From Winogradskyella immobilis (GTDB taxonomy: Bacteria; Bacteroidota; Bacteroidia; Flavobacteriales; Flavobacteriaceae), in the NCBI RefSeq assembly GCF_021887715.1, contig NZ_JAIQXX010000001.1, forward strand, positions 1 through 64,000: a stretch of 64,000 nt of DNA. Reading direction: 5' to 3'. Shown here piece by piece: positions 1 to 64,000 of the stretch. A model generated the notes under the pieces. It was not told where the DNA came from and made no database searches. It saw only the letters and a program-made list of their open reading frames with translations. Position 1 is the stretch's first letter. Every line of letters begins with the position of its first letter. The position numbers were made by a program, and so were the translations under genes.

Positions 1-128
1 AAAAAAAAAAAATAGAGCCAACAAAAAAATGTAAGAAAAATTTGAAATTTTTCGAAAAAATTTTTAATTACGGAAAAACCGTAATTCATTGATTGTTAAA
101 GTATAAAATTTAACATTTTGTAATTTTG

Positions 129-245
129 TTAAATTAGCTTTTTAAATATTTTATAGCTTAAATTTTTACAGAGATAACAATTTTTTTCAGATATTTGTAA
201 AACACTATGACACCTTTCTGGGCAGATATAAAACTTCACCTTCAT
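129..245 (-). CDS. Short cysteine-containing reading frame, possibly a gene remnant
   Basis: This 38-codon ATG frame on the minus strand reads MKVKFYICPERCHSV and then has a second cysteine pair (CYLC), so it resembles a small zinc ribbon of CPxxC...CxxC type. Its 5' part lies within a 65-base segment that recurs at 1253-1317. In that second copy the same frame is stopped after MKMKF but continues after the stop as ICPECNHSV. The conserved Cys-containing reading suggests that both copies derive from a coding sequence. Function is unknown. It may be a decayed or duplicated gene fragment rather than an expressed protein. Confidence 0.25.
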   Translation of the reverse strand: MKVKFYICPERCHSVLQISEKNCYLCKNLSYKIFKKLI

Positions 246-265
246 TTCCTTATAAAGCGAGATCC
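201..265. repeat. 65-base direct repeat, left copy
   Basis: The segment beginning AACACTATGA and ending AAGCGAGATCC matches 1253-1317 at about 58 of 65 positions by hand alignment, in the same orientation. The two copies bracket the GLPGLI gene. Confidence 0.75.
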
Positions 266-429
266 TGAAGAATGAGTATGCATCTTTATCATTTTTGCCT
301 CTCGGCTATGTTCGAATAAACTTAAACAGCAACCTCTATATTAAATAGAAATAAAGATTTTTGCTCAACCAGATAAATCAACGGCAATTTATACTCAACT
401 TAAATATAACAATAAAGGATAAAGTAAAT

Positions 430-1143
430 TTAATTCTTATAGCTACCTCTATTTTTAAACTGTTTTTCAACTATAGCATTAAATTCCTCTTCTATAATAT
501 ATCTCCCATCTTTGGGCGATACAGTTGCTACAGAATTTGTTTTTAGAAATTCTATTTTTTTTAATGTTGTTAAAGTTCCGTTATTTTCTAATTGAAGAAC
601 CAGACCTGGTAACCCTCCATAACCGTCAGGACCGTATGGAAGTTTTATGCCTGGTGTATACCAAGCAGATACTTTTATGGAGTGCTTGCCTTCAGAATTT
701 TCAATAATACGAGTAGTGGTTGCTTTGTAACATACGTAATCGTTTATTTTAAGGGTATCGTTAGTTAATGTCCATTTTATATGATCTTTTGTAATTAAAT
801 AAGTATGCCCAGAAAATTCTTTTTTATGAATAGATGTTTTTGAATTTCTGTTAAAATAAATTATACCATCAAAACCTGCTATAGCATCCGTATAAGAATT
901 TACAACAAGATCACCTGATTTGTTTGGTGAATTTACTAGTTTATATGATGCATATGTTTTATTAAATGATAATTGATACTCTTGAGTCTCAAGTTGTTTT
1001 ATTGCTTGTTTCATATAATCATTAGTAGTGTCATCATTCTCAGTAAGTAATTGTTTTTGATAATAAGCATAACCATTTTGAGAATAGACAGTGTTAAAAG
1101 CGAGGATACTAATAAGAATAAGAAAGCCTGTATTTAATTTCAT
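430..1143 (-). CDS. GLPGLI family secreted protein
   Basis: This 237-residue protein begins with a signal peptide (MKLNTGFLILISILAF, ending near VYSQ) and is probably exported to the periplasm or envelope. At about residues 175-181 it carries GGLPGLV, the motif that names the GLPGLI (Porph_ging) family of Bacteroidota. The family is common in flavobacteria, has no established biochemical role, and often occurs near TonB-dependent receptors, which is not the case here. The protein looks complete, with ATG start and TAA stop. It stands alone, read away from hmgA, and lies between two copies of a 65-base direct repeat. Family assignment is firm; the role is unknown. Confidence 0.85.
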   Translation of the reverse strand: MKLNTGFLILISILAFNTVYSQNGYAYYQKQLLTENDDTTNDYMKQAIKQLETQEYQLSFNKTYASYKLVNSPNKSGDLVVNSYTDAIAGFDGIIYFNRNSKTSIHKKEFSGHTYLITKDHIKWTLTNDTLKINDYVCYKATTTRIIENSEGKHSIKVSAWYTPGIKLPYGPDGYGGLPGLVLQLENNGTLTTLKKIEFLKTNSVATVSPKDGRYIIEEEFNAIVEKQFKNRGSYKN

Positions 1144-1252
1144 AAAATGTTTTTTGAAACTCTAAGTTATAGATATTGCAATACAATAGTTTAAATTTTA
1201 ACATTTTGCATCAATTATTTTTGCCAATTCATAAAGAAATCCCCAACTTTGT

Positions 1253-1317
1253 AACACTATGATTGCATTCTGGGCAGATTTAAAACTTCATCTTCATTTC
1301 CTTATAAAGCGAAATCC
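1253..1317. repeat. 65-base direct repeat, right copy
   Basis: This is the second copy of the segment at 201-265, in the same orientation, with about seven mismatches. Read on the minus strand, it contains the start of a short Cys-containing frame that is stopped by TAA after five codons. Confidence 0.75.
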
Positions 1318-1352
1318 AGAATAGCTTTGCTATACTGAATCTGCCTGTGTTG

Positions 1353-1370
1353 TCCCGATAGCTATCGGGA
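1353..1370. repeat. Perfect 18-base palindrome, dispersed copy 1
   Basis: TCCCGATAGCTATCGGGA is its own reverse complement. An identical copy lies at 20424-20441 between two convergent genes, and a looser relative forms the loop of the terminator near 62428-62446. It resembles a REP-like intergenic palindrome. Confidence 0.8.
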
Positions 1371-1557
1371 TTGTTTCAGTATTTCAGTATCTCTCAATAT
1401 ATCTATTAAAATGGAAATCTCTTTATTTTCAGTATTTTAGTATAAATTAATTAAATGTCACTTTAATCGTGTCTGTGCCAACAACCAAGTGCAGTCGAAG
1501 AATAATTTCGTAAAACAGATCAACGATTAAACAGTTTAACAACTAAACATTAAAACA

Positions 1558-2715
1558 ATGCCATTTTATCATAAATTAGGTGAAATTCCACCAAAACGAC
1601 ATACACAATTTAAAAAACCAGACGGTAGTTTTTATTACGAGCAACTCTTTGGTACTATTGGTTTTGATGGTATGTCTACGAATAGCTATCATGAGCAACG
1701 TCCTACACAGGTTAAGGAGATAAAAAATCAATATAGCGTAGCGCCCAAAATTGCAAAAGCTAACAACATGCAATCTTATCGTTTGCATGGGTTTAAAGTA
1801 CAACCAGAAAACGATTATTTACAGAGTAGAAAAATAGTGTTATCTAATACCGATTGTAATATTATATTATCGGCGCCAAAATCTTCAACCGAAGACTATT
1901 TTTATAAAAATACTGATGCTGACGAGCTTATTTTTATACATAAAGGTTCGGGAAAACTGAGAACACACCTCGGAAATCTCAATTTTAAATATGGAGATTA
2001 TTTGGTTGTACCTAGAGGCATTATTTATAAGCTCGATTTTGATACGGAAGATAATCGTTTATTCATTGTAGAATCGTACAGACCAATTTATACACCAAAA
2101 CGTTATCGCAATTGGTTTGGTCAGTTGTTGGAACACTCTCCTTATTGTGAGCGCGATTTACGCCGACCACAAGAATTAGAAACATATAATGAATCTGGGG
2201 ATTTTTTAATTAAAATTAAAAAACAAGATGAGATTTTTGATATGGTTTATGCCTCGCACCCGTTTGATGTTGTGGGTTACGACGGTTACAATTATCCATA
2301 TGCGTTTTCAATCCATGATTTCGAACCTATTACAGGTCGCGTACATCAACCGCCGCCAGTACATCAAACCTTTGAAACAGATGCCTTTGTAATCTGTAGT
2401 TTTGTGCCACGTTTATACGATTATCATCCAAAAGCAGTTCCTGCTCCATATAACCATAGTAATATAGATAGTGATGAGGTGTTGTATTATGTCGATGGAG
2501 ATTTTATGAGTAGAAATGATATTGATGCCGGTCATATTTCATTGCATCCAGCAGGAATTCCTCATGGTCCGCATCCAGGAGCCATGGAACGAAGTATAGG
2601 TAAAGTTAAAACCAATGAACTAGCTGTTATGGTAGATACATTTAGGCCATTAAAGGTAACAGAAGAAGCCTTAAAAATAGCGGATAGTGATTATTATAAA
2701 TCGTGGTTAGAATAA
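1558..2715 (+). CDS. hmgA: Homogentisate 1,2-dioxygenase
   Basis: This cytosolic non-heme Fe(II) enzyme opens the ring of homogentisate to maleylacetoacetate, the third step of tyrosine degradation. The N-terminus (MPFYHKLGEIPPKRHTQF) and cupin-type core fit the bacterial HmgA family. C-terminal iron-site motifs are visible: DEVLYYVDGDF supplies the glutamate and HPAGIPHGPHPGA the histidines. At 385 residues it matches the shorter bacterial members. It is the first of a co-oriented group with hydroxyphenylpyruvate dioxygenase, which makes its substrate, separated from it by a four-helix-bundle gene. Fumarylacetoacetase and maleylacetoacetate isomerase are not in the window. Confidence 0.95.
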   Translation: MPFYHKLGEIPPKRHTQFKKPDGSFYYEQLFGTIGFDGMSTNSYHEQRPTQVKEIKNQYSVAPKIAKANNMQSYRLHGFKVQPENDYLQSRKIVLSNTDCNIILSAPKSSTEDYFYKNTDADELIFIHKGSGKLRTHLGNLNFKYGDYLVVPRGIIYKLDFDTEDNRLFIVESYRPIYTPKRYRNWFGQLLEHSPYCERDLRRPQELETYNESGDFLIKIKKQDEIFDMVYASHPFDVVGYDGYNYPYAFSIHDFEPITGRVHQPPPVHQTFETDAFVICSFVPRLYDYHPKAVPAPYNHSNIDSDEVLYYVDGDFMSRNDIDAGHISLHPAGIPHGPHPGAMERSIGKVKTNELAVMVDTFRPLKVTEEALKIADSDYYKSWLE

Positions 2716-2833
2716 TATTTCAAAAGAGAAACAAGAGATTAGAGAAGAGAAAATGAAACCGACATATTAGAAATAATTATTTTTTACCATCAAAGGTTAC
2801 ATGTGACAATTGAAAAATAATAAAAGTGAACAC

Positions 2834-3184
2834 ATGAAAAGACATAATTATAAGAATCTTAAAATTTGGAAACTAGGAATTGAGATTGTAGACGATGTAT
2901 TTAAAATCACGAATGGTTTTCCGAATGAAGAAAAGTTTGGATTAATATCTCAGATTAATCGATGCTCTGTGTCAATTCCAAGTAATATTGCAGAAGGATC
3001 GTCAAGAACCGATAAATCATTTTCACATTTTATTGATATTTCTCTAGGTTCATCATTTGAATTAGAAACGCAATTAATTATAGCAAATAAAAGAAATTAT
3101 ATAACAAAAGAACAATTACAAATAATTGGAGAGAAAATAACAGAATTTCAAAAAATGGCGATGAGTTTTCAAAATAAACTATAA
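2834..3184 (+). CDS. Four helix bundle protein (23S rRNA intervening-sequence family)
   Basis: The ATG at 2834 gives MKRHNYKNLKIWKLGIEIVDDVF; an in-frame TTG at 2810 is less likely. The conserved segments NLKIWKLG near the start, CSVSIPSNIAEGSSR in the middle and the LGSSFELETQL helix mark the TIGR02436/S23 family. Members were first found in intervening sequences of 23S rRNA genes and form pentameric four-helix bundles; no activity is known. It sits between two tyrosine-catabolism genes to which it has no known link. Purine-rich DNA before it and pyrimidine-rich DNA after it form an imperfect inverted repeat, which suggests a small inserted cassette. Confidence 0.88.
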   Translation: MKRHNYKNLKIWKLGIEIVDDVFKITNGFPNEEKFGLISQINRCSVSIPSNIAEGSSRTDKSFSHFIDISLGSSFELETQLIIANKRNYITKEQLQIIGEKITEFQKMAMSFQNKL

Positions 3185-3227
3185 GCTATCTTGTATCTGT
3201 TTTCTATCTTCTCTATTCTATAAAAAT

Positions 3228-4388
3228 ATGAGTAAACAAGTAAAATCAGTAGACTACGGATTAGAAAAAATATTCGAAGGAGCTCAAGATTTCTTACCGC
3301 TTTTAGGTACAGATTATGTTGAGTTCTATGTCGGTAATGCAAAGCAATCTGCTCACTTTTATAAAACCGCTTTCGGATTTCAATCTTACGCATATAGAGG
3401 CCTAGAAACGGGCTCTAAAGATGAGGTAAGTTATGTGTTAAAGCAAGACAAAATCCGAATCGTATTAACAACACCGCTAAATAGTACATCTCCAATAAAC
3501 GATCATATTGTTAAACATGGAGATGGAGTAAAAGTGGTAGCGCTTTGGGTCGAAGATGCAAAAAAAGCGTATGAAGAAACTACAAAACGTGGAGCAAAAT
3601 CATATATGGCACCTGTTGTAGAATCTGATGAGTATGGTGAAGTCGTAAGAGCTGGTATTTATACCTATGGAGAAACGGTGCATATGTTTGTAGAGCGCAA
3701 AAATTATAAAGGTATTTTTCTGCCAGGTTTTGTAGAGTGGAAAAGCGATTATAACCCAGAACCTGTAGGTCTTAAATATATCGATCATATGGTAGGTAAT
3801 GTTGGTTGGGGAGAAATGAATCAATGGGTAGATTGGTATGAGAAAGTTATGGGGTTTGTTAATTTCTTGTCCTTCGATGATAAACAAATTCATACCGAAT
3901 ATTCGGCTTTAATGAGTAAAGTAATGAGTAATGGTAATGGACGTATAAAATTTCCTATAAATGAACCTGCCAAAGCGGCAAAACGATCGCAAATAGAAGA
4001 ATATCTTGATTTTTATGAAGGACCAGGAGTACAACATTTAGCCGTGGCAACCGATGATATTATTAAAACCGTAGCACAACTTAAGGCAAGAGGTGTTGAG
4101 TTTTTACCGCCACCGCCACAAGCGTATTATGATGAAATACCAGGGCGTTTAGGAGCACATAGAGATATGATGAAAGAAGATATTAAAACACTCCAAAAAC
4201 TATCGATTTTAGTAGATGCTGATGAAGAAGGTTATTTATTACAAATCTTTACAAAACCAGTAGAAGATCGACCAACTCTATTTTTTGAAATTATTCAACG
4301 TATGGGTGCCAAAGGTTTCGGTGCAGGTAACTTTAAAGCCTTATTTGAATCCATAGAACGTGAACAACAAAAACGAGGAACATTATAA
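3228..4388 (+). CDS. hppD: 4-hydroxyphenylpyruvate dioxygenase
   Basis: This cytosolic Fe(II) dioxygenase converts 4-hydroxyphenylpyruvate to homogentisate, the substrate of the HmgA encoded upstream. It has two vicinal-oxygen-chelate (glyoxalase-like) halves. The N-terminal half starts around DYVEFYVGNAKQSAHFY. The C-terminal half carries the facial triad: His in YIDHMVGNVG, His in GVQHLAVATDD and Glu in LFFEIIQR. Its 386 residues are normal for the family. A strong terminator hairpin follows within 20 bases, so transcription of the tyrosine genes probably ends here. Confidence 0.96.
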   Translation: MSKQVKSVDYGLEKIFEGAQDFLPLLGTDYVEFYVGNAKQSAHFYKTAFGFQSYAYRGLETGSKDEVSYVLKQDKIRIVLTTPLNSTSPINDHIVKHGDGVKVVALWVEDAKKAYEETTKRGAKSYMAPVVESDEYGEVVRAGIYTYGETVHMFVERKNYKGIFLPGFVEWKSDYNPEPVGLKYIDHMVGNVGWGEMNQWVDWYEKVMGFVNFLSFDDKQIHTEYSALMSKVMSNGNGRIKFPINEPAKAAKRSQIEEYLDFYEGPGVQHLAVATDDIIKTVAQLKARGVEFLPPPPQAYYDEIPGRLGAHRDMMKEDIKTLQKLSILVDADEEGYLLQIFTKPVEDRPTLFFEIIQRMGAKGFGAGNFKALFESIEREQQKRGTL

Positions 4389-4399
4389 ATTAATTATAA

Positions 4400-4430
4400 A
4401 ATCACCATCATAATTTGATGGTGATTTTTC
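4400..4430 (+). terminator. Rho-independent terminator after hppD
   Basis: An 11-base-pair stem, AATCACCATCA at 4400-4410 with TGATGGTGATT at 4416-4426, closes a five-base loop and runs into T-rich sequence. It lies 11 bases after the hppD stop. Confidence 0.85.
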
Positions 4431-4496
4431 TTTTAATACTTTTGGAATAGTAATTGCAAATATATCTATAGAACAATAAAACAGTGATATAAAAGT

Positions 4497-4504
4497 TACA
4501 TTTG
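4497..4504 (+). promoter_or_regulatory. Possible -7 element for the DUF3108 gene
   Basis: TACATTTG matches the Bacteroidota TANNTTTG consensus. It lies 15 bases before the ATG at 4520 and overlaps the alternative TTG start at 4502, which argues for the ATG. I see no good TTG box at the usual upstream distance. Confidence 0.4.
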
Positions 4505-4519
4505 CAATACTATAATATT

Positions 4520-5302
4520 ATGAAAAAGCCCCTGTTTATACTTATTACTATTTTTAGCTTTCAAGTTAGTTTAGCTCAAAACAATTCTGCGTTTCAGGAC
4601 GGAGAATGGTTTAAATTTAAAATGAGTTATAGTGGTTGGTTAAAAGCAGGTAATGCTACGCTAACGGTTAACGAGACTCGTCTTGATGAGAGAGACGTTT
4701 ACCATGTTGTAGGGAAAGGATGGACAACTGGTGCTATAAAATGGTTTTTTAAGGTAGAAGACCTTTATGAAAGCTATTTCGATAAAAACTCTAATTTGCC
4801 TTATAAGTTTATTAGAAAAATTGATGAAGGCGGACACACCAAAGATATTGAGATTGTTTTTAATCAAGAAACTAGAGAAGCAAAAGTCAATAATAAAAAA
4901 CGAAAAAAAGTATCTACAATAGCAACCAAAGCTAATGTTCAAGATATGGTTTCTGCATTTTATTATTTGAGAAATAATTACGAAACGGATAAGATAGAAG
5001 TAGGAGATGAGGTAAAACTCAATATGTTTTTTGATGAAGAAAACTATTTGTTTAGACTCAAATTTTTAGGAAGGGAAACTATAAAAACAAAATTTGGACG
5101 TATAGAAACATTAAAATTTAGACCTTATGTTTTGGCAGGTAGAGTTTTTAAAGAACAAGAAAGTTTAACATTATGGGTAAGTGCAGATGAAAATAAAATT
5201 CCACTTAAAGTAAAAGCCGATTTAGCTGTTGGTTCACTAAGAGCCGACTTAGAAGCATTTAAAGGATTAAAGCATTCATTTAAGATAGTGGTAAAAAATT
5301 AA
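4520..5302 (+). CDS. DUF3108 domain-containing secreted protein
   Basis: The ATG at 4520 begins a signal peptide (MKKPLFILITIFSFQVSLAQ), so the protein acts in the periplasm or outer membrane. The remaining roughly 240 residues have the DUF3108 pattern: an opening FQDGEWFKFKMSYSGWLKAGNA, a central FKVEDLYESYFD and a late region ending LKVKADLAVGSLRADL. The family is predicted to be a beta-rich envelope fold without known activity. It follows the hppD terminator and precedes tryptophan dioxygenase by 35 bases, so the two may share a transcript. Nothing points to a role in amino-acid breakdown. Confidence 0.85.
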   Translation: MKKPLFILITIFSFQVSLAQNNSAFQDGEWFKFKMSYSGWLKAGNATLTVNETRLDERDVYHVVGKGWTTGAIKWFFKVEDLYESYFDKNSNLPYKFIRKIDEGGHTKDIEIVFNQETREAKVNNKKRKKVSTIATKANVQDMVSAFYYLRNNYETDKIEVGDEVKLNMFFDEENYLFRLKFLGRETIKTKFGRIETLKFRPYVLAGRVFKEQESLTLWVSADENKIPLKVKADLAVGSLRADLEAFKGLKHSFKIVVKN

Positions 5303-5337
5303 AACATTTATTTTAATATAAATAGATAAACAAAAAC

Positions 5338-6270
5338 ATGTCAGACCAACCAAAATATGATGACATCATTAAAGCACTTCAAGAGAAGTACATAAAAATA
5401 GATCAAGATACTGATGACCATTTATACGGTTTACTATATAGTAAGCCTATAACCTATTGGGATTATATTCAACCAGATGCCTTATTAAATTTACAAATAC
5501 AACGTACTACATTACCAGATGAGATGGTATTTATCTGTTACCATCAAATTAACGAGTTAATTTTTAAGATGATTCTTTGGGAAATTAGTCAGGTTGCAGA
5601 AAAAGAAGAGTTAACGGTCACGTTTTTTGAAAGTAAAATAATGCGTATATCGCGCTATTTCGATATGTTAACAACCTCTTTTAATATTATGCGAGAAGGT
5701 ATGGAGGTAGAACAGTATATGAAATTTAGGTATACATTAACACCAGCAAGTGGTTTTCAAAGTGCACAATATCGTTTAATTGAATTTGCATCTACAGAAT
5801 TGATTAATCTTATAGATTATAGGTTTAGAGAAAATATCAATAGAGATACTCCATTTACGCATGCCTTTGAGCATTTGTATTGGCAAGCAGCAGGAAAAGA
5901 TCATAAAACAGGAAAAAAATCAACACTTTTAGTTAATTTTGAAGATAGGTACAAAGGGGATTTTTTAAAGTTCATGGAAACCTACAATACTAAAAATTTA
6001 TGGACGCGTTTTAAAGAATTACCTGAAGAAGATCAAAAAGATGCAGATTTAGTAAAGTCCATGCGTCATTACGATTATACAGTAAATGTAACCTGGGTAA
6101 TGGCACATTACAATGCGGCTAAACATTATATAGAAAGTGGCATAGGTGATGGTGAAGCTACAGGAGGAAGCGATTGGAAAAAATACATGCATCCTAAGTA
6201 TCAAAAACGTATTTTCTTTCCAGATTTATGGACAAAAGAAGAATTAAATAATTGGGGAAATAATATATAA
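5338..6270 (+). CDS. kynA: Tryptophan 2,3-dioxygenase
   Basis: This heme enzyme oxidises L-tryptophan to N-formylkynurenine, the first step of the kynurenine pathway. Family landmarks are the N-terminal LTYWDYIQ-like segment (ITYWDYIQPDALLNLQ), FICYHQINELIFKMILWEI with the substrate-contacting His, RYFDMLTTSFNIM, and the C-terminal MAHYNAAKHYI with the probable heme His, followed by the ATGGSDW loop. Its 310 residues are close to the family length. No other kynurenine-pathway gene lies nearby. It ends nine bases before an M23 peptidase gene, so the two may be co-transcribed. Confidence 0.93.
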   Translation: MSDQPKYDDIIKALQEKYIKIDQDTDDHLYGLLYSKPITYWDYIQPDALLNLQIQRTTLPDEMVFICYHQINELIFKMILWEISQVAEKEELTVTFFESKIMRISRYFDMLTTSFNIMREGMEVEQYMKFRYTLTPASGFQSAQYRLIEFASTELINLIDYRFRENINRDTPFTHAFEHLYWQAAGKDHKTGKKSTLLVNFEDRYKGDFLKFMETYNTKNLWTRFKELPEEDQKDADLVKSMRHYDYTVNVTWVMAHYNAAKHYIESGIGDGEATGGSDWKKYMHPKYQKRIFFPDLWTKEELNNWGNNI

Positions 6271-6279
6271 ATACTGCTA

Positions 6280-7578
6280 ATGCGAATAGAAAAATTAATA
6301 GCACTTGTATTAATAACATTAAGCCTAAGCGCTTGTAAAAGTGATAAAGCTAATGAAGAAGAAATTCAGATTGCTGCGATAGAACAAATCAAAGAACAAA
6401 AAGAATTTGGATTTAACTTAAATGATTATACCGTTAAAAGAGATACAATAAAACAAGGAGACAGCTTTGGGGAGATTTTAGAAAGAAATAGAATCGGTTA
6501 TCCCAAAATTTTTCAAATCGCTGAAAAAACAAAAGATTCATTCGATATAAGAAAATTACAAGCAGGCAAACCTTATACATTGTTATGCTCTAAAGACAGT
6601 CTTCAAGAACCAAAATGTTTTATATATCAACCTAACAAAGAAGAGTATGTAGTTATAAATTTTCAAGATTCTATTCATGCTTATACCGAAAAGAAACCCA
6701 TTACCTATGTAGAACGCACAGCGTCTGGTGTTATTCCTCAAGGAAGTGGTATTTCTTTAGTTTTAGAAGAGAAAGGCTTAAGTCAGCAACTTGCATTTAA
6801 AATGGCAGACGAAATTTATGCATGGACTATAGATTTTAACCGTTTGCAACCAGGAGATCGATTTAAAGTCATATACACTGATAAGTATATTGATGACAGC
6901 GTATATGTTGGAGTTGATAATATTAAGGCTGCTTATTTTGAACATAATAAAGAACCGATTTACGCTTTTCAATTTGAAACAGATAGTATTAACGGAATTA
7001 TAGACTATTTTAATGATGAAGCTAAGAACCTAAGACGTGCATTTTTAAAATCGCCTTTAAAGTTTGGTAGACTTTCTTCAAGGTATAATTTAAAGCGAAG
7101 AATTGCGCATTACGGCTATAGAGTTAAAGCACATAGAGGTACCGATTTTGCGGCACCAAATGGCACGCCTATAATGGCAACAGCTAATGGTACAGTTACA
7201 AAATCATCGTATACAAGAGGTAATGGTAAGTATGTCAAAATTAGGCATAATGCAACCTATGAAACTCAGTATTTGCATATGTCTACGAGAAAAGTAAAAG
7301 TTGGTGATTTTGTGAAACAAGGTGATATTATAGGTTTAGTGGGTAATACAGGAAGCTCAGCAGGTAATCATGTTTGTTATCGTTTTTGGAAAAATGGAAT
7401 ACAAGTAGATCCGTTTAAGCAGAAATTACCAGAAGCAAAACCAATTTCAGAAACACTAAAGGCAAAATTTTTAGATTATAAAGTTGCTGTTAAATTACAA
7501 TTAGATGCTGTTTCTTTTGATGAAGGTATAATTACAGAACCAAATCTTGAAACCGAAATAACTCCAGAGATACAATAA
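6280..7578 (+). CDS. M23 family peptidase-like lipoprotein with altered zinc site
   Basis: The N-terminus (MRIEKLIALVLITLSLSACKS) has a lipobox, so this is an envelope lipoprotein. A roughly 240-residue N-terminal part precedes a LytM/M23 domain at about residues 255-385, a family that cuts peptidoglycan peptide cross-links. His285 and Asp289 (HRGTD) fit two zinc ligands. The final motif, normally HxH, is here H364-V-C366, so Cys replaces the third zinc-ligand His. It could be a peptidase with a changed metal site or a non-catalytic activator of the EnvC/NlpD kind. Its stop overlaps the pgi start by one base (TAATG), which indicates co-transcription and translational coupling. Confidence 0.88.
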   Translation: MRIEKLIALVLITLSLSACKSDKANEEEIQIAAIEQIKEQKEFGFNLNDYTVKRDTIKQGDSFGEILERNRIGYPKIFQIAEKTKDSFDIRKLQAGKPYTLLCSKDSLQEPKCFIYQPNKEEYVVINFQDSIHAYTEKKPITYVERTASGVIPQGSGISLVLEEKGLSQQLAFKMADEIYAWTIDFNRLQPGDRFKVIYTDKYIDDSVYVGVDNIKAAYFEHNKEPIYAFQFETDSINGIIDYFNDEAKNLRRAFLKSPLKFGRLSSRYNLKRRIAHYGYRVKAHRGTDFAAPNGTPIMATANGTVTKSSYTRGNGKYVKIRHNATYETQYLHMSTRKVKVGDFVKQGDIIGLVGNTGSSAGNHVCYRFWKNGIQVDPFKQKLPEAKPISETLKAKFLDYKVAVKLQLDAVSFDEGIITEPNLETEITPEIQ

Positions 7579-9218
7579 TGGCCTTAAAATCAACCAATCC
7601 TAAAACCACAGAAGCCTGGCTAAAATTACAATCTCATTTTTTAGAAATAAAAGACATACACCTTAAAGAATTATTTAAAAATGATCCGGGTAGAGCTGAT
7701 GATTTTACAATTAAGTGGGAGGATTTTTATGTAGATTTTTCTAAAAATAGAATGACTTCTAAAACTTTAGATTTATTACTCAATTTAGCCAATGAGTTAG
7801 ATTTAAAAGATGCTATTTCAAAATATTTCAATGGGGATATTATTAATAAAACGGAAGGAAGAGCAGTTTTACATACGGCATTAAGAGCAAAAGACGATAC
7901 AGAGGTATTTGTAGATGGTGAAAATGTAATACCAGAAGTATATAATGTTAGGCATAAAATAAAAATGTTTACTGATGCTGTAGTTAGCGGAGAACATAAA
8001 GGTTTTACAGGGCAAGACATAACGGATGTTGTAAATATTGGCATTGGAGGTTCAGATCTTGGGCCAGCTATGGTCGTTGATGCATTACAATATTATAAGA
8101 ACCATTTAAACACACACTTTGTTAGTAATGTAGACGGAGATCATTATCAAGAGGTTGTAAAACAATTAAATCCAGAGACTACACTTTTTGTCATTGTTTC
8201 TAAGACATTTACAACGCAAGAAACCTTATCTAATGCAAACTCTATAAGGTCTTGGTTTTTAAAAGCAATGCCAGAAGAAGCCATATCTAATCATTTTGTT
8301 GCAGTATCTACAAATATTGAAAGTGTAAAAGCATTTGGTATAGATGAAGTAAATATCTTTCCAATGAAAGATTGGGTAGGAGGTCGTTTTTCATTATGGA
8401 GCGCTGTTGGTTTGTCTATTAGTTTAGCAGTAGGAAATTCAAATTTTGAAGCTTTATTAAATGGAGCTCAAAGTATGGATAATCATTTTAAGACCGAAGA
8501 TTTCAATAAAAACATTCCTGTAATAGCAGCACTATTAACGATTTGGTATAATAATTTTTTCAATGCAGAAAGTGAAGCTATAATTCCATATACACAATAC
8601 CTCAATCAGTTTGCAACCTATTTGCAACAAGGAATTATGGAAAGTAATGGCAAGAGCATAGATAGACAAGGAAACAGAGTTAATTATGAAACAGGAACCT
8701 TAATTTGGGGTGAACCTGGCACAAATTCGCAACATGCTTTTTTTCAATTAATTCATCAAGGCACTAAGTTAATTCCTGCAGATTTTATAGGGTATAAAAA
8801 ATCATTGCATGGCAATAAAGATCATCATGATAAATTGATGTCCAATTATTTTGCACAAACCGAAGCATTAATGAATGGTAAAACCGAAAAAGAGGTTCTT
8901 TTAGAGCTTACAAAGGACAATTTGGCTCAAGAAGTTATTAACAACCTTTTGCCATTCAAAATCTTTGAAGGCAATAAACCAACTACATCTATACTTATAG
9001 ATCAATTAACTCCTAAAAGCTTAGGTAAATTAATTGCTATGTACGAGCATAAAATATTTGTACAAGGCATTATTTGGAACATATTCAGCTATGATCAATT
9101 TGGTGTTGAGCTAGGAAAACAACTCGCAAAAACTATTTTAGAAGAACTTTCTAGTGATAAAAGCCAAACTAAGCATGATACTTCAACCCAAAACCTTGTT
9201 AATTTTTATAAAGATTAG
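7578..9218 (+). CDS. pgi: Glucose-6-phosphate isomerase
   Basis: This cytosolic enzyme interconverts glucose 6-phosphate and fructose 6-phosphate in glycolysis and gluconeogenesis. At 546 residues it is the long form of the family. Signatures visible are DVVNIGIGGSDLGPAMV, the phosphate-binding VSKTFTTQET, the catalytic base Glu within QGIMESNGKSI, and GEPGTNSQHAFFQLIHQGTK with the ring-opening His. The start codon overlaps the preceding peptidase stop. A 163-base gap then separates it from the TonB receptor gene. Confidence 0.97.
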   Translation: MALKSTNPKTTEAWLKLQSHFLEIKDIHLKELFKNDPGRADDFTIKWEDFYVDFSKNRMTSKTLDLLLNLANELDLKDAISKYFNGDIINKTEGRAVLHTALRAKDDTEVFVDGENVIPEVYNVRHKIKMFTDAVVSGEHKGFTGQDITDVVNIGIGGSDLGPAMVVDALQYYKNHLNTHFVSNVDGDHYQEVVKQLNPETTLFVIVSKTFTTQETLSNANSIRSWFLKAMPEEAISNHFVAVSTNIESVKAFGIDEVNIFPMKDWVGGRFSLWSAVGLSISLAVGNSNFEALLNGAQSMDNHFKTEDFNKNIPVIAALLTIWYNNFFNAESEAIIPYTQYLNQFATYLQQGIMESNGKSIDRQGNRVNYETGTLIWGEPGTNSQHAFFQLIHQGTKLIPADFIGYKKSLHGNKDHHDKLMSNYFAQTEALMNGKTEKEVLLELTKDNLAQEVINNLLPFKIFEGNKPTTSILIDQLTPKSLGKLIAMYEHKIFVQGIIWNIFSYDQFGVELGKQLAKTILEELSSDKSQTKHDTSTQNLVNFYKD

Positions 9219-9381
9219 CATTTTTTTGTTAAAAAGTTTTAGATATATGTAATAAATATTATAAAATCATATTGATTTTATAATTAAATTAGTGTGTTAA
9301 ATTTATTAACATTTAGTTAATATTATAACAAACATGAGTCGTAATTTTACGGCATTATTAAAACAATCAACTTTAAAACAA

Positions 9382-12300
9382 ATGAAAAAAATTAATCAAT
9401 TTTTAGTATTGACGGTTGCACTATTATTTGCAACTATGTCATTTGCACAAGGTGTTACGACCTCGTCATTAGGAGGGAAAATAACAGATGATGCAGGTGA
9501 GCCATTACCAGGTGCCACAGTAGTTGCAGTCCATGTTCAAACAGGGACTAAGTATGGTGCAGCTACAGGTGATGATGGGTTTTACAGAATCTCAAACATG
9601 AGATCTGGCGGACCGTACAAAATAACGATATCTTACGTAGGGTTTAAAGACTATGTTCAAGAAAACGTGTTTTTACAATTAGGGCAATCAGAAAGGATAA
9701 GTACAGCTCTTTCTGAGTCAGCTACAGCGTTAGATGAAATATTAATAGTTGGTTCATCTAATGATGCTTTTGATACTAATAAAACAGGTGCCAGTACTAA
9801 AATTACCAGAAAGCAAGTTGAAGCACTTCCAAACCTATCTAGAGGTATAGCAGATTTTGCTAGATTAACACCACAGGCTCAGGTTATAGACGATAATGAA
9901 ATATCTATAGCAGGTCAGAATAATAGATTTAATTCCTTCTATGTTGATGGTACTATTAATAATGATGTTTTTGGTTTAGCAGGTTCAGGTACTAATGGAG
10001 GTCAGACAGGTGTTAATCCTATAAGTATTGATGCAATTGAATCGTTTCAAGTTAGTGTAGCCCCATACGATGTTAAAATTGGAGGTTTTGCAGGTGGAGC
10101 AATTAATGCCGTTACACGTTCAGGAACAAATGATTGGTCAGGTACGACATATTATCTTTTGAGAAATGAAGATTTAGCAGGTAGAACACCTGGAGATGTA
10201 GATGACAGGGAGAGATTAGCAGATTTTACAGCGCAGACTTATGGTGTTAGTGTTGGTGGCCCAATTATAAAAGATAAATTATTCTTTTTCCTAAATTATG
10301 AAGGACAGGATGATGAAACACCACAACCATTTGATGAAAGTACGTTTAATGGTACACCAGGAGCAGTAGACACGGTTAGAAATTTCCTTTTTAACAATTT
10401 TGGTTACGAAACAGGTGTAACTAACAGTACTAACTCATTAGAGAGTGATAAATTTTTCTTGAGATTAGATTATAACATTAATGATAAAAACAAATTATCT
10501 TTAAGAAATAACTACATTGATGCTTTACAAACAAGCACTGGTCGTTCATCGACAGGAACTATAAATTTTGCCAATTCAGGAAGAATTTTCGAATCAAAAA
10601 CGAATACAACAACTTTTGAGTGGAGTTATAGTGGAAAAAACACCGCAAATAATTTAATCTTGGGATATACAAATGTTAGAGATGATAGAAATGTCCTTGG
10701 TGATCCATTTCCAACAATTGAAATTAGAGATGATAATGGAACACGAATTTTTGCTGGGTCAGAACCTTTTTCTACGGCTAACAAATTAGATACAGATACA
10801 TTCACGTTGACTAATAACTTTGAAATTTATTCAGGAAGACACACAATTACATTAGGGACACACAATGAATATACAGATGTCGCTAATACATTCTTTGGAA
10901 GAAATTTTGGAGAATATACATATAACAGTCTGGAGGACTTTTTAAATGATGATGCTAACGAGTATAGAATTGGATATTCGCTTATTGGAGGTGTAGGAGA
11001 TAACTCTCAAGGTATAGCTGAGTTTGATGTATTTCAATTAGGACTTTATGTGCAAGATGAGGTGCAATTTTCAGATGATTTTAAGTTAACAGCAGGTTTG
11101 CGCTTTGATGTGCCTTTCTGGTCTGATGGTAGAGAGAATACAGATTTCAATACAAGAACCGTAGGTTTATTAGAAGCTTCAGGTAGAGATTTACAAGGTG
11201 CACGCGTAGGACAAGGACCAGACAATACCGTTCATGTTTCTCCAAGATTAGGATTTAATTGGGATGTTAACGGAGAAAATAAAACTCAAATCCGTGGTGG
11301 TTTAGGTATTTTTACTTCAAGAATTCCATTAGTATGGCCTGGAGGTGCATTTAATAATACAGGAACTACAGTGGGTGCATTTAGAACATTTGATGATGCA
11401 TTGATACCTGATTTTAACCCAGATGTTAATACGCAACAAAGACCAAACGATCCTTTCCAAGGAAATGTAGATTTATTAGCTGAAGATTTGCGTTTACCAC
11501 AAGTATTTAAATATAGTATAGCTGTAGATCAAAAAATTTGGGGTGGTATAACACTTTCAGGTGAAATTATTTTCAATGAAAGTATTCATGCGGTAAATTT
11601 TCAAAACCTTAACCTTGGCAACTCTACATTCTCTACAACTGGAGCAGGAGGTAGACAAAACTTTGGGTTTAGTGATGGTAATTTAATAGATGATACTTAT
11701 GAAGGTATTTTCTTAGTCTCTAATACTTCTGCAGGAGACTCATGGAATGCTAATTTTTCTGCAACTAAAAATTTCAACTCATCTTTTATAGATGCTAATA
11801 TTAGCGCCACATTTTCTTACGGAGAGTCAGATGTTTTATTTGACGGGACATCATCTCAAATTATTTCTAACTGGGCATTTAACGAAAGTGTCAATGGTTC
11901 AAATAACTTACCTATTTCAACCTCTGATTTTGATCCTGGAAGTAGAGTCATTAGTAATGCTGTTGTTGATTTTAAATGGACGCCGAATATAAAAACTAGG
12001 TTAGGATTGTTTTATGAAGGTAGAGAAGGGAGACCATTTTCTTATGTAATTGGTGGAAGAGGATCTGAAGACTTAATTGATGATACAGGCGAAGGGTTTT
12101 TAGCTTTACCATTTGTTCCTTCATCTTTTGAAGAAGCTAATTTAATAGATGATGGAGATTTTACAGCAGCACAGCAATGGGAGGCTTTAAACGCTTTTAT
12201 TTCTAGTGATGAGCATTTAAGAGAAAGAAGAGGACAGTTTGCTGAGCGCAATGGATCTAGAAGTGATTGGAGTCATATTATAGATTTAAAGTTTGAGCAA

Positions 12301-12579
12301 GAGTTTTCATTAAATATTAATAATAAAAAACATACATTAGCATTTACTGCAGATATTTTTAACTTCACTAACTTCTTAAATGAAGATTGGGGTAGACGTT
12401 TCTTTACAGGTGGATTTGATACCGCTACATTATTAAATTTTGAAGGTTTTGCAGCAGACGGTACAACACCTCAGTTTACATATAATGACAGAGTAGCTAG
12501 TACAATAAATCAAATTGATGATGCAGGTTTACAATCATCAAGATGGCAAATGCAGTTTGGAGTTAGATATTCTTTCTAG
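9382..12579 (+). CDS. Oar-like TonB-dependent outer-membrane receptor
   Basis: The ATG at 9382 begins a signal peptide (MKKINQFLVLTVALLFATMSFAQ); an upstream in-frame ATG at 9334 would bury it. After it come a carboxypeptidase-regulatory-like beta-sandwich (GGKITDDAGEPLPGATVVA), a plug domain (about residues 110-230) and a large beta-barrel ending in an aromatic residue (FGVRYSF). The pattern fits the Oar-like subfamily of TonB-dependent transporters. No SusD-like lipoprotein gene follows, so it is not a classical glycan importer pair. Its ligand cannot be told from the sequence. A terminator lies about 30 bases downstream. Confidence 0.9.
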   Translation: MKKINQFLVLTVALLFATMSFAQGVTTSSLGGKITDDAGEPLPGATVVAVHVQTGTKYGAATGDDGFYRISNMRSGGPYKITISYVGFKDYVQENVFLQLGQSERISTALSESATALDEILIVGSSNDAFDTNKTGASTKITRKQVEALPNLSRGIADFARLTPQAQVIDDNEISIAGQNNRFNSFYVDGTINNDVFGLAGSGTNGGQTGVNPISIDAIESFQVSVAPYDVKIGGFAGGAINAVTRSGTNDWSGTTYYLLRNEDLAGRTPGDVDDRERLADFTAQTYGVSVGGPIIKDKLFFFLNYEGQDDETPQPFDESTFNGTPGAVDTVRNFLFNNFGYETGVTNSTNSLESDKFFLRLDYNINDKNKLSLRNNYIDALQTSTGRSSTGTINFANSGRIFESKTNTTTFEWSYSGKNTANNLILGYTNVRDDRNVLGDPFPTIEIRDDNGTRIFAGSEPFSTANKLDTDTFTLTNNFEIYSGRHTITLGTHNEYTDVANTFFGRNFGEYTYNSLEDFLNDDANEYRIGYSLIGGVGDNSQGIAEFDVFQLGLYVQDEVQFSDDFKLTAGLRFDVPFWSDGRENTDFNTRTVGLLEASGRDLQGARVGQGPDNTVHVSPRLGFNWDVNGENKTQIRGGLGIFTSRIPLVWPGGAFNNTGTTVGAFRTFDDALIPDFNPDVNTQQRPNDPFQGNVDLLAEDLRLPQVFKYSIAVDQKIWGGITLSGEIIFNESIHAVNFQNLNLGNSTFSTTGAGGRQNFGFSDGNLIDDTYEGIFLVSNTSAGDSWNANFSATKNFNSSFIDANISATFSYGESDVLFDGTSSQIISNWAFNESVNGSNNLPISTSDFDPGSRVISNAVVDFKWTPNIKTRLGLFYEGREGRPFSYVIGGRGSEDLIDDTGEGFLALPFVPSSFEEANLIDDGDFTAAQQWEALNAFISSDEHLRERRGQFAERNGSRSDWSHIIDLKFEQEFSLNINNKKHTLAFTADIFNFTNFLNEDWGRRFFTGGFDTATLLNFEGFAADGTTPQFTYNDRVASTINQIDDAGLQSSRWQMQFGVRYSF

Positions 12580-12610
12580 ATTTTAACTACTAATTAAAGT
12601 GTAATTAAAA

Positions 12611-12638
12611 AAGCGCAATCATTATGATTGCGCTTTTT
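12611..12638. terminator. Bidirectional terminator between the receptor gene and gldD
   Basis: The stem AAGCGCAATCA (12611-12621) pairs with TGATTGCGCTT (12625-12635) across a three-base loop, with A-runs before and T-runs after. It sits between convergent genes and can serve both. Confidence 0.88.
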
Positions 12639-12660
12639 ACTTTTCAGGTAAAAACTAGTT

Positions 12661-13236
12661 TTAATCTTTCCACTCTAAACTTTCCATAATTTGTCTAATA
12701 TCATTTTTTAAATAAATAGCAGCCGGATATATAGAATCATAATTTGGTTTTGCATAGAAATATAAAGAACCACTTAAAAAGTGATTTATACTATCTGTAA
12801 CGTAGAACTGAGATTGAGAGGCTGCATTACCTCCTACTTCATAAAACATGCCGTAAACGCTCTTGTTTGGGTTTTCATAAAGGTTACTTTGTATCTCATC
12901 GGCTTTGGTAGTATGCTTTTGAGTTAAGTTTTGAGCATCTCTTAGTAAACTATCCAAATTATTAGCTTTTACCTTTCTGTAAGTTAAATAGATAGTCCCT
13001 TTTAAATCGGGATACTCAATATTAATACCATAAGATTCTCCATTGTTTTCTTTTTTTATAGATGCTACAGGTTTTGCTTTATTGTTTTGATCATAAGAAA
13101 AAGGTAAAGGAAGATTGATTTTTTTATATTTAGGCCTTGAATATTCTAACCTTAAGAAGCCTTTAGGTTTAGGTAATGGATCATTTCCGCAACCGATAAG
13201 AAATAAAGAGAATAATGGAATTATAATACGTTTCAT
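12661..13236 (-). CDS. gldD: Gliding motility lipoprotein GldD
   Basis: This 191-residue lipoprotein (MKRIIIPLFSLFLIGCGNDP, with a lipobox Cys) matches GldD: the mature protein opens with LPKPKGFLRLEYSRPKYK and keeps the family's LPFSYD segment. In Flavobacterium johnsoniae, gldD is required for gliding and for the type IX secretion-linked machinery, though its molecular task is unsettled. It lies one base downstream of gldE in a minus-strand run mutY-ssb-gldE-gldD, an order I recognise from other flavobacteria. The run ends at the terminator at 12611-12638. Confidence 0.93.
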   Translation of the reverse strand: MKRIIIPLFSLFLIGCGNDPLPKPKGFLRLEYSRPKYKKINLPLPFSYDQNNKAKPVASIKKENNGESYGINIEYPDLKGTIYLTYRKVKANNLDSLLRDAQNLTQKHTTKADEIQSNLYENPNKSVYGMFYEVGGNAASQSQFYVTDSINHFLSGSLYFYAKPNYDSIYPAAIYLKNDIRQIMESLEWKD

Positions 13237-13237
13237 C

Positions 13238-14569
13238 TTAATTTAAAATGGTTAATTTAATTTGCTTAATGCGTTTTTTTTCAATGGATTCTACAATAAA
13301 AACGTAGTTTTTAAAATTTATTTTACTTCCTATTCTAGGGAAACCACCAGAAATCTCTAATACGAATCCTGCTATAGTTTCGGCTTCACCTCTTTTTGCT
13401 TCAAAATTAGAACTGTCTTCTAGTTCTATTATTTTATAAACATCTTTTAATGGAGTTTTACCATCAAACCTGTAATTATTAGTGTCTATTTTAGTGTAAT
13501 TTAAATCGTCATCATCATACTCATCACTTATATCCCCAACAATTTCTTCTATAATGTCTTCTAATGATATTAAGCCAGATGTGCCTCCATACTCATCAAC
13601 AACAATAGCTAAGTGTACTTTTTTTATTTGAAACTCTTGCATTAAATCATCTAACTTTTTGTTTTCGGGAACAAAGAAAGGAGATCTAAGTATTGATGTC
13701 CAATCAAATGCTTTCTTACTTAAATGAGGTAATAAATCCTTAGCATATAATATGCCTATAACAGAATCAATATTGTCTTTATAAACAGGAATACGAGAAA
13801 AGCCTTTATTTATAATCTCAGGAATAATAGCAGTATAATCTTCTTCAATATTTAAAGCAAAGATATCCATACGAGGACGCATAACTTCTTTAGTATCTGT
13901 ATTTCCGAAGGATACAATGCTTTTTAAAATTTTTTGTTCTTCTTGTGTGGTATCTTCAGTATCGGTAAGTTCAAGTGCTTGAGATAATTGGTCAACACTA
14001 ATATTAGAGCGTTGTTTGCCTAATGTATTTTGAATTTTTAAAGTTAAAAACTGCATAGGAATACTTAAGGGAGAAAAAAGAACATCTAACAGCTTTATAG
14101 GCCGTATTATAAAAGTTGAAAACTTAACACTATTTCTACGCGCATATATTTTAGGAATAATCTCTCCAAACAAAAGAATTAAAAACGTAGCTAGGATAAC
14201 TTTTAAGAAAAAGTTGAAATCAATTTTAAAAAAATAGAAGTCAATAGTATAATTGACATCGGCTAAAATAATATCTCCAATTGAAGCAAATAAAATAACA
14301 ATTGCAATATTAATAAAGTTATTTGCAACTAATATTGTAGCCAAAAGTTTTTTAGGGTATTCTAATAATTTGGCAATAATAGACATGTTCTTAGAGCCAT
14401 CTTCTAAACCTTTATCAATATCTGTTTTTGTTAATGAAAATAATGCAACTTCAGAGCCAGAAATTAAAGCAGAGCATAATAATAATAGAATAAGTATAAT
14501 TATACTTGATAGTAAGGATGTGTTTAAAAGAATAAATGATATTAATAAACTTGCGGGCTCAAGATCCAA
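13238..14569 (-). CDS. gldE: Gliding motility-associated protein GldE
   Basis: This inner-membrane protein of the CorC/HlyC (CNNM-like) family has an N-terminal DUF21 region with several membrane segments (to about residue 190), a CBS-domain pair (about 210-330, with HLAIVVDEYGGTSGLISLEDIIEEIVGDI) and a C-terminal CorC_HlyC domain. GldE supports gliding in F. johnsoniae and may stabilise GldD. The start appears to be TTG at 14569, giving MDLEPAS; GldE homologues begin similarly, and the next in-frame ATG is dozens of codons later and would remove membrane segments. It is followed after one base by gldD. Confidence 0.92.
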   Translation of the reverse strand: MDLEPASLLISFILLNTSLLSSIIILILLLLCSALISGSEVALFSLTKTDIDKGLEDGSKNMSIIAKLLEYPKKLLATILVANNFINIAIVILFASIGDIILADVNYTIDFYFFKIDFNFFLKVILATFLILLFGEIIPKIYARRNSVKFSTFIIRPIKLLDVLFSPLSIPMQFLTLKIQNTLGKQRSNISVDQLSQALELTDTEDTTQEEQKILKSIVSFGNTDTKEVMRPRMDIFALNIEEDYTAIIPEIINKGFSRIPVYKDNIDSVIGILYAKDLLPHLSKKAFDWTSILRSPFFVPENKKLDDLMQEFQIKKVHLAIVVDEYGGTSGLISLEDIIEEIVGDISDEYDDDDLNYTKIDTNNYRFDGKTPLKDVYKIIELEDSSNFEAKRGEAETIAGFVLEISGGFPRIGSKINFKNYVFIVESIEKKRIKQIKLTILN

Positions 14570-14593
14570 AATTAAACGTTTAAATTAATAGTA

Positions 14594-15028
14594 TTAAAAT
14601 GGCAAATCATCATTGTCATTACTTGCTATATCAGATGAAGTAGGTTGAGTTTGAGGTGTATTTTGTTGCGGAGTAGAATTTTGCTGTTCATTTTTATTGG
14701 TCAAAAATGTAAAATCAGAGCATTGTATTTCAGTAGAATAACGTTCAGTTCCTTTATCATCTGTCCATTTTCTAGTTTTTATACGACCTTCAATATATAC
14801 TTTATCTCCCTTGCTCAAATATTTTTCACAGATCTCAGCAGCCTTATTTCTAACTACAATATTATGCCATTCGGTATTAGAAACACGTTCGTTGGTTTGT
14901 TTATTAGTATAAGTCTCGTTTGTTGCTAGTGGAAAACGACCAACACAGTTTTTATCATCAAAATAATGCATTTTTACTTCATCTCCTAAATGCCCAATAA
15001 GCATCACTTTATTTAATGTTCCTGACAT
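14594..15028 (-). CDS. ssb: Single-stranded DNA-binding protein
   Basis: This 144-residue protein has an N-terminal OB fold (about residues 1-108, starting MSGTLNKVMLIGHLGDEVKM and including WHNIVVRNKAAEICEKYL) and a Gln/Thr/Pro-rich linker. It ends in the acidic DDLPF tip that recruits replication and repair proteins. It binds ssDNA as a tetramer in replication, recombination and repair. It lies between mutY and gldE on the minus strand. The short length is typical of flavobacterial SSB. Confidence 0.95.
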   Translation of the reverse strand: MSGTLNKVMLIGHLGDEVKMHYFDDKNCVGRFPLATNETYTNKQTNERVSNTEWHNIVVRNKAAEICEKYLSKGDKVYIEGRIKTRKWTDDKGTERYSTEIQCSDFTFLTNKNEQQNSTPQQNTPQTQPTSSDIASNDNDDLPF

Positions 15029-15112
15029 AATTATTCTATTTAATTGAAATACAAAATTAAACCTTTTATAATCGGTTCTTTAAAATTAAGAAAAAATTGC
15101 GATTTTTTAAAT

Positions 15113-16153
15113 TTAAAAATTGAATTCATTTATAAAATTACTAATCAATACAGGAGTAGGATAAGATTTTAATTTTGAAAACGGAATTGCTTCTTTTGGT
15201 AACGCTTTAGTCTCAATAATCCAGAATTTAGTATGTAAGTGTTGATGAGATAACTTGTGGATTTTATCGGTTTTATTATATAAACTATAATCAAAATCAA
15301 TATCTTTTAAAAGATAGGTTTTAACCTTTAAAAGATGAAATTCATCAACAGAAATACTCTTTTCGGTTTCTATTAATGGAAATTGATATAAGTTTTGCCA
15401 TATTCCTTTTTTTACACGTTGTTCAAAAAGCACATTATTATTAGAATCGATACAGACTAAAAAGTTGAAATATTTCTGAGTAACCTTTACCTTTTTTAAC
15501 TTAACAGGTAATGCTTGTATTTTATTCTTTTTTAATGCTAAACAAGAGTTGTTTAGAGGGCAAATATTACAATTAGGATTTTTAGGTTTGCATTGTCTAG
15601 AACCAAAATCCATAATAGCTTGGTTAAAAATAGCAGGTGCTTCTTTGTCTATTAATGTAGAAGCTAAAACTTTGAATTCTTTAATTCCTTTTGTAGAATT
15701 TATAGGAGTATTGATATCAAAAAAACGCGATAGTATTCTATAGACATTCCCATCAACAACAGCGGCAGGCTCGTTAAAAGCAATAGACGCAATAGCACTA
15801 GCTGTGTAATCTCCAACACCTTTTAGCTTTATAATATCACTATAGGTATTTGGAAAAACACCATTTAATTCACTAACAATGTGCTTTGCGGTAAAATGCA
15901 AATTTCTTGCTCTAGAATAATAACCTAAACCTTGCCAAAGTTTTAGTACGTCTTGTTCGGGGGCTTTTGCTAAATCAAAAACAGTTGGAAATGTAGAAAC
16001 AAAAGCTTCGTAATAAGGCAGCCCTTGTTTCACTTGTGTTTGTTGTAAAATGATTTCAGACAGCCATATAAAGTATGGATTTTTGGTTTTTCTCCAAGGA
16101 AAATCTCTTTTATTTTCTGAATACCAATAAGTTATCGTTTTGCTAAAATTCAT
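15113..16153 (-). CDS. mutY: A/G-specific adenine glycosylase
   Basis: MutY removes adenine misincorporated opposite 8-oxoguanine. The 346-residue protein has the helix-hairpin-helix (LKGVGDYTASAIASIAF) and the catalytic Asp in VVDGNVYRIL. The [4Fe-4S] loop is CKPKNPNCNICPLNNSC, with the C-x6-C-x2-C-x5-C spacing. A C-terminal NUDIX-like domain recognises 8-oxoG. The catalytic Glu lies in SEIILQQTQV. It is the first gene of the minus-strand group with ssb, gldE and gldD, and is transcribed divergently from HU. Confidence 0.95.
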   Translation of the reverse strand: MNFSKTITYWYSENKRDFPWRKTKNPYFIWLSEIILQQTQVKQGLPYYEAFVSTFPTVFDLAKAPEQDVLKLWQGLGYYSRARNLHFTAKHIVSELNGVFPNTYSDIIKLKGVGDYTASAIASIAFNEPAAVVDGNVYRILSRFFDINTPINSTKGIKEFKVLASTLIDKEAPAIFNQAIMDFGSRQCKPKNPNCNICPLNNSCLALKKNKIQALPVKLKKVKVTQKYFNFLVCIDSNNNVLFEQRVKKGIWQNLYQFPLIETEKSISVDEFHLLKVKTYLLKDIDFDYSLYNKTDKIHKLSHQHLHTKFWIIETKALPKEAIPFSKLKSYPTPVLISNFINEFNF

Positions 16154-16216
16154 TCAAATGAAAAATTGTAGAGGCTAAATTAAATCTTTATTACGTTAAA
16201 TTTTAATTAATTACGC

Positions 16217-16248
16217 TTGAAATATTGAATATAAATTACATATATTTG
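16217..16248 (+). promoter_or_regulatory. Bacteroidota-type promoter for the HU gene
   Basis: TTG at 16217-16219 and TATATTTG at 16241-16248 fit the -33/-7 pattern with a 21-base spacer. The HU start codon lies about 40 bases downstream. Confidence 0.65.
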
Positions 16249-16287
16249 CATCCCTTATAATTAATAGTAAAATAAAATAATAGCAAA

Positions 16288-16578
16288 ATGACAAAAGCTG
16301 ATTTAGTAGCTAAAATATCTGATAAATTAGGTATTGAAAAAGGAGACGTACAAGCAACTGTAGAGTCTTTTATGGAAGAAGTAAAAACTTCATTAGAAAG
16401 TGGTGATAATGTTTATTTAAGAGGTTTTGGAAGCTTTATAGTTAAAACAAGAGCAGAAAAAACTGGACGTAACATTTCTAAGAATACAACAATTAAAATA
16501 CCAGCGCACAACATACCAGCATTTAAGCCTGCTAAAGTGTTTTTAGAAGGAGTAAAGTCTAATGTTGAAGTTAATTAA
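16288..16578 (+). CDS. HU family DNA-binding protein
   Basis: A 96-residue histone-like protein that bends and compacts DNA as a dimer. The N-terminal helices (MTKADLVAKISDKLGIEKGDV) and the beta-arm region (LRGFGSFIVKTRAEKTGRN, then the KIPAHNIPAFKPAKVF tail) are diagnostic of HU/IHF. The conserved Pro that intercalates into DNA is in KIPAHN. It has its own promoter and precedes the small basic protein gene by 38 bases, so both may be on one transcript. Confidence 0.95.
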   Translation: MTKADLVAKISDKLGIEKGDVQATVESFMEEVKTSLESGDNVYLRGFGSFIVKTRAEKTGRNISKNTTIKIPAHNIPAFKPAKVFLEGVKSNVEVN

Positions 16579-16616
16579 AACATTAAAATAAAATATTAAT
16601 TTAAAACATCTTATTT

Positions 16617-16706
16617 ATGCCAAGTGGTAAAAAAAGAAAAAGACACAAGGTAGCGACGCATAAGCGTAAAAAACGTAGACGCGCTAATCGTCACAAAAAG
16701 AAATAA
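16617..16706 (+). CDS. 29-residue strongly basic protein, candidate ribosomal protein
   Basis: An ATG frame of 29 codons beginning MPSGKKRKRHKVATHKRKKR and ending in HKKK. Apart from a few small residues the protein is Lys, Arg and His, as in tiny rRNA-binding proteins. From memory, near-identical short proteins are conserved in flavobacteria and resemble the COX24/AURKAIP1-type (mS38-like) ribosomal family; I cannot verify this here. It lies between HU and a terminator and is well expressed if it shares the HU transcript. It is easily missed by gene callers with a length cut-off. Confidence 0.75.
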   Translation: MPSGKKRKRHKVATHKRKKRRRANRHKKK

Positions 16707-16710
16707 GCCA

Positions 16711-16736
16711 AAAGTAGTTTTTAAAACTACTTTTTC
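16711..16736 (+). terminator. Terminator after the small basic protein gene
   Basis: AAAGTAGTTTT (16711-16721) pairs with AAAACTACTTT (16723-16733), followed by T residues. It lies five bases past the stop of the 29-codon gene. Confidence 0.8.
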
Positions 16737-16763
16737 GCTTTAAAAAAACGTTCTTTGATATAT

Positions 16764-16882
16764 AATTTAGTGCTGTATTTAATAGATTGCACACTAAATT
16801 TGCTGGAAATTCCGAATAAATATCGGAACATCCTGTGTCAAAAAATTAAGTGAAATCCATCTGTCTCAACGAAGAGATAGAT
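16764..16882 (+). promoter_or_regulatory. Structured leader of the RNase E/G gene
   Basis: Three hairpins stand in tandem before the start codon. AATTTAGTG (16764-16772) pairs with CACTAAATT (16792-16800). TTCCGA (16810-16815) pairs with TCGGAA (16823-16828). ATCTGTCTC (16859-16867) pairs with GAGATAGAT (16874-16882) through one G-U pair. None is followed by a T-run, so these look like leader-RNA structure rather than terminators. By analogy with E. coli rne the leader could serve autoregulation; that is inference. Confidence 0.5.
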
Positions 16883-16895
16883 ATAAATTAACAAC

Positions 16896-18437
16896 ATGAA
16901 CAAAGAATTAATCGTAAGATCGAGTTCAGATATTGTTGATTTTGCCTTATTAAAAGATGGAAAACTTATTGAATTACATAAAGATGAAGAGGATAACAAT
17001 TTTGCAGTAGGCGATATATTTATTGCTAAAATCCGCAAAGTTGTTCCTGGTCTTAACGCTGCGTTTGTTAACGTAGGTTATGAAAAAGATGCGTTTTTGC
17101 ATTATCATGATTTAGGACCACAATTACCTTCACTTTTAAAATTCATTAAACGTGTAAGCACAGGGAAATTAAGAGATTACTCTTTAAAAAACTTTCCATT
17201 AGAAAAAGATTTAGATAAAAATGGCAGTATTGCAAATGCCATTAAATCTAATCAATCACTATTAGTACAAGTTGTAAAAGAACCTATTTCTACAAAAGGG
17301 CCTCGCATTAGTTCAGAATTGTCTATTGCAGGGAGATACATCGTTTTGGTGCCGTTTTCTAACCGTATTTCAATTTCTCAAAAAATTGAATCTCAAGAAG
17401 AAAAAAACCGCCTAAAACGCTTAGTAAAAAGTATCACACCTAAAGGATTTGGAGTTATTATACGTACAGTAGCTGACGGCAAAAAAGTAGCCGAGCTCGA
17501 TAGTGATTTACAAAATTTGCTGAATCGATGGACAGCAATGTGTAAAAAGCTGTACAAAGCACATCACCCAACAAAAGTTTTAGGAGAAATGAATAAAGCA
17601 TCCTCAATTTTGAGAGATATTTTTAACGATTCGTTCTCTGGTATTGTAGTGGATGATGAAGACATGTACACGCAAGTAAAAGATTATGTACAACAAATTG
17701 CACCTAAAAAAGAGTCTATAGTTAAATACTATAAAAATGGAGTTCCCATTTTTGAAAAGTATGGTATAGAACGTCAAATTAAAACATCATTTGGCAGAAC
17801 TGTATCAATGGCAAAAGGAGCCTATTTAGTTATAGAACACACAGAGGCATTGCATGTTGTAGATGTAAACAGTGGTAATCGCTCTAATAAAGAGAAGAAC
17901 CAAGAAGATACTGCTTTAGAGGTTAATTTAATCTCAGCCCAAGAAATTGCGCGTCAATTACGTTTACGTGATATGGGAGGCATTATCGTTATTGATTTTA
18001 TCGATATGGGACGCGCTGAGAACAGAAAAAAGCTTTTCAATTATCTTAGAGATGAGATGAAAGATGATAAAGCAAAACACAAAATATTACCGCCGAGTAA
18101 GTTTGGGTTAATACAAATTACCAGACAACGCGTTAGGCCAGAACGTAATATTAAAACTAAAGAAGAAAATCCTAATCTAGTAGGAGGTGAGATTGAAGCA
18201 CCAATTAAAGTGGTAGAGCGCATTTCTCAAGATCTCGAAAGGATTTACAAAAAAGACTATAAAAAGGTAACCCTTAATGCACATCCTTTTATAGCGGCCT
18301 TTTTAACCAAAGGGTTTCCGTCAGTACGTTCAAAATGGTTTTTTGAACATAAAAAATGGGTAAAAGTTTTACCTAGAGATGCTTACACTTATCTTGAATA
18401 TCATTTTTACGATAAAAATGGTAACAAAATCAAATAA
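16896..18437 (+). CDS. rng: Ribonuclease E/G family endoribonuclease
   Basis: This 513-residue cytosolic endonuclease processes rRNA precursors and degrades mRNA. It has an N-terminal S1 domain (about residues 35-130) with an inserted segment, a 5'-sensor/RNase H-like middle, and the catalytic core. Metal-binding aspartates are in HVVDVNSGNR and IIVIDFIDMGR. The zinc-link cysteines (CPxCxG) that follow TRxRVRP in E. coli RNase E/G are missing; after ITRQRVRPERN comes a Lys/Glu/Asn-rich stretch without Cys. It has no long RNase E-type C-terminal scaffold, so it is G-like. A structured leader precedes it and a strong terminator follows. Confidence 0.94.
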   Translation: MNKELIVRSSSDIVDFALLKDGKLIELHKDEEDNNFAVGDIFIAKIRKVVPGLNAAFVNVGYEKDAFLHYHDLGPQLPSLLKFIKRVSTGKLRDYSLKNFPLEKDLDKNGSIANAIKSNQSLLVQVVKEPISTKGPRISSELSIAGRYIVLVPFSNRISISQKIESQEEKNRLKRLVKSITPKGFGVIIRTVADGKKVAELDSDLQNLLNRWTAMCKKLYKAHHPTKVLGEMNKASSILRDIFNDSFSGIVVDDEDMYTQVKDYVQQIAPKKESIVKYYKNGVPIFEKYGIERQIKTSFGRTVSMAKGAYLVIEHTEALHVVDVNSGNRSNKEKNQEDTALEVNLISAQEIARQLRLRDMGGIIVIDFIDMGRAENRKKLFNYLRDEMKDDKAKHKILPPSKFGLIQITRQRVRPERNIKTKEENPNLVGGEIEAPIKVVERISQDLERIYKKDYKKVTLNAHPFIAAFLTKGFPSVRSKWFFEHKKWVKVLPRDAYTYLEYHFYDKNGNKIK

Positions 18438-18448
18438 TATCTATTAGT

Positions 18449-18485
18449 AAAAGCCCAATTGAAAATTTCAATTGGGCTTTTTTAT
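18449..18485 (+). terminator. Terminator after the RNase E/G gene
   Basis: A 16-base-pair stem, AAAAGCCCAATTGAAA (18449-18464) with TTTCAATTGGGCTTTT (18467-18482), followed by further T residues. Confidence 0.9.
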
Positions 18486-18498
18486 TTATAATTTATTG

Positions 18499-18529
18499 AA
18501 AAAACCCTTATAACATTACGTTATAAGGG
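18499..18529 (-). terminator. Terminator after the small secreted protein gene
   Basis: CCCTTATAAC (18505-18514) pairs with GTTATAAGGG (18520-18529). On the minus strand the stem runs into a T-run, and the minus-strand gene ends about 35 bases upstream of it. Confidence 0.8.
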
Positions 18530-18565
18530 CTTTAAACTATTTAACCTAAATTCAATAAATAATTC

Positions 18566-18823
18566 TTAACACAATTTTTTTGTTCTCATTTTTACATGAA
18601 GACTTTTGCGATAAGCTTTAACACTTATAATATCGTTACTTTTTCTATGATTTAATCTAATTAATTTTGCTTTAATAACTGAAGATGCCTTTTTAGGCTT
18701 TACCTCTTCTACTTTCTCAGCAATGATTTCAGTAGTAATAGTAGCTATAGTCGTATCTGTACTCTGAGCAAAACCTGCTACAGGTAAGATTAAGATGGCT
18801 ATAATTACTATTATTTTTTTCAT
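18566..18823 (-). CDS. Small secreted protein of unknown function
   Basis: An 85-residue protein with a clear signal peptide (MKKIIVIIAILILPVAGFAQ). The mature part of about 65 residues has a Thr/Glu-rich start and then a very basic half rich in Lys and Arg (KAKLIRLNHRKS and KSLHVKMRTKK). I recognise no domain. It is a single gene with its own terminator. Being exported yet strongly basic, it may bind an acidic envelope polymer, but that is speculation. Confidence 0.65.
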   Translation of the reverse strand: MKKIIVIIAILILPVAGFAQSTDTTIATITTEIIAEKVEEVKPKKASSVIKAKLIRLNHRKSNDIISVKAYRKSLHVKMRTKKLC

Positions 18824-18996
18824 TTTAATTAAAGTTATTTGTTTTAACTTCGGGTCAAATAAACGACAGATATATAATGTAACTTCTATTTTTAGATGAA
18901 ATAGGAATAGAAATAGATAAACGGAGCACTAATGTTGAAAATATCGGTGAAATACACAAAAACAGCGCACAGCCCAATAAATACAACAACGATTAA

Positions 18997-20409
18997 ATGA
19001 TAAATTATACAGATAATAAGCACTTTAGCTTATTTAATAAACAAGAGAAGCATCAACATATCGTGGCTAACACCAGTTATAGAGAGCGTATTTCTAAACT
19101 AAATGCACTTCAACGAGCCGTAGAGGTCACCTATAGAGAGAAAATACAAGACGCTTTACACAAAGATTTAAAACGACCAATTGTAGAATCGGATTTAGTT
19201 GCTGTATATCTCGTAGTTAAAGAAATAAAGCATGTTAAAGCGCATTTAAGGCAATGGTTTAAAAAACAGCCTGTAGATTCACAGTTTACACTTTTAGGCA
19301 CAACATCTTGGTATATCTATGAGCCCAAAGGTGTATGTTTAATTATCTCACCATGGAATTATCCTATTAATCTGGCACTATCACCTTTAGTTGCTGCAAT
19401 AGCCGCAGGAAATACAGTAATATTAAAACCATCAGAAATTGCCTCACACTGTTCTAAAGTGATAGCAGAAATTATTAATTCTGTTTTTACTGAAAACGAA
19501 GTAGCAGTTATTGAAGGCGGTGTAGAAACGGCTCAAGAATTATTAAAACTCCCTTTTAACCATATCTTTTTTACTGGATCTATTGAAGTAGGGAAAATAG
19601 TAATGTCGGCTGCTGCAAAACATTTAACCTCTGTAACTTTAGAGTTAGGAGGAAAATCTCCTGTGATTATAGATGTCTCTGCAAATTTAAAGTTAACGGC
19701 TAAAGCCATTGCTTGGATTAAGCATTTTAATAATGGGCAAACGTGTATTGCACCAGATTATGTGTTTGTACATGAATCTATAAAGAATGAATTTATAAGA
19801 TTATATAAAATGGCTTTGTTAGAGTTTTATACCGAAGATGCATCTAAATCATCAACTTATGGTAGGTTAATCAATGAAAAGCAATACAATCGCCTTATAG
19901 GTTATCTTGAAGATGCTAGAACACATAATGCTCATTTTGAAGTTGAAGGGCCTACAAATGCTTCAGATTTATTTATAGGGCCAACTGTCATTACAAATTT
20001 GCCTGAAGAATCATTACTGTTGCAAGAAGAAATTTTTGGACCTATACTACCTATTAAAACATATAATGAAATCGATGAGGTTATTGAATACCTTAAGTCA
20101 AAACCTAAACCTCTGGCACTTTATATTTATGCCAAACGTAGAAGAATTATTAATTATATTATAAAGCATACAAAAGCAGGAACTACAGGTATTAATAATA
20201 ATGGTCTACAATTTTCTAACCATAATTTGCCTTTTGGAGGTAGTAACACCAGCGGAATAGGTAAAGCTCATGGATTTTATAGTTTCCAGGAATTTTCTAA
20301 CCAACGCGGTATATTAAAACGTTATGCTATTGGACCAATACGATTACTATATCCACCGTACACAAATTTTAAAGCACTATTGGCACGAATAGTTGTAAAA
20401 TGGCTTTAA
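18997..20409 (+). CDS. NAD(P)-dependent aldehyde dehydrogenase (class 3-like)
   Basis: This 470-residue enzyme oxidises aldehydes to carboxylic acids. The length and the short N-terminus place it near the ALDH3/fatty aldehyde dehydrogenase group. Motifs are ISPWNYPINLALSPLVAA (cofactor binding), FTGSIEVGK, the general base Glu216 in LELGGKSP, and the nucleophile Cys250 in NNGQTCIAPDY. The C-terminal tail (RLLYPPYTNFKALL) resembles membrane-facing tails of this class. It converges on the glycosylasparaginase gene across a palindrome-containing spacer. The substrate is not predictable. Confidence 0.92.
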   Translation: MINYTDNKHFSLFNKQEKHQHIVANTSYRERISKLNALQRAVEVTYREKIQDALHKDLKRPIVESDLVAVYLVVKEIKHVKAHLRQWFKKQPVDSQFTLLGTTSWYIYEPKGVCLIISPWNYPINLALSPLVAAIAAGNTVILKPSEIASHCSKVIAEIINSVFTENEVAVIEGGVETAQELLKLPFNHIFFTGSIEVGKIVMSAAAKHLTSVTLELGGKSPVIIDVSANLKLTAKAIAWIKHFNNGQTCIAPDYVFVHESIKNEFIRLYKMALLEFYTEDASKSSTYGRLINEKQYNRLIGYLEDARTHNAHFEVEGPTNASDLFIGPTVITNLPEESLLLQEEIFGPILPIKTYNEIDEVIEYLKSKPKPLALYIYAKRRRIINYIIKHTKAGTTGINNNGLQFSNHNLPFGGSNTSGIGKAHGFYSFQEFSNQRGILKRYAIGPIRLLYPPYTNFKALLARIVVKWL

Positions 20410-20458
20410 GGCATTTCTTCTAATCCCGATAGCTATCGGGAAGTAATCTTATGCCTTA
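20407..20458. terminator. Long inverted repeat between convergent genes
   Basis: TAAGGCAT (20407-20414) pairs with ATGCCTTA (20451-20458), overlapping both stop codons. Inside it lies the perfect palindrome TCCCGATAGCTATCGGGA (20424-20441), the same sequence as at 1353-1370. It probably ends transcription from both sides, although the T-runs are short. Confidence 0.6.
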
Positions 20459-21462
20459 TTATAAAAATCAACTTTGACATTTTTATTGGTGCCATTTTGA
20501 TATTTCATAATGGTAAACCCTTTATGAATACAATACGAACCAATTTCACCAGCTTTATTCATAGCTACATAAGCAATCTGAAAATCTTTATAACGGTCGT
20601 TTTTAGAAACGATACGTCGTATGGCTTCTTCACAAGCGGATTGTGGCGACATACCATTACGCATCAATTCTACAATTAAAAAACTTCCTACGGTTTTTAA
20701 AACTTCTTCACCCATTCCTGTAGCAACAGCTCCGCCTACTTCATTATCTATAAACAATCCAGAGCCTATAATTGGGGAATCTCCAATACGTCCTTTCATT
20801 TTATAAGATAAACCAGATGTTGTGCACGCACCAGCAATATCACCGTCTTTATCTAAACATAGCATCCCAATAGTATCGTGGTTTTCGATATTAATAATAG
20901 GTTTATATTCCGGAGATTTTTTCCATTCTTCCCAAGCCAATCGAGATTCTTCAGTCAATAAATTTTCTTTTTCAAACCCTTGAGAATATCCAAATGCTTC
21001 TGCGCCTTCACCAGCAAGCATAACATGTGGAGTGTTTTCCATAACCTTTTTAGCAAGTGCCGCTACATTAGTTATAGTATTAACATAAACGACAGCGCCA
21101 CAATCTCCATTAGAATCCATAACGCAAGCATCTAATGTTACATTACCTTCACGATCTGGTGCTCCGCCTTTTCCAACAGTGGTGTTCTTTAAATTTTCTT
21201 CTTCAATAGCAACGCCTTCAATGGCTGCATCAAGTGCTTTTTTTCCACTATTTAATGCATTACCTGCAGTTTCATTTGCTTTAGAAAAGGCCCAAGTACA
21301 AACTGCAATCGGAAATTTTGATGTATCTATAGCCATAGGTTTTACGTCGTCTTTTTTAATTGGTTTTCCATCAGTACCATCATTACAGGCTGTTATACTA
21401 CTGCCAACGGCAATGCCTACTCCTGTTAATGATGCGTTTTTTATAAATTGCCTTCGTTTCAT
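20449..21462 (-). CDS. N(4)-(beta-N-acetylglucosaminyl)-L-asparaginase (glycosylasparaginase)
   Basis: This Ntn-hydrolase cleaves the amide bond between GlcNAc and asparagine in the last step of N-glycoprotein breakdown. The autoproteolytic nucleophile is Thr197 in NHDTIGMLCLDKDGDIAG; self-cleavage before it would give the alpha and beta chains. The substrate loop GRIGDSPIIGSGLF is also present. The N-terminus has a twin-arginine-like motif (MKRRQFIKNAS) and a lipobox (SSITAC), so the enzyme is probably exported folded and membrane-anchored. It is downstream of the MFS transporter and GH92 genes, fitting an N-glycan role. Confidence 0.92.
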   Translation of the reverse strand: MKRRQFIKNASLTGVGIAVGSSITACNDGTDGKPIKKDDVKPMAIDTSKFPIAVCTWAFSKANETAGNALNSGKKALDAAIEGVAIEEENLKNTTVGKGGAPDREGNVTLDACVMDSNGDCGAVVYVNTITNVAALAKKVMENTPHVMLAGEGAEAFGYSQGFEKENLLTEESRLAWEEWKKSPEYKPIINIENHDTIGMLCLDKDGDIAGACTTSGLSYKMKGRIGDSPIIGSGLFIDNEVGGAVATGMGEEVLKTVGSFLIVELMRNGMSPQSACEEAIRRIVSKNDRYKDFQIAYVAMNKAGEIGSYCIHKGFTIMKYQNGTNKNVKVDFYNKA

Positions 21463-21465
21463 TTT

Positions 21466-21486
21466 ATCCTGAATTTATTTCAGGAT
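21466..21486. repeat. Inverted repeat just upstream of the glycosylasparaginase start
   Basis: ATCCTGAA (21466-21473) and TTCAGGAT (21479-21486) form an eight-base-pair stem with a five-base loop, in the short gap between the transporter stop and the asparaginase start. It may be a REP-like element or an mRNA hairpin that adjusts expression within the operon. Confidence 0.65.
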
Positions 21487-21523
21487 CTTTTAAATTTAAA
21501 CCCTGAAGCGTCTTTAATTATTT

Positions 21524-23197
21524 TTAATAATCTACTCCTTGTTTGTCTAAAACTGTTTTTGTTCTAAACGCATAGAATAATAAATACCCAAAACAAACTA
21601 CAGCAATCCAGTACGACGATTGAATGGTAAATACGTCAGCTAATTTTCCTTGTACAGGTGGAATAATTGCTCCGCCTAAGATCATCATAATTAAAAAGGC
21701 CGAACCTTGAGATGTATATTTTCCTAAACCAGCAATGCTTAATGTAAAAATGCATGGCCACATAATTGAACAGAATAAACCACCAGATAAAAATGCAAAT
21801 AAAGCGACATTTCCAGAAGCAAATAATCCAATTAGCATTCCTAAAATGCCTAGCATGCTAAACAATTTAAGTGTTTTAACAGGTCTGTCTTTTGCTAAGA
21901 AGAATCCAAAAATTTGAACCGCAACACAAATGGCAAAAAAGAGAATCTCGTTAATCGAATACGTACTACCAGCAATCCAATTGACACCTATAATGACTCC
22001 GAATGCAATATACGGTACAACGATAAGTAATATCTTCTTTAAACCTTTACTTGGATTAAAAACGGTAATTGCACCAACCCAACGTCCAATCATTAAACCT
22101 CCCCAATACAGTGAAATGTATTTTCCAATTTCAGAATCGTTTAAAACAGCTAATCCAAGCGCATTTAAACCTGATTCTCCTGAACCTTGTTTTAATAATT
22201 CTCCTAAATTACTTCCAATAGTGACTTCAACACCAACATATGTGAATATAGCCAACATGCCTAAAACCAATTGAGGGTATTTCATAGCGCCCCAACCTTT
22301 TTCATTTTTACTAGCGCTAGAATTGGCAATAAATACTGCCGCAATAACAGCAAAAAGCGCAATGAATAAAACAATTAATCGGGTTTGTTCTAAATCTTTA
22401 GTAACAACCTCAGAACCAGAATATGTGCTAAAAATGTAACCAAAACATCCTACGATAATAAGTGTGAGAATTATGAGTAGGTTTCTTGCTTTATTAGCAG
22501 ATTCAAAAGGAGTATCAGATTTTAAAGCAGGTAATTTTTTTGAAAAATGAAATAGAGCAGCAGCTATTAAAAATAGAACACCAACTCCCATATAAAGTCC
22601 TTGAACTGTAACTAAAGTAATTTCATTATTAGCAATCATAACTGCTAATTCGTCAGTAGACCAACTCGCAGCTCCAAAAATAACGAGACTAACGACAATA
22701 GGACCAATAGTGGTTCCGAAAGAGTTAATACCACCAGCTAAATTAAGACGGTGAGACCCTGTTTTTGGTTCGCCTAAAGCTACTGCAAACGGATTTGCAC
22801 CAGTTTGTTGCAATGAAAATCCTAGACCTACAATAAATAAAGCAATTAGCACAAAATAAAAGACTCCTGTCTGTCCTTGTTCAGCTCCAGCTGTTGCTGG
22901 ATACATAATAAAAGCACCTATAGCAGATAATAATAAGCCATAGACAATCGCTTTTTTGTAACCCCAAGTATTTACAATGTCTCTTTTTATACCACTTGAG
23001 ATTATGAATAATAATAAAGCACCAATATAATATGCACCATAAAAAGCAAAATCTACTAATTGCGATTGAAACTGATCAATATTAAAATACGTTTTACAAA
23101 ATGGAATAAATACACCGTTAGATGCTGCAATAAATCCCCAGAAGAAAAACACCGTAACTAAAGTCGTTAATGCAGATTTGTTGTTTTGATTACTCAT
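21524..23197 (-). CDS. Sugar MFS transporter (FucP/NagP-like)
   Basis: A 557-residue inner-membrane sugar:proton symporter of the FucP-like major facilitator group. The first helix region [19 protein letters not shown] and the [36 protein letters not shown] segment around helices 4-5 are diagnostic. It is longer than the usual 410-440 residues; extra sequence lies near the middle, with two additional hydrophobic stretches and a loop with [17 protein letters not shown]. The gene sits between GH92 and glycosylasparaginase, so GlcNAc, mannose or a small glycan fragment is a likely substrate (inference). Confidence 0.9.
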
Positions 23198-23219
23198 TTA
23201 TAGTTATTTTAGTTAGTTT

Positions 23220-26147
23220 TTATTTTATCGAAATTTCATCAACGAAGATCCAACTCTTGCCATCTAATGGATAGCCTATATGCCATTCTGGAAGTGCTCC
23301 TAATTTTTTAGCAATGACTTTTACATATCTTGCTTCCCCTAATTTTGAAAGTTTTACTGATTCAATATCTATTGTTTGATTTTTCTCTGTTGTTTTAAAT
23401 TTCCACGTTATATGTTTAGTAAAGCTCTTGCCATCAATAGAAGTGTAAATATCTACTTCTCTAGGTAAGAATATCCAAGCGCCTTGGTCACGTAAAAAAT
23501 TGACTTTAAAATTATAAATTGGTTTTATTTCGCCTAAATCAACAATAGCAACCAAATCCTGATCCCAATAGCCTTGCCAACTGCCTGTTCTGTAATTTTT
23601 AGTACTTCTAATACCATCAATAAGTGCATCATTTCCGCCTGCGCTATATTGATTTGCAAAGTCACTTTTTAGAGTAATACTTAAGTTAGGATCTATTTTA
23701 TAGAAAGGTGTTGTTAAGACAGGGCTTTTTAAATTTTCCTTTTCTGAATAGAGCTTTACTTTAGTGTCTTTTGTTATTATAAATGGCTTTTCATAAATTT
23801 TAAAATCATCATTATCTAAAGCGTAATATACTTTTGTGTTTTCTTCTGAGGTGCCTAAAACAACTTCTGTAGATTCTCTAAATGTTATATCGCCTTTAGC
23901 AATAAATGGTGATGGTAATATAATGTGTTCAGTGATTTCAGTCTTTGGTTCTTGACCATCTTTACTTCCCCAAATCGCAGGATTATCGGTCATATTAAAT
24001 TCTAGAATTCCTCCTGTAACAATATCACTATGATTAATAAAACTTTGATTTAAAGTTTTACCATTAAGTGTCGCACTTTCTATATAGATGTTAGTGTTGC
24101 TAAGATTATTAGCTACAATAGTAAATGTTTTACCATTTTCTAAGTTAACCGTAGCTTTATCAAAAAGTGGAGTGCCAATAATATAGGTGTTACTTCCAGG
24201 TGTCACTGAATAAAAGCCCATAGAGCTTAAAACATACCAAGCGCTCATTTGCCCACAGTCTTCATTACCAGAAACTCCATCAGGATCATTTTTGTACAAT
24301 TCAGTTAAAATCTGATGTACTTTTTCTTGAGTTTTATGTGGTTTATTGACAAAATTATACAAATACGCCATATGATGACTAGGCTCATTACCATGCGCAT
24401 ATTGCCCAATTAAACCTGTTATATCAGATTGATTGCGACCAGAAATTTCAGTTTTTGCACTGAATAATTCATCAAGTTGAGTTTCCAATTTATCTTTTCC
24501 ACCTAGCAATTTTATAAATCCAGAAACATCTTGCGGAACATAAAAACTGTATTGCCAAGAATTGGCTTCTGTATAATTAAAATTTACCTCATAAGGATCG
24601 AAAGGTGAAAACCATGTATTCCTAAATCGACCACGCATAAATTGGGTTTCAGGATCATATACATTTTTGTAGTACTGCGCACGCTGAATGTAAGTTTTAT
24701 AATCCTCGGACTTACCCATGTCTTTTGCCATCTGTGCAATCGTCCAATCATCATAGGCATATTCTAAAGTTTTAGAAACCGATTCGCTTTCTTCATCTAC
24801 AGGAATAAATCCGTATGATTTATATGCTTCTAGTCCAAACTTATCTCGCGTAGCCGAATGCTTCATGGCTTCAAAAGCCTTTTCAGTATCATAACCTCGA
24901 ATGCCTTTTAAATATGCGTCGGCAACCACAGGAACGGCATGATAACCAATCATGCAATCGGTATAATTTCCTGCCAAATCCCACATAGGCATAATACCAC
25001 CTTCATCGTATTTTGCTAAAAACGTATTGATAAAATCATTTGTACGTTCTTGTTCAATAATCGTGTAAAGTGGATGCGCAGCTCTGTAAGTATCCCAAAG
25101 TGAAAACACAGAATAGTAATCAAAATCAGCATTATGGATGTTTAAATCCATACCTCTGTAACGACCATCAACATCTTGGTAGCGTTGAGGTGCTAACATG
25201 GTATGATATAAAGCTGAATAAAAATTAGTCTTTTTATCTACATCATTGCTTTCAATGACAATTTTTTCGAGTTGCGATTCCCAATAAGTTTGCGCTTCTT
25301 TTTTTACAGTTTTAAAATCTTTATTGCCTATTTCAGCATCTAAATTTTTGCGAGCTCCGTCAATATCAACTGCAGAAATTCCGATTTTAATTATAATAGG
25401 TTCGTTATCTGGGTTTACAAACTTCAAAGAGGATCTTCTAGCTCCAGGCATTCCTGTTTTAGGAGGCGATTGTAACATATCATTAAATGGATGCGAAGTT
25501 TTAATAGCAAAGAATAAGCGTTGGTCTTTTGCCCAAGCTTGAGAATGGCGATAACCAACAATTTCGGTATCTGAGATTTTATCAATTTTTGCATCTAAAA
25601 CTTTATCACGATGCACTAAATCTAAAATCACAAATTGATTTTCAGAGGAAGGAAATTGATATTTATGAAGACCACTACGTAAAGACACTGTTAATTCCAC
25701 ATCAATATTTGTTGAATCTAAATGTACTTTGTAATACCCAGGTTCTGCAATTTCGTTATCATGAGAGAAATGAGCACGATACCCTTTTTTTCCATCAGCA
25801 CCATTATTAAAATTATGTTCGTTTGTTGGCATTAAAAGCACATCACCATAATCGCTAATCCCTGTTCCGCTAAGATGTGTATGCGAAAACCCGTAAATAT
25901 AGCTATCGGTATAATGATAACCAGAACAACCATCCCAACCATTTAGTCTAGTATCTGGGCTCAGTTGCATCATGCCATAAGGCAGAGTTGCACCAGGATA
26001 GGTATGGCCATGTCCACCAGTACCAATAAATGTGTTGACGTAGTTTGTAAGCTGTTGATCTTTCTTCGCTTCTTGGATTGAAGTAGAATCTTTACAACTC
26101 GAAAATATAACGAGCAGAATTAAAAAAGAGGTTAGTTTAGAACGCAT
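23220..26147 (-). CDS. GH92 alpha-mannosidase lipoprotein
   Basis: GH92 enzymes are Ca2+-dependent exo-alpha-mannosidases that trim high-mannose N-glycans. The N-terminus (MRSKLTSFLILLVIFSSCKDS) has a lipobox, so it is envelope- or surface-anchored. The ATG at 26147 is preferred over the TTG at 26150. Family landmarks are NTFIGTGGHGHTYPGATLPYG near residue 40, the GFSHTHLSGTG motif, NEPSHHMAYLYNF and SGNEDCGQMSAWYVLSSMGF. After residue about 750 come a chitobiase-type beta-sandwich and a discoidin-like domain (LIDGIRSTKNYRTGSWQGYW to WIFVDEISIK) similar to those ending the divergent GH20. It starts an operon with the MFS and amidase genes. Confidence 0.94.
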   Translation of the reverse strand: MRSKLTSFLILLVIFSSCKDSTSIQEAKKDQQLTNYVNTFIGTGGHGHTYPGATLPYGMMQLSPDTRLNGWDGCSGYHYTDSYIYGFSHTHLSGTGISDYGDVLLMPTNEHNFNNGADGKKGYRAHFSHDNEIAEPGYYKVHLDSTNIDVELTVSLRSGLHKYQFPSSENQFVILDLVHRDKVLDAKIDKISDTEIVGYRHSQAWAKDQRLFFAIKTSHPFNDMLQSPPKTGMPGARRSSLKFVNPDNEPIIIKIGISAVDIDGARKNLDAEIGNKDFKTVKKEAQTYWESQLEKIVIESNDVDKKTNFYSALYHTMLAPQRYQDVDGRYRGMDLNIHNADFDYYSVFSLWDTYRAAHPLYTIIEQERTNDFINTFLAKYDEGGIMPMWDLAGNYTDCMIGYHAVPVVADAYLKGIRGYDTEKAFEAMKHSATRDKFGLEAYKSYGFIPVDEESESVSKTLEYAYDDWTIAQMAKDMGKSEDYKTYIQRAQYYKNVYDPETQFMRGRFRNTWFSPFDPYEVNFNYTEANSWQYSFYVPQDVSGFIKLLGGKDKLETQLDELFSAKTEISGRNQSDITGLIGQYAHGNEPSHHMAYLYNFVNKPHKTQEKVHQILTELYKNDPDGVSGNEDCGQMSAWYVLSSMGFYSVTPGSNTYIIGTPLFDKATVNLENGKTFTIVANNLSNTNIYIESATLNGKTLNQSFINHSDIVTGGILEFNMTDNPAIWGSKDGQEPKTEITEHIILPSPFIAKGDITFRESTEVVLGTSEENTKVYYALDNDDFKIYEKPFIITKDTKVKLYSEKENLKSPVLTTPFYKIDPNLSITLKSDFANQYSAGGNDALIDGIRSTKNYRTGSWQGYWDQDLVAIVDLGEIKPIYNFKVNFLRDQGAWIFLPREVDIYTSIDGKSFTKHITWKFKTTEKNQTIDIESVKLSKLGEARYVKVIAKKLGALPEWHIGYPLDGKSWIFVDEISIK

Positions 26148-26187
26148 CAAAAAAGATTACTAATTTTAATGCATCTAATATACTAAA

Positions 26188-28479
26188 ATGCATTTCAAGA
26201 AATTAATTAACATTGTCATTTTATTCTTTTTGATTTTTTGCTGTGAAGAGAAGTATAATGAAATTGAACCAGAAGCAATTATTCCAAAACCCTCAGAGCA
26301 AATCTCTAAATCTGGTGAGTTTATATTAAAAGACTTTTATGCTGTCAGTGCAGAGAATGATCTCGACAATGCTTCAATTTATTTAATGAATCAAATTGAT
26401 GGTTTAATTGACATCAAATTAAATCCAAAGCATAAAAGCAAAATCGAATTTATAGAGAACTTAAATCTTAAAGAAGAAGAGTATTACTTGGACGTTTCAA
26501 AAAAAGGTATTTCTATACAAGCAAGAGATTCTAGAGGTGCATTTTATGCAGTACAAAGTTTATTTCAATTATTTCCTAAAAACGCAGGTGAAAACAATGA
26601 GATTATAATTCCATTCGTCAATATTAAAGATTCACCACAATTCTCATACAGAGGCATGCACTTAGATGTAGGTCGCCACATGTACTCGGTAGATTTCATT
26701 AAAAAATATATTGATGCTATAGCCATGTTAAAGATGAACACTTTTCACTGGCATTTAACAGAAGATCAAGGTTGGCGCATTGAGATTAAAAAGTATCCAA
26801 AACTTCAGGAGGTAGCAGCCTATAGAGACGAAACTTTAGTAGGTCATTACAGTGATCAACCACATCAGTTTGATGGTAAACGCTATGGTGGCCATTATAC
26901 ACAAGAAGAAATAAAAGATATCGTTGCTTATGCACAAAACCGTTTTGTAACCATTATTCCAGAGATTGAAATGCCAGGTCATAGTCAAGCAGCAATAGCA
27001 GCGTATCCTGAATTAGGCTGTACAGGAGAACAAGTTGAGGTGGCTACAAAATGGGGAGTTTTTGAAGATATATATTGTACTAAAGATGAAACATTTAACT
27101 TTCTTGAAGATGTTTTAGATGAGGTTTTAGAACTATTTCCAAGCAAGTATATCCATATTGGAGGTGATGAAGCACCAAAGACCAGATGGAAGACTTGTAA
27201 AGATTGCCAAAAACGAATTAAAGATGAAGGTCTAAAAGACGAGCATGAACTTCAGAATTATTTTATTACCAGAATGGAGAAATATCTCAATTCTAAAGGC
27301 CGACAAATCATTGGTTGGGACGAAATTCTAGAAGGAGGTTTAGCTCCAAATGCAACGGTTATGTCTTGGAGAGGAACTAGTGGTGCTGTGGAAGCAGCAA
27401 AATCTGGGCATAATGTGGTTATGACACCAACCTCACATTGTTATTTTGATTATTACCAATCCGATAATGAAGACGAACCTTTAGCTATTGGCGGATTTTT
27501 ACCTTTAGAAAAAGTGTATGGTTTTAATCCAATTCCCGAAGAGCTTACTAAAGAAGATGCTAAATTCGTCTTAGGTGCACAAGGCAATATTTGGACGGAA
27601 TATATGCCTACCGAAGAGCAGGTAGAGTATATGGCATTTCCGAGGATGTTGGCGATGAGCGAAGTACTTTGGTCAAAGCCTGAAAACAAAAACTATAAGA
27701 ATTTTGTATCACGACTAGAAAATTTCCATAAACGATTAGATGCGCTTGATATTAATTACGCCAATCATTTATATGAGATTGAAGGTAACATGCTTTCAGA
27801 AGATGGTAAAGCATTTTATGACTTAATAACTTTAACCGAAGGAAAAACAATTCGTTATACTTTAGATGGAAGTGCGCCTAATGTAAGTTCAAAAATCTAT
27901 AAATCCCGAATTCCAATAGTAGAAAGTACAATTATAAAAGCAGCAGTCTTTAATTCTGACAAGCAGCTTGGTAAGAATTTTACTCAAAATATTAATTTTC
28001 ATAAAGCAGTAGGTGCTAAAATCTACATAAACAAACAACCACATATAGCGTATTCAGGAAGTGGATCAGAAGGCTTAATCAATGGTATTCGTGGAAGTGA
28101 TTCTCGTTACGGTGATAAAGAATGGTTAGGCTTTTGGGGAGAAGATATTGAGATTAAGATTGATTTTAAGAAACCAATAAAGATTAATTCAATTAAAACA
28201 CGATTTTACAATGGAAATGGTCAGTGGATTTATTCACCAAAAGAAGTTAATTTTGAATTTACACTTGAAGAAGGAACTAAGGTTAGTGATAAACGAAAAC
28301 TACAAAGCAAAGATAAATTACTTATAAAATTAGATTATGATTTTATAACACCAGAAGATTTAAATGTGAAAGTAAAATCTTTTACATTGAAAATCCCTAA
28401 CTACGGAAAAATTCCAGAAGGGAAACAAGGTGCAGGAAATAAAGCGTGGACGTTTATTGATGAAATTATTGTGAACTAA
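26188..28479 (+). CDS. GH20 beta-N-acetylhexosaminidase lipoprotein
   Basis: This enzyme removes terminal beta-linked GlcNAc or GalNAc from glycans by substrate-assisted catalysis. A lipobox (ILFFLIFCCEE) indicates membrane anchoring. A GH20b domain (about residues 30-150) precedes the TIM barrel, which opens with FSYRGMHLDVGRHMYSVDF and has the catalytic pair Asp327-Glu328 in HIGGDEAPKTRW. C-terminal parts are a chitobiase-type sandwich (TIRYTLDGSAPN) and a discoidin-like domain related to the end of the neighbouring GH92. It is divergent from GH92 (40-base gap) and leads an operon with cutC and GH2. Confidence 0.95.
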   Translation: MHFKKLINIVILFFLIFCCEEKYNEIEPEAIIPKPSEQISKSGEFILKDFYAVSAENDLDNASIYLMNQIDGLIDIKLNPKHKSKIEFIENLNLKEEEYYLDVSKKGISIQARDSRGAFYAVQSLFQLFPKNAGENNEIIIPFVNIKDSPQFSYRGMHLDVGRHMYSVDFIKKYIDAIAMLKMNTFHWHLTEDQGWRIEIKKYPKLQEVAAYRDETLVGHYSDQPHQFDGKRYGGHYTQEEIKDIVAYAQNRFVTIIPEIEMPGHSQAAIAAYPELGCTGEQVEVATKWGVFEDIYCTKDETFNFLEDVLDEVLELFPSKYIHIGGDEAPKTRWKTCKDCQKRIKDEGLKDEHELQNYFITRMEKYLNSKGRQIIGWDEILEGGLAPNATVMSWRGTSGAVEAAKSGHNVVMTPTSHCYFDYYQSDNEDEPLAIGGFLPLEKVYGFNPIPEELTKEDAKFVLGAQGNIWTEYMPTEEQVEYMAFPRMLAMSEVLWSKPENKNYKNFVSRLENFHKRLDALDINYANHLYEIEGNMLSEDGKAFYDLITLTEGKTIRYTLDGSAPNVSSKIYKSRIPIVESTIIKAAVFNSDKQLGKNFTQNINFHKAVGAKIYINKQPHIAYSGSGSEGLINGIRGSDSRYGDKEWLGFWGEDIEIKIDFKKPIKINSIKTRFYNGNGQWIYSPKEVNFEFTLEEGTKVSDKRKLQSKDKLLIKLDYDFITPEDLNVKVKSFTLKIPNYGKIPEGKQGAGNKAWTFIDEIIVN

Positions 28480-28480
28480 T

Positions 28481-29170
28481 ATGCTGTTAGAAGTCTGTGC
28501 TAATTCATACCAATCTGCTATTAACGCTCAAAAAGCAGGAGCACATCGTATAGAACTGTGCCAAGAATTATCAGTTGGTGGTGTAACACCATCTTATGGT
28601 TTATTAAAACAAGTCATAAAAAAATTAAACATCCCTGTATTTGTGTTAATTCGTCCAAGAAGCGGTCATTTTGTATATACAGATATTGAGTTTGAAATTA
28701 TGAAAATGAATATTCAAACCTGTAAAGAAATAGGTTGTACAGGTATTGTTTCAGGTGTTTTAAGAGGAGACAAAACTATTGATATTAAAAGAACAAAAGA
28801 ATTAGTAGAGTTATCAAGACCATTACCGTTTACTTTCCATCGGGCTTTTGATGAGGTCGTAAACCCTAAAGAAGCTTTAGAAGATTTAATTGATTTAGGA
28901 GTAGAACGTGTTTTGACTTCTGGACAAGAAACTTCTGCAGAAAAAGGAATAGAATTGCTAAAAGAACTTAATTGCATTGCTAATAATAGAATAATACTAT
29001 TAGCTGGTGGAGGTATAAATTCTGAAAATGCAAGAAAATTTAAAGATTTAGCATTAAAAGAAATACATGCTTCAGCATCAACTGTAAGAGAAAAAGAAGA
29101 GTCTTTATTTTCAATAGAGTTATCTTATTCAGATCCAGAAAAAATAAAATCCATTATTAATGCGATATAG
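28481..29170 (+). CDS. cutC: CutC family protein
   Basis: A 229-residue TIM-barrel protein of the CutC family. The N-terminus (MLLEVCANSYQSAINAQKAGAHRIELCQ), LIRPRSGHFVYTD and HRAFDEVVNPKEALEDL motifs are typical. CutC was named from a copper-sensitive E. coli mutant, but that link is disputed and the enzymatic role is unknown. It begins one base after the GH20 stop and overlaps the GH2 gene by 11 bases, so it is co-translated with glycosidases. That placement suggests a role in sugar metabolism rather than copper (inference). Confidence 0.93.
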   Translation: MLLEVCANSYQSAINAQKAGAHRIELCQELSVGGVTPSYGLLKQVIKKLNIPVFVLIRPRSGHFVYTDIEFEIMKMNIQTCKEIGCTGIVSGVLRGDKTIDIKRTKELVELSRPLPFTFHRAFDEVVNPKEALEDLIDLGVERVLTSGQETSAEKGIELLKELNCIANNRIILLAGGGINSENARKFKDLALKEIHASASTVREKEESLFSIELSYSDPEKIKSIINAI

Positions 29171-31628
29171 TATTATAGTAATTATATTATTGGTATTTAG
29201 CTGTAAGTCAAAACATGATGTTCCAGCAGTAATTGAGTTAAGTGACAATTGGCAGTTTAAGCAGGTGTCAGATTCTATTTGGTATAATGCTAAAGTTCCA
29301 GGACAAGTCCATACCGATTTATTAAAAAATGATTTAATTGAAAATCCCTTTGTAGGTAATAATGAATTAGATCTACAATGGATTTCTGAAACCGATTGGG
29401 AATACACAACCAATTTTTTTGTAGATAAAGAAACACTATCAAAAAAACACCTAGAACTTAATTTTGAAGGTTTAGATACCTACGCTAATGTTTATCTAAA
29501 TGATAGTTTAATCTTAAAGGCAAATAATGCGTTTAGAGAATGGAATATTAATGTCAAATCTATTATAAAGCTTGAAAACGAGTTGCGACTTGTTTTTAAA
29601 AACACAGCAAAGAAAGAAAATATAGAGAAGGCAAAATTACCATATCAATTGCCAGAAGGGAATCGCATTTTTACACGAAAACCACAATTTCAATATGGCT
29701 GGGATTGGGGACCAAAGTTTATCACTTCTGGGATTTGGAGACCAATTAAACTAATTGCTAATAATGATTTAAGAATCCGAAATGCTTATATCATACAAAA
29801 TGAACTTAATGATTCTATAAGTAAACTTAATTTGCATATGAATTTAGCTTACAATAGAACTGATGGTTACACTTTTGAAGTTTTTGTTAATGATTCCTTG
29901 GTAGCTATATCCGAAGATGGATTTCAATATAGTCCGATGAATATTCCTTTTGAAATTAAAACCCCAAAACGCTGGTGGCCGCATAATCTTGGAGAACCGT
30001 ATTTATATGATGTAAAAGTTGTGGTTAAAGATGGCAATACCATTTTAGATACATATTCTCAAAAATTAGGATTAAGAACCATAGAATTGGTTACAGAAAA
30101 AGATAGTATTGGAGAGTCGTTTTATTTTAAAGTGAATGATGTTCCCGTTTATGCAAAAGGAGCGAATTATATTCCGCAAAACAGCTTTCAAAGTCAAGTT
30201 ACAGATTCACATTATAATAAATTGTTAGATGATGTTGTTGAAGCTAATATGAATATGCTTAGAGTTTGGGGAGGTGGTATTTATGAGAATGATATTTTTT
30301 ATAATTTATGTGACGAAAAAGGTATTTTAGTGTGGCAAGATTTTATGTTTGCCTGCGCCATGTATCCTGGAGACCAAGCATTTTTAGATAATGTACAGCA
30401 AGAAGCAATTGATAATGTAAAACGTTTACGTCATCATCCTTCAATAGCCTTATGGTGTGGTAATAATGAGAATTCTGAAGGCTGGCACCGTTGGGGTTGG
30501 CAAACAGATAGAAGTGATGCCGAAAAAGAGGAGATTTGGGATAATTACCTTAAAGTCTTCGATAGTATATTGCCGCAAACGGTTAGTAAATATAGTAATA
30601 CCAGTTATTGGGAATCTTCACCAAGCTATGGAAGAGGCAACCCAAAATATAAAGCCCAAGGAGATGCACACGATTGGTGGATTTGGCATGATGAATATCC
30701 GTTTGAACATCTTCCGGATAATGTACCACGATTTATGAGCGAGTTTGGTTTTCAATCCTTTCCGAGTTATGAAGCGATAAAATATATCAATCAGAACGAT
30801 AGCATTTCAATTACTTCAAAAGCATTTCAAACCCATCAAAAACACTCGCGAGGATTTTCTATCATTAAAAATTATATGGAACGCGATTATCCAATCCCAG
30901 ATAAGGATGAAGATTATGTATATATGAGTCAATTAGTGCAAGCCCATGGTTTGGTTATGGGTTTTGAAGCGCAACGCAGAGCTAAACCTTATAATATGGG
31001 GACATTATATTGGCAACTTAACGATTGTTGGCCAGTAACATCTTGGTCTAGCATTGATTTTATGGGAAATTGGAAGGCTCTACATTATAAAACTAAAAAT
31101 GCATTTAGCAATGTTTTAATTTCCTCACGAGTAGAAAACAATAAACTAAAGACTTGGTTGATTAATGATAATCTTCAACCTGAAAATGGAATACTGTCAT
31201 TACAACTGTTAGATTTTGAGGGTAAGGTTATCTGGGAGAATTATAAAGATGTTGAGGTTGTTCCAAACTCAAGTGAAGTTAAATTTCAAATGGATTTAAA
31301 TACGATTTCGTTTCAAAAAGAAGCAGTAGTTTTAGTTTCAAAATTTAAAGACTTAACATCGAATTTTTACTTTTCAAAACCGAAAGATTTAAAATTAAAA
31401 CAAGAAGAGATTGAAAAAACAGTAACAAAGTCTAGTAATGGCTTTAAGGTTATATTGTCTAGTAAAACACTTCAAAAAGATGTGTTTTTATACACCACTA
31501 TAAAGGGACACTTTTCAGACAATTACTTTGATATTTTACCGGGAGAAAAGGTGACAATTCATTTTAAAACCGAAGCGTCTTCTTTAGATGATTTGCAATT
31601 TAAAAGCTTTAACAATTTTGTAAAATAA
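29160..31628 (+). CDS. GH2 beta-mannosidase lipoprotein
   Basis: This exo-beta-mannosidase would cleave the Man-beta-1,4-GlcNAc linkage of the N-glycan core. The N-terminus (MRYSIIVIILLVFSCKSKHD) has a lipobox. Domains in order are a GH2 sugar-binding jelly roll (about 25-190, with YGWDWGPKFITSGIWRPI), an immunoglobulin-like domain, the TIM barrel with acid/base Glu437 in WCGNNENSEG and nucleophile Glu528 in MSEFGFQSFPS, and C-terminal beta domains. RVWGGGIYENDIFY is typical of beta-mannosidases. It overlaps cutC by 11 bases and closes the GH20-cutC-GH2 operon. Confidence 0.93.
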   Translation: MRYSIIVIILLVFSCKSKHDVPAVIELSDNWQFKQVSDSIWYNAKVPGQVHTDLLKNDLIENPFVGNNELDLQWISETDWEYTTNFFVDKETLSKKHLELNFEGLDTYANVYLNDSLILKANNAFREWNINVKSIIKLENELRLVFKNTAKKENIEKAKLPYQLPEGNRIFTRKPQFQYGWDWGPKFITSGIWRPIKLIANNDLRIRNAYIIQNELNDSISKLNLHMNLAYNRTDGYTFEVFVNDSLVAISEDGFQYSPMNIPFEIKTPKRWWPHNLGEPYLYDVKVVVKDGNTILDTYSQKLGLRTIELVTEKDSIGESFYFKVNDVPVYAKGANYIPQNSFQSQVTDSHYNKLLDDVVEANMNMLRVWGGGIYENDIFYNLCDEKGILVWQDFMFACAMYPGDQAFLDNVQQEAIDNVKRLRHHPSIALWCGNNENSEGWHRWGWQTDRSDAEKEEIWDNYLKVFDSILPQTVSKYSNTSYWESSPSYGRGNPKYKAQGDAHDWWIWHDEYPFEHLPDNVPRFMSEFGFQSFPSYEAIKYINQNDSISITSKAFQTHQKHSRGFSIIKNYMERDYPIPDKDEDYVYMSQLVQAHGLVMGFEAQRRAKPYNMGTLYWQLNDCWPVTSWSSIDFMGNWKALHYKTKNAFSNVLISSRVENNKLKTWLINDNLQPENGILSLQLLDFEGKVIWENYKDVEVVPNSSEVKFQMDLNTISFQKEAVVLVSKFKDLTSNFYFSKPKDLKLKQEEIEKTVTKSSNGFKVILSSKTLQKDVFLYTTIKGHFSDNYFDILPGEKVTIHFKTEASSLDDLQFKSFNNFVK

Positions 31629-31670
31629 GTGTGAAAGCATATTTGTAAATTCGTAAATTAAAATTACCCT

Positions 31671-32906
31671 ATGATTCGTTGGTTAATATTTGTTGTCATT
31701 GTTGGAGTTGCAGATTATTATGCATTCCAGTCTCTAAAAACAATTACAAAAAACAATTGGTGGCATATACTCTATTGGGTATTTACTATTGCTGTTTTAG
31801 CAAATTTTGTAATTCAATTTTATAGTTTTAGCCGTAGTGACGGATTCTCTCATGCTAACTCTTATGCTATTGGTCTTTTAATAGCTATGATTGTGCCTAA
31901 GCTAATTTTAATTGCAATAATGCTTGGTGAAGATGTGATAAGAATTCCGCAAGCGATATATAGCTTTTTTACACAGAATTCTGGCGATGGAGTAAAGCAT
32001 TTTCCATCGCGTAGAACCTTTGTGAGCAAAATAGCATTAGGCTTGGCAGCGATTCCGTTTGCTTCAATATTATATGGTATTTACAGAGGAAAATACAATT
32101 TTAAGGTGCTGAATTACACATTGCATTTTGAAGATTTACCAGATGCTTTTGATGGGTATCGTTTAACTCAAATTAGCGATATACATTCTGGTAGTTTTGA
32201 TAATATAAAAAAAGTAGAATACGCCATCGATTTAATAAATGAGCAACAAAGTGATGTTATTTTATTTACTGGTGATATGGTAAATAATAAGGCGTCAGAA
32301 ATGGAGCCATATATCGATATTTTCAAGAAATTAAATGCAAAAGACGGTATGTATTCGGTTTTAGGAAATCATGATTATGGTGATTATATAAGTTGGTCAA
32401 ATCCAGAAGCTAAAACTCAAAATTTAGAAGATTTAAAATCCCTCCAAAAAAATATTGGTTTCGATTTATTATTGAATGAAAACCGTTTCATTGAAAAAAA
32501 TGGACAACGCATTGCTTTAGTTGGTGTAGAAAATTGGGGAAAAGGCGGTTTTAAAAAAGCAGGTGACTTAAAAAAGGCGGCAAGTAAAATTGATGCGAAA
32601 GATTTTAAAATATTAATGAGCCATGATCCGAGTCATTGGGATGAGGAAGTGATTAAAGATGATTATCATTATCATTTAACATTAAGTGGACATACACATG
32701 GTATGCAATTTGGTATAGAGATACCAGGCTGGTTTAAATGGAGTCCTGTAAAGTGGCGCTATAAACATTGGGCAGGTATTTATAAAGAGCTTGGGCAATA
32801 CATTAATGTTAACCGTGGGTTTGGGTATTTAGCTTTTCCGGGACGCGTTGGTATTTGGCCAGAGATTACAGTTATAGAACTTAAAAAAGGAACGAAAAAT
32901 ACTTAG
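31671..32906 (+). CDS. Membrane-anchored metallophosphoesterase
   Basis: A 411-residue protein whose first 130 residues contain about four membrane helices, with a calcineurin-like phosphoesterase domain following. The metal-binding motifs are in order: QISDIHSG, FTGDMVNNK, LGNHDYGDY, MSHDPSHW and SGHTHGMQFG. Related proteins (YkuE/YaeI-like) include phosphodiesterases acting on lipids such as UDP-diacylglucosamine, but the substrate here is unknown. It lies 42 bases after the GH2 gene and could be read through from it, although function gives no reason to link them. Confidence 0.88.
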   Translation: MIRWLIFVVIVGVADYYAFQSLKTITKNNWWHILYWVFTIAVLANFVIQFYSFSRSDGFSHANSYAIGLLIAMIVPKLILIAIMLGEDVIRIPQAIYSFFTQNSGDGVKHFPSRRTFVSKIALGLAAIPFASILYGIYRGKYNFKVLNYTLHFEDLPDAFDGYRLTQISDIHSGSFDNIKKVEYAIDLINEQQSDVILFTGDMVNNKASEMEPYIDIFKKLNAKDGMYSVLGNHDYGDYISWSNPEAKTQNLEDLKSLQKNIGFDLLLNENRFIEKNGQRIALVGVENWGKGGFKKAGDLKKAASKIDAKDFKILMSHDPSHWDEEVIKDDYHYHLTLSGHTHGMQFGIEIPGWFKWSPVKWRYKHWAGIYKELGQYINVNRGFGYLAFPGRVGIWPEITVIELKKGTKNT

Positions 32907-33049
32907 TTGTAACATTTTAGTGTGTTTGCTTACTAATTAGTATCTTTATATATAATTCAAACTGAATAGTATAGAATATTCTATTTAAAGTATAGTATAA
33001 AAAAAATGCTTAGGTTTGTATTGCAATATTTGACCAAAACAGTATAGAC

Positions 33050-33346
33050 ATGTCAAAATTTGGGGAATTAATAGATGTAGATATCCCAGTTCTACTGGAC
33101 TTTTTTACCGAATGGAATGATCAATCTACAGCCATGCATCCAGTACTTAGAGATGTAGCAGCAGCACTTGGCGATAAAGCTAAAGTGATAAAAATTGATG
33201 TTGATAAAAACCAAGAATTAGCAGAAGCCTTACGAGTAAAAGGCTTGCCAACACTTATTATCTATAAAAATGGTGAAATGAAATGGCGCTACAGTGGTGA
33301 ACAAGATGCTAATACACTGATTGGTATTATTCAAGAATATGTCTAA
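33050..33346 (+). CDS. Thioredoxin-fold protein without the CxxC motif
   Basis: A 98-residue single-domain thioredoxin fold (VLLDFFTEW, then IDVDKNQELAEALRVKGLPTLIIYKNGE). The cis-Pro loop GLPT is kept, but the active-site segment is W22-N-D-Q-S26, with neither Cys of WCGPC. It therefore cannot act as a dithiol reductase. I believe this variant is shared among flavobacteria, which would suggest a conserved non-redox job such as protein binding; I cannot check this here. It is a single gene convergent with the deacetylase. Confidence 0.9.
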   Translation: MSKFGELIDVDIPVLLDFFTEWNDQSTAMHPVLRDVAAALGDKAKVIKIDVDKNQELAEALRVKGLPTLIIYKNGEMKWRYSGEQDANTLIGIIQEYV

Positions 33347-33348
33347 AC

Positions 33349-33364
33349 TTCTGCGCAAGCAGAA
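33349..33364. terminator. Small hairpin after the thioredoxin-fold gene
   Basis: TTCTGC (33349-33354) pairs with GCAGAA (33359-33364) around a GCAA tetraloop, followed by ATCTTTTAC. It lies in the 33-base gap between convergent genes. The stem is short and the T-run is weak. Confidence 0.5.
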
Positions 33365-33379
33365 ATCTTTTACTTTAAA

Positions 33380-34033
33380 TTATAGGTTTTTCAACGATTT
33401 AAACACATACCCTTTTTTTGTATAATATTCTAAAACTTTAGGGAGCACATATTTAAGATGTTGTTCTGCTTTTACACTATCGTGAAATACAATAATGCTT
33501 CCATTTTTAGTTGAATTGAGAACATTGTCTAAACATTTTTCTTGAGAAATAGAAGCATCCCAATCAAAAGATAATACATCCCATAGAACAATTTTATAGC
33601 CTTGTTTTTGAAGTTTTTTTGCTTGTTTAGATTTAAATTTCCCGTATGGCGGTCTAAAAAAGTTTTTCCTGTTTATAGAAGTTGAGAGGTGCTGCTCAAT
33701 AACACGTTGTGTTATTTCAACATCATTTATATAATCCTTGGTTTTGTGTTTCCAACCTTTTAAATGGTTGTAAGTATGGTTTCCAATAGAATGATCGTTC
33801 TCAATTATATTTTTAAATATTTGAGGGTGTTTTTCAATATTATCGCCAATACAAAAAAAAGTAGCTTTGGCATTATAAGCTTTTAAAAGTTCTAAAACCC
33901 AATCTGTGATTTCAGGTGCTGGTCCGTCATCAAAGGTAAGATACAATTCTTGTTGAGACGTTTCAATATCCCATATAAAATTTGGAAATATAGACTTTAC
34001 AAATCCTGGTGTTTTAGCAGGGATTAGTTGCAT
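33380..34033 (-). CDS. Polysaccharide deacetylase family protein
   Basis: A 217-residue NodB-homology carbohydrate esterase (CE4) that removes N- or O-acetyl groups from polysaccharides such as peptidoglycan or surface glycans. Motifs are all present: motif 1 LTFDDGPAPE with the catalytic Asp pair, motif 2 SIGNHTYNH with two metal His, motif 3 FRPPYGKFKSKQ, motif 4 LWDVLSFDWD and motif 5 IIVFHDSVKA. No signal peptide is evident, so its location is unclear. Its start overlaps the stop of the DUF2723 gene by one base (TAATG), so the two are translationally coupled. Confidence 0.92.
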   Translation of the reverse strand: MQLIPAKTPGFVKSIFPNFIWDIETSQQELYLTFDDGPAPEITDWVLELLKAYNAKATFFCIGDNIEKHPQIFKNIIENDHSIGNHTYNHLKGWKHKTKDYINDVEITQRVIEQHLSTSINRKNFFRPPYGKFKSKQAKKLQKQGYKIVLWDVLSFDWDASISQEKCLDNVLNSTKNGSIIVFHDSVKAEQHLKYVLPKVLEYYTKKGYVFKSLKNL

Positions 34034-37000
34034 TAGTTTTCATCTTGTGCCGTAATCGGAGATTTAATAGTATCATTTAGTAGTAGGTCTAAATCATCAA
34101 CTTCTTCTAAAGGTTCTGTAGGAAGATCATCTCCCATTAAACGAGAAAACAAATCCAAGTATTGATTGTAAAGGTTTGTTTCTTCACGAGCGTAACTCTC
34201 ATCGTCATAGCCGACAACAACATCTATTAAACCTCTATATTTTTGAATGGCTAAAAGAATTTCGTCACCGACTTCTCTTTGTTTTATCACATCAAAATCG
34301 CCAAAATAGGTTAATCTTTCTTGATGTTTTTTAACAACGTCTTTGTAAAGTTGGCGTGCTTTTTCTTTATTACCTACTTCATAGTAGAAAGAAACATATG
34401 GCTCTAATAGTGTGTAAAATTCAAAATCATCAACAGGCATTTTATCCATAGCTAAATCAGCCATTTCTTCTGCTTTGTCTAATTGATCTTCTTTTAATAA
34501 TTGCTCTATAAGGCGTGCAATATTACCTCTATATGTAATGCCATTTCTTCGTGTTTCTACATCGTGGTAAATATCTTCTCCACTGCCTCCCCAATCCCAT
34601 TGTTTAACTTGGTCATACATTAAATCTGGATCTATACGACCCATATCATAAGGATTTGCTCTGTCTACAGGTGTTTTTATAGGTACTAACTTATAACACA
34701 ACCCATCTAGCTGAAGGTAGTCTTTCATCCATATATAATCATCATCACCAAACGCACCACCACTAAAATAAATTGGACGCTCCCAATTATTATTCGCTAT
34801 AATATCTAACATTAACAAACGTCCTTTAGAGATGTTACTAGTGGTAATACGCAAATCTACATAGGGTTCTATTTTGTCTTCATCTTTAGGTTTAACAATT
34901 CCATTATTTAAAACCGTAGATTTATTTACAGGAACACGAATGTTTTTAGATGGGAAATAATTTGAATTAACGTAGTATTTAGGAAAACCATCTGGATCTT
35001 GTCCTTGGCTTTTTAAAAGATGTTTTATTTTGGTTGTAGGATTATCACTGCTTACAAAATCCATAAAAACTTTAATGTCTAATGTGTCTTTAGAAACCTC
35101 TTCATTAATAGGTCTATAGAATACAAAATCACGAGTTCCAGCACGATATTGTTTATGTGTTAATTGAGATGGTACAGGATCGCTACTATAGGCCTTACGT
35201 TTCATCTGGTCGATATACCAATCGGTTTGAAATAAACTAGTATTTACAACTCTTACATCTCTGCGAACGCCTTCAATTTCTTGAAGATACCATAACGGAA
35301 ATGAATCGTTATCACCAATGGTAAACAAAATAGCATTTGGAGCACAAGACTCTAAGTATTTACGCGCCATAGCATTTGCAGTGTACTTACCAGAACGATC
35401 ATGATCATCCCAATTATTAGCCGCTAAAATACCAGGAACCAATATTAAACACGCTAAAGTTACTGCCGGACCTAGAAATTTAGATTTAATACTGAGTTTT
35501 AATAAATCGTATATGGCATAAACACCAAAACCAATCCAAATGGCAAAAACATAAAAAGAGCCTACAACAGAGTAGTCACGTTCACGTGGTTCAAAAGGTC
35601 TAACGTTGGTATAAAACTGAATAGCTAAACCTGTAAGTAAAAAGAAAACTAATAATACCCAAAAGCGCTTTTTATCTACATTTAGTAAAAACAAAAATCC
35701 AATAAGACCTAGGAGAAGAGGCAAGAAATAGTATGTGTTTCTTGCTTTATTGTTTTTAATATCGCTAGGTAAATTATCTTGAGGCATACCTAAATGCATC
35801 TCGTCTATAAAATTAATTCCAGAAATCCAATTGCCATTAAAGTCATCATACTTTCCTTGTTTGTCATTTTGTCGACCTGTAAAATTCCACATAAAATAAC
35901 GCCAGTACATATAGCCAAACTGGTATTGTAGCATATACATGGTATTATCTAAAAATGATGGTTTTTCTATGTCAAAGTAACTTTGTGCTCTTCCTTCATC
36001 AGTTAAAAATCTATGATAAGTTTCGTAATCTACTTTACCTTGGGCAACATTGAGTTTGAATTCTCTCACCAATTGATTTAAATCTGAAACTTGCTGACTT
36101 GCAGCTTGAGTGGCTAGTTCTTCAGGGTATCCGGCTGAGAGATACTCATTACGTATATCGTTACCTAAACTTGGTTTTATTTTAAAATCAATATAACCGG
36201 TAAACATCATATAATTTTCAGCATGCTCAGTACTCCACATTCTTGGTAATGGTGCAGCATGTTCAGAATTATAGTTTTGTTTACTATTTTTCCATTCGTT
36301 AATGATAACGTATTCACCTTTTTCATAATCTTTTTCGTAATTTTTTTTGTCGTCAACAAAAGGCTGGTCTTCATCTTGCCCAGAATATAGTTCTGTAAAT
36401 TGTGGGCCATAAAACAAATGCGTTTCAGGATATTGTTCTAAGTTATAATATGCTAAAAGTTCACGAGCATCAGAAGGATCATTTTCATTAATAACAACAT
36501 GCGCATTGGCACGGATAGGTAGCATCATCCAAGACGAAAACCCAATAAAAATAAACATTAAACATAATACTAATGTATTGATATGTTTTAGTTCCTTTTT
36601 GCGAGTATAATTCAGCCCATAATAGAAGGCTCCAATAACCAATAAGCCAGCGATTATTGTTCCTGAATGAAATGGTAAACCAAAAGTATTAACGATGGTT
36701 ACTTCTGCCCAACCAAAAAAACGTAATGCATTTGGTAATAATAATTTAAAGATAAATAATAGAATAGCGGCAGAAACCACATTAGCAATAATGAAATTTT
36801 TTACAGTTATGGTTTTATAATTTTTGAAATAATAGATTAATCCAATAGCAGGTATGGTTAATAAACCCATAAAGTGAACTCCAAAAGATAAGCCAATAAT
36901 AAAAGCGATAAGAATTAGCCAACGATTTCCTCTAGGTGCATTCATCTCTTGTTCCCAGCGTAATGCTAAGTAAAACATCACAGCCATAATTAAAGTCGCC

Positions 37001-37452
37001 ATAGCATACACTTCAGTTTCAACAGCATTAAACCAAAACGAATCTGTAAATGTAAACGCTAAACTTCCTACCAAAGCACTACCTAGTATAGCAATACCTT
37101 TAGAGCTATTGTTTTCGGAAGAATTATATTTAGTAAGTTTTTGAAGTAATATTGTAATAGTCCAAAACATAAATAAAATGGTAAACGCACTAGCCGTTCC
37201 ACTCATCATGTTCATTATCATACCTATTTGAGAAGGTTCTAAAGCGAATATAGAAAAGAAAGCTCCAAACATTTGAAATAATGGTGCTCCTGGCGGATGA
37301 CCAACCTGTAACTTAGATGAGGTTAAGATGTATTCACCTGCATCCCAGAAACTTACAGTAGGCTCTATAGTTAATGCATAAGTGATTAGTGCTATAGTGA
37401 ATGCAAACCAACCAGTTATAGTGTTCCACTTTTTAAAGTTGAAATTATTCAT
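34033..37452 (-). CDS. DUF2723 family membrane protein, probable glycosyltransferase
   Basis: This 1139-residue inner-membrane protein starts with the DUF2723 region (TGWFAFTIALITYALTIEPTVSFWDAGEYI), where the acidic WDAGEY loop resembles the catalytic loop of GT-C mannosyltransferases. About a dozen membrane helices occupy the first 700 residues. A large periplasmic part follows (TIGDNDSFPLWYLQEIEGVRRDVRVVN), and there is a TPR-like helical tail. The family is near-universal in Bacteroidota and is treated as a lipid-linked sugar transferase family (GT117); the acceptor is unknown. It is coupled to a downstream polysaccharide deacetylase, suggesting joint work on a surface or peptidoglycan-linked glycan. 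Confidence 0.88.
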   Translation of the reverse strand: MNNFNFKKWNTITGWFAFTIALITYALTIEPTVSFWDAGEYILTSSKLQVGHPPGAPLFQMFGAFFSIFALEPSQIGMIMNMMSGTASAFTILFMFWTITILLQKLTKYNSSENNSSKGIAILGSALVGSLAFTFTDSFWFNAVETEVYAMATLIMAVMFYLALRWEQEMNAPRGNRWLILIAFIIGLSFGVHFMGLLTIPAIGLIYYFKNYKTITVKNFIIANVVSAAILLFIFKLLLPNALRFFGWAEVTIVNTFGLPFHSGTIIAGLLVIGAFYYGLNYTRKKELKHINTLVLCLMFIFIGFSSWMMLPIRANAHVVINENDPSDARELLAYYNLEQYPETHLFYGPQFTELYSGQDEDQPFVDDKKNYEKDYEKGEYVIINEWKNSKQNYNSEHAAPLPRMWSTEHAENYMMFTGYIDFKIKPSLGNDIRNEYLSAGYPEELATQAASQQVSDLNQLVREFKLNVAQGKVDYETYHRFLTDEGRAQSYFDIEKPSFLDNTMYMLQYQFGYMYWRYFMWNFTGRQNDKQGKYDDFNGNWISGINFIDEMHLGMPQDNLPSDIKNNKARNTYYFLPLLLGLIGFLFLLNVDKKRFWVLLVFFLLTGLAIQFYTNVRPFEPRERDYSVVGSFYVFAIWIGFGVYAIYDLLKLSIKSKFLGPAVTLACLILVPGILAANNWDDHDRSGKYTANAMARKYLESCAPNAILFTIGDNDSFPLWYLQEIEGVRRDVRVVNTSLFQTDWYIDQMKRKAYSSDPVPSQLTHKQYRAGTRDFVFYRPINEEVSKDTLDIKVFMDFVSSDNPTTKIKHLLKSQGQDPDGFPKYYVNSNYFPSKNIRVPVNKSTVLNNGIVKPKDEDKIEPYVDLRITTSNISKGRLLMLDIIANNNWERPIYFSGGAFGDDDYIWMKDYLQLDGLCYKLVPIKTPVDRANPYDMGRIDPDLMYDQVKQWDWGGSGEDIYHDVETRRNGITYRGNIARLIEQLLKEDQLDKAEEMADLAMDKMPVDDFEFYTLLEPYVSFYYEVGNKEKARQLYKDVVKKHQERLTYFGDFDVIKQREVGDEILLAIQKYRGLIDVVVGYDDESYAREETNLYNQYLDLFSRLMGDDLPTEPLEEVDDLDLLLNDTIKSPITAQDEN

Positions 37453-37555
37453 AAAATAGTATGCTTTAGGTGCTGGCGAATTTACTAATAAATAATAGAC
37501 TTGCTATGCTTTTTAAACAAACGTTAAGGTTTTTAAATTATTTTCTCTTCTTTTT

Positions 37556-37586
37556 TTTGTCCAACTGAAACTTTGTTATAAATTTG
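37556..37586 (+). promoter_or_regulatory. Promoter of tRNA-Gln
   Basis: TTTG at 37556-37559 and TAAATTTG at 37579-37586 are separated by 19 bases, matching the Bacteroidota -33/-7 consensus. The tRNA begins 19 bases after the -7 box. Confidence 0.8.
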
Positions 37587-37605
37587 CATCCTCATTTTGA
37601 GATGA

Positions 37606-37678
37606 TGGCCTATGGTGTAACTGGCAACACGTCTGGTTTTGGTCCAGAAGAGTCTAGGTTCGAGCCCTAGTAGGCCAA
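37606..37678 (+). tRNA. tRNA-Gln (anticodon TTG)
   Basis: The 73-base sequence folds as a complete cloverleaf: acceptor TGGCCTA with TAGGCCA, D stem GTGT/ACAC, anticodon stem TCTGG/CCAGA around loop TTTTGGT, and T stem CTAGG/CCTAG around TTCGAGC. The anticodon TTG reads CAA/CAG glutamine codons. The discriminator is A and the CCA end is not encoded (ACA follows). The last bases and the terminator are duplicated 136 bases downstream. Confidence 0.97.
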
Positions 37679-37720
37679 CATAATTTTAAATCCTTATTCT
37701 TTTTAGAGTGAGGATTTTTT
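37671..37720 (+). repeat. Direct repeat of tRNA 3' end plus terminator, copy 1
   Basis: This 50-base unit holds the 3' acceptor strand of tRNA-Gln (TAGGCCAACA) and the tRNA terminator. In the terminator ATCCTTATTCT (37690-37700) pairs with AGAGTGAGGAT (37705-37715), with two G-U pairs and a TTTT loop, and then T residues follow. An identical unit lies at 37807-37856. Confidence 0.9.
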
Positions 37721-37755
37721 CGTTTTTGCTATTTAATTTAGGGCGAGAAGTTTAT

Positions 37756-37804
37756 GCTGAGCGTAGCCGAAGTGAGCCCTAGCGATGTGCTGAGCTTGTC
37801 GAAG
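37756..37804. repeat. Two dispersed GCTGAGC-GAAG elements around a tRNA fragment
   Basis: GCTGAGCGTAGCCGAAG (37756-37772) and GCTGAGCTTGTCGAAG (37789-37804) flank GAGCCCTAG, which equals the tRNA-Gln T-arm 3' part. The same element family appears at 62503-62519 and 63684-63701. Confidence 0.8.
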
Positions 37805-37806
37805 TA

Positions 37807-37856
37807 TAGGCCAACATAATTTTAAATCCTTATTCTTTTTAGAGTGAGGATTTTTT
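37807..37856 (+). repeat. Direct repeat of tRNA 3' end plus terminator, copy 2
   Basis: Identical to 37671-37720 over 50 bases. There is no tRNA body in front of it, only a T-arm fragment separated by an inserted dispersed element, so it is a remnant and not a second tRNA. Confidence 0.9.
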
Positions 37857-37930
37857 TATAGATTGAATTCTATTTTTTTTAAAGCAATCATTTTTGGCTT
37901 AAGACCTTTAAATATTAGGAGCTAAAGACC

Positions 37931-37960
37931 TTGTTTAAATCAATATATATCGTATATTTG
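37931..37960 (+). promoter_or_regulatory. Promoter of the rimP-nusA-infB operon
   Basis: TTG at 37931-37933 and TATATTTG at 37953-37960 are 19 bases apart, a good Bacteroidota -33/-7 pair. The rimP start lies about 64 bases downstream, beyond the leader hairpin. Confidence 0.75.
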
Positions 37961-37986
37961 CAGCGTTGTTTAAGAAAATGAATAAG

Positions 37987-38014
37987 AGAGGGGACGTAAA
38001 GTCCCCTCTTTTTA
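37987..38014 (+). promoter_or_regulatory. Terminator-like hairpin in the rimP leader
   Basis: AGAGGGGAC (37987-37995) pairs with GTCCCCTCT (38001-38009) around a five-base loop, followed at once by TTTTTAT. It lies between the promoter and the rimP start, in GC-rich contrast to its surroundings. It looks like a transcription attenuator for the operon encoding NusA, or like the end of a short upstream transcript. Confidence 0.7.
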
Positions 38015-38023
38015 TACTAGAAA

Positions 38024-38488
38024 ATGTTCAAAAAAAAGGTTGAGGACTTATTAAATATAGGCTTAGAAGAACGAGAAGATCTATTTCTAATCTCTTTTTC
38101 TATTGGAGCTGATAATGCCATCAAAATTGTTATTGATGGGGATAATGGAGTCTTAGTAGAAGATTGTATGTTTGTAAGCCGTGCTATTGAGCATAATCTA
38201 GATAGAGAAGAAGAAGATTTCTCTCTAGAAGTATTATCTAATGGAGCAGCATCGCCTTTAACTTTACCTAGACAATATAAAAAAAATGTAGGTAGAGATT
38301 TAGAGGTAAAAACAAATGATAATAAAACGATAGAAGGTAAGTTAGTTGAAGCTGATGAGAAAGACATTCAATTAACATGGAAAGCCAGAGAACCTAAACC
38401 AGTAGGTAAAGGAAAAGTTACTGTGATTAAAGAAGAAACGGTAGCTTATGAGAATATAAAAGAAGCAAAAGTTAAAATAAAATTTTAA
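38024..38488 (+). CDS. rimP: Ribosome maturation factor RimP
   Basis: This 154-residue cytosolic protein assists late 30S assembly. It has the two-domain RimP layout: an N-terminal alpha/beta domain (with KIVIDGDNGVLVEDCMFVSRAIE) and a C-terminal SH3-like barrel (EVLSNGAASPLTLPRQYKKNVGRDL). It is the first gene of rimP-nusA-infB, 12 bases before nusA, the same order as in most bacteria. Confidence 0.95.
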   Translation: MFKKKVEDLLNIGLEEREDLFLISFSIGADNAIKIVIDGDNGVLVEDCMFVSRAIEHNLDREEEDFSLEVLSNGAASPLTLPRQYKKNVGRDLEVKTNDNKTIEGKLVEADEKDIQLTWKAREPKPVGKGKVTVIKEETVAYENIKEAKVKIKF

Positions 38489-38500
38489 TTCATATCAATT

Positions 38501-39733
38501 ATGGAAAATGTAGCGTTAATTGAATCATTTTCAGAATTTAAAGATGATAAATTAATAGACAGAGTTACGCTAATGGCGATTCTAGAAGATGTATTACGTA
38601 ATGCATTAAAAAAGAAATATGGTGATGACGATAACTTTGATATTATTATTAATCCAGATAAAGGAGATTTAGAAATCTGGAGAAATAGAATTGTTGTTGC
38701 TAATGGAGAAGTTGAAGAACCAAATCAAGAAATTGAATTGTCCGAAGCTCAAAAAATAGAACCAGATTTTGAAGTAGGAGAAGATGTTGCAGAAGAAGTA
38801 AAGCTTATCGATTTAGGTAGGCGCTCTATTTTAGCATTAAGACAGAATCTTATATCTAAAATACACGAACACGATAATACAAATATCTATAAGCAGTTTA
38901 AAGAGCTTGAAGGTGAGATATATACCGCCGAAGTTCATCATATTCGTCATAGAGCTATTATTTTATTAGATGATGAAGGGAATGAGATTATACTGCCAAA
39001 AGACAAACAAATACCATCAGATTTTTTCCGTAAAGGTGAAAATGTAAGAGGAATTATAGAAAGTGTAGAATTAAAAGGGAGTAAACCTGCAATTATAATG
39101 TCTAGAACTTCGCCAATATTCCTTGAGAAATTATTTGAACAAGAAATTCCAGAAGTTTTTGATGGTTTAATTACTGTTAAAAATGTAGTGCGTATTCCAG
39201 GTGAAAAAGCAAAAGTAGCTGTAGATTCTTATGATGATAGAATTGATCCAGTTGGAGCTTGTGTAGGTATGAAAGGATCACGTATACATGGTATAGTACG
39301 TGAATTAGGGAATGAGAATATTGATGTTATCAACTATACTAATAATATTCAATTATTTGTAACGCGTGCGTTAAGCCCAGCAAGAGTAACATCTTTAAAA
39401 TTAGATGAAGAGAACATGCGTGCTGAGGTGTTGTTAAAACCAGAGGAAGTCTCTAAAGCTATTGGTCGTGGAGGTCATAATATTAGATTAGCAGGCAAAT
39501 TAACAGGGTACGAGATTGATGTATTTAGAGAAGGAGCTGAAGAAGATGTAGAATTATCTGAATTCTCTGACGAAATCGAAGGATGGGTTATCGAAGAGTT
39601 TAGTAAAGTCGGTTTAGATACCGCAAAAAGTATATTAGAACAAGATGTTTCAGATCTTGTAAAACGTACAGATTTAGAAGAAGAAACTATAGAAGAAGTT
39701 CTTAGAATTCTTAAAGAAGAATTTGAAGACTAA
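38501..39733 (+). CDS. nusA: Transcription termination/antitermination factor NusA
   Basis: NusA binds RNA polymerase and modulates pausing, termination and antitermination. The 410 residues hold the N-terminal polymerase-binding domain (1-130), an S1 domain (about 130-200), and two KH domains (PVGACVGMKGSRIHGIVREL and KPEEVSKAIGRGGHNIRLAG). A short C-terminal extension has acidic helices (VIEEFSKVGLDTAKSILEQD). It lacks the two full C-terminal acidic repeats of the E. coli protein, which is usual outside Gammaproteobacteria. It could also act on the leader hairpin of its own operon. Confidence 0.96.
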   Translation: MENVALIESFSEFKDDKLIDRVTLMAILEDVLRNALKKKYGDDDNFDIIINPDKGDLEIWRNRIVVANGEVEEPNQEIELSEAQKIEPDFEVGEDVAEEVKLIDLGRRSILALRQNLISKIHEHDNTNIYKQFKELEGEIYTAEVHHIRHRAIILLDDEGNEIILPKDKQIPSDFFRKGENVRGIIESVELKGSKPAIIMSRTSPIFLEKLFEQEIPEVFDGLITVKNVVRIPGEKAKVAVDSYDDRIDPVGACVGMKGSRIHGIVRELGNENIDVINYTNNIQLFVTRALSPARVTSLKLDEENMRAEVLLKPEEVSKAIGRGGHNIRLAGKLTGYEIDVFREGAEEDVELSEFSDEIEGWVIEEFSKVGLDTAKSILEQDVSDLVKRTDLEEETIEEVLRILKEEFED

Positions 39734-39792
39734 ATACCAATTTTTGAAAATCAATTGGTAAACTATATATTTAAGTTATATTAAAAGCATTT

Positions 39793-42558
39793 ATGGCTCA
39801 AACTAGATTAAATAAAGTACTTAGGGAACTTAATATCTCTATTGATCGTGCTGTAGATTTTTTAGAATCTAAAGGCATTGAAATAGAAAAAAGCCCTAAT
39901 ACTAAAATTTCTCAAGAAGTTTACGATACACTTTCTGATGAGTTTCAGACAGACGCTACCAAGCGCGAAAAAGCTCAAGAAGTTAGTGAGGCTAAACTAA
40001 AAGAAAAAGAAGCATTAAGAGAAAAGCGAGAAAGAGAACTTGAGGAAAAAGAAAGAGAAGAAAAAGCTAAAGAAGAAGCTCGAGAAACAGTTCTTAAAGC
40101 AAAGGCTGAGTTATCAGGACCTAAGCAAGTTGGTAAAATTGATTTAGAAGGTTCTAAACCTAAAAAGGAAGAAGCACCAAAGCAACCTGAGAAAACTCCA
40201 AAAGTAGAAGATAAGCCTAAAGTAGCTGCAAAAAAAGAAGCTCCTAAAGCATCTAAAACTGCTGAGAAAAAAGAAGAGACTCCTAAGGCAGAAACTCCTA
40301 AAGCTGAATCTAAAACTGAAAAGCCAAAACCAAAAGCTAAAAAAGAAGAGACTGAAGAAAAAGCTAACACTACTAATGAGCCAGTAGATGAAAAGATTAA
40401 AACACAGTATCAAAGACTTTCTGGCCCTAAAAACACAGGTCAAAAAATAGATTTAACTCAATTTAATAAGCCTAAAAAGAAAAAAGAAGATAAAAAACCT
40501 GCAGCTAATGCAGATGCTAATAAACGTAAAAGACGTCGTATTAGTAAACCTGGAGATCCTGGAACAAAACCTAATTTTTCTAACGATAGAAGAAAAGGAG
40601 GATTTAAAAAAGGAGGCCAAGCTAATCGCCCTAAAGTGGTTAAAGAAGAGCCAAGTGAAGAAGATGTACAAAAGCAAATCCGAGAAACTTTAGAAAAACT
40701 TCAAGGAAAGAGTAATAAAGGAAAAGGGGCTAAGTATCGTAGAGAGAAAAGAGATCAACACCGTCAACAAACTGAAATTGATCAAGAAATTGCAGCAGCA
40801 GAAAGCAAAACCATTAAAGTTACAGAGTTTGTAACTGTTAGTGAAATTGCAACCATGATGAGTGTCGGAGTTACTGAGGTGATTTCAGCATGTATGTCTT
40901 TAGGTATGATGGTAACCATGAACCAACGTTTAGATGCTGAAACATTGACAATTGTTGCTGAAGAGTTTGGTTATGGTGTAGAGTTTATTACTGCAGATAT
41001 TGAAGAGTCAATAGAAGAAATTGTTGACGATCCTAAAGATTTAAAACCTCGTGCACCTATTGTAACAGTAATGGGTCACGTAGATCATGGTAAAACCTCA
41101 TTGTTAGATTATATTCGTGAAGAAAATGTAATAGCCGGTGAATCAGGAGGAATTACACAGCATATTGGAGCATATGGTGTCGAGTTAGAAAATGGACAAA
41201 AAATCGCATTTTTAGATACACCAGGTCACGAAGCTTTTACAGCTATGCGTGCTCGTGGAGCTCAAGTTACAGATATAGCAATTATTGTTGCAGCTGCTGA
41301 TGATGATATTATGCCGCAAACTAAGGAAGCCATTTCTCACGCACAAGCAGCAGGAGTGCCAATTGTTTTTGCTATTAATAAAATTGATAAACCAGATGCC
41401 AATCCAGAAAAGATAAAAGAAGGATTAGCAGCAATGAATTTACTGGTTGAAGATTGGGGAGGTAAAATACAATCTCACGATATATCAGCTAAAATGGGAA
41501 CTGGTGTAAAAGAACTTTTAGAAAAAGTATTACTTGAAGCCGAGTTATTAGAGCTTAAAGCAAACCCAAATAAATTAGCTAATGGTACTGTTGTTGAAGC
41601 CTTTTTAGATAAAGGACGTGGATATGTGTCTACAATTTTAGTTCAAGCAGGAACTTTAAGAATTGGAGATTATGTATTGGCTGGAAAAAACAGTGGTAAA
41701 ATAAAAGCCATGCATGATGAGCGTGGAAATGAAATAAAAGAAGCTGGTCCATCAACACCAGTATCTATATTAGGTTTAGATGGAGCTCCACAAGCTGGTG
41801 ACAAATTTAATGTGTTTGAAGATGAGCGTGAAGCAAAACAAATTGCAACCAAGCGTACGCAATTACAACGTGAGCAATCGGTAAGAACACAACGTCATAT
41901 TACATTAGATGAAATAGGAAGACGTATTGCTCTTGGAGATTTCCAAGAATTAAATATTATTCTTAAAGGAGATGTGGATGGTTCTGTTGAAGCATTAACA
42001 GATTCGTTCCAAAAACTATCTACCGAAGAAATTCAAGTAAATATTATTCACAAAGGAGTTGGAGCAATTACCGAAAGTGATGTATTATTAGCAACTGCAT
42101 CAGATGCTATTATAATTGGGTTTAATGTACGACCTATGGGTAATGCACGTCAAATAGCTGATAAAGAAGAAATCGACATCCGTACATATTCTATTATTTA
42201 CGATGCTATTAATGATCTTAAAGATGCTATGGAAGGCATGTTGTCTCCAGAACTTAAAGAAGAGATTACTGGTAATGCAGAAATTAGAGAAATCTTTAAA
42301 GTATCTAAAGTTGGAAGCATTGCCGGATGTATGGTAACTAACGGAAAAATTTATAGAAACTCAGGTATTCGTCTAATTAGAGATGGAGTTGTAATCTACA
42401 CCGGAGAGTTAACATCATTGAAACGTTTTAAAGACGATGTTAAAGAAGTTTCTAAAGGTTACGATTGTGGAATGCAAATTAAAAACTATAATGACATTAA
42501 AGAGAATGATGTTATAGAAGCTTTCCAAGAGGTAGAAGTAAAAAAGAAACTTAAATAA
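39793..42558 (+). CDS. infB: Translation initiation factor IF-2
   Basis: IF-2 is the GTPase that delivers initiator tRNA and promotes subunit joining. The 921 residues open with an IF2_N-type domain ([24 protein letters not shown]), followed by a long Lys/Glu/Pro-rich linker (about 60-340). A second N-terminal domain comes next, and then the G domain with [12 protein letters not shown] (G1), DTPGHEAF (G3) and NKIDKP (G4). Domains II to IV end in a region with [15 protein letters not shown]. The charged linker varies in length between species. A strong terminator follows 10-50 bases after the stop, closing the operon. Confidence 0.97.
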
Positions 42559-42569
42559 TTGAGAATTTT

Positions 42570-42610
42570 AAGCATAAAAAAAGCCGCATTTTGCGGCTTT
42601 TTTTATGCTT
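42570..42610. terminator. Bidirectional terminator between infB and the SPOR gene
   Basis: A 19-base-pair perfect stem (42570-42588 with 42592-42610) has a GCCGCA/TGCGGC core, A/T-runs on both sides and a TTT loop. It serves the convergent infB and SPOR-domain genes. Confidence 0.92.
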
Positions 42611-42621
42611 TATATTAAGCC

Positions 42622-43011
42622 TTATTTTTTTGACACTTTATCTTTTTTGGGCTGAAAAATAAAAGCACCACTATATTCTTTTTTAATTTTTGCTAATGCT
42701 CTATCTGCCTCAAGGCGTTCTCTAAAATTACCAACCCATATTTTATAATTAGGAGTATTAAACTCCATAGTAGTTTTCCAATCTTTAAAAATTTGCAAGA
42801 ATTCAGATTTTGTTTTTTCAGCCGTAGAACGATCGCCTGAAAATATTTGAATTTTATAAATATCTAATGTCCTTAAATCTTTTTTAAACTCTAAAAGGCG
42901 ATCAATAGATTTGTCTTGTATTACAGTAACACTAGCTTCTTGGGCAGAAACTAAATAAGAAGACAGTAATAATGTTAAGAAAATCAGGTTTTTAAGAGTG
43001 TTTTGTTTCAT
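42622..43011 (-). CDS. SPOR domain-containing secreted protein
   Basis: A 129-residue protein with a signal peptide (MKQNTLKNLIFLTLLLSSYLVSAQ) and a C-terminal SPOR domain (about residues 50-125: IYKIQIFSGDRSTAEKTKSEF to YKIWVGNFRERLEADRALAKI). SPOR domains bind denuded peptidoglycan glycans, often at the division site. The protein is therefore probably periplasmic and peptidoglycan-binding. It is a single gene transcribed away from the respiratory operon. Confidence 0.9.
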   Translation of the reverse strand: MKQNTLKNLIFLTLLLSSYLVSAQEASVTVIQDKSIDRLLEFKKDLRTLDIYKIQIFSGDRSTAEKTKSEFLQIFKDWKTTMEFNTPNYKIWVGNFRERLEADRALAKIKKEYSGAFIFQPKKDKVSKK

Positions 43012-43030
43012 GGTGTATTCTATTTAATTG

Positions 43031-43038
43031 CAAAGGTA
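43031..43038 (-). promoter_or_regulatory. -7 element of the SPOR gene
   Basis: On the minus strand this reads TACCTTTG, matching TANNTTTG, about 20 bases before the ATG. The upstream TTG box is not clear. Confidence 0.5.
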
Positions 43039-43137
43039 TATTTTATTAACGAAATTGGTATTTATATTGTTATTTAGAACCTTTATAAATTAGTTATTAA
43101 GACTTCTGTAACATTTCTGAAATCGACTTTTATATCT

Positions 43138-43145
43138 TACTTTTG
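43138..43145 (+). promoter_or_regulatory. -7 element of the respiratory operon
   Basis: TACTTTTG matches TANNTTTG and lies 33 bases before the first possible actA start and 78 before the preferred one. The -33 box is weak (TTTCTG at 43114-43119). Confidence 0.5.
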
Positions 43146-43223
43146 CATGAGTTTTTAAAATCACTTTTTTCAGTTTAAATGAAAAAATCGTACCAAAGTT
43201 TAGAAGATAATTCAACTAACAAT

Positions 43224-44528
43224 ATGAAACACGTTATCTACCGTAATTTAACCTCAAAAATTCTTCATTTAGGTTTTATTTTATTACTTACGTTTTCAAC
43301 CACACTTTTGGCCCAAGAAGACCCAGAAAAAGGTAAAAGTTTATTTAATACCAATTGTGCATCTTGTCATAGATTAGATAAAAAATCTACAGGACCTGCA
43401 CTACGTAATATTGAAGCGAGACTAGCCGATGAGCAAGGTTTAGATAGAGATTGGATCTATGCATGGGTAAGAAATAGTCCTGCTGTTATTAAATCTGGAG
43501 ACGCATACGCTAACAAAATATATAATGAGTATGGCCAAACAGCGATGACTCCATTTCCGCAGTTAAGTGATGATGATATCTCTAATATTTTGGCTTATAC
43601 CGCTGCTCCATTGCCACCTCTACCTGAAGATCCCTGTATTGCAAATCCTGGTGGGCCTGGATGTGATCAATCAAAACCTAAAGAAGGTTCAAACACATTA
43701 ATTCTTGCAGCATTAGCATTGTTGTTTGCATTATTAGCTTTAGCCTTAATATTGGTAAAACGTACATTAAAGCGTTTTGCAGAAGCTAAAGACATTGCTA
43801 TAGAAGAAACACCTAAAGGAACTTCAATCTGGAAAGCATTTGTGCAAAATCAATTCTTAGTACTAGTTACTGCAATTTTCTTTTTATTAGCTAGTGGTTA
43901 CTTTGTTTATGGTTATTTAATGCAAGTAGGTGTCGATCAAGGTTATGAGCCTGTACAGCCAATACATTTTTCACATAGAATACATGCTGGTGATAATGGT
44001 GTTGATTGTAAATACTGTCACTCTTCTGCTAGAGTAAGTAAAACGTCTGGTATTCCGTCTTTAAATGTATGTATGAACTGCCATAAATCAATTTCTGAAG
44101 TAGCACCAGAAACATTAGCTGAAGGTGAAACATATGGAGTAGATTACAATCTAGAAATTCAAAAACTATACAAAGCAGCAGGTTGGGATGATACTGAGCA
44201 AGAATATACAGGAGATGCTAGTCCGGTAAAATGGATACGTATTCATAATCTTCCAGATTTTGCATATTTCAATCACTCACAGCACGTTACTGTTGGAGGT
44301 ATTGAGTGTCAAACTTGTCATGGACCTGTAGAAGAAATGGAAATAATGCGCCAAGATGCACCATTAACAATGGGCTGGTGTATTAATTGTCATAGAGAGA
44401 CAAACGTTAAAGTTAAAGATAATCCTTACTATACTAAAATTCACGAACAACTGTCTAAAAAATATGGAGTTGAGCAGTTAACTGCAGCACAGATGGGTGG
44501 ATTAGAATGTGGTAAATGTCACTATTAA
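43224..44528 (+). CDS. actA: Alternative complex III subunit ActA, multiheme cytochrome c
   Basis: The periplasm-facing multiheme c-type subunit of alternative complex III, which takes electrons from the quinol-oxidising core. The ATG at 43224 starts a signal sequence ending near LLAQ; an ATG at 43179 would add 15 residues. Six CxxCH heme sites are present: CASCH in an N-terminal cytochrome c-like domain, then CKYCH, CMNCH, CQTCH, CINCH and CGKCH in the C-terminal part. Two membrane segments separate them (NTLILAALALLFALLALALI and LVLVTAIFFLLASGYFVYGY). It is the first gene of act-cox. Confidence 0.92.
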   Translation: MKHVIYRNLTSKILHLGFILLLTFSTTLLAQEDPEKGKSLFNTNCASCHRLDKKSTGPALRNIEARLADEQGLDRDWIYAWVRNSPAVIKSGDAYANKIYNEYGQTAMTPFPQLSDDDISNILAYTAAPLPPLPEDPCIANPGGPGCDQSKPKEGSNTLILAALALLFALLALALILVKRTLKRFAEAKDIAIEETPKGTSIWKAFVQNQFLVLVTAIFFLLASGYFVYGYLMQVGVDQGYEPVQPIHFSHRIHAGDNGVDCKYCHSSARVSKTSGIPSLNVCMNCHKSISEVAPETLAEGETYGVDYNLEIQKLYKAAGWDDTEQEYTGDASPVKWIRIHNLPDFAYFNHSQHVTVGGIECQTCHGPVEEMEIMRQDAPLTMGWCINCHRETNVKVKDNPYYTKIHEQLSKKYGVEQLTAAQMGGLECGKCHY

Positions 44529-44615
44529 ACATTGCTTTAGTAGCACCACGTAAGTGGAAATCTCTTTTAAGAGATTAATTTAATTATAATATAATAAGAA
44601 GTAATTCAGAATCAT

Positions 44616-47600
44616 ATGTCATCAAACAAGAAATACTGGAAAAGTGTTGAAGAGCTAAATGAAAATAGCTCTATTGTTGAGACGCTACAACAGAATGAAT
44701 TTGTTGAAGAAATACCAACAGATGAGTTTTTAGGCGACAAAGAAACTTTAGAATCTTCGTCGACAACGCGTCGTGATTTCTTAAAATATGTTGGTTTTAG
44801 TACCGCAGCAGCATCATTAGCTGCTTGCGAAGGACCAGTTATTAAATCTATTCCTTATGTAAATCAACCAAAGGAAATTATTCCAGGTGTTGCTAATTAC
44901 TATGCTACAACTATTGCTAATGGATTCGATTTTGCAAGTGTTTTAGTGAAGACAAGAGAAGGTCGTCCTATAAAAATTGAGAATAACAATTTAGCAAAAG
45001 CAAATGGCCATGCCAATGCCAGAGTTAATGCCTCGGTTTTAGGATTATATGATAGCTTAAGAGTTAAAAATGCTAAAAAAGGAGGTGAAGATATTTCTTG
45101 GTCTGTATTTAATTCTGAAACAAAGAAAGCTTTAAATGATGCAAGCGCATCTGGTAAAGATATAGTGTTATTAACACAAACTTTTGCAAGTCCTTCAACA
45201 AGTAAATTAATTGAAGAGTTTTCTAATAACTACGCAAACGTACGTCATGTACAATACGATGCCATTTCTGAATCTGCCGCATTAGATGCGTTTCAAGCAA
45301 AATATGGTAAACGTGCTTTAGCAAATTACGATTTCTCTAAAGCAATGACTATAATCTCTATTGGTGCTGATTTCTTAGGAGATTGGCAAGGAGGAGGTTT
45401 TGATGCGGGTTATGCTTCAAAACGTGTTCCAGATCATGGAAAAATGTCGCGTCATATTCAGTTTGAGTCTAACATGTCTTTAACTGGTGCTAATGCAGAT
45501 AAGCGTGTGCCTTTAAAACCAAGCGAACAAAAATTAGCTTTAGCAAAATTATACAGTTATATCACTGGTAATTCTGCTGGTGGAGCACAACTTTCTCAGC
45601 CATTAGATGCTGCAGTGCGCAAAGCTGCTGAAGAATTAAGAAAAGCAGGAAGCAACGGAGTTGTGGTTTCGGGTATTCAAGACGTTAATGCACAAACTTT
45701 AGTATTAGATATTAACCAAACGTTATCTAGTAAAGCATTTGATACTAAAACAGCGATACATACAAAACAAGGTAGTGATAGCGCAGTGACTCAACTTATA
45801 GCAGATTTAAAAGCTGGTAAAGTAGGTGCACTTGTAATGAGTGGTGTAAATCCAATGTATACCTTACCAAATGCTTCAGATTTTGCTGAAGGATTAAAAA
45901 ATACTATGTCAATAGCGTTTTCTATGAAAGAAGACGAGACGGCTTCTAACTGTAATTATGTTGCAGCGGCACCACATTATTTAGAATCTTGGGGTGATGT
46001 AGAAATAAAAACAGGTCATTTTGCTTTAATGCAACCTGCAATACGTCCATTATTTGACACAAAGCAATTTCAAGACGCATTATTAACTTGGACAGATAAT
46101 TCAAGTACTTATAATGATTATATAAAAGCCAATTGGAAAGAAACCATTCTTAATGGTGCATCTTACAACCAAGCTTTACATGATGGTGTTTTTGTAAGCG
46201 CATCTTCATCAGAAGTTAGTACTGATGATACTGATTTAGAAACTCCTTCTAATAATGCGGCAAGTGCACTTGTAGCTTCTGCTAAAAGTGGAGCTATGGA
46301 ATTGGCATTATATACTAAAACGGGTATGGGAGATGGTCAACAAGCCAATAACCCATGGTTACAAGAGTTTCCAGATCCTATTACAAGAACATCTTGGGAT
46401 AATTATGTTACTGTATCTAAAGCAGATGCTGAAAGTCTAGGATTAGTTAATGAAAATGTTGCTAATGGAGGACTTAATGGTAGTAAAGTAGATGTTACGG
46501 TTAATGGAGTTACTATTAATAATGTGCCAGTTATTATTCAACCAGGTCAAGCTAAAGGATCTGTAGGTTTATCTTTAGGTTATGGTAGAACAGCAGGTTT
46601 AAAAGAAGAATTACAGACAGGTGTAAATGCCTATCCTTTATATCAAAACTTTAATACAACTCAAGAAGTAAGTATTTCTAAAGCTTCAGGTATGCATGAG
46701 TTTGCATGTGTACAGTTGCATAATACGTTAATGGGTCGTGGTGATATTATTAAAGAAACGACTTTAGAGATTTTCAATACTAAAGATAAACACTATTGGA
46801 ATGAAGTACCTCAAGTATCTTTAAACCATATTGAAACACCAGTTACATCTCCAGATGTTGATCTTTGGGATGAGTTTGATCGTTCTGTTGGACATCACTT
46901 CAATTTATCTATTGATTTAAATGCATGTACAGGTTGTGGAGCTTGTGTTATTGCATGTCACGCAGAAAATAATGTACCAGTAGTTGGTAAATCTGAAATA
47001 AGAAGAAGTAGAGATATGCACTGGTTGCGTATTGATAGATATTATTCTCATAATGATACGTTTGAAGGAGATGATAATGAAAAAGATAATGCAGATGGAT
47101 TAGGATTAGGAAATTATCTGTTTGGTGATAGAGAAGGAAATGGTTCATTATCCACTTTTGGAAGAATGGAAGATCCTGCAGATAATCCTCAGGTAGCATT
47201 CCAGCCTGTAATGTGTCAGCATTGTAATCACGCACCTTGCGAAACAGTTTGTCCTGTTGCAGCAACAGCTCACGGTCGTCAAGGTCAAAACCATATGGCA
47301 TATAACCGTTGTGTAGGTACACGTTACTGTGCAAACAACTGTCCATATAAAGTACGTCGTTTCAACTGGTTCTTATACAACCAAAATGATGAGTTCGATT
47401 ACTTTATGAATGATGATTTAGGGCGTATGGTATTAAACCCAGACGTAACTGTACGTTCTCGTGGTGTAATGGAAAAATGTTCTATGTGTATTCAAAAAAC
47501 ACAAAAAACAATCCTTGATGCTAAACGTGATGGACGTGAAATTAAAGATGGAGAATTCCAAACAGCATGTTCTGCTGCTTGTGGAAGCGGAGCTATGATT

Positions 47601-47738
47601 TTTGGAGATGTTAATGATAAAGCTAGCGAAGTAGCAAAATTAAAAGAAGATGACCGTATGTATCATTTATTAGAAAGTGTAGGTACAAAACCAAATGTGT
47701 TCTACCAAACTAAAGTGAGAAATACAAAAAAAGCATAA
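44616..47738 (+). CDS. actB: Alternative complex III subunit ActB, molybdopterin-type/iron-sulfur protein
   Basis: A 1040-residue fusion of a molybdopterin-oxidoreductase-like domain (which in ACIII carries no Mo cofactor) and a C-terminal iron-sulfur domain. Near residue 50 it has a twin-arginine-like stretch (TTRRDFLKYVGFSTAAASLA, then ACEG). The Fe-S region has cysteine clusters CTGCGACVIACHAEN, CQHCNHAPCETVCPVAATAHG, CVGTRYCANNCPYKVRRFNW and CSMCIQK...CSAACGSGA. These clusters form the electron wire between the quinol site and the hemes. It lies 87 bases after actA and 28 before actC. Confidence 0.94.
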   Translation: MSSNKKYWKSVEELNENSSIVETLQQNEFVEEIPTDEFLGDKETLESSSTTRRDFLKYVGFSTAAASLAACEGPVIKSIPYVNQPKEIIPGVANYYATTIANGFDFASVLVKTREGRPIKIENNNLAKANGHANARVNASVLGLYDSLRVKNAKKGGEDISWSVFNSETKKALNDASASGKDIVLLTQTFASPSTSKLIEEFSNNYANVRHVQYDAISESAALDAFQAKYGKRALANYDFSKAMTIISIGADFLGDWQGGGFDAGYASKRVPDHGKMSRHIQFESNMSLTGANADKRVPLKPSEQKLALAKLYSYITGNSAGGAQLSQPLDAAVRKAAEELRKAGSNGVVVSGIQDVNAQTLVLDINQTLSSKAFDTKTAIHTKQGSDSAVTQLIADLKAGKVGALVMSGVNPMYTLPNASDFAEGLKNTMSIAFSMKEDETASNCNYVAAAPHYLESWGDVEIKTGHFALMQPAIRPLFDTKQFQDALLTWTDNSSTYNDYIKANWKETILNGASYNQALHDGVFVSASSSEVSTDDTDLETPSNNAASALVASAKSGAMELALYTKTGMGDGQQANNPWLQEFPDPITRTSWDNYVTVSKADAESLGLVNENVANGGLNGSKVDVTVNGVTINNVPVIIQPGQAKGSVGLSLGYGRTAGLKEELQTGVNAYPLYQNFNTTQEVSISKASGMHEFACVQLHNTLMGRGDIIKETTLEIFNTKDKHYWNEVPQVSLNHIETPVTSPDVDLWDEFDRSVGHHFNLSIDLNACTGCGACVIACHAENNVPVVGKSEIRRSRDMHWLRIDRYYSHNDTFEGDDNEKDNADGLGLGNYLFGDREGNGSLSTFGRMEDPADNPQVAFQPVMCQHCNHAPCETVCPVAATAHGRQGQNHMAYNRCVGTRYCANNCPYKVRRFNWFLYNQNDEFDYFMNDDLGRMVLNPDVTVRSRGVMEKCSMCIQKTQKTILDAKRDGREIKDGEFQTACSAACGSGAMIFGDVNDKASEVAKLKEDDRMYHLLESVGTKPNVFYQTKVRNTKKA

Positions 47739-47766
47739 GACTAATTAAAGAATCAATTATATAATT

Positions 47767-49509
47767 ATGGCGTCTCATTACGAAGCACCTATTAGAAGAC
47801 CTTTAGTAACAGGAGAAAAATCTTATCACGACGTTACCGTCGATGTTGCTAGACCCGTTGAAGGAAAAGCAAATCGCTCTTGGTGGATTGTTTTCAGTAT
47901 TGCACTTGTGGCATTCCTTTGGGGAATAGGTTGTATTATTTACACCGTATCAACTGGTATCGGAGTCTGGGGTCTTAACAAGACTGTTAACTGGGCTTGG
48001 GATATTACTAACTTTGTTTGGTGGGTTGGTATAGGTCATGCAGGAACCTTAATATCTGCTGTATTATTATTATTCCGTCAAAAATGGAGAATGGCCATTA
48101 ACCGTTCTGCAGAGGCGATGACAATATTCTCTGTAGTGCAAGCCGGTTTATTTCCAATCATTCACATGGGTCGTCCATGGTTAGCATATTGGGTATTACC
48201 AATTCCTAATCAATTTGGATCATTATGGGTAAACTTTAACTCACCATTACTTTGGGATGTGTTTGCAATTTCTACATATTTATCAGTGTCATTAGTATTT
48301 TGGTGGACAGGATTATTACCTGATTTTGCAATGATTAGAGATAGAGCTGTTAGACCATTTCAAAAGAAAATATATTCTTTAATTAGTTTTGGTTGGTCTG
48401 GTAGAGCTAAAGATTGGCAACGTTTTGAGGAAGTATCCTTGGTGCTTGCAGGTTTAGCAACACCATTAGTACTTTCTGTACATACCATTGTATCGTTTGA
48501 TTTTGCAACATCGGTAATTCCAGGTTGGCATACTACAATTTTTCCACCATACTTTGTTGCTGGGGCTATTTTCTCTGGTTTTGCTATGGTAAATACGCTT
48601 CTTATTATTATGCGTAAAGTATGTAGTCTTGAAGATTATATCACAGTGCAACATATAGAGCTGATGAATATCGTTATTATGATTACGGGTTCTATTGTAG
48701 GTGTTGCATATATTACTGAGCTATTTATTGCATGGTATTCTGGTGTAGAGTATGAGCAATATGCATTTTTAAATAGAGCAACTGGCCCTTACTGGTGGGC
48801 ATATTGGGCAATGATGTCTTGTAATGTATTCTCACCTCAGTTTATGTGGTTTAAAAAATTGCGTACAAGTATTATGTTTTCATTCTTTATTTCAATTATA
48901 GTAAATATAGGAATGTGGTTTGAGCGTTTTGTAATTATTGTAACGTCATTACATAGAGATTATTTACCATCATCTTGGTCAATGTTCTCACCAACATTTG
49001 TAGATATAGGTATTTTTATAGGAACTATAGGATTCTTCTTTGTACTATTCTTATTATACTCACGTACATTCCCAGTGATAGCACAAGCAGAAGTAAAAAC
49101 AATTTTAAAGTCATCGGGTGAACGTTATAAGAAAATTAGAGAACGTGGAGATAGTTTAGTAGGAACTGGATCGGATTCTAGAACCTCTAATGGAGTTGTA
49201 ACAAATGTAGAAAGTTCATCTAGTAACGATGATGCTTCTTCTAACAATTCTGAAAAAGTAAATAACCTTTTAGGAACTATAGGAACATTTGATGCTGCTT
49301 CAGATACTGCTGACGATTTAAAGAAAATCAGTGGAGTTGGACCTAAAATGGAAGAAGTACTTAACAGTATAGGAATTTACACATTCTTACAAGTAAGTAA
49401 GATGACAAAAAAAGAATACGACTTGTTAGACTCAATTACTGAATCTTTCCCTGGGAGAGCAGAACGTGATGATTGGGCAGGACAAGCTAAAAATTTATTA
49501 AATAACTAA
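47767..49509 (+). CDS. actC: Alternative complex III subunit ActC (NrfD/PsrC-like) with C-terminal helix-hairpin-helix domain
   Basis: An integral membrane quinol-binding subunit of the NrfD/PsrC family with about ten helices over residues 35-440 (for example GIGHAGTLISAVLLLFRQKWR and PWLAYWVLPIPNQFGSLWVNF). After the membrane part comes a Ser/Asn-rich linker (about 465-505) and then, at about 516-580, a helix-hairpin-helix-like domain: DDLKKISGVGPKMEEVLNSIG, ending DDWAGQAKNLLNN. Such a domain is normally nucleic-acid or protein binding and is unexpected on a respiratory subunit. The frame is continuous, with actD nine bases downstream. Confidence 0.93.
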   Translation: MASHYEAPIRRPLVTGEKSYHDVTVDVARPVEGKANRSWWIVFSIALVAFLWGIGCIIYTVSTGIGVWGLNKTVNWAWDITNFVWWVGIGHAGTLISAVLLLFRQKWRMAINRSAEAMTIFSVVQAGLFPIIHMGRPWLAYWVLPIPNQFGSLWVNFNSPLLWDVFAISTYLSVSLVFWWTGLLPDFAMIRDRAVRPFQKKIYSLISFGWSGRAKDWQRFEEVSLVLAGLATPLVLSVHTIVSFDFATSVIPGWHTTIFPPYFVAGAIFSGFAMVNTLLIIMRKVCSLEDYITVQHIELMNIVIMITGSIVGVAYITELFIAWYSGVEYEQYAFLNRATGPYWWAYWAMMSCNVFSPQFMWFKKLRTSIMFSFFISIIVNIGMWFERFVIIVTSLHRDYLPSSWSMFSPTFVDIGIFIGTIGFFFVLFLLYSRTFPVIAQAEVKTILKSSGERYKKIRERGDSLVGTGSDSRTSNGVVTNVESSSSNDDASSNNSEKVNNLLGTIGTFDAASDTADDLKKISGVGPKMEEVLNSIGIYTFLQVSKMTKKEYDLLDSITESFPGRAERDDWAGQAKNLLNN

Positions 49510-49517
49510 TATAGTCT

Positions 49518-50057
49518 ATGGAAGCTTCAAAAGTAATTCATGCTATTTATACCGATGATGATGTATTAATGTCTGCCGTTAAAAAGGTAAAGGCAGAAAA
49601 ACATCACATTGAAGAGATATACACACCTTTTCCTGTTCATGGACTAGACAAGGCTATGGGTTTAGAACCAACACGTATTGCTATTACTGCATTTATGTAT
49701 GGTTGTGTTGGCTTAACGGTAGCTATCACAATGATGAATTTTATAATGATTAAAGATTGGCCACAAGATATTGGTGGTAAGCCAAGTTTTAGTTATTTAG
49801 AAAACATGCCGGCTTTTGTGCCAATTATGTTTGAGCTTACGGTATTCTTCGCAGCCCATTTAATGGTAATTACATTTTATTTACGTAGTAGAATGTGGCC
49901 ATTTAAAAAAGCTGAGAACCCAGATCCGAGAACTACTGATGACCATTTTTTAATGGAGATTGCTGTACATGATAATGAAGATGAACTAATCAGCCTTCTT
50001 AAAGGTACTGGAGCAGTAGAAATTAATAGTATTGATAAAGATGAAGATGCACATTAA
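49518..50057 (+). CDS. actD: Alternative complex III subunit ActD (DUF3341)
   Basis: A 179-residue membrane subunit of the DUF3341 family with two transmembrane helices (FMYGCVGLTVAITMMNFIMI and FVPIMFELTVFFAAHLMVIT). Motifs near the N-terminus, EEIYTPFPVHGLDKAMGL, are conserved in ActD. In the ACIII structure this subunit packs against ActC and ActF and carries no cofactor. It ends two bases before the actE start. Confidence 0.92.
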   Translation: MEASKVIHAIYTDDDVLMSAVKKVKAEKHHIEEIYTPFPVHGLDKAMGLEPTRIAITAFMYGCVGLTVAITMMNFIMIKDWPQDIGGKPSFSYLENMPAFVPIMFELTVFFAAHLMVITFYLRSRMWPFKKAENPDPRTTDDHFLMEIAVHDNEDELISLLKGTGAVEINSIDKDEDAH

Positions 50058-50058
50058 T

Positions 50059-50613
50059 ATGAAGACTTTTAAATTAACAGTAGTATTTGTAATGCTATTA
50101 AGTATTGTGTCTTGTAATAAAAAATCGAGACGAAACTATCAATATATGCCTAACATGTATCAGTCTGTTGGTTATGAAACATATCAAGGATCAGATGCTT
50201 TTAAAAATGGAGTTGAAGCGCAACTTCCTGTAGAAGGTACACTTCCTAGAGGTTACTCTTTATATGAAATTGAAGATACTAACGAAGGTTATGAGTTAGC
50301 TAAAGCAACATTAACCAGTCCTATAGATTCTACGGCTATAGATTATAATACAGGTAAAGCTCTATATGATATTTATTGTGGTATTTGCCATGGTAATAAA
50401 GGAGATGGTAAAGGTAAATTAGTACAACGCGAGAAAATTCTTGGTGTGCCTAGTTATGATGATGCAGGTAGAGCGATTACAACAGGTAGTATTTACCATG
50501 TTATTCAATATGGAAAAAACACTATGGGTTCTTATGCAAACCAATTGAGTGAAGACGAACGTTGGCAAGTTGTAGCTTATGTTGAGAAACTTAAAGCAGA
50601 TTTAGAAAAGTAA
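50059..50613 (+). CDS. actE: Alternative complex III subunit ActE, lipoprotein cytochrome c
   Basis: A monoheme cytochrome c (CGICHGNKGDGKGK, with a Met ligand probably in NTMGSYANQLS) anchored by a lipobox (VVFVMLLSIVSCNKK). It is probably an exit point for electrons toward the oxidase. The ATG at 50059 is preferred because it gives the lipoprotein signal directly; in-frame starts at 50032, 50041 and 50047 would overlap actD. The protein is 184 residues from this start. Confidence 0.93.
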   Translation: MKTFKLTVVFVMLLSIVSCNKKSRRNYQYMPNMYQSVGYETYQGSDAFKNGVEAQLPVEGTLPRGYSLYEIEDTNEGYELAKATLTSPIDSTAIDYNTGKALYDIYCGICHGNKGDGKGKLVQREKILGVPSYDDAGRAITTGSIYHVIQYGKNTMGSYANQLSEDERWQVVAYVEKLKADLEK

Positions 50614-50635
50614 GATTTAGATAAAGATTATATAA

Positions 50636-52060
50636 ATGGAATATAAAATTTCAAATCGATTAAGAACAGGAGCTATCATCTTAATAGCCTTAGGCATATT
50701 AGGTGTTGGTTATGGTTTTTGGGACTCTCATCATTATAAAACTGTAGATGATGTTAAGGAACTTTTGGCAAGTGAACATCATGGTGGGCACGAAGAAGAA
50801 GCTAATAATGAACATGGAACAGAAATGTCACATGGAGAAGCCTCAGAACATGTTAAAGAATCTTACAACGAAGAGCATGCAGAAACATCGCATGGTGATG
50901 AACATGAAGAATCAGCAAGTCATGGAGATGAAGTTGAAGGTCATGAAATGAGCCATGAAGAACATGTGTTACATCAAATCCATAACAGACCTTGGTCTGC
51001 ATTATATGTAGCAGCATTTTTCTTTTTTATGATTGCACTAGGTGTATTAGCATTTTATGCCATTCAATATGCAGCTCAAGCAGGTTGGTCACCAGTATTA
51101 TTTAGAGTTATGGAAGGGATTACTGCTTATGTGTTGCCCGGAGGACTTATAGTGTTGGCAATAGCATATTTAGCAGGAGACCATATTTTTGTTTGGATGA
51201 ATCCAGATATGGTAGATCCAAATAGTAGTCATTATGATGCTCTTGTAGCTGGAAAGAAAGGTTGGTTAAACAAAACAGGTTTTATAATTAGAGGCTTAAT
51301 TTTCTTAGGAGGTTGGGTAGCATATAGAATGATCTCTCGTAGGTTGTCTTTAGCCCAAGATAAGTCAGATGATAATAAAAACTTTAAAAAGTTATTCCGT
51401 TGGTCAGCAGCATTCTTAGTATTCTATATTTATACAGAGTCTATGATGTCTTGGGATTGGATCATGTCTGTAGACCCACACTGGTTCTCTACATTATTTG
51501 GTTGGTATGTGTTTGCAAGTATGTTTGTAAGTGGTATTACTGTTATTGCATTAATTTCAATTTACTTAAAATCTAAAGGTTTACTAGAGTTTGTAAACGA
51601 CAGTCATTTACATGACTTGGCTAAGTTTATGTTTGGGATTAGTATTTTTTGGACCTATTTATGGTTCTCTCAATTTATGTTAATCTGGTATTCAAACATT
51701 CCAGAAGAAGTCACTTATTTTGTAACACGTATTGAAGATTATAAACTAACATTCTTTGGAATGGTCGCTATGAATTTTATATTCCCATTATTACTATTAA
51801 TGAATAGTGATTACAAGCGTATTCCATGGTTTGTTGTAATGGCAGGTGTTGTAATACTTTGCGGACATTATTTAGATATCTTTAATATGATTATGCCAGC
51901 TACGGTTGGAGATAGATGGTCTATTGGTATCCCAGAAGTAGGAGCAATTTGCTTATTTGCAGGCTTGTTTATGTTATTTGTATTTACAGCTTTAAGTAAA
52001 GCACCATTGTTAGCAAAACGAAACCCATTTATTAAAGAGAGTGAACACTTTCATTATTAA
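50636..52060 (+). CDS. actF: Alternative complex III subunit ActF with His-rich loop
   Basis: The second large NrfD-like membrane subunit, with about ten helices. The first helix is followed by an unusual loop of about 70 residues (about 43-112), packed with His, Glu and Ser (repeats such as EHGTEMSHGEASEH and HGDEHEESASHGDE), before HQIHNRPWSALYVAAFFFF resumes the family sequence. Core motifs include WDWIMSVDPHWFSTLFGWYVF and FWTYLWFSQFMLIWYSNIPEE. The His-rich loop could bind metal ions. It precedes coxB by 24 bases. Confidence 0.93.
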   Translation: MEYKISNRLRTGAIILIALGILGVGYGFWDSHHYKTVDDVKELLASEHHGGHEEEANNEHGTEMSHGEASEHVKESYNEEHAETSHGDEHEESASHGDEVEGHEMSHEEHVLHQIHNRPWSALYVAAFFFFMIALGVLAFYAIQYAAQAGWSPVLFRVMEGITAYVLPGGLIVLAIAYLAGDHIFVWMNPDMVDPNSSHYDALVAGKKGWLNKTGFIIRGLIFLGGWVAYRMISRRLSLAQDKSDDNKNFKKLFRWSAAFLVFYIYTESMMSWDWIMSVDPHWFSTLFGWYVFASMFVSGITVIALISIYLKSKGLLEFVNDSHLHDLAKFMFGISIFWTYLWFSQFMLIWYSNIPEEVTYFVTRIEDYKLTFFGMVAMNFIFPLLLLMNSDYKRIPWFVVMAGVVILCGHYLDIFNMIMPATVGDRWSIGIPEVGAICLFAGLFMLFVFTALSKAPLLAKRNPFIKESEHFHY

Positions 52061-52084
52061 TTTTAAATTAGAACTGAAACGATA

Positions 52085-53146
52085 ATGACAACTTTGTTAA
52101 TATTTATAATAGTACTATTTGTAGCCATTGCTATATGGCAAATGGTAAAGATTTTTGATTTAGCTCAAATAGGAGGATCAAGTAATCAAGTAGCAAGCGA
52201 CAAGGATAATACGTTTAATGGGTATATGATGATAGGTTTTTTAATCTTCATCTATGCTATTACTATAGCTAGCTTTGTGTATTTAGGTGATCTACCTTTA
52301 GTGTCTAACTCGGCATCAGCACATGGTCCAGGTTTAGACAACTTAATGATTATCTCTATGATACTCATTTTTATAGTACAAACGATCACTCAATTTTTAT
52401 TACACTATTTTGCTTTTAAATACAAAGGCGAAAAAGGACGTAAGGCATTGTTTTATGCAGATAATAATACTTTAGAAGCCATTTGGACTATTATTCCCGT
52501 AATTGTTTTAGCGGGGTTAATTATCTATGGATTGTTTACTTGGAATGATATTATGAATATCGACGAAGACGAAGATCCTATGGTGATAGAATTATATGCG
52601 CAACAATTTAATTGGAAAGCAAGATATAGTGGCGCAGATAATGTATTAGGGAAAGCTAATGTAAGATTAATTGATATTGACCGCGCAAATATTTTAGGTG
52701 TTGCAGAAGATGATATCAATGCGCAAGACGATGTTATTGTTACAGAATTGCATTTAGTAGTTGATAAGCCTGTGCTATTTAAAATGCGTTCGCAAGATGT
52801 ATTGCACTCGGCTTATATGCCACACTTTAGAGCACAGATGAATTGCGTTCCAGGGATGGTTACACAATTTGGTTTTACACCTACAGTTACAACTGCGGAG
52901 ATGCGTCAAAATCCAGATATTCAAGATAAGGTTGCAAATATTAACGAACTGCGATTAGAAAATAGAGAAGAGATAGAAGAACGCGGCCAAGATTTGCGAT
53001 ACGAGTTTGATTACTTATTATTATGTAATAAAATTTGTGGTAAATCGCACTTCAATATGCAAATGAAAATTATTGTAGAAACTCAAGAAGAATATGATGC
53101 ATGGATGGCGACACAGAAAACGTTTCCAAATTCATTATTAAACTAA
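52085..53146 (+). CDS. coxB: Cytochrome c oxidase subunit II
   Basis: This subunit accepts electrons at its CuA site. The 353 residues have an N-terminal hydrophobic segment, two further membrane helices (NLMIISMILIFIVQTITQFL and LEAIWTIIPVIVLAGLIIYG) and a cupredoxin domain. The CuA ligands are in HSAYMPHFRAQMN and CNKICGKSHFNM. No cytochrome c domain is fused, unlike the caa3 type, so a separate donor such as ActE is needed. It lies directly between actF and coxA. Confidence 0.95.
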   Translation: MTTLLIFIIVLFVAIAIWQMVKIFDLAQIGGSSNQVASDKDNTFNGYMMIGFLIFIYAITIASFVYLGDLPLVSNSASAHGPGLDNLMIISMILIFIVQTITQFLLHYFAFKYKGEKGRKALFYADNNTLEAIWTIIPVIVLAGLIIYGLFTWNDIMNIDEDEDPMVIELYAQQFNWKARYSGADNVLGKANVRLIDIDRANILGVAEDDINAQDDVIVTELHLVVDKPVLFKMRSQDVLHSAYMPHFRAQMNCVPGMVTQFGFTPTVTTAEMRQNPDIQDKVANINELRLENREEIEERGQDLRYEFDYLLLCNKICGKSHFNMQMKIIVETQEEYDAWMATQKTFPNSLLN

Positions 53147-53173
53147 AATCGTTTTAAGAATTAGATAAAGATT

Positions 53174-54967
53174 ATGTCAGCAACAGCAGAAATACACGAT
53201 CACGACGATCACGACGTACATCATCACAAAGAAACTTTTGTAACTAAATATATATTTAGTCAAGATCATAAAATGATTGCAAAACAGTACCTTATAACAG
53301 GTACTATTATGGGAGTTATAGGTGTATTAATGTCTTTAATGTTCCGTATGCAAATTGCATGGCCAGAAAAGCCAAATGTATTATTTGAAGCTTTATTAGG
53401 TAAGTGGGCTCCAGAAGGTGTAATGGATGCAGATATCTATTTAGCCTTAGTAACAATACATGGTACTATTATGGTATTCTTTGTATTAACGGCAGGTTTA
53501 AGTGGTACGTTTAGTAACTTATTAATTCCATTACAAATTGGAGCAAGAGATATGGCATCAGGGTTCCTTAATATGATCTCATATTGGTTATTCTTCCTAT
53601 CTAGTGTTATAATGGTTATTTCATTATTTGTAGAAGCTGGTCCTGCAGCAGCAGGATGGACTATATATCCACCATTATCAGCATTACCAATGGCTCAAGG
53701 TGGTTCAGGTATGGGTATGACACTTTGGCTCGTATCTATGGCTATATTTATAGCATCGTCTTTACTAGGATCATTAAATTACATTGTTACTGTAATTAAT
53801 TTGCGTACAAAAGGAATGTCAATGACGCGACTGCCTTTAACAATATGGGCATTCTTTGTAACAGCTATTATTGGTGTTATTTCATTCCCAGTATTACTAT
53901 CTGCAGCATTATTATTAATAATGGATAGAAGTTTTGGTACATCATTCTTCTTATCAGATATATTTATTCAAGGTGAAGTACTGCACTACCAAGGTGGATC
54001 TCCAGTATTATTTGAACATTTATTTTGGTTCTTAGGACATCCAGAAGTATATATTGTACTATTACCGGCATTAGGTATTACCTCAGAAATTATTGCAACC
54101 AATTCACGTAAACCTATCTTTGGATACCGTGCCATGGTCGCTTCAATTTTAGCTATTGCATTTTTATCTACAATTGTATGGGGTCACCATATGTTTATTT
54201 CGGGTATGAATCCATTCTTAGGATCTGTATTTACATTTACAACACTATTAATTGCCATTCCTTCTGCGGTAAAGGCATTTAACTATATAACCACACTCTG
54301 GAAAGGTAATTTGCAACTTAATCCCGCAATGTTATTCTCTATAGGTCTGGTATCAACATTTATTACAGGTGGTTTAACAGGAATTATTTTAGGGGATAGT
54401 GCTTTAGATATTAATGTACACGATACGTATTTTGTTGTAGCTCACTTTCATTTAGTAATGGGGATTTCAGCATTATATGGTATGTTTGCAGGAATATATC
54501 ATTGGTTTCCTAGAATGTTTGGTCGTATGTTAAACAAAAATCTAGGGTATTTACACTTTTGGGTAACTGCTATTTGTGCTTATGGAGTTTTCTTTCCAAT
54601 GCACTTTATAGGTATGGCAGGTTTGCCAAGACGTTATTATACTAACAGTAATTTTCCATTATTTGATGATACCGCGGATGCTAATGTTGTAATTACAATG
54701 TTTGCTTTAATTGGAGGTGTTTTTCAATTAGTATTCTTATACAATTTCTTTAGAAGCATATTTTACGGTAAAAAAGCTGAACAAAACCCATGGAGATCTA
54801 ATACATTAGAATGGACAGCGCCTGTTAAACATATGCATGGTAACTGGCCAGGTAAAATTCCTCATGTATACCGTTGGTCTTACGATTATAGTAAACCAGG
54901 GCATGATGAAGATTTTGTGCCGCAAAATGTACCAATGAAAGAAGGAGAAGAAGAACTCCATCATTAG
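53174..54967 (+). CDS. coxA: Cytochrome c oxidase subunit I
   Basis: The catalytic subunit of the heme-copper oxidase, with about 12 helices and 597 residues. Motifs are the low-spin heme region VTIHGTIMVFFVLTAGLSG, the His-Tyr crosslink segment GHPEVYIVLLP, the CuB histidines WGHHMFISGMNP, and HDTYFVVAHFHLVMG. These fit the A-family of proton-pumping oxidases. The His/Asp-rich N-terminus (HDHDDHDVHHHKE) is odd and may bind metal. Subunits III and IV are not in the window. A very long terminator hairpin follows. Confidence 0.96.
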   Translation: MSATAEIHDHDDHDVHHHKETFVTKYIFSQDHKMIAKQYLITGTIMGVIGVLMSLMFRMQIAWPEKPNVLFEALLGKWAPEGVMDADIYLALVTIHGTIMVFFVLTAGLSGTFSNLLIPLQIGARDMASGFLNMISYWLFFLSSVIMVISLFVEAGPAAAGWTIYPPLSALPMAQGGSGMGMTLWLVSMAIFIASSLLGSLNYIVTVINLRTKGMSMTRLPLTIWAFFVTAIIGVISFPVLLSAALLLIMDRSFGTSFFLSDIFIQGEVLHYQGGSPVLFEHLFWFLGHPEVYIVLLPALGITSEIIATNSRKPIFGYRAMVASILAIAFLSTIVWGHHMFISGMNPFLGSVFTFTTLLIAIPSAVKAFNYITTLWKGNLQLNPAMLFSIGLVSTFITGGLTGIILGDSALDINVHDTYFVVAHFHLVMGISALYGMFAGIYHWFPRMFGRMLNKNLGYLHFWVTAICAYGVFFPMHFIGMAGLPRRYYTNSNFPLFDDTADANVVITMFALIGGVFQLVFLYNFFRSIFYGKKAEQNPWRSNTLEWTAPVKHMHGNWPGKIPHVYRWSYDYSKPGHDEDFVPQNVPMKEGEEELHH

Positions 54968-54980
54968 CACATAATTTTTT

Positions 54981-55042
54981 AGACATCAAAAAACCTCTTT
55001 AATTCTTAAATTATAAAGAATTAAAGAGGTTTTTTGATGTCT
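54981..55042. terminator. 27-base-pair perfect hairpin after coxA
   Basis: The arm 54981-55007 is the exact reverse complement of 55016-55042, with an eight-base loop. The arms contain AAAAAACCTCTTTAATTCTT and its complement, with an A-run on one side and a T-run on the other. It is the transcription end of the act-cox operon. Confidence 0.9.
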
Positions 55043-55257
55043 ATAGTTTGTATTATAACCTCAATTTAACATAAAAATAATCATCTTTTTACTGTTAAAA
55101 TTTAAAAAATATCAGACTAAACGCAAAAAAAACACGACGAAATACAAAAAAAAGTGTATTTTGCACCGTAAAACGAACCCAAATAAAATTCTGATACTTC
55201 TATTTATTCAGAATTCTACTTGATTTTAAAGAAATAAAATTGATTAACCGACTTATT

Positions 55258-58200
55258 ATGAGAACAAAACCGTTGATAGGGTCTGTAGTAAAAACTACAT
55301 TCTATATTTTGGTATTACTTTGGACATCTTATTCTGCTTATGCACAATGTCCTACAATTAACGATCCCGCGCCATCTGTATGTGACGCTGCTGGTTTTAC
55401 ATTTAGTGATTTAAATACATTCGCTAACGATGCAGGTAATGGTATTAGATGGTATAGTACTGCAACAGGTGGTGCGCCATTTAATGACAATGAACTTGTT
55501 AGTGAAGGCACATATTTTGCTGGTGATGATTCTGGAACTTGTGGAACACGTGAATCTTTAACCGTTGACTTTGTAGTAGACGCGTCAGGTCAAAATTTAG
55601 ATGCCGTATATTGTAGTAATGAGAATCCTACCATTCAATTGTATATAGATCAAACCTTATCTCCAGTTATTCCCTCTGGTGGTTCGGTAGAAGTTTATAC
55701 AGATTTTGCCTTAACTAATTTGGCTAATGGTACAGATATTATACCAATAGGAGGTAGTAATTTTTTTATTGTATTTGTTAATGGCGGTTGTAGAAGTCAA
55801 ATAGAAATAGGAACTACAGCGACTTTTCAAGCTCCTGATGATCCAACACCAACAGATCCACAAATGTTCTGTGCGGCTAATAATCCTACAATTGCAGATT
55901 TAGATCCAGGAACAACGGATGCTTTTGTATGGTTCGATAATATTGATAGTTCAGGTGATCCTATTCAGCCACCTTTGCCAACAACAAGTCTTTTAGTAGA
56001 TGGAAATACCTACTACGTTCAGGCAGTAGATGTTTTTTGTGATAGTAATCCAATTCCTGTAACAGTTATTATAGATACTCCAACTGAACCAGGGACTTCA
56101 GCAAATTTAGATTTTTGTTTTGATAGTTTGCCATCAACCGATTTTAATTTGTTTGATGAATTATCAGGAATGCCAGTAACAACAGGAACATGGTCTGGCC
56201 CATTAACAACAACTAATGGTCATTTAGGAACAGTAAATATTTCAACTTTAACAACACCAGACACCTACGTGTTTACATACACAGTGCCAACAAATGGTAC
56301 TTGCCCAGAAGGTACATCTACAGTAACCATTACGGTTTTCGATAATTTTACCTCAGGAACGCCATCGGCGGATAATCCAGCATCGTTTTGTGAATCTGGC
56401 TTACCATCTGCATTCGATTTGTTTACATTGTTAGAAGGTGAAGATGCTGGAGGACAATGGACCGAAGGAACCTTAAGTACAGATCCTATTGTAGGTTCTA
56501 CTATAGATTTTACAGGGTTTATCCCAGGGACTTACAATTATACATATACTCAAAACCTATTACCTAACCCTTGCCCAGAAGAATCAACTACGGTACAGGT
56601 GATTGTTTTACCAGATCCAAATGCAGGTTTAGCTGTTAATGCGACATTCTGTGAAAATGATTTAGCTGCAAATTCACCTTTTAACTTATTTGATACTTTA
56701 GATGGATCTCAAGATAATAATAATGGAACATGGACAGATGCTAACGGAGATACAGTTACAGATCCAACAAACTTAGACATTACAGTATTTCCTGTCGGAA
56801 CAACACAATTTACGTATACTATTGACAATGGTGCATGTAGCGATATGGAAACGGTATCTATTACTGTAGAACCAGCACCAGAATCTGGTACAGTAAATAG
56901 TTCACCAGAATTTTGTGAAGGTGAAGGTTCTGCAACTTTTGATTTATTTGATTTATTAGACGGAGAAGATCAAGCAGGTACTTGGTTTATAGGTAACGAT
57001 AATACAGGTACAACGACTTCAAATATTATAGATTTATCAGTACTACCACCAAACACTTATACTTATACATACGATGTAGATGCTATAGGAAGTTGTGATG
57101 ACAGTTTAGTAACAGTAACGATAACAATAAACCCATTGCCAAATACAGGTACAGCTTCTCCTGCTACGTTCTGTGAAAATGATGTTGCGGCAAATTCGCC
57201 ATTAGATTTATTTGGCCAATTGACAGGAAATGATGCTGGAGGAACATGGACAGATGATGATGCTACAGGAGCTTTATCGGGTAGTGATGTAGACTTAATA
57301 ATACTTCCTATCGGAGTTTATAATTTCACATATAGTATAACTTCACCAGAAGGTTGTTCTAATAGCAGTACAGTAGTTATTTCAATATTAGAAGCACCAG
57401 AATCAGGAACAGTAAATGCACCAGCAGTATTTTGTGCTGCAGAAATTATTGCAGGACAAACCTTTGATTTATTCGATTTATTAGATGGTGAAGATCAATC
57501 AGGTGTTTGGACAGATGATGATGCTTCAGGTGCATTATCTGGTAATACAGTAACTTTAGATGCTTTGCCTACGGGCACATTTAATTTTACTTACGATGTT
57601 AATGCTATTGGTACATGTGATGATGTGTTAGTAACAGTAAGTATTACAATAAATGATACAACGACACCTACGGGAGCTATAACTCAAACATTTTGTGATA
57701 GTGCTACTGTAGCAGATCTTATAGCTACAGGAACAACTATTCAATGGTATGAAGAACCAACTGGAGGCTCACCGTTAGATCCATCAACAGATTTAATAGA
57801 TGGAGAAACGTATTATGCTACACAAACGGATGATATAACAGGCTGTGAATCTTCTATACGTTTAGAAGTAACAGTAACAATTTCTACAACTCCAATTTCA
57901 GGAAATCCAATTACACCTGGGTTATTAGAATGTAATGATAACAATAGTATCGATTTAAACTTAGGTTTAGATGGTACTCAAGATTCAGGTGGTGTATGGC
58001 AAGATGATGACAGTACAGGTAGAGTAACAGGGAATATTTTTGATGCTTCTGGTATTGCACCAGGAACATATCAGTTTACTTATTTTATTGCTGCAAATGC
58101 ACCATGTATAGATGCCAGTACAACAATTACGGTAACTATAGAACAGGCTTTAAATCCTGGCTCTGATGCTTCAACAAATATATGTGCTGATAATGGAACT

Positions 58201-59412
58201 ATAGATTTATTTCCATTATTAGGAGGCGCAGATCTAGGAGGCGTTTGGTCACCGGCATTAACAAGCGGAACAGGAGTTTTTGATCCAACAATAGATGCTG
58301 CTGGAACGTATACTTATGAGTTAACTAATGCTTGTGGTACTTTTTCAAGTGATGTTGTAGTTACAATAACACAGCCAGCTAATGCAGGAGGAGATAACAC
58401 GGGTTCAGTTTGTGTAATAGATGGAGCTTTTGATTTAACAACTGTTTTAACAGGAACACCAGATTCTAACGGAACATGGTCGCCTCTATTAGCGAGCGGA
58501 TCTAATATTTTTGACCCTGCGATAGACGTAAGTGGAACTTATACGTACACAGTTTTAGCAACGTCACCTTGTTCTACAGATGCTTCTGCCGAAATAACAA
58601 TTACCGTACAAGATACTGTAGAGCCAACTGTGGTAAATGCAACACCTTCATTCTGTGCTATAGATAATCCTACTGTTGCAGATTTAAACAGTTCGTTATC
58701 TTTTACAGGAACTATTAATTGGTATACAGATGACACTTTAGCAACATTATTAGATGAAGCGGATGCTTTAATTGATGGTGAAGATTATTTTGCCACTCAA
58801 ACTTTAGCAGGAGGTTGTGAATCTTCTTTAAGTGTTATGCTTATTGTAACTATTAGTGATTCACCTCCGCCAACATTAATAAACATTGATGAAGAGTATT
58901 GTATTAATGATAGTCCAACTATAAATGATTTATCATTAAACATTGTAGAGAATAACTCAGCGGCTTTTGAAGTAATTTGGTACGATGCGGCAACAGGAGG
59001 AAATGTAGTATCAGGTTCAACATTATTAAGTAATGGAAACACCTATTATGCTGCTTTAATTGATGTAGTTACAGGATGCGAAGGTTCTTTAAGATTAGCC
59101 GTAACACCAGATCTAACATCTTGTGGTGATATAATAATTCCAGATGGGTTCTCGCCTAATGGAGATGGAGTAAATGATACTTTTGATATAGATAATTTAG
59201 AAATATTATATCCAAATTTCGAAATGGAGATTTTTAACCGAAATGGAAATACAGTATATAGAGGTAATGCTTCTAGCCCTCGTTTTGATGGGAGATCTAC
59301 TGAATCAAGTTTAGGAAGTCAGGTATTGCCTGTTGGCGTATACTTCTATGTATTCACATTTAACGATGGAGAAAATAGACCTATTCAAGGACGTTTATAT
59401 TTAAGTAGATAA
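55258..59412 (+). CDS. Large repeat adhesin with type IX secretion (type B) sorting domain
   Basis: A surface protein of about 1384 residues. The ATG at 55258 starts the signal peptide (MRTKPLIGSVVKTTFYILVL...YAQ); a TTG at 55240 is less likely. The body has at least nine related units of about 80 residues, each with a conserved Cys (for example SGTVNSSPEFCEGEGSATFD and FDLFDLLDGEDQAGTW), probably immunoglobulin-like. The end (IIIPDGFSPNGDGVNDTFDI to GRLYLSR) is the gliding_CTERM/type B sorting signal that sends proteins through the type IX system. It heads a trio with PorP/SprF and OmpA genes. Confidence 0.92.
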   Translation: MRTKPLIGSVVKTTFYILVLLWTSYSAYAQCPTINDPAPSVCDAAGFTFSDLNTFANDAGNGIRWYSTATGGAPFNDNELVSEGTYFAGDDSGTCGTRESLTVDFVVDASGQNLDAVYCSNENPTIQLYIDQTLSPVIPSGGSVEVYTDFALTNLANGTDIIPIGGSNFFIVFVNGGCRSQIEIGTTATFQAPDDPTPTDPQMFCAANNPTIADLDPGTTDAFVWFDNIDSSGDPIQPPLPTTSLLVDGNTYYVQAVDVFCDSNPIPVTVIIDTPTEPGTSANLDFCFDSLPSTDFNLFDELSGMPVTTGTWSGPLTTTNGHLGTVNISTLTTPDTYVFTYTVPTNGTCPEGTSTVTITVFDNFTSGTPSADNPASFCESGLPSAFDLFTLLEGEDAGGQWTEGTLSTDPIVGSTIDFTGFIPGTYNYTYTQNLLPNPCPEESTTVQVIVLPDPNAGLAVNATFCENDLAANSPFNLFDTLDGSQDNNNGTWTDANGDTVTDPTNLDITVFPVGTTQFTYTIDNGACSDMETVSITVEPAPESGTVNSSPEFCEGEGSATFDLFDLLDGEDQAGTWFIGNDNTGTTTSNIIDLSVLPPNTYTYTYDVDAIGSCDDSLVTVTITINPLPNTGTASPATFCENDVAANSPLDLFGQLTGNDAGGTWTDDDATGALSGSDVDLIILPIGVYNFTYSITSPEGCSNSSTVVISILEAPESGTVNAPAVFCAAEIIAGQTFDLFDLLDGEDQSGVWTDDDASGALSGNTVTLDALPTGTFNFTYDVNAIGTCDDVLVTVSITINDTTTPTGAITQTFCDSATVADLIATGTTIQWYEEPTGGSPLDPSTDLIDGETYYATQTDDITGCESSIRLEVTVTISTTPISGNPITPGLLECNDNNSIDLNLGLDGTQDSGGVWQDDDSTGRVTGNIFDASGIAPGTYQFTYFIAANAPCIDASTTITVTIEQALNPGSDASTNICADNGTIDLFPLLGGADLGGVWSPALTSGTGVFDPTIDAAGTYTYELTNACGTFSSDVVVTITQPANAGGDNTGSVCVIDGAFDLTTVLTGTPDSNGTWSPLLASGSNIFDPAIDVSGTYTYTVLATSPCSTDASAEITITVQDTVEPTVVNATPSFCAIDNPTVADLNSSLSFTGTINWYTDDTLATLLDEADALIDGEDYFATQTLAGGCESSLSVMLIVTISDSPPPTLINIDEEYCINDSPTINDLSLNIVENNSAAFEVIWYDAATGGNVVSGSTLLSNGNTYYAALIDVVTGCEGSLRLAVTPDLTSCGDIIIPDGFSPNGDGVNDTFDIDNLEILYPNFEMEIFNRNGNTVYRGNASSPRFDGRSTESSLGSQVLPVGVYFYVFTFNDGENRPIQGRLYLSR
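56085..58615 (+). repeat. Tandem coding repeats in the adhesin
   Basis: Roughly nine or more units of about 240 bases encode the similar segments (x)SGT...FC...FDLFDLLDG.D..G.W...L...G.Y.FTY. Copies are diverged, so they are protein repeats rather than recent DNA duplications; the units beginning near 56880 and 57395 are the closest pair. Confidence 0.7.
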
Positions 59413-59443
59413 CATTTTGGCTAAACACACAAATTTTAAGAAC

Positions 59444-60400
59444 ATGAAAAAATTAAATATATCTCAAAAAGCAGTGATTGTAGCCTTAATGACATTTTTC
59501 TCATTACAGAGTTACGCACAACAAGATCCTCTATTTACACAATATATGTATAATATGAGCATCATTAACCCAGCTTATGCAACAGCAGATCAAGGCATAT
59601 TAAATCTTGGTGGTTTATACAGATCACAATGGGTAGGCGTAGAAGGAGCTCCAAAGACAGCAACCTTTTTTGCGCATACTCCAATTAACGAAAAAATTGA
59701 AATAGGTATTTCATTTACAAACGATAATATTGGTGATGTTGTAGACGAGAATAATGTTTTTGCAGATTTTGCTTATGTATTACCAGTAGGAGAACAGAGT
59801 AAATTATCGCTTGGTTTAAAAGCGGGAGTTACCTTTTTTAATACGGATTTTAATGGATTTGTATTACAATCTGGAGGACCAAGTACTGATTTCGCTTTTA
59901 ATGAAAACATTAATGAAACCTTTCCTAATTTAGGGATAGGTGCATATTACTTCTCAGATAATTATTATGTGGGCTTATCTGCACCAAACCTATTAACCAC
60001 AAGACATTTAGAGTCTGAGAATGGTGTTAGAGCTATCGGACAAGAGAATGTGCATTATTTTTTAACAGGTGGCTATGTGTTTGATATTAATGAGAATTTA
60101 AAACTAAAGCCGGCATTTATGGCTAGAGGAGTTGCAGGTGCTCCAATATCTTTAGATCTTACAGCAAATGTTTTAATCAATGAAAAGTTAGAAGTAGGAG
60201 CTAGTTACCGATTAGAAGATGCTGTTAGTGCTATTGTTAATTTTAGAATAGCACCAGATTTAAGAATTGGATATAGTTACGATTATACAAGATCTAATCT
60301 AAGTAGTTTCAGTTCTGGTTCACACGAAATTATTATTCTTTTCGATATCGATTTATTTGGATTAAAGAGTGGTTATGATCGCTCACCTAGATTTTTCTAA
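59444..60400 (+). CDS. PorP/SprF family type IX secretion membrane protein
   Basis: An outer-membrane beta-barrel of about 318 residues. The ATG at 59444 starts the signal peptide (MKKLNISQKAVIVALMTFFSLQSYAQ); the in-frame TTG at 59417 is unlikely. Diagnostic sequence follows at once: QQDPLFTQYMYNMSIINPAYA, then GLYRSQWVGVEGAPKT and a barrel ending near the C-terminus. PorP/SprF proteins help export or attach partner type B adhesins, often those encoded next door. The gene lies 31 bases after the adhesin and fits that pairing. Confidence 0.93.
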   Translation: MKKLNISQKAVIVALMTFFSLQSYAQQDPLFTQYMYNMSIINPAYATADQGILNLGGLYRSQWVGVEGAPKTATFFAHTPINEKIEIGISFTNDNIGDVVDENNVFADFAYVLPVGEQSKLSLGLKAGVTFFNTDFNGFVLQSGGPSTDFAFNENINETFPNLGIGAYYFSDNYYVGLSAPNLLTTRHLESENGVRAIGQENVHYFLTGGYVFDINENLKLKPAFMARGVAGAPISLDLTANVLINEKLEVGASYRLEDAVSAIVNFRIAPDLRIGYSYDYTRSNLSSFSSGSHEIIILFDIDLFGLKSGYDRSPRFF

Positions 60401-60496
60401 ACTTTAAATACTATACTTATGAAACCAAATCTATCTAACGTATTTAAAACAACAATTAATCTTAAATCTAGAGTTAAGATTATAAAAAACAGACAT

Positions 60497-62395
60497 ATGA
60501 AAACATATATACATCTTTTTGCTTGCATGCTATTTGTTTTTAATTTTAGTACTGCTCAGACTGAAAAACTAAAGCGCGCAGACAAGTTTTTTGAAATGAA
60601 AGCTTATGTAAAAGCTGCAGAGTTATATGAAGCAAAAGAGCCAAATCAAAAAGTGCTTCAAAATTTAGGGGATAGTTATTACTACAATAGTAATATGCAG
60701 AACGCTATAAAAACTTATAGAGAACTTATTTTAACATACAAAGATTCTATAGATATAGAATATTATTTTAGATATGCACAAGCATTAAAAGGAGTTAAAA
60801 ATTATAAGTTAGCAGATGAGTATTTAAGTCAGTATTTCAATAAAAGAATTAATACACAGAGTTTTATCGATGCAAATAAAAAGGCGACACCACATACGTT
60901 TAAAATAAACGAACTTAATGATGGTAGTACATCAAATGATTTTGGGTTAACCTTTTTTGGGGATAACCAAGTCGCATTTGCATCTACGAGAAACACTGAG
61001 AATCCTGCTTTTGCCTGGAATGATCAACCATATTTAGACCTATATTCTGCAACGATAAACAGTAGCGGTAAATTAGAAAATATAACTCCGTTTTCAGATG
61101 CTATAAATACAGATTCTCATGAGAGTAATCCTGTACTTTCTGCAGATGGTAAAACCATGTATTTTAATAGAACAAATACATCTAAGTCTAAATCTAAAAC
61201 TGATGAAGAAGAACGTATAGCTCATATTAAAATTTATAAGGCAGAATTAGTTGGTGACCAATGGGCAAATATTGAAGCATTACCATTTACGTCAAATAAA
61301 TATAGTACAGAGCATCCTAGTTTAAGTAAAGATGGTAAAACGTTATATTTTGCAAGTGACATGCCAGGTGGATTAGGTGGTTTCGATATCTATAAAGTAG
61401 CTATAAATGATGATGGTACTTATGGTGAACCAGAAAATTTAGGAAGTAATATTAATACAAAACATAGAGAACAATTTCCTTATGTAAGTGATAAAGATGT
61501 TCTTTATTATTCATCTAATGGCCATTATATTGGTTATGGAGGTTTAGATGTGTATAGGAGCAATAATGTTAATGGAGTTTATGACGCACCTGTTAATTTA
61601 GGAGATGGAATTAACAGTAATCTTGATGATTTTGCTTTTGTAATAGACGAAAAAAATGACAAAGGCTACTTCTCATCAAATAGAGCAGGTAACGATAGAT
61701 TGTATACTTACGATAGAGAAGAAAATATCCTTACTAAGTATTTAGTAGATGGTGTGGTTCAAGATAAAAATAGCAAAGCTATATTACCAGGAGCTAAAGT
61801 GATATTATTAGATGATTCTGGTAATATAATACAAGAACAAACAGTTGATGATAATGCAAAGTATTTATTCAAATTAGAACCAAATAAAAAATACATTGTA
61901 AGAGGAACGCTAAAAGCATATATTCCTCAAGATGTTGAGTTCTCTACGGACAGTCAAGGAAAAATAAGCCATAACATCTATTTATCATTAGAATCTTTTG
62001 CAGATGCGGAAGAGCGTGTAAATAAAGATAAAGAAGGTGTGGTAAAAGTAGAGTTAGATAAAATCTATTTCGATTTCGATAAATCAAAAATTAGAGAAGA
62101 CGCTGCTAAAACGTTAGATGTATTAGTAGATCTAATGAAAAAATACCCGTCAATGTCTATAGAAGTGTCTGCGCATACCGATGTAAGAGGTAGAGATCAA
62201 TACAATTTAGACTTGTCTAAAAAACGTGCGGCATCAACCTTAGAATATTTAGTAAGCCGAGGCATAGAACGTAGCCGATTAACTAGCGAAGGTTATGGTG
62301 AAACAAAACCATTAAATCATTGTGATAAACCAGGAATATGCTCTAAAGCAGATTATGAAGTTAATAGACGCTGCGAATTTAAGGTTATAAACTAA
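60497..62395 (+). CDS. OmpA family protein with TPR and beta-propeller-like repeats
   Basis: A periplasmic/outer-membrane protein of about 632 residues. The ATG at 60497 starts the signal peptide (MKTYIHLFACMLFVFNFSTAQ); the ATG at 60419 would add 26 residues before it. Domains in order are TPR-like helices (about 25-130), WD40/PD40-like strands with LSADGKTMYF, LSKDGKTLYFASDMPGG and VLYYSSNG, and a carboxypeptidase-regulatory-like domain. The C-terminal OmpA peptidoglycan-binding domain has IYFDFDKSKIR and SAHTDVRGRDQYNLDLSKKRA. It probably anchors the neighbouring adhesin/PorP system to the cell wall. Confidence 0.92.
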   Translation: MKTYIHLFACMLFVFNFSTAQTEKLKRADKFFEMKAYVKAAELYEAKEPNQKVLQNLGDSYYYNSNMQNAIKTYRELILTYKDSIDIEYYFRYAQALKGVKNYKLADEYLSQYFNKRINTQSFIDANKKATPHTFKINELNDGSTSNDFGLTFFGDNQVAFASTRNTENPAFAWNDQPYLDLYSATINSSGKLENITPFSDAINTDSHESNPVLSADGKTMYFNRTNTSKSKSKTDEEERIAHIKIYKAELVGDQWANIEALPFTSNKYSTEHPSLSKDGKTLYFASDMPGGLGGFDIYKVAINDDGTYGEPENLGSNINTKHREQFPYVSDKDVLYYSSNGHYIGYGGLDVYRSNNVNGVYDAPVNLGDGINSNLDDFAFVIDEKNDKGYFSSNRAGNDRLYTYDREENILTKYLVDGVVQDKNSKAILPGAKVILLDDSGNIIQEQTVDDNAKYLFKLEPNKKYIVRGTLKAYIPQDVEFSTDSQGKISHNIYLSLESFADAEERVNKDKEGVVKVELDKIYFDFDKSKIREDAAKTLDVLVDLMKKYPSMSIEVSAHTDVRGRDQYNLDLSKKRAASTLEYLVSRGIERSRLTSEGYGETKPLNHCDKPGICSKADYEVNRRCEFKVIN

Positions 62396-62415
62396 AATTT
62401 ATTACTGCTTATCTC

Positions 62416-62463
62416 AAAAGCCTTTCTTCCCGATTATTATCAGGATTAGAAAGGCTTTTTCTT
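62416..62463 (+). terminator. Terminator after the adhesin-PorP-OmpA operon
   Basis: AAAAGCCTTTCT (62416-62427) pairs with AGAAAGGCTTTT (62448-62459), followed by T residues. The loop holds TCCCGATTATTATCAGGA, a degenerate relative of the TCCCGATAGCTATCGGGA palindrome. Confidence 0.88.
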
Positions 62464-62502
62464 TATATTTGTTTTATTGCTGAATGTCATTCAGAGTTGT
62501 CA

Positions 62503-62519
62503 GACTGAGCTTGTCGAAG
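62503..62519. repeat. Dispersed element GACTGAGCTTGTCGAAG
   Basis: Another member of the GCTGAGC...GTCGAAG family, in the spacer between the terminator and ruvB. Confidence 0.75.
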
Positions 62520-62582
62520 TTGAAACGAAGAATCTTATTTATGAATTATTAATAAAAGATTCCCACTTTCGTGGGAAGTAAC

Positions 62583-63605
62583 ATGAACGAAAACTTAGAT
62601 CCTACAAACGAAAACTTTACACCCGAAGAGCTCGATGTCGAAAAGAAATTGAGACCTCTATCTTTTGAAGACTTTACAGGTCAAGATCAAGTATTAGAAA
62701 ATTTGCAGATTTTCGTTCAGGCAGCTAACCTAAGAGGAGAAGCTTTAGATCATGCCTTATTCCACGGACCGCCAGGTTTAGGGAAAACCACCTTAGCACA
62801 TATTTTAGCAAATGAATTAGATGTTGGTATAAAAGTAACATCAGGACCTGTTTTAGATAAGCCAGGAGATTTAGCAGGTTTACTTACTAATTTAGAAGAA
62901 AGAGATGTTCTTTTTATAGATGAAATTCATCGTTTAAGTCCTATTGTAGAAGAATATTTGTATTCTGCAATGGAGGATTATAAAATTGATATCATGATTG
63001 AGTCTGGGCCAAATGCCAGAACAGTTCAGATTAATTTAAGCCCGTTCACTTTAGTTGGTGCCACTACACGTTCAGGATTGTTAACAGCACCAATGCGTGC
63101 ACGTTTTGGTATACAAAGTCGTTTACAATATTACAGTACAGAATTATTAACTACAATTGTGCAACGTAGCGCAGCCATACTTAATATGCCAATTACAATG
63201 GAAGCTGCTATTGAAATTGCTGGACGTAGCCGAGGAACACCTCGTATTGCTAATGCTTTGCTAAGACGTGTTAGAGACTTTGCACAGATTAAAGGCAATG
63301 GAAGTATTGATATTGCAATTGCAAAATTTGGGCTAGAAGCTCTACATGTAGATGCTCATGGTTTAGATGAAATGGACAATAAAATTTTAACTACAATTAT
63401 TGAAAAATTTAAAGGAGGTCCAGTAGGGATTTCAACAATAGCAACTGCAGTAAGTGAAAGTACAGAAACCATTGAAGAAGTTTACGAGCCTTTTTTAATA
63501 CAACAAGGTTTTATTATGCGTACGCCAAGAGGTAGAGAAGTTACCGAATTAGCTTATAAACATTTAGGAAAAATAAAAGGGCCAACACAAGGAGGATTGT
63601 TTTAA
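62583..63605 (+). CDS. ruvB: Holliday junction branch migration ATPase RuvB
   Basis: RuvB is the hexameric AAA+ motor that, with RuvA, drives branch migration in recombinational repair. The ATG at 62583 gives [12 protein letters not shown]; an in-frame GTG lies four codons upstream. Motifs are [18 protein letters not shown], Walker [12 protein letters not shown], Walker [10 protein letters not shown], sensor 1 [11 protein letters not shown], the arginine-finger region PMRARFGI and sensor 2 [21 protein letters not shown]-terminal winged helix follows ([15 protein letters not shown]). The length of 340 residues is normal. It stands alone here, not with ruvA or ruvC. Confidence 0.97.
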
Positions 63606-63683
63606 CATTTTATCAGACTGAGTCTTTCGACTAGTCTCAAGATAAACTCTATATAAGATTTGAGAATAGTATATTTAATGTCA

Positions 63684-63701
63684 GGCTGAGCGCAGTCGAA
63701 G
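63684..63701. repeat. Dispersed element GGCTGAGCGCAGTCGAAG
   Basis: A member of the same intergenic element family as 37756-37804 and 62503-62519, lying between ruvB and the GIY-YIG gene. Confidence 0.78.
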
Positions 63702-63720
63702 CCTTAAACATTCAATATTT

Positions 63721-64000
63721 ATGTATTTATATTATGTCTACATTTTAAAATGTACAGATAATTCTTACTATACAGGAATTACAAATGATATATCCAAAAG
63801 ATTTATAGAGCATCAATCAGGTTATAAAAAGGATTCTTATACTTATAAGAGGAGACCATTAAAATTAGAGTTTTATCAAGAATTTAATGATGTCTTACAA
63901 GCCATATATTTTGAAAAGAAAATAAAAGGATGGACTAAAGCTAAAAAAAGAGCATTAATAAGTGGGGATTTTGATATGCTCCAAATATTATCAGAATGTA
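63721..64000 (+). CDS. GIY-YIG nuclease family protein, cut by the window end
   Basis: An ATG frame that stays open to the end of the window (93 codons seen, no stop). It begins MYLYYVYILKCTDNSYYTGI, where the paired YVYIL and YYTGI form the GIY-YIG motif. It continues with the conserved Arg in SKRFIEHQSG and the metal-binding Glu in IYFEKKIKGW. Such UPF0213/YhbQ-like small proteins are about 90-100 residues long, so only a few codons should be missing. Their cellular task is unsettled; they are related to DNA-cutting endonucleases. It follows dispersed repeats and is not clearly part of an operon. Confidence 0.88.
   Translation, partial: MYLYYVYILKCTDNSYYTGITNDISKRFIEHQSGYKKDSYTYKRRPLKLEFYQEFNDVLQAIYFEKKIKGWTKAKKRALISGDFDMLQILSEC

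Follow-up and report, generated by a model that had tools for sequence, protein, structure and literature searches.

A hairpin-bearing unit with a spare tRNA tail behind tRNA-Gln of Winogradskyella immobilis: a candidate class of minimal insertions at the tRNA T-loop

The tRNA-Gln locus and its second tail

The window, i.e. the whole 64-kb stretch of Winogradskyella immobilis DNA that was analysed, carries a tRNA-Gln(ttg) gene at 37606–37679, identified by ARAGORN and by the Rfam tRNA model (62.9 bits). As the original prediction had claimed, the tRNA tail and its terminator recur exactly: the repeat TAGGCCAACATAA...GGATTTTTT is identical at 50/50 positions between 37671–37720 and 37807–37856, with a start-to-start distance of 136 nt. 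Both copies contain a terminator-like hairpin (37688–37717 and 37824–37853), a feature found three times in the window vs. 0.4 times expected from shuffled sequences. Exactly 24 nt (37783–37806) lie between GCCCTAG (37776–37782) and TAGGCC (37807), and they contain the 16-mer GCTGAGCTTGTCGAAG, for which two matches with up to two mismatches were found in the window and none is expected by shuffling. The locus is composed of the following parts:

37606–37679, forward strand: intact tRNA-Gln(ttg); the T-loop TTCGA is at 37659–37663 and nt 59 is G37664 (ARAGORN, Rfam)
37664–37720, forward strand: proximal (functional) tail, nt 59–73, with trailer and terminator (exact repeat; hairpin 37688–37717)
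37721–37739, forward strand: unique filler from the terminator T-run to the arm (exact identity with the second copy ends at 37720)
37740–37744, forward strand: 5' arm AGGGC, complementary to GCCCT, which is nt 59–63 of the tail copy (arm/tail pairing in 94 distinct windows)
37745–37775, forward strand: hairpin element E, GAGAAGTTTATGCTGAGCGTAGCCGAAGTGA (sequence reading; family scan)
37776–37782, forward strand: second tail, nt 59–65, GCCCTAG (sequence reading; junction register)
37783–37806, forward strand: E2, a second REP-like element of 24 nt, at the T-stem/acceptor junction 65|66
37807–37856, forward strand: remainder of the second tail (nt 66–73) with trailer and terminator (identical to 37671–37720; hairpin 37824–37853)

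Reading of the sequence in front of E2 revealed that GCCCTAG is tail nt 59–65 fused to the end of E (GTGA|GCCCTAG). Hence the duplicated block begins at nt 59 and not at TAGGCC, and E2 splits the tail copy. The original prediction had described a 24-nt insert carrying GCTGAGCTTGTCGAAG in front of TAGGCC and another such element just before it; both are present, the latter being E. It had also described GCCCTAG and TAGGCC as separated fragments, and here the 24-nt split stands, while GCCCTAG has to be reassigned to a tail copy that starts at nt 59. We infer that one unit is present at this locus and that its dead tail later took a second REP at 65|66.

That a dispersed repeat entered at precise boundaries had been suggested, and the border of the 24-nt insert was proposed as a point to compare among loci. 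The same 65|66 border was found in four E-linked tail copies: the tRNA-Gln of W. immobilis, a tRNA-Gln of a second genome (G027, L009), a tRNA-Met (L067) and a tRNA-Asn (L057). In general, E2-like sequences are not specific to tRNAs, and the evidence for a 65|66 rule comes from these four E-linked tails. As a tRNA-specific element in its own right, E2 (GCGATG plus a REP) was considered and rejected: it occurs in 11/397 family genomes, and one of the 27 places listed is in a tRNA tail, namely that of the W. immobilis tRNA-Gln.

Element E and its pairing with tRNA tails

A DNA search with the query locus against 60 genomes (W. immobilis and relatives) returned tRNA-Gln loci and, elsewhere, matches to the middle part of the query, some with periods of ~115 nt. 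A tRNA was present in 13 of the 15 further stretches that were read (Thr, Leu, Trp, Asn, His, Gly, and Tyr), and where a tail followed E in those stretches it was, by reading, that of the tRNA just upstream. The recurrent order is tRNA, trailer/terminator, short arm, E (GAGAAGTTTATNCTGAGCGNAGTCGAAGNNA) and a second tRNA tail that begins at nt 59 (T-loop 58|59). The unit consists of tail nt 59–73 plus trailer, usually with a terminator; an arm of ~5 nt, sometimes longer, that is complementary to the start of the tail; and E.

A scan of the genome collection using the pattern GAGAAGTTTATNCTGAGCNNNGTCGAAG resulted in at least 118 stretches with at least 139 E matches; this pattern, on which the counts are based, misses variants such as the longer-loop variants in viral contigs. 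Among the matches listed, 113/139 E copies have a same-strand ARAGORN tRNA less than 700 nt upstream, and 104 of these 113 tRNA-linked copies are followed by the tail of that very tRNA (at least 14/20 identity to its nt 59–78), 102 of them at one offset. Leftward identity between the tail copy and the tRNA stops at nt 57–59, extending 0, 1, and 2 nt beyond nt 59 in 2, 49, and 53 of the 104 rows listed. Fifteen tRNA species are represented among the matches listed: Thr-tgt (26), Gln (15), Trp (15), Leu-tag (12), His (10), Gly-tcc (10), Asn (5), Met (3), Pro (2), and Ile, Ser, Lys, Ala, Leu-gag, and Leu-taa with one each. The titled hosts in this set are mostly Flavobacteriaceae, and four tail-linked loci are titled Patescibacteria (tRNA-Ile in L066, Ser in L079, Pro in L100, and Leu in L124).

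The exceptions among the matches listed are of two kinds. Nine of the 113 tRNA-linked copies fall below 14/20 tail identity; inspection by eye showed a partial, split or cut-off tail in eight of them (L057, L059, L067, L080, L088, L121, L128, and L135), and L069 has a tRNA upstream with the tail absent. Another 26 copies have no upstream tRNA; by eye, 17 are followed by tail-like sequence (10 rows lie less than 250 nt from the start of the locus) and nine are not, so that 9/139 E copies listed, besides L069, are without a tRNA tail. Tandem units occur, with up to six E copies; in G226, the genome with the longest arrays mentioned here, tRNA-Gln is followed by six E and tRNA-Gly by five. Some E copies have decayed and some distal tails have mutated, and variants of E starting with GAGAAGCCTGT exist (L026 and L351). 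With up to two mismatches allowed, the distribution of E is patchy (44/199 family genomes and 20/60 genus genomes).

Several arrangements around E units were recorded as separate observations. One locus (L035, G011:C1:1660200-1661400) contains three REP-bearing copies with a tRNA-His-like tail in a stretch from which the tRNA itself is absent; what lies upstream resembles a transposase gene end, and the array may thus have been split by an insertion sequence. In another (L262, G083:C2:483100-484000), the 5' side of a Leu-tail E array is fused at GGCGAGAAGTT to the apparent start of a mannose-6-phosphate isomerase gene. At L070, L072, and L162, 3' parts of tRNA-Leu or tRNA-Met that begin near the anticodon loop lie upstream of E-tail units and resemble attR borders. 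A viral origin of E was also considered and set aside. Five viral contigs matched the pattern GAGAAGTTTATNCTGAGC, and the full E pattern was found in none of the five. Two of them (L172 and L173) show a longer-loop E variant followed by tRNA-Lys-like and Asn-like tails; L173 (IMGVR_UViG_639633025_000001, position 855) also has two tRNA-Lys genes, with starts 205 and 100 nt upstream.

To count structural features, identical windows were merged into 94 distinct windows. The five bases before E can pair with tail nt 59–63 in 92, 89, 84, 81, and 67 of the 94; for arm pairs 1, 2, 4, and 5 the observed value was reached by 0/2000 shuffles, and position 3 is nearly invariant. Arm positions 6–8 are weakly above the shuffled means (47 vs. 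40.7, 45 vs. 36.5, and 29 vs. 24.4). The arm changes with the tRNA (GGGAC/GTCCC for Thr, GAGAC/GTCTC for Leu, and CGGGT/ACCCG for His), and by reading it reaches 11 bp at tRNA-Pro of Shapirobacteria (L100) and tRNA-Leu of Salinimicrobium (L072). Within E, N11 (a position left free by the pattern) pairs with X28 in 93/94 windows against a shuffled mean of 48.9, and the free triplet is a GNA triloop in 80/94; since most of E was prescribed by the search pattern, part of its sequence conservation is built in. Controls also beat the shuffles: in E the non-pair 11 with 29 did so every time (40 vs. 30.6), and among six arm pairs shifted by one position, one did too. Relatedness of the sequences therefore inflates the covariation, and the case rests on effect size and on the tracking of tRNA type by the arm. 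Three of four E variants tested folded no better as DNA than their shuffles, and as RNA the variants were only slightly better, whereas the long-arm Shapirobacteria copy did fold better as DNA (z −3.18). The structural argument for a hairpin rests on covariation, read with these controls; thermodynamic folding by itself is unconvincing.

Filled sites, empty sites and the extent of tail identity

Two pairs of genomes allowed a filled site to be compared with an empty one: a tRNA-Leu pair (G023 filled, G007 empty) with an insert of 125 nt and a tRNA-Gln pair (G036 filled, G025 empty) with an insert of 115 nt. Upstream of nt 59, filled and empty sites agree without a difference over 60 nt in both pairs, and in both the distal tail with its downstream sequence matches the empty site in 108/121 columns. 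The trailers differ in the same direction: the proximal trailer matches the empty site at 29/57 (Leu) and 31/59 (Gln) positions, vs. 45/51 and 44/51 for the distal one. At the tRNA-Thr locus of W. immobilis, a terminator like that of the congeners G262 (without E) and G275 (decayed E) is, by reading, kept only by the distal tail. As judged from these alignments, the unit adjoins the tRNA body, exactly between A58 and nt 59, and has its own tail and terminator, the resident tail being the distal remnant. An equal empty site would also result if a unit were lost precisely through recombination between tails, so the pairs fit gain as well as loss; genomes with any E are a minority of the genus sample (20/60).

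The original prediction had offered two explanations of the repeat. The first, the scar of a large element that had integrated at the tRNA and been excised, finds some accord in the attL/attR-like geometry, since the tRNA tail and terminator do stand in direct repeat. Against it, units of similar size and order occur at many tRNAs, and relatives have either units of ~110–140 nt, too short to hold genes, or an empty site; apparent element borders near E units (L070, L072, and L162) cut the tRNA at the anticodon loop instead. We regard such a scar as barely credible. The second, a tandem duplication into which the repeat came only afterwards, does not hold in the relatives, in which extra tails are directly preceded by the hairpin. 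A scripted scan of the genus found this arrangement in 4/30 Gln loci and 9/20 Leu rows (one locus counted twice), having overlooked at least the tRNA-Gln of W. immobilis, which is split by E2, and the divergent L012; the sole extra-tail match without a hairpin (Gln) has three mismatches and looks like chance. Nor do all relatives share the double structure of the query: between one and seven tails were found, and precise insertions of the repeat occur at other loci.

A different form of local duplication is the main rival of the reading favored here. A REP hairpin just downstream of a tRNA could cause the tail and terminator to be copied again by slippage or template switching without integration chemistry, with the 58|59 junction set by pairing of the T-arm with the hairpin. 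Proximal and distal tail plus terminator are identical at several loci, including the query tRNA-Gln (50/50) and the tRNA-Leu of W. immobilis (57/57, L355), so that the tail of a unit may be a local copy rather than one brought in. Extent of identity was compared over 82 pairs, ungapped (one locus, L258, was skipped by the script), and 21 rows had at least 35 nt at 90% identity or above. Whole-unit tandem arrays exist, and in the W. immobilis genome direct copies of a dnaK-like 3' end flank a related REP. These points favor local duplication. What speaks against it is that the same E, the same arm logic and the same junction recur at 15 tRNA types among the matches listed, and that at both empty-site pairs the trailer/terminator of the unit differs from that of the resident tail. 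On this evidence, we consider local duplication a possibility of some substance, and a doubtful one.

The edges of identity bear on a further explanation, in which a 3' pre-tRNA fragment (nt 59 to the terminator) would be copied into DNA together with E by a reverse transcriptase. In 13 of the 21 rows, corresponding to 11 distinct loci (L042, L120, and L349 are one locus; L095 was positioned by eye, the script giving +17 from an earlier T-run), identity stops at −2 to +5 nt relative to the terminator T-run, and it likewise ends at the T-run at the query locus. In the other eight rows, identity extends past the arm to reach another E, often a truncated one, as in duplication of a whole unit; none ends between. 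A right edge at the T-run and a left end fixed at nt 57–59 are what copying of an RNA would give. However, the comparison was an ungapped one of a selected subset, gene conversion could yield equal edges, and no CCA was added (CCA is at 74–76 in 5/103 copies vs. 7/103 genes); we judge RNA-templated duplication to be very unlikely. The edges as such are compatible with copying to a transcript end, homology-limited conversion or terminator-bounded duplication.

Known repeat systems and a possible mode of origin

Element E resembles REPs in being a short, imperfect hairpin with many copies and differs from them in sitting in tRNA tails. The published rule of a GTAG or CGTC tag at one end of a REP (PMC3733652) does not describe E, since neither tag was found at its ends, which by reading are GAGAAG and (G/A)A. 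In the W. immobilis genome, 47 related REP cores were examined; most have no flanking direct repeats and 12/47 were flagged. A RAYT or Y1 transposase was considered as the linked enzyme and rejected. A related core was present within ~1.5 kb at one of the best 30 Y1-transposase loci and two of 30 RAYT-type loci (3/60 flanks), and no clear association emerged at the genome level: E against NF047646 in the genus sample gave 11/20 vs. 17/40 (p = 0.42), with 4/60 genomes passing the model cut-off, and E against PF01797 in the family sample gave 24/44 vs. 49/155 (p = 0.008, lists compared by eye). The array-rich genome G226 is absent from the 73 family-sample genomes with a PF01797 match.

The only NF047646 match of W. 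immobilis, which is below the cut-off, is a RAYT-like domain fused to coproporphyrinogen oxidase. At this locus (L339, G000:C8:12577-12933, minus strand), the RAYT/Y1-like domain is in one frame with coproporphyrinogen III oxidase, in a protein of 505 aa with PF01218 at 211–504 (E 3e-133) and a weak PF01797 match at 12–121 (E 0.0035). Frames of ~490–532 aa in other genomes of the genus resemble it, the fusion itself being read from the W. immobilis protein only. REP cores of this genome were also noted in two other settings. At L271 (G000:C33:163500-164100, ~295–400), a dnaK-like 3' end, named by reading of the C-terminus, is present three times with two REP cores between and the frame keeps an intact end; here a protein gene has the tail-REP-tail logic, lacking GAGAAG and an arm. 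At L277, L282, L285, L301, and L307, REP cores lie beside heptamer arrays of CCTAACA or CCAAACA.

Elements inserted by tyrosine recombinases at tRNA 3' ends carry a tail that keeps the target whole and leaves the tail in direct repeat. E units are like them in having a precise tRNA junction with the tail restored; they are unlike them in measuring 115–125 nt where measured and in using one element type for many tRNAs. No integrase gene lies between the repeats, neither within the 136-nt period of the query locus nor in the inserts of 115 and 125 nt. The small dispersed repeats of cyanobacteria are also tiny, precise insertions, and we know of no tail duplication among them.

The repeats at E. 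coli tyrT were described decades ago, and no accepted origin of them is known to us. Behind tyrV of K-12 stand three exact tail copies from nt 59, with a fourth between tyrT and tyrV. The tyrV copies are preceded by GGGGAAGGAT (reverse complement of ATCCTTCCCC), GAGAAG, a hairpin sequence and GAGTA, and the tyrT unit has GGGGAAGGGT, GAGAAC, and GAATA. These are the RtT units of Rfam (RF00391), which holds RtT as an RNA family; rttR is annotated as an ncRNA in NC_000913. Like E units, they have a tail from nt 59 and upstream an arm reverse-complementary to nt 59–68, then GAGAAG (GAGAAC at tyrT) and hairpins, and they stand in tandem, as 178-nt units, behind tyrV; unlike E units, they have another hairpin body and 91 nt from arm to tail (31 at the query locus). 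GAGAAG directly after the arm is common to E units and the three tyrV units, a likeness that is only partly independent since the E search pattern fixed this motif. RtT-like places vary in number, with at least one in 4692/5426 E. coli genomes (median three, highest 10; 101-nt query). RF00391 matched 0/60 genus genomes at E ≤ 10 (with stricter filters, which lose weak matches; the E. coli control was positive) and none of eight E-bearing loci at E ≤ 1. In architecture, E units are closest to RtT by the features compared, yet they fall outside the RF00391 model.

A tail scan of K-12 (13 stretches, 44 tRNAs) identified exact 14-nt tail copies from nt 59 behind lysT, lysW, lysY, lysZ, lysQ, lysV, argQ, argZ, and argV as well, preceded by a hairpin sequence ending in GAGT(A/C). 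The base before the Lys and argQ copies is C, which places the junction there at 58|59 exactly. By reading, AGGAT, the complement of nt 59–63, lies upstream in six of the nine copies; the exact AGGAT was not found at lysQ, lysV, and argZ. The junction at 58|59, and in most cases the arm, is common to these copies and E units; GAGAAG is absent from the former. The NC_000913 feature tables for the stretches checked have no entry for the extra tails of the lys genes or of tRNA-Arg(ACG). No description of such units outside E. coli was found in the literature searched, the coverage of which left out most subscription papers, and the portions consulted of PMC12306157 and PMC3733652 do not mention them.

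Could the units be a conserved functional RNA, such as a 3' external spacer, a backup terminator or a tRNA-tail decoy, kept by selection? Covariation within E and between arm and tail, the RtT family of Rfam and the annotation of rttR would be in keeping with this. The patchy distribution of E in family and genus, the decayed E copies and the mutated distal tails weigh against it, and we judge a selected RNA function to be unlikely. Persistence of the units would need no function.

On balance, we favor reading the feature behind tRNA-Gln as one minimal insertion unit of a recurrent class that uses the T-loop as its attachment site and leaves the tRNA intact. Such a unit would arise by site-specific joining at the T-loop, i.e. 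at the T-arm hairpin, where the targets share TTCGA. The substrate would probably be single-stranded and folded, arm and tail forming a stem that has E as its cap and imitates the T-arm hairpin. With a tail supplied by the unit, the tRNA remains whole, and the resident tail, displaced downstream, can decay; a non-matching tail would spoil the tRNA, so only units with a tail matching the recipient would survive. Arrays may then grow, shrink and vanish by recombination between tails, and a dead tail can afterwards take another REP, as E2 shows, in four cases at 65|66.

More tentatively, these units might belong to a cross-phylum class of gene-less, minimal integrative units with 58|59 attachment and a T-arm-like recombination hairpin, of which RtT and the lys/arg copies of E. 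coli would be members. Since a unit must carry a host-matching tail, it would be invisible to tRNA function and persist. The flavobacterial units show the junction and arm logic of RtT at 15 tRNA types among the matches listed, together with empty sites, and so make of an isolated E. coli curiosity a class open to comparison, one that has a defined junction (58|59), a defined structure and predictions that can be tested. For annotation they suggest caution: a spare tRNA tail is not necessarily a prophage scar or the decayed relic of a whole tRNA gene.
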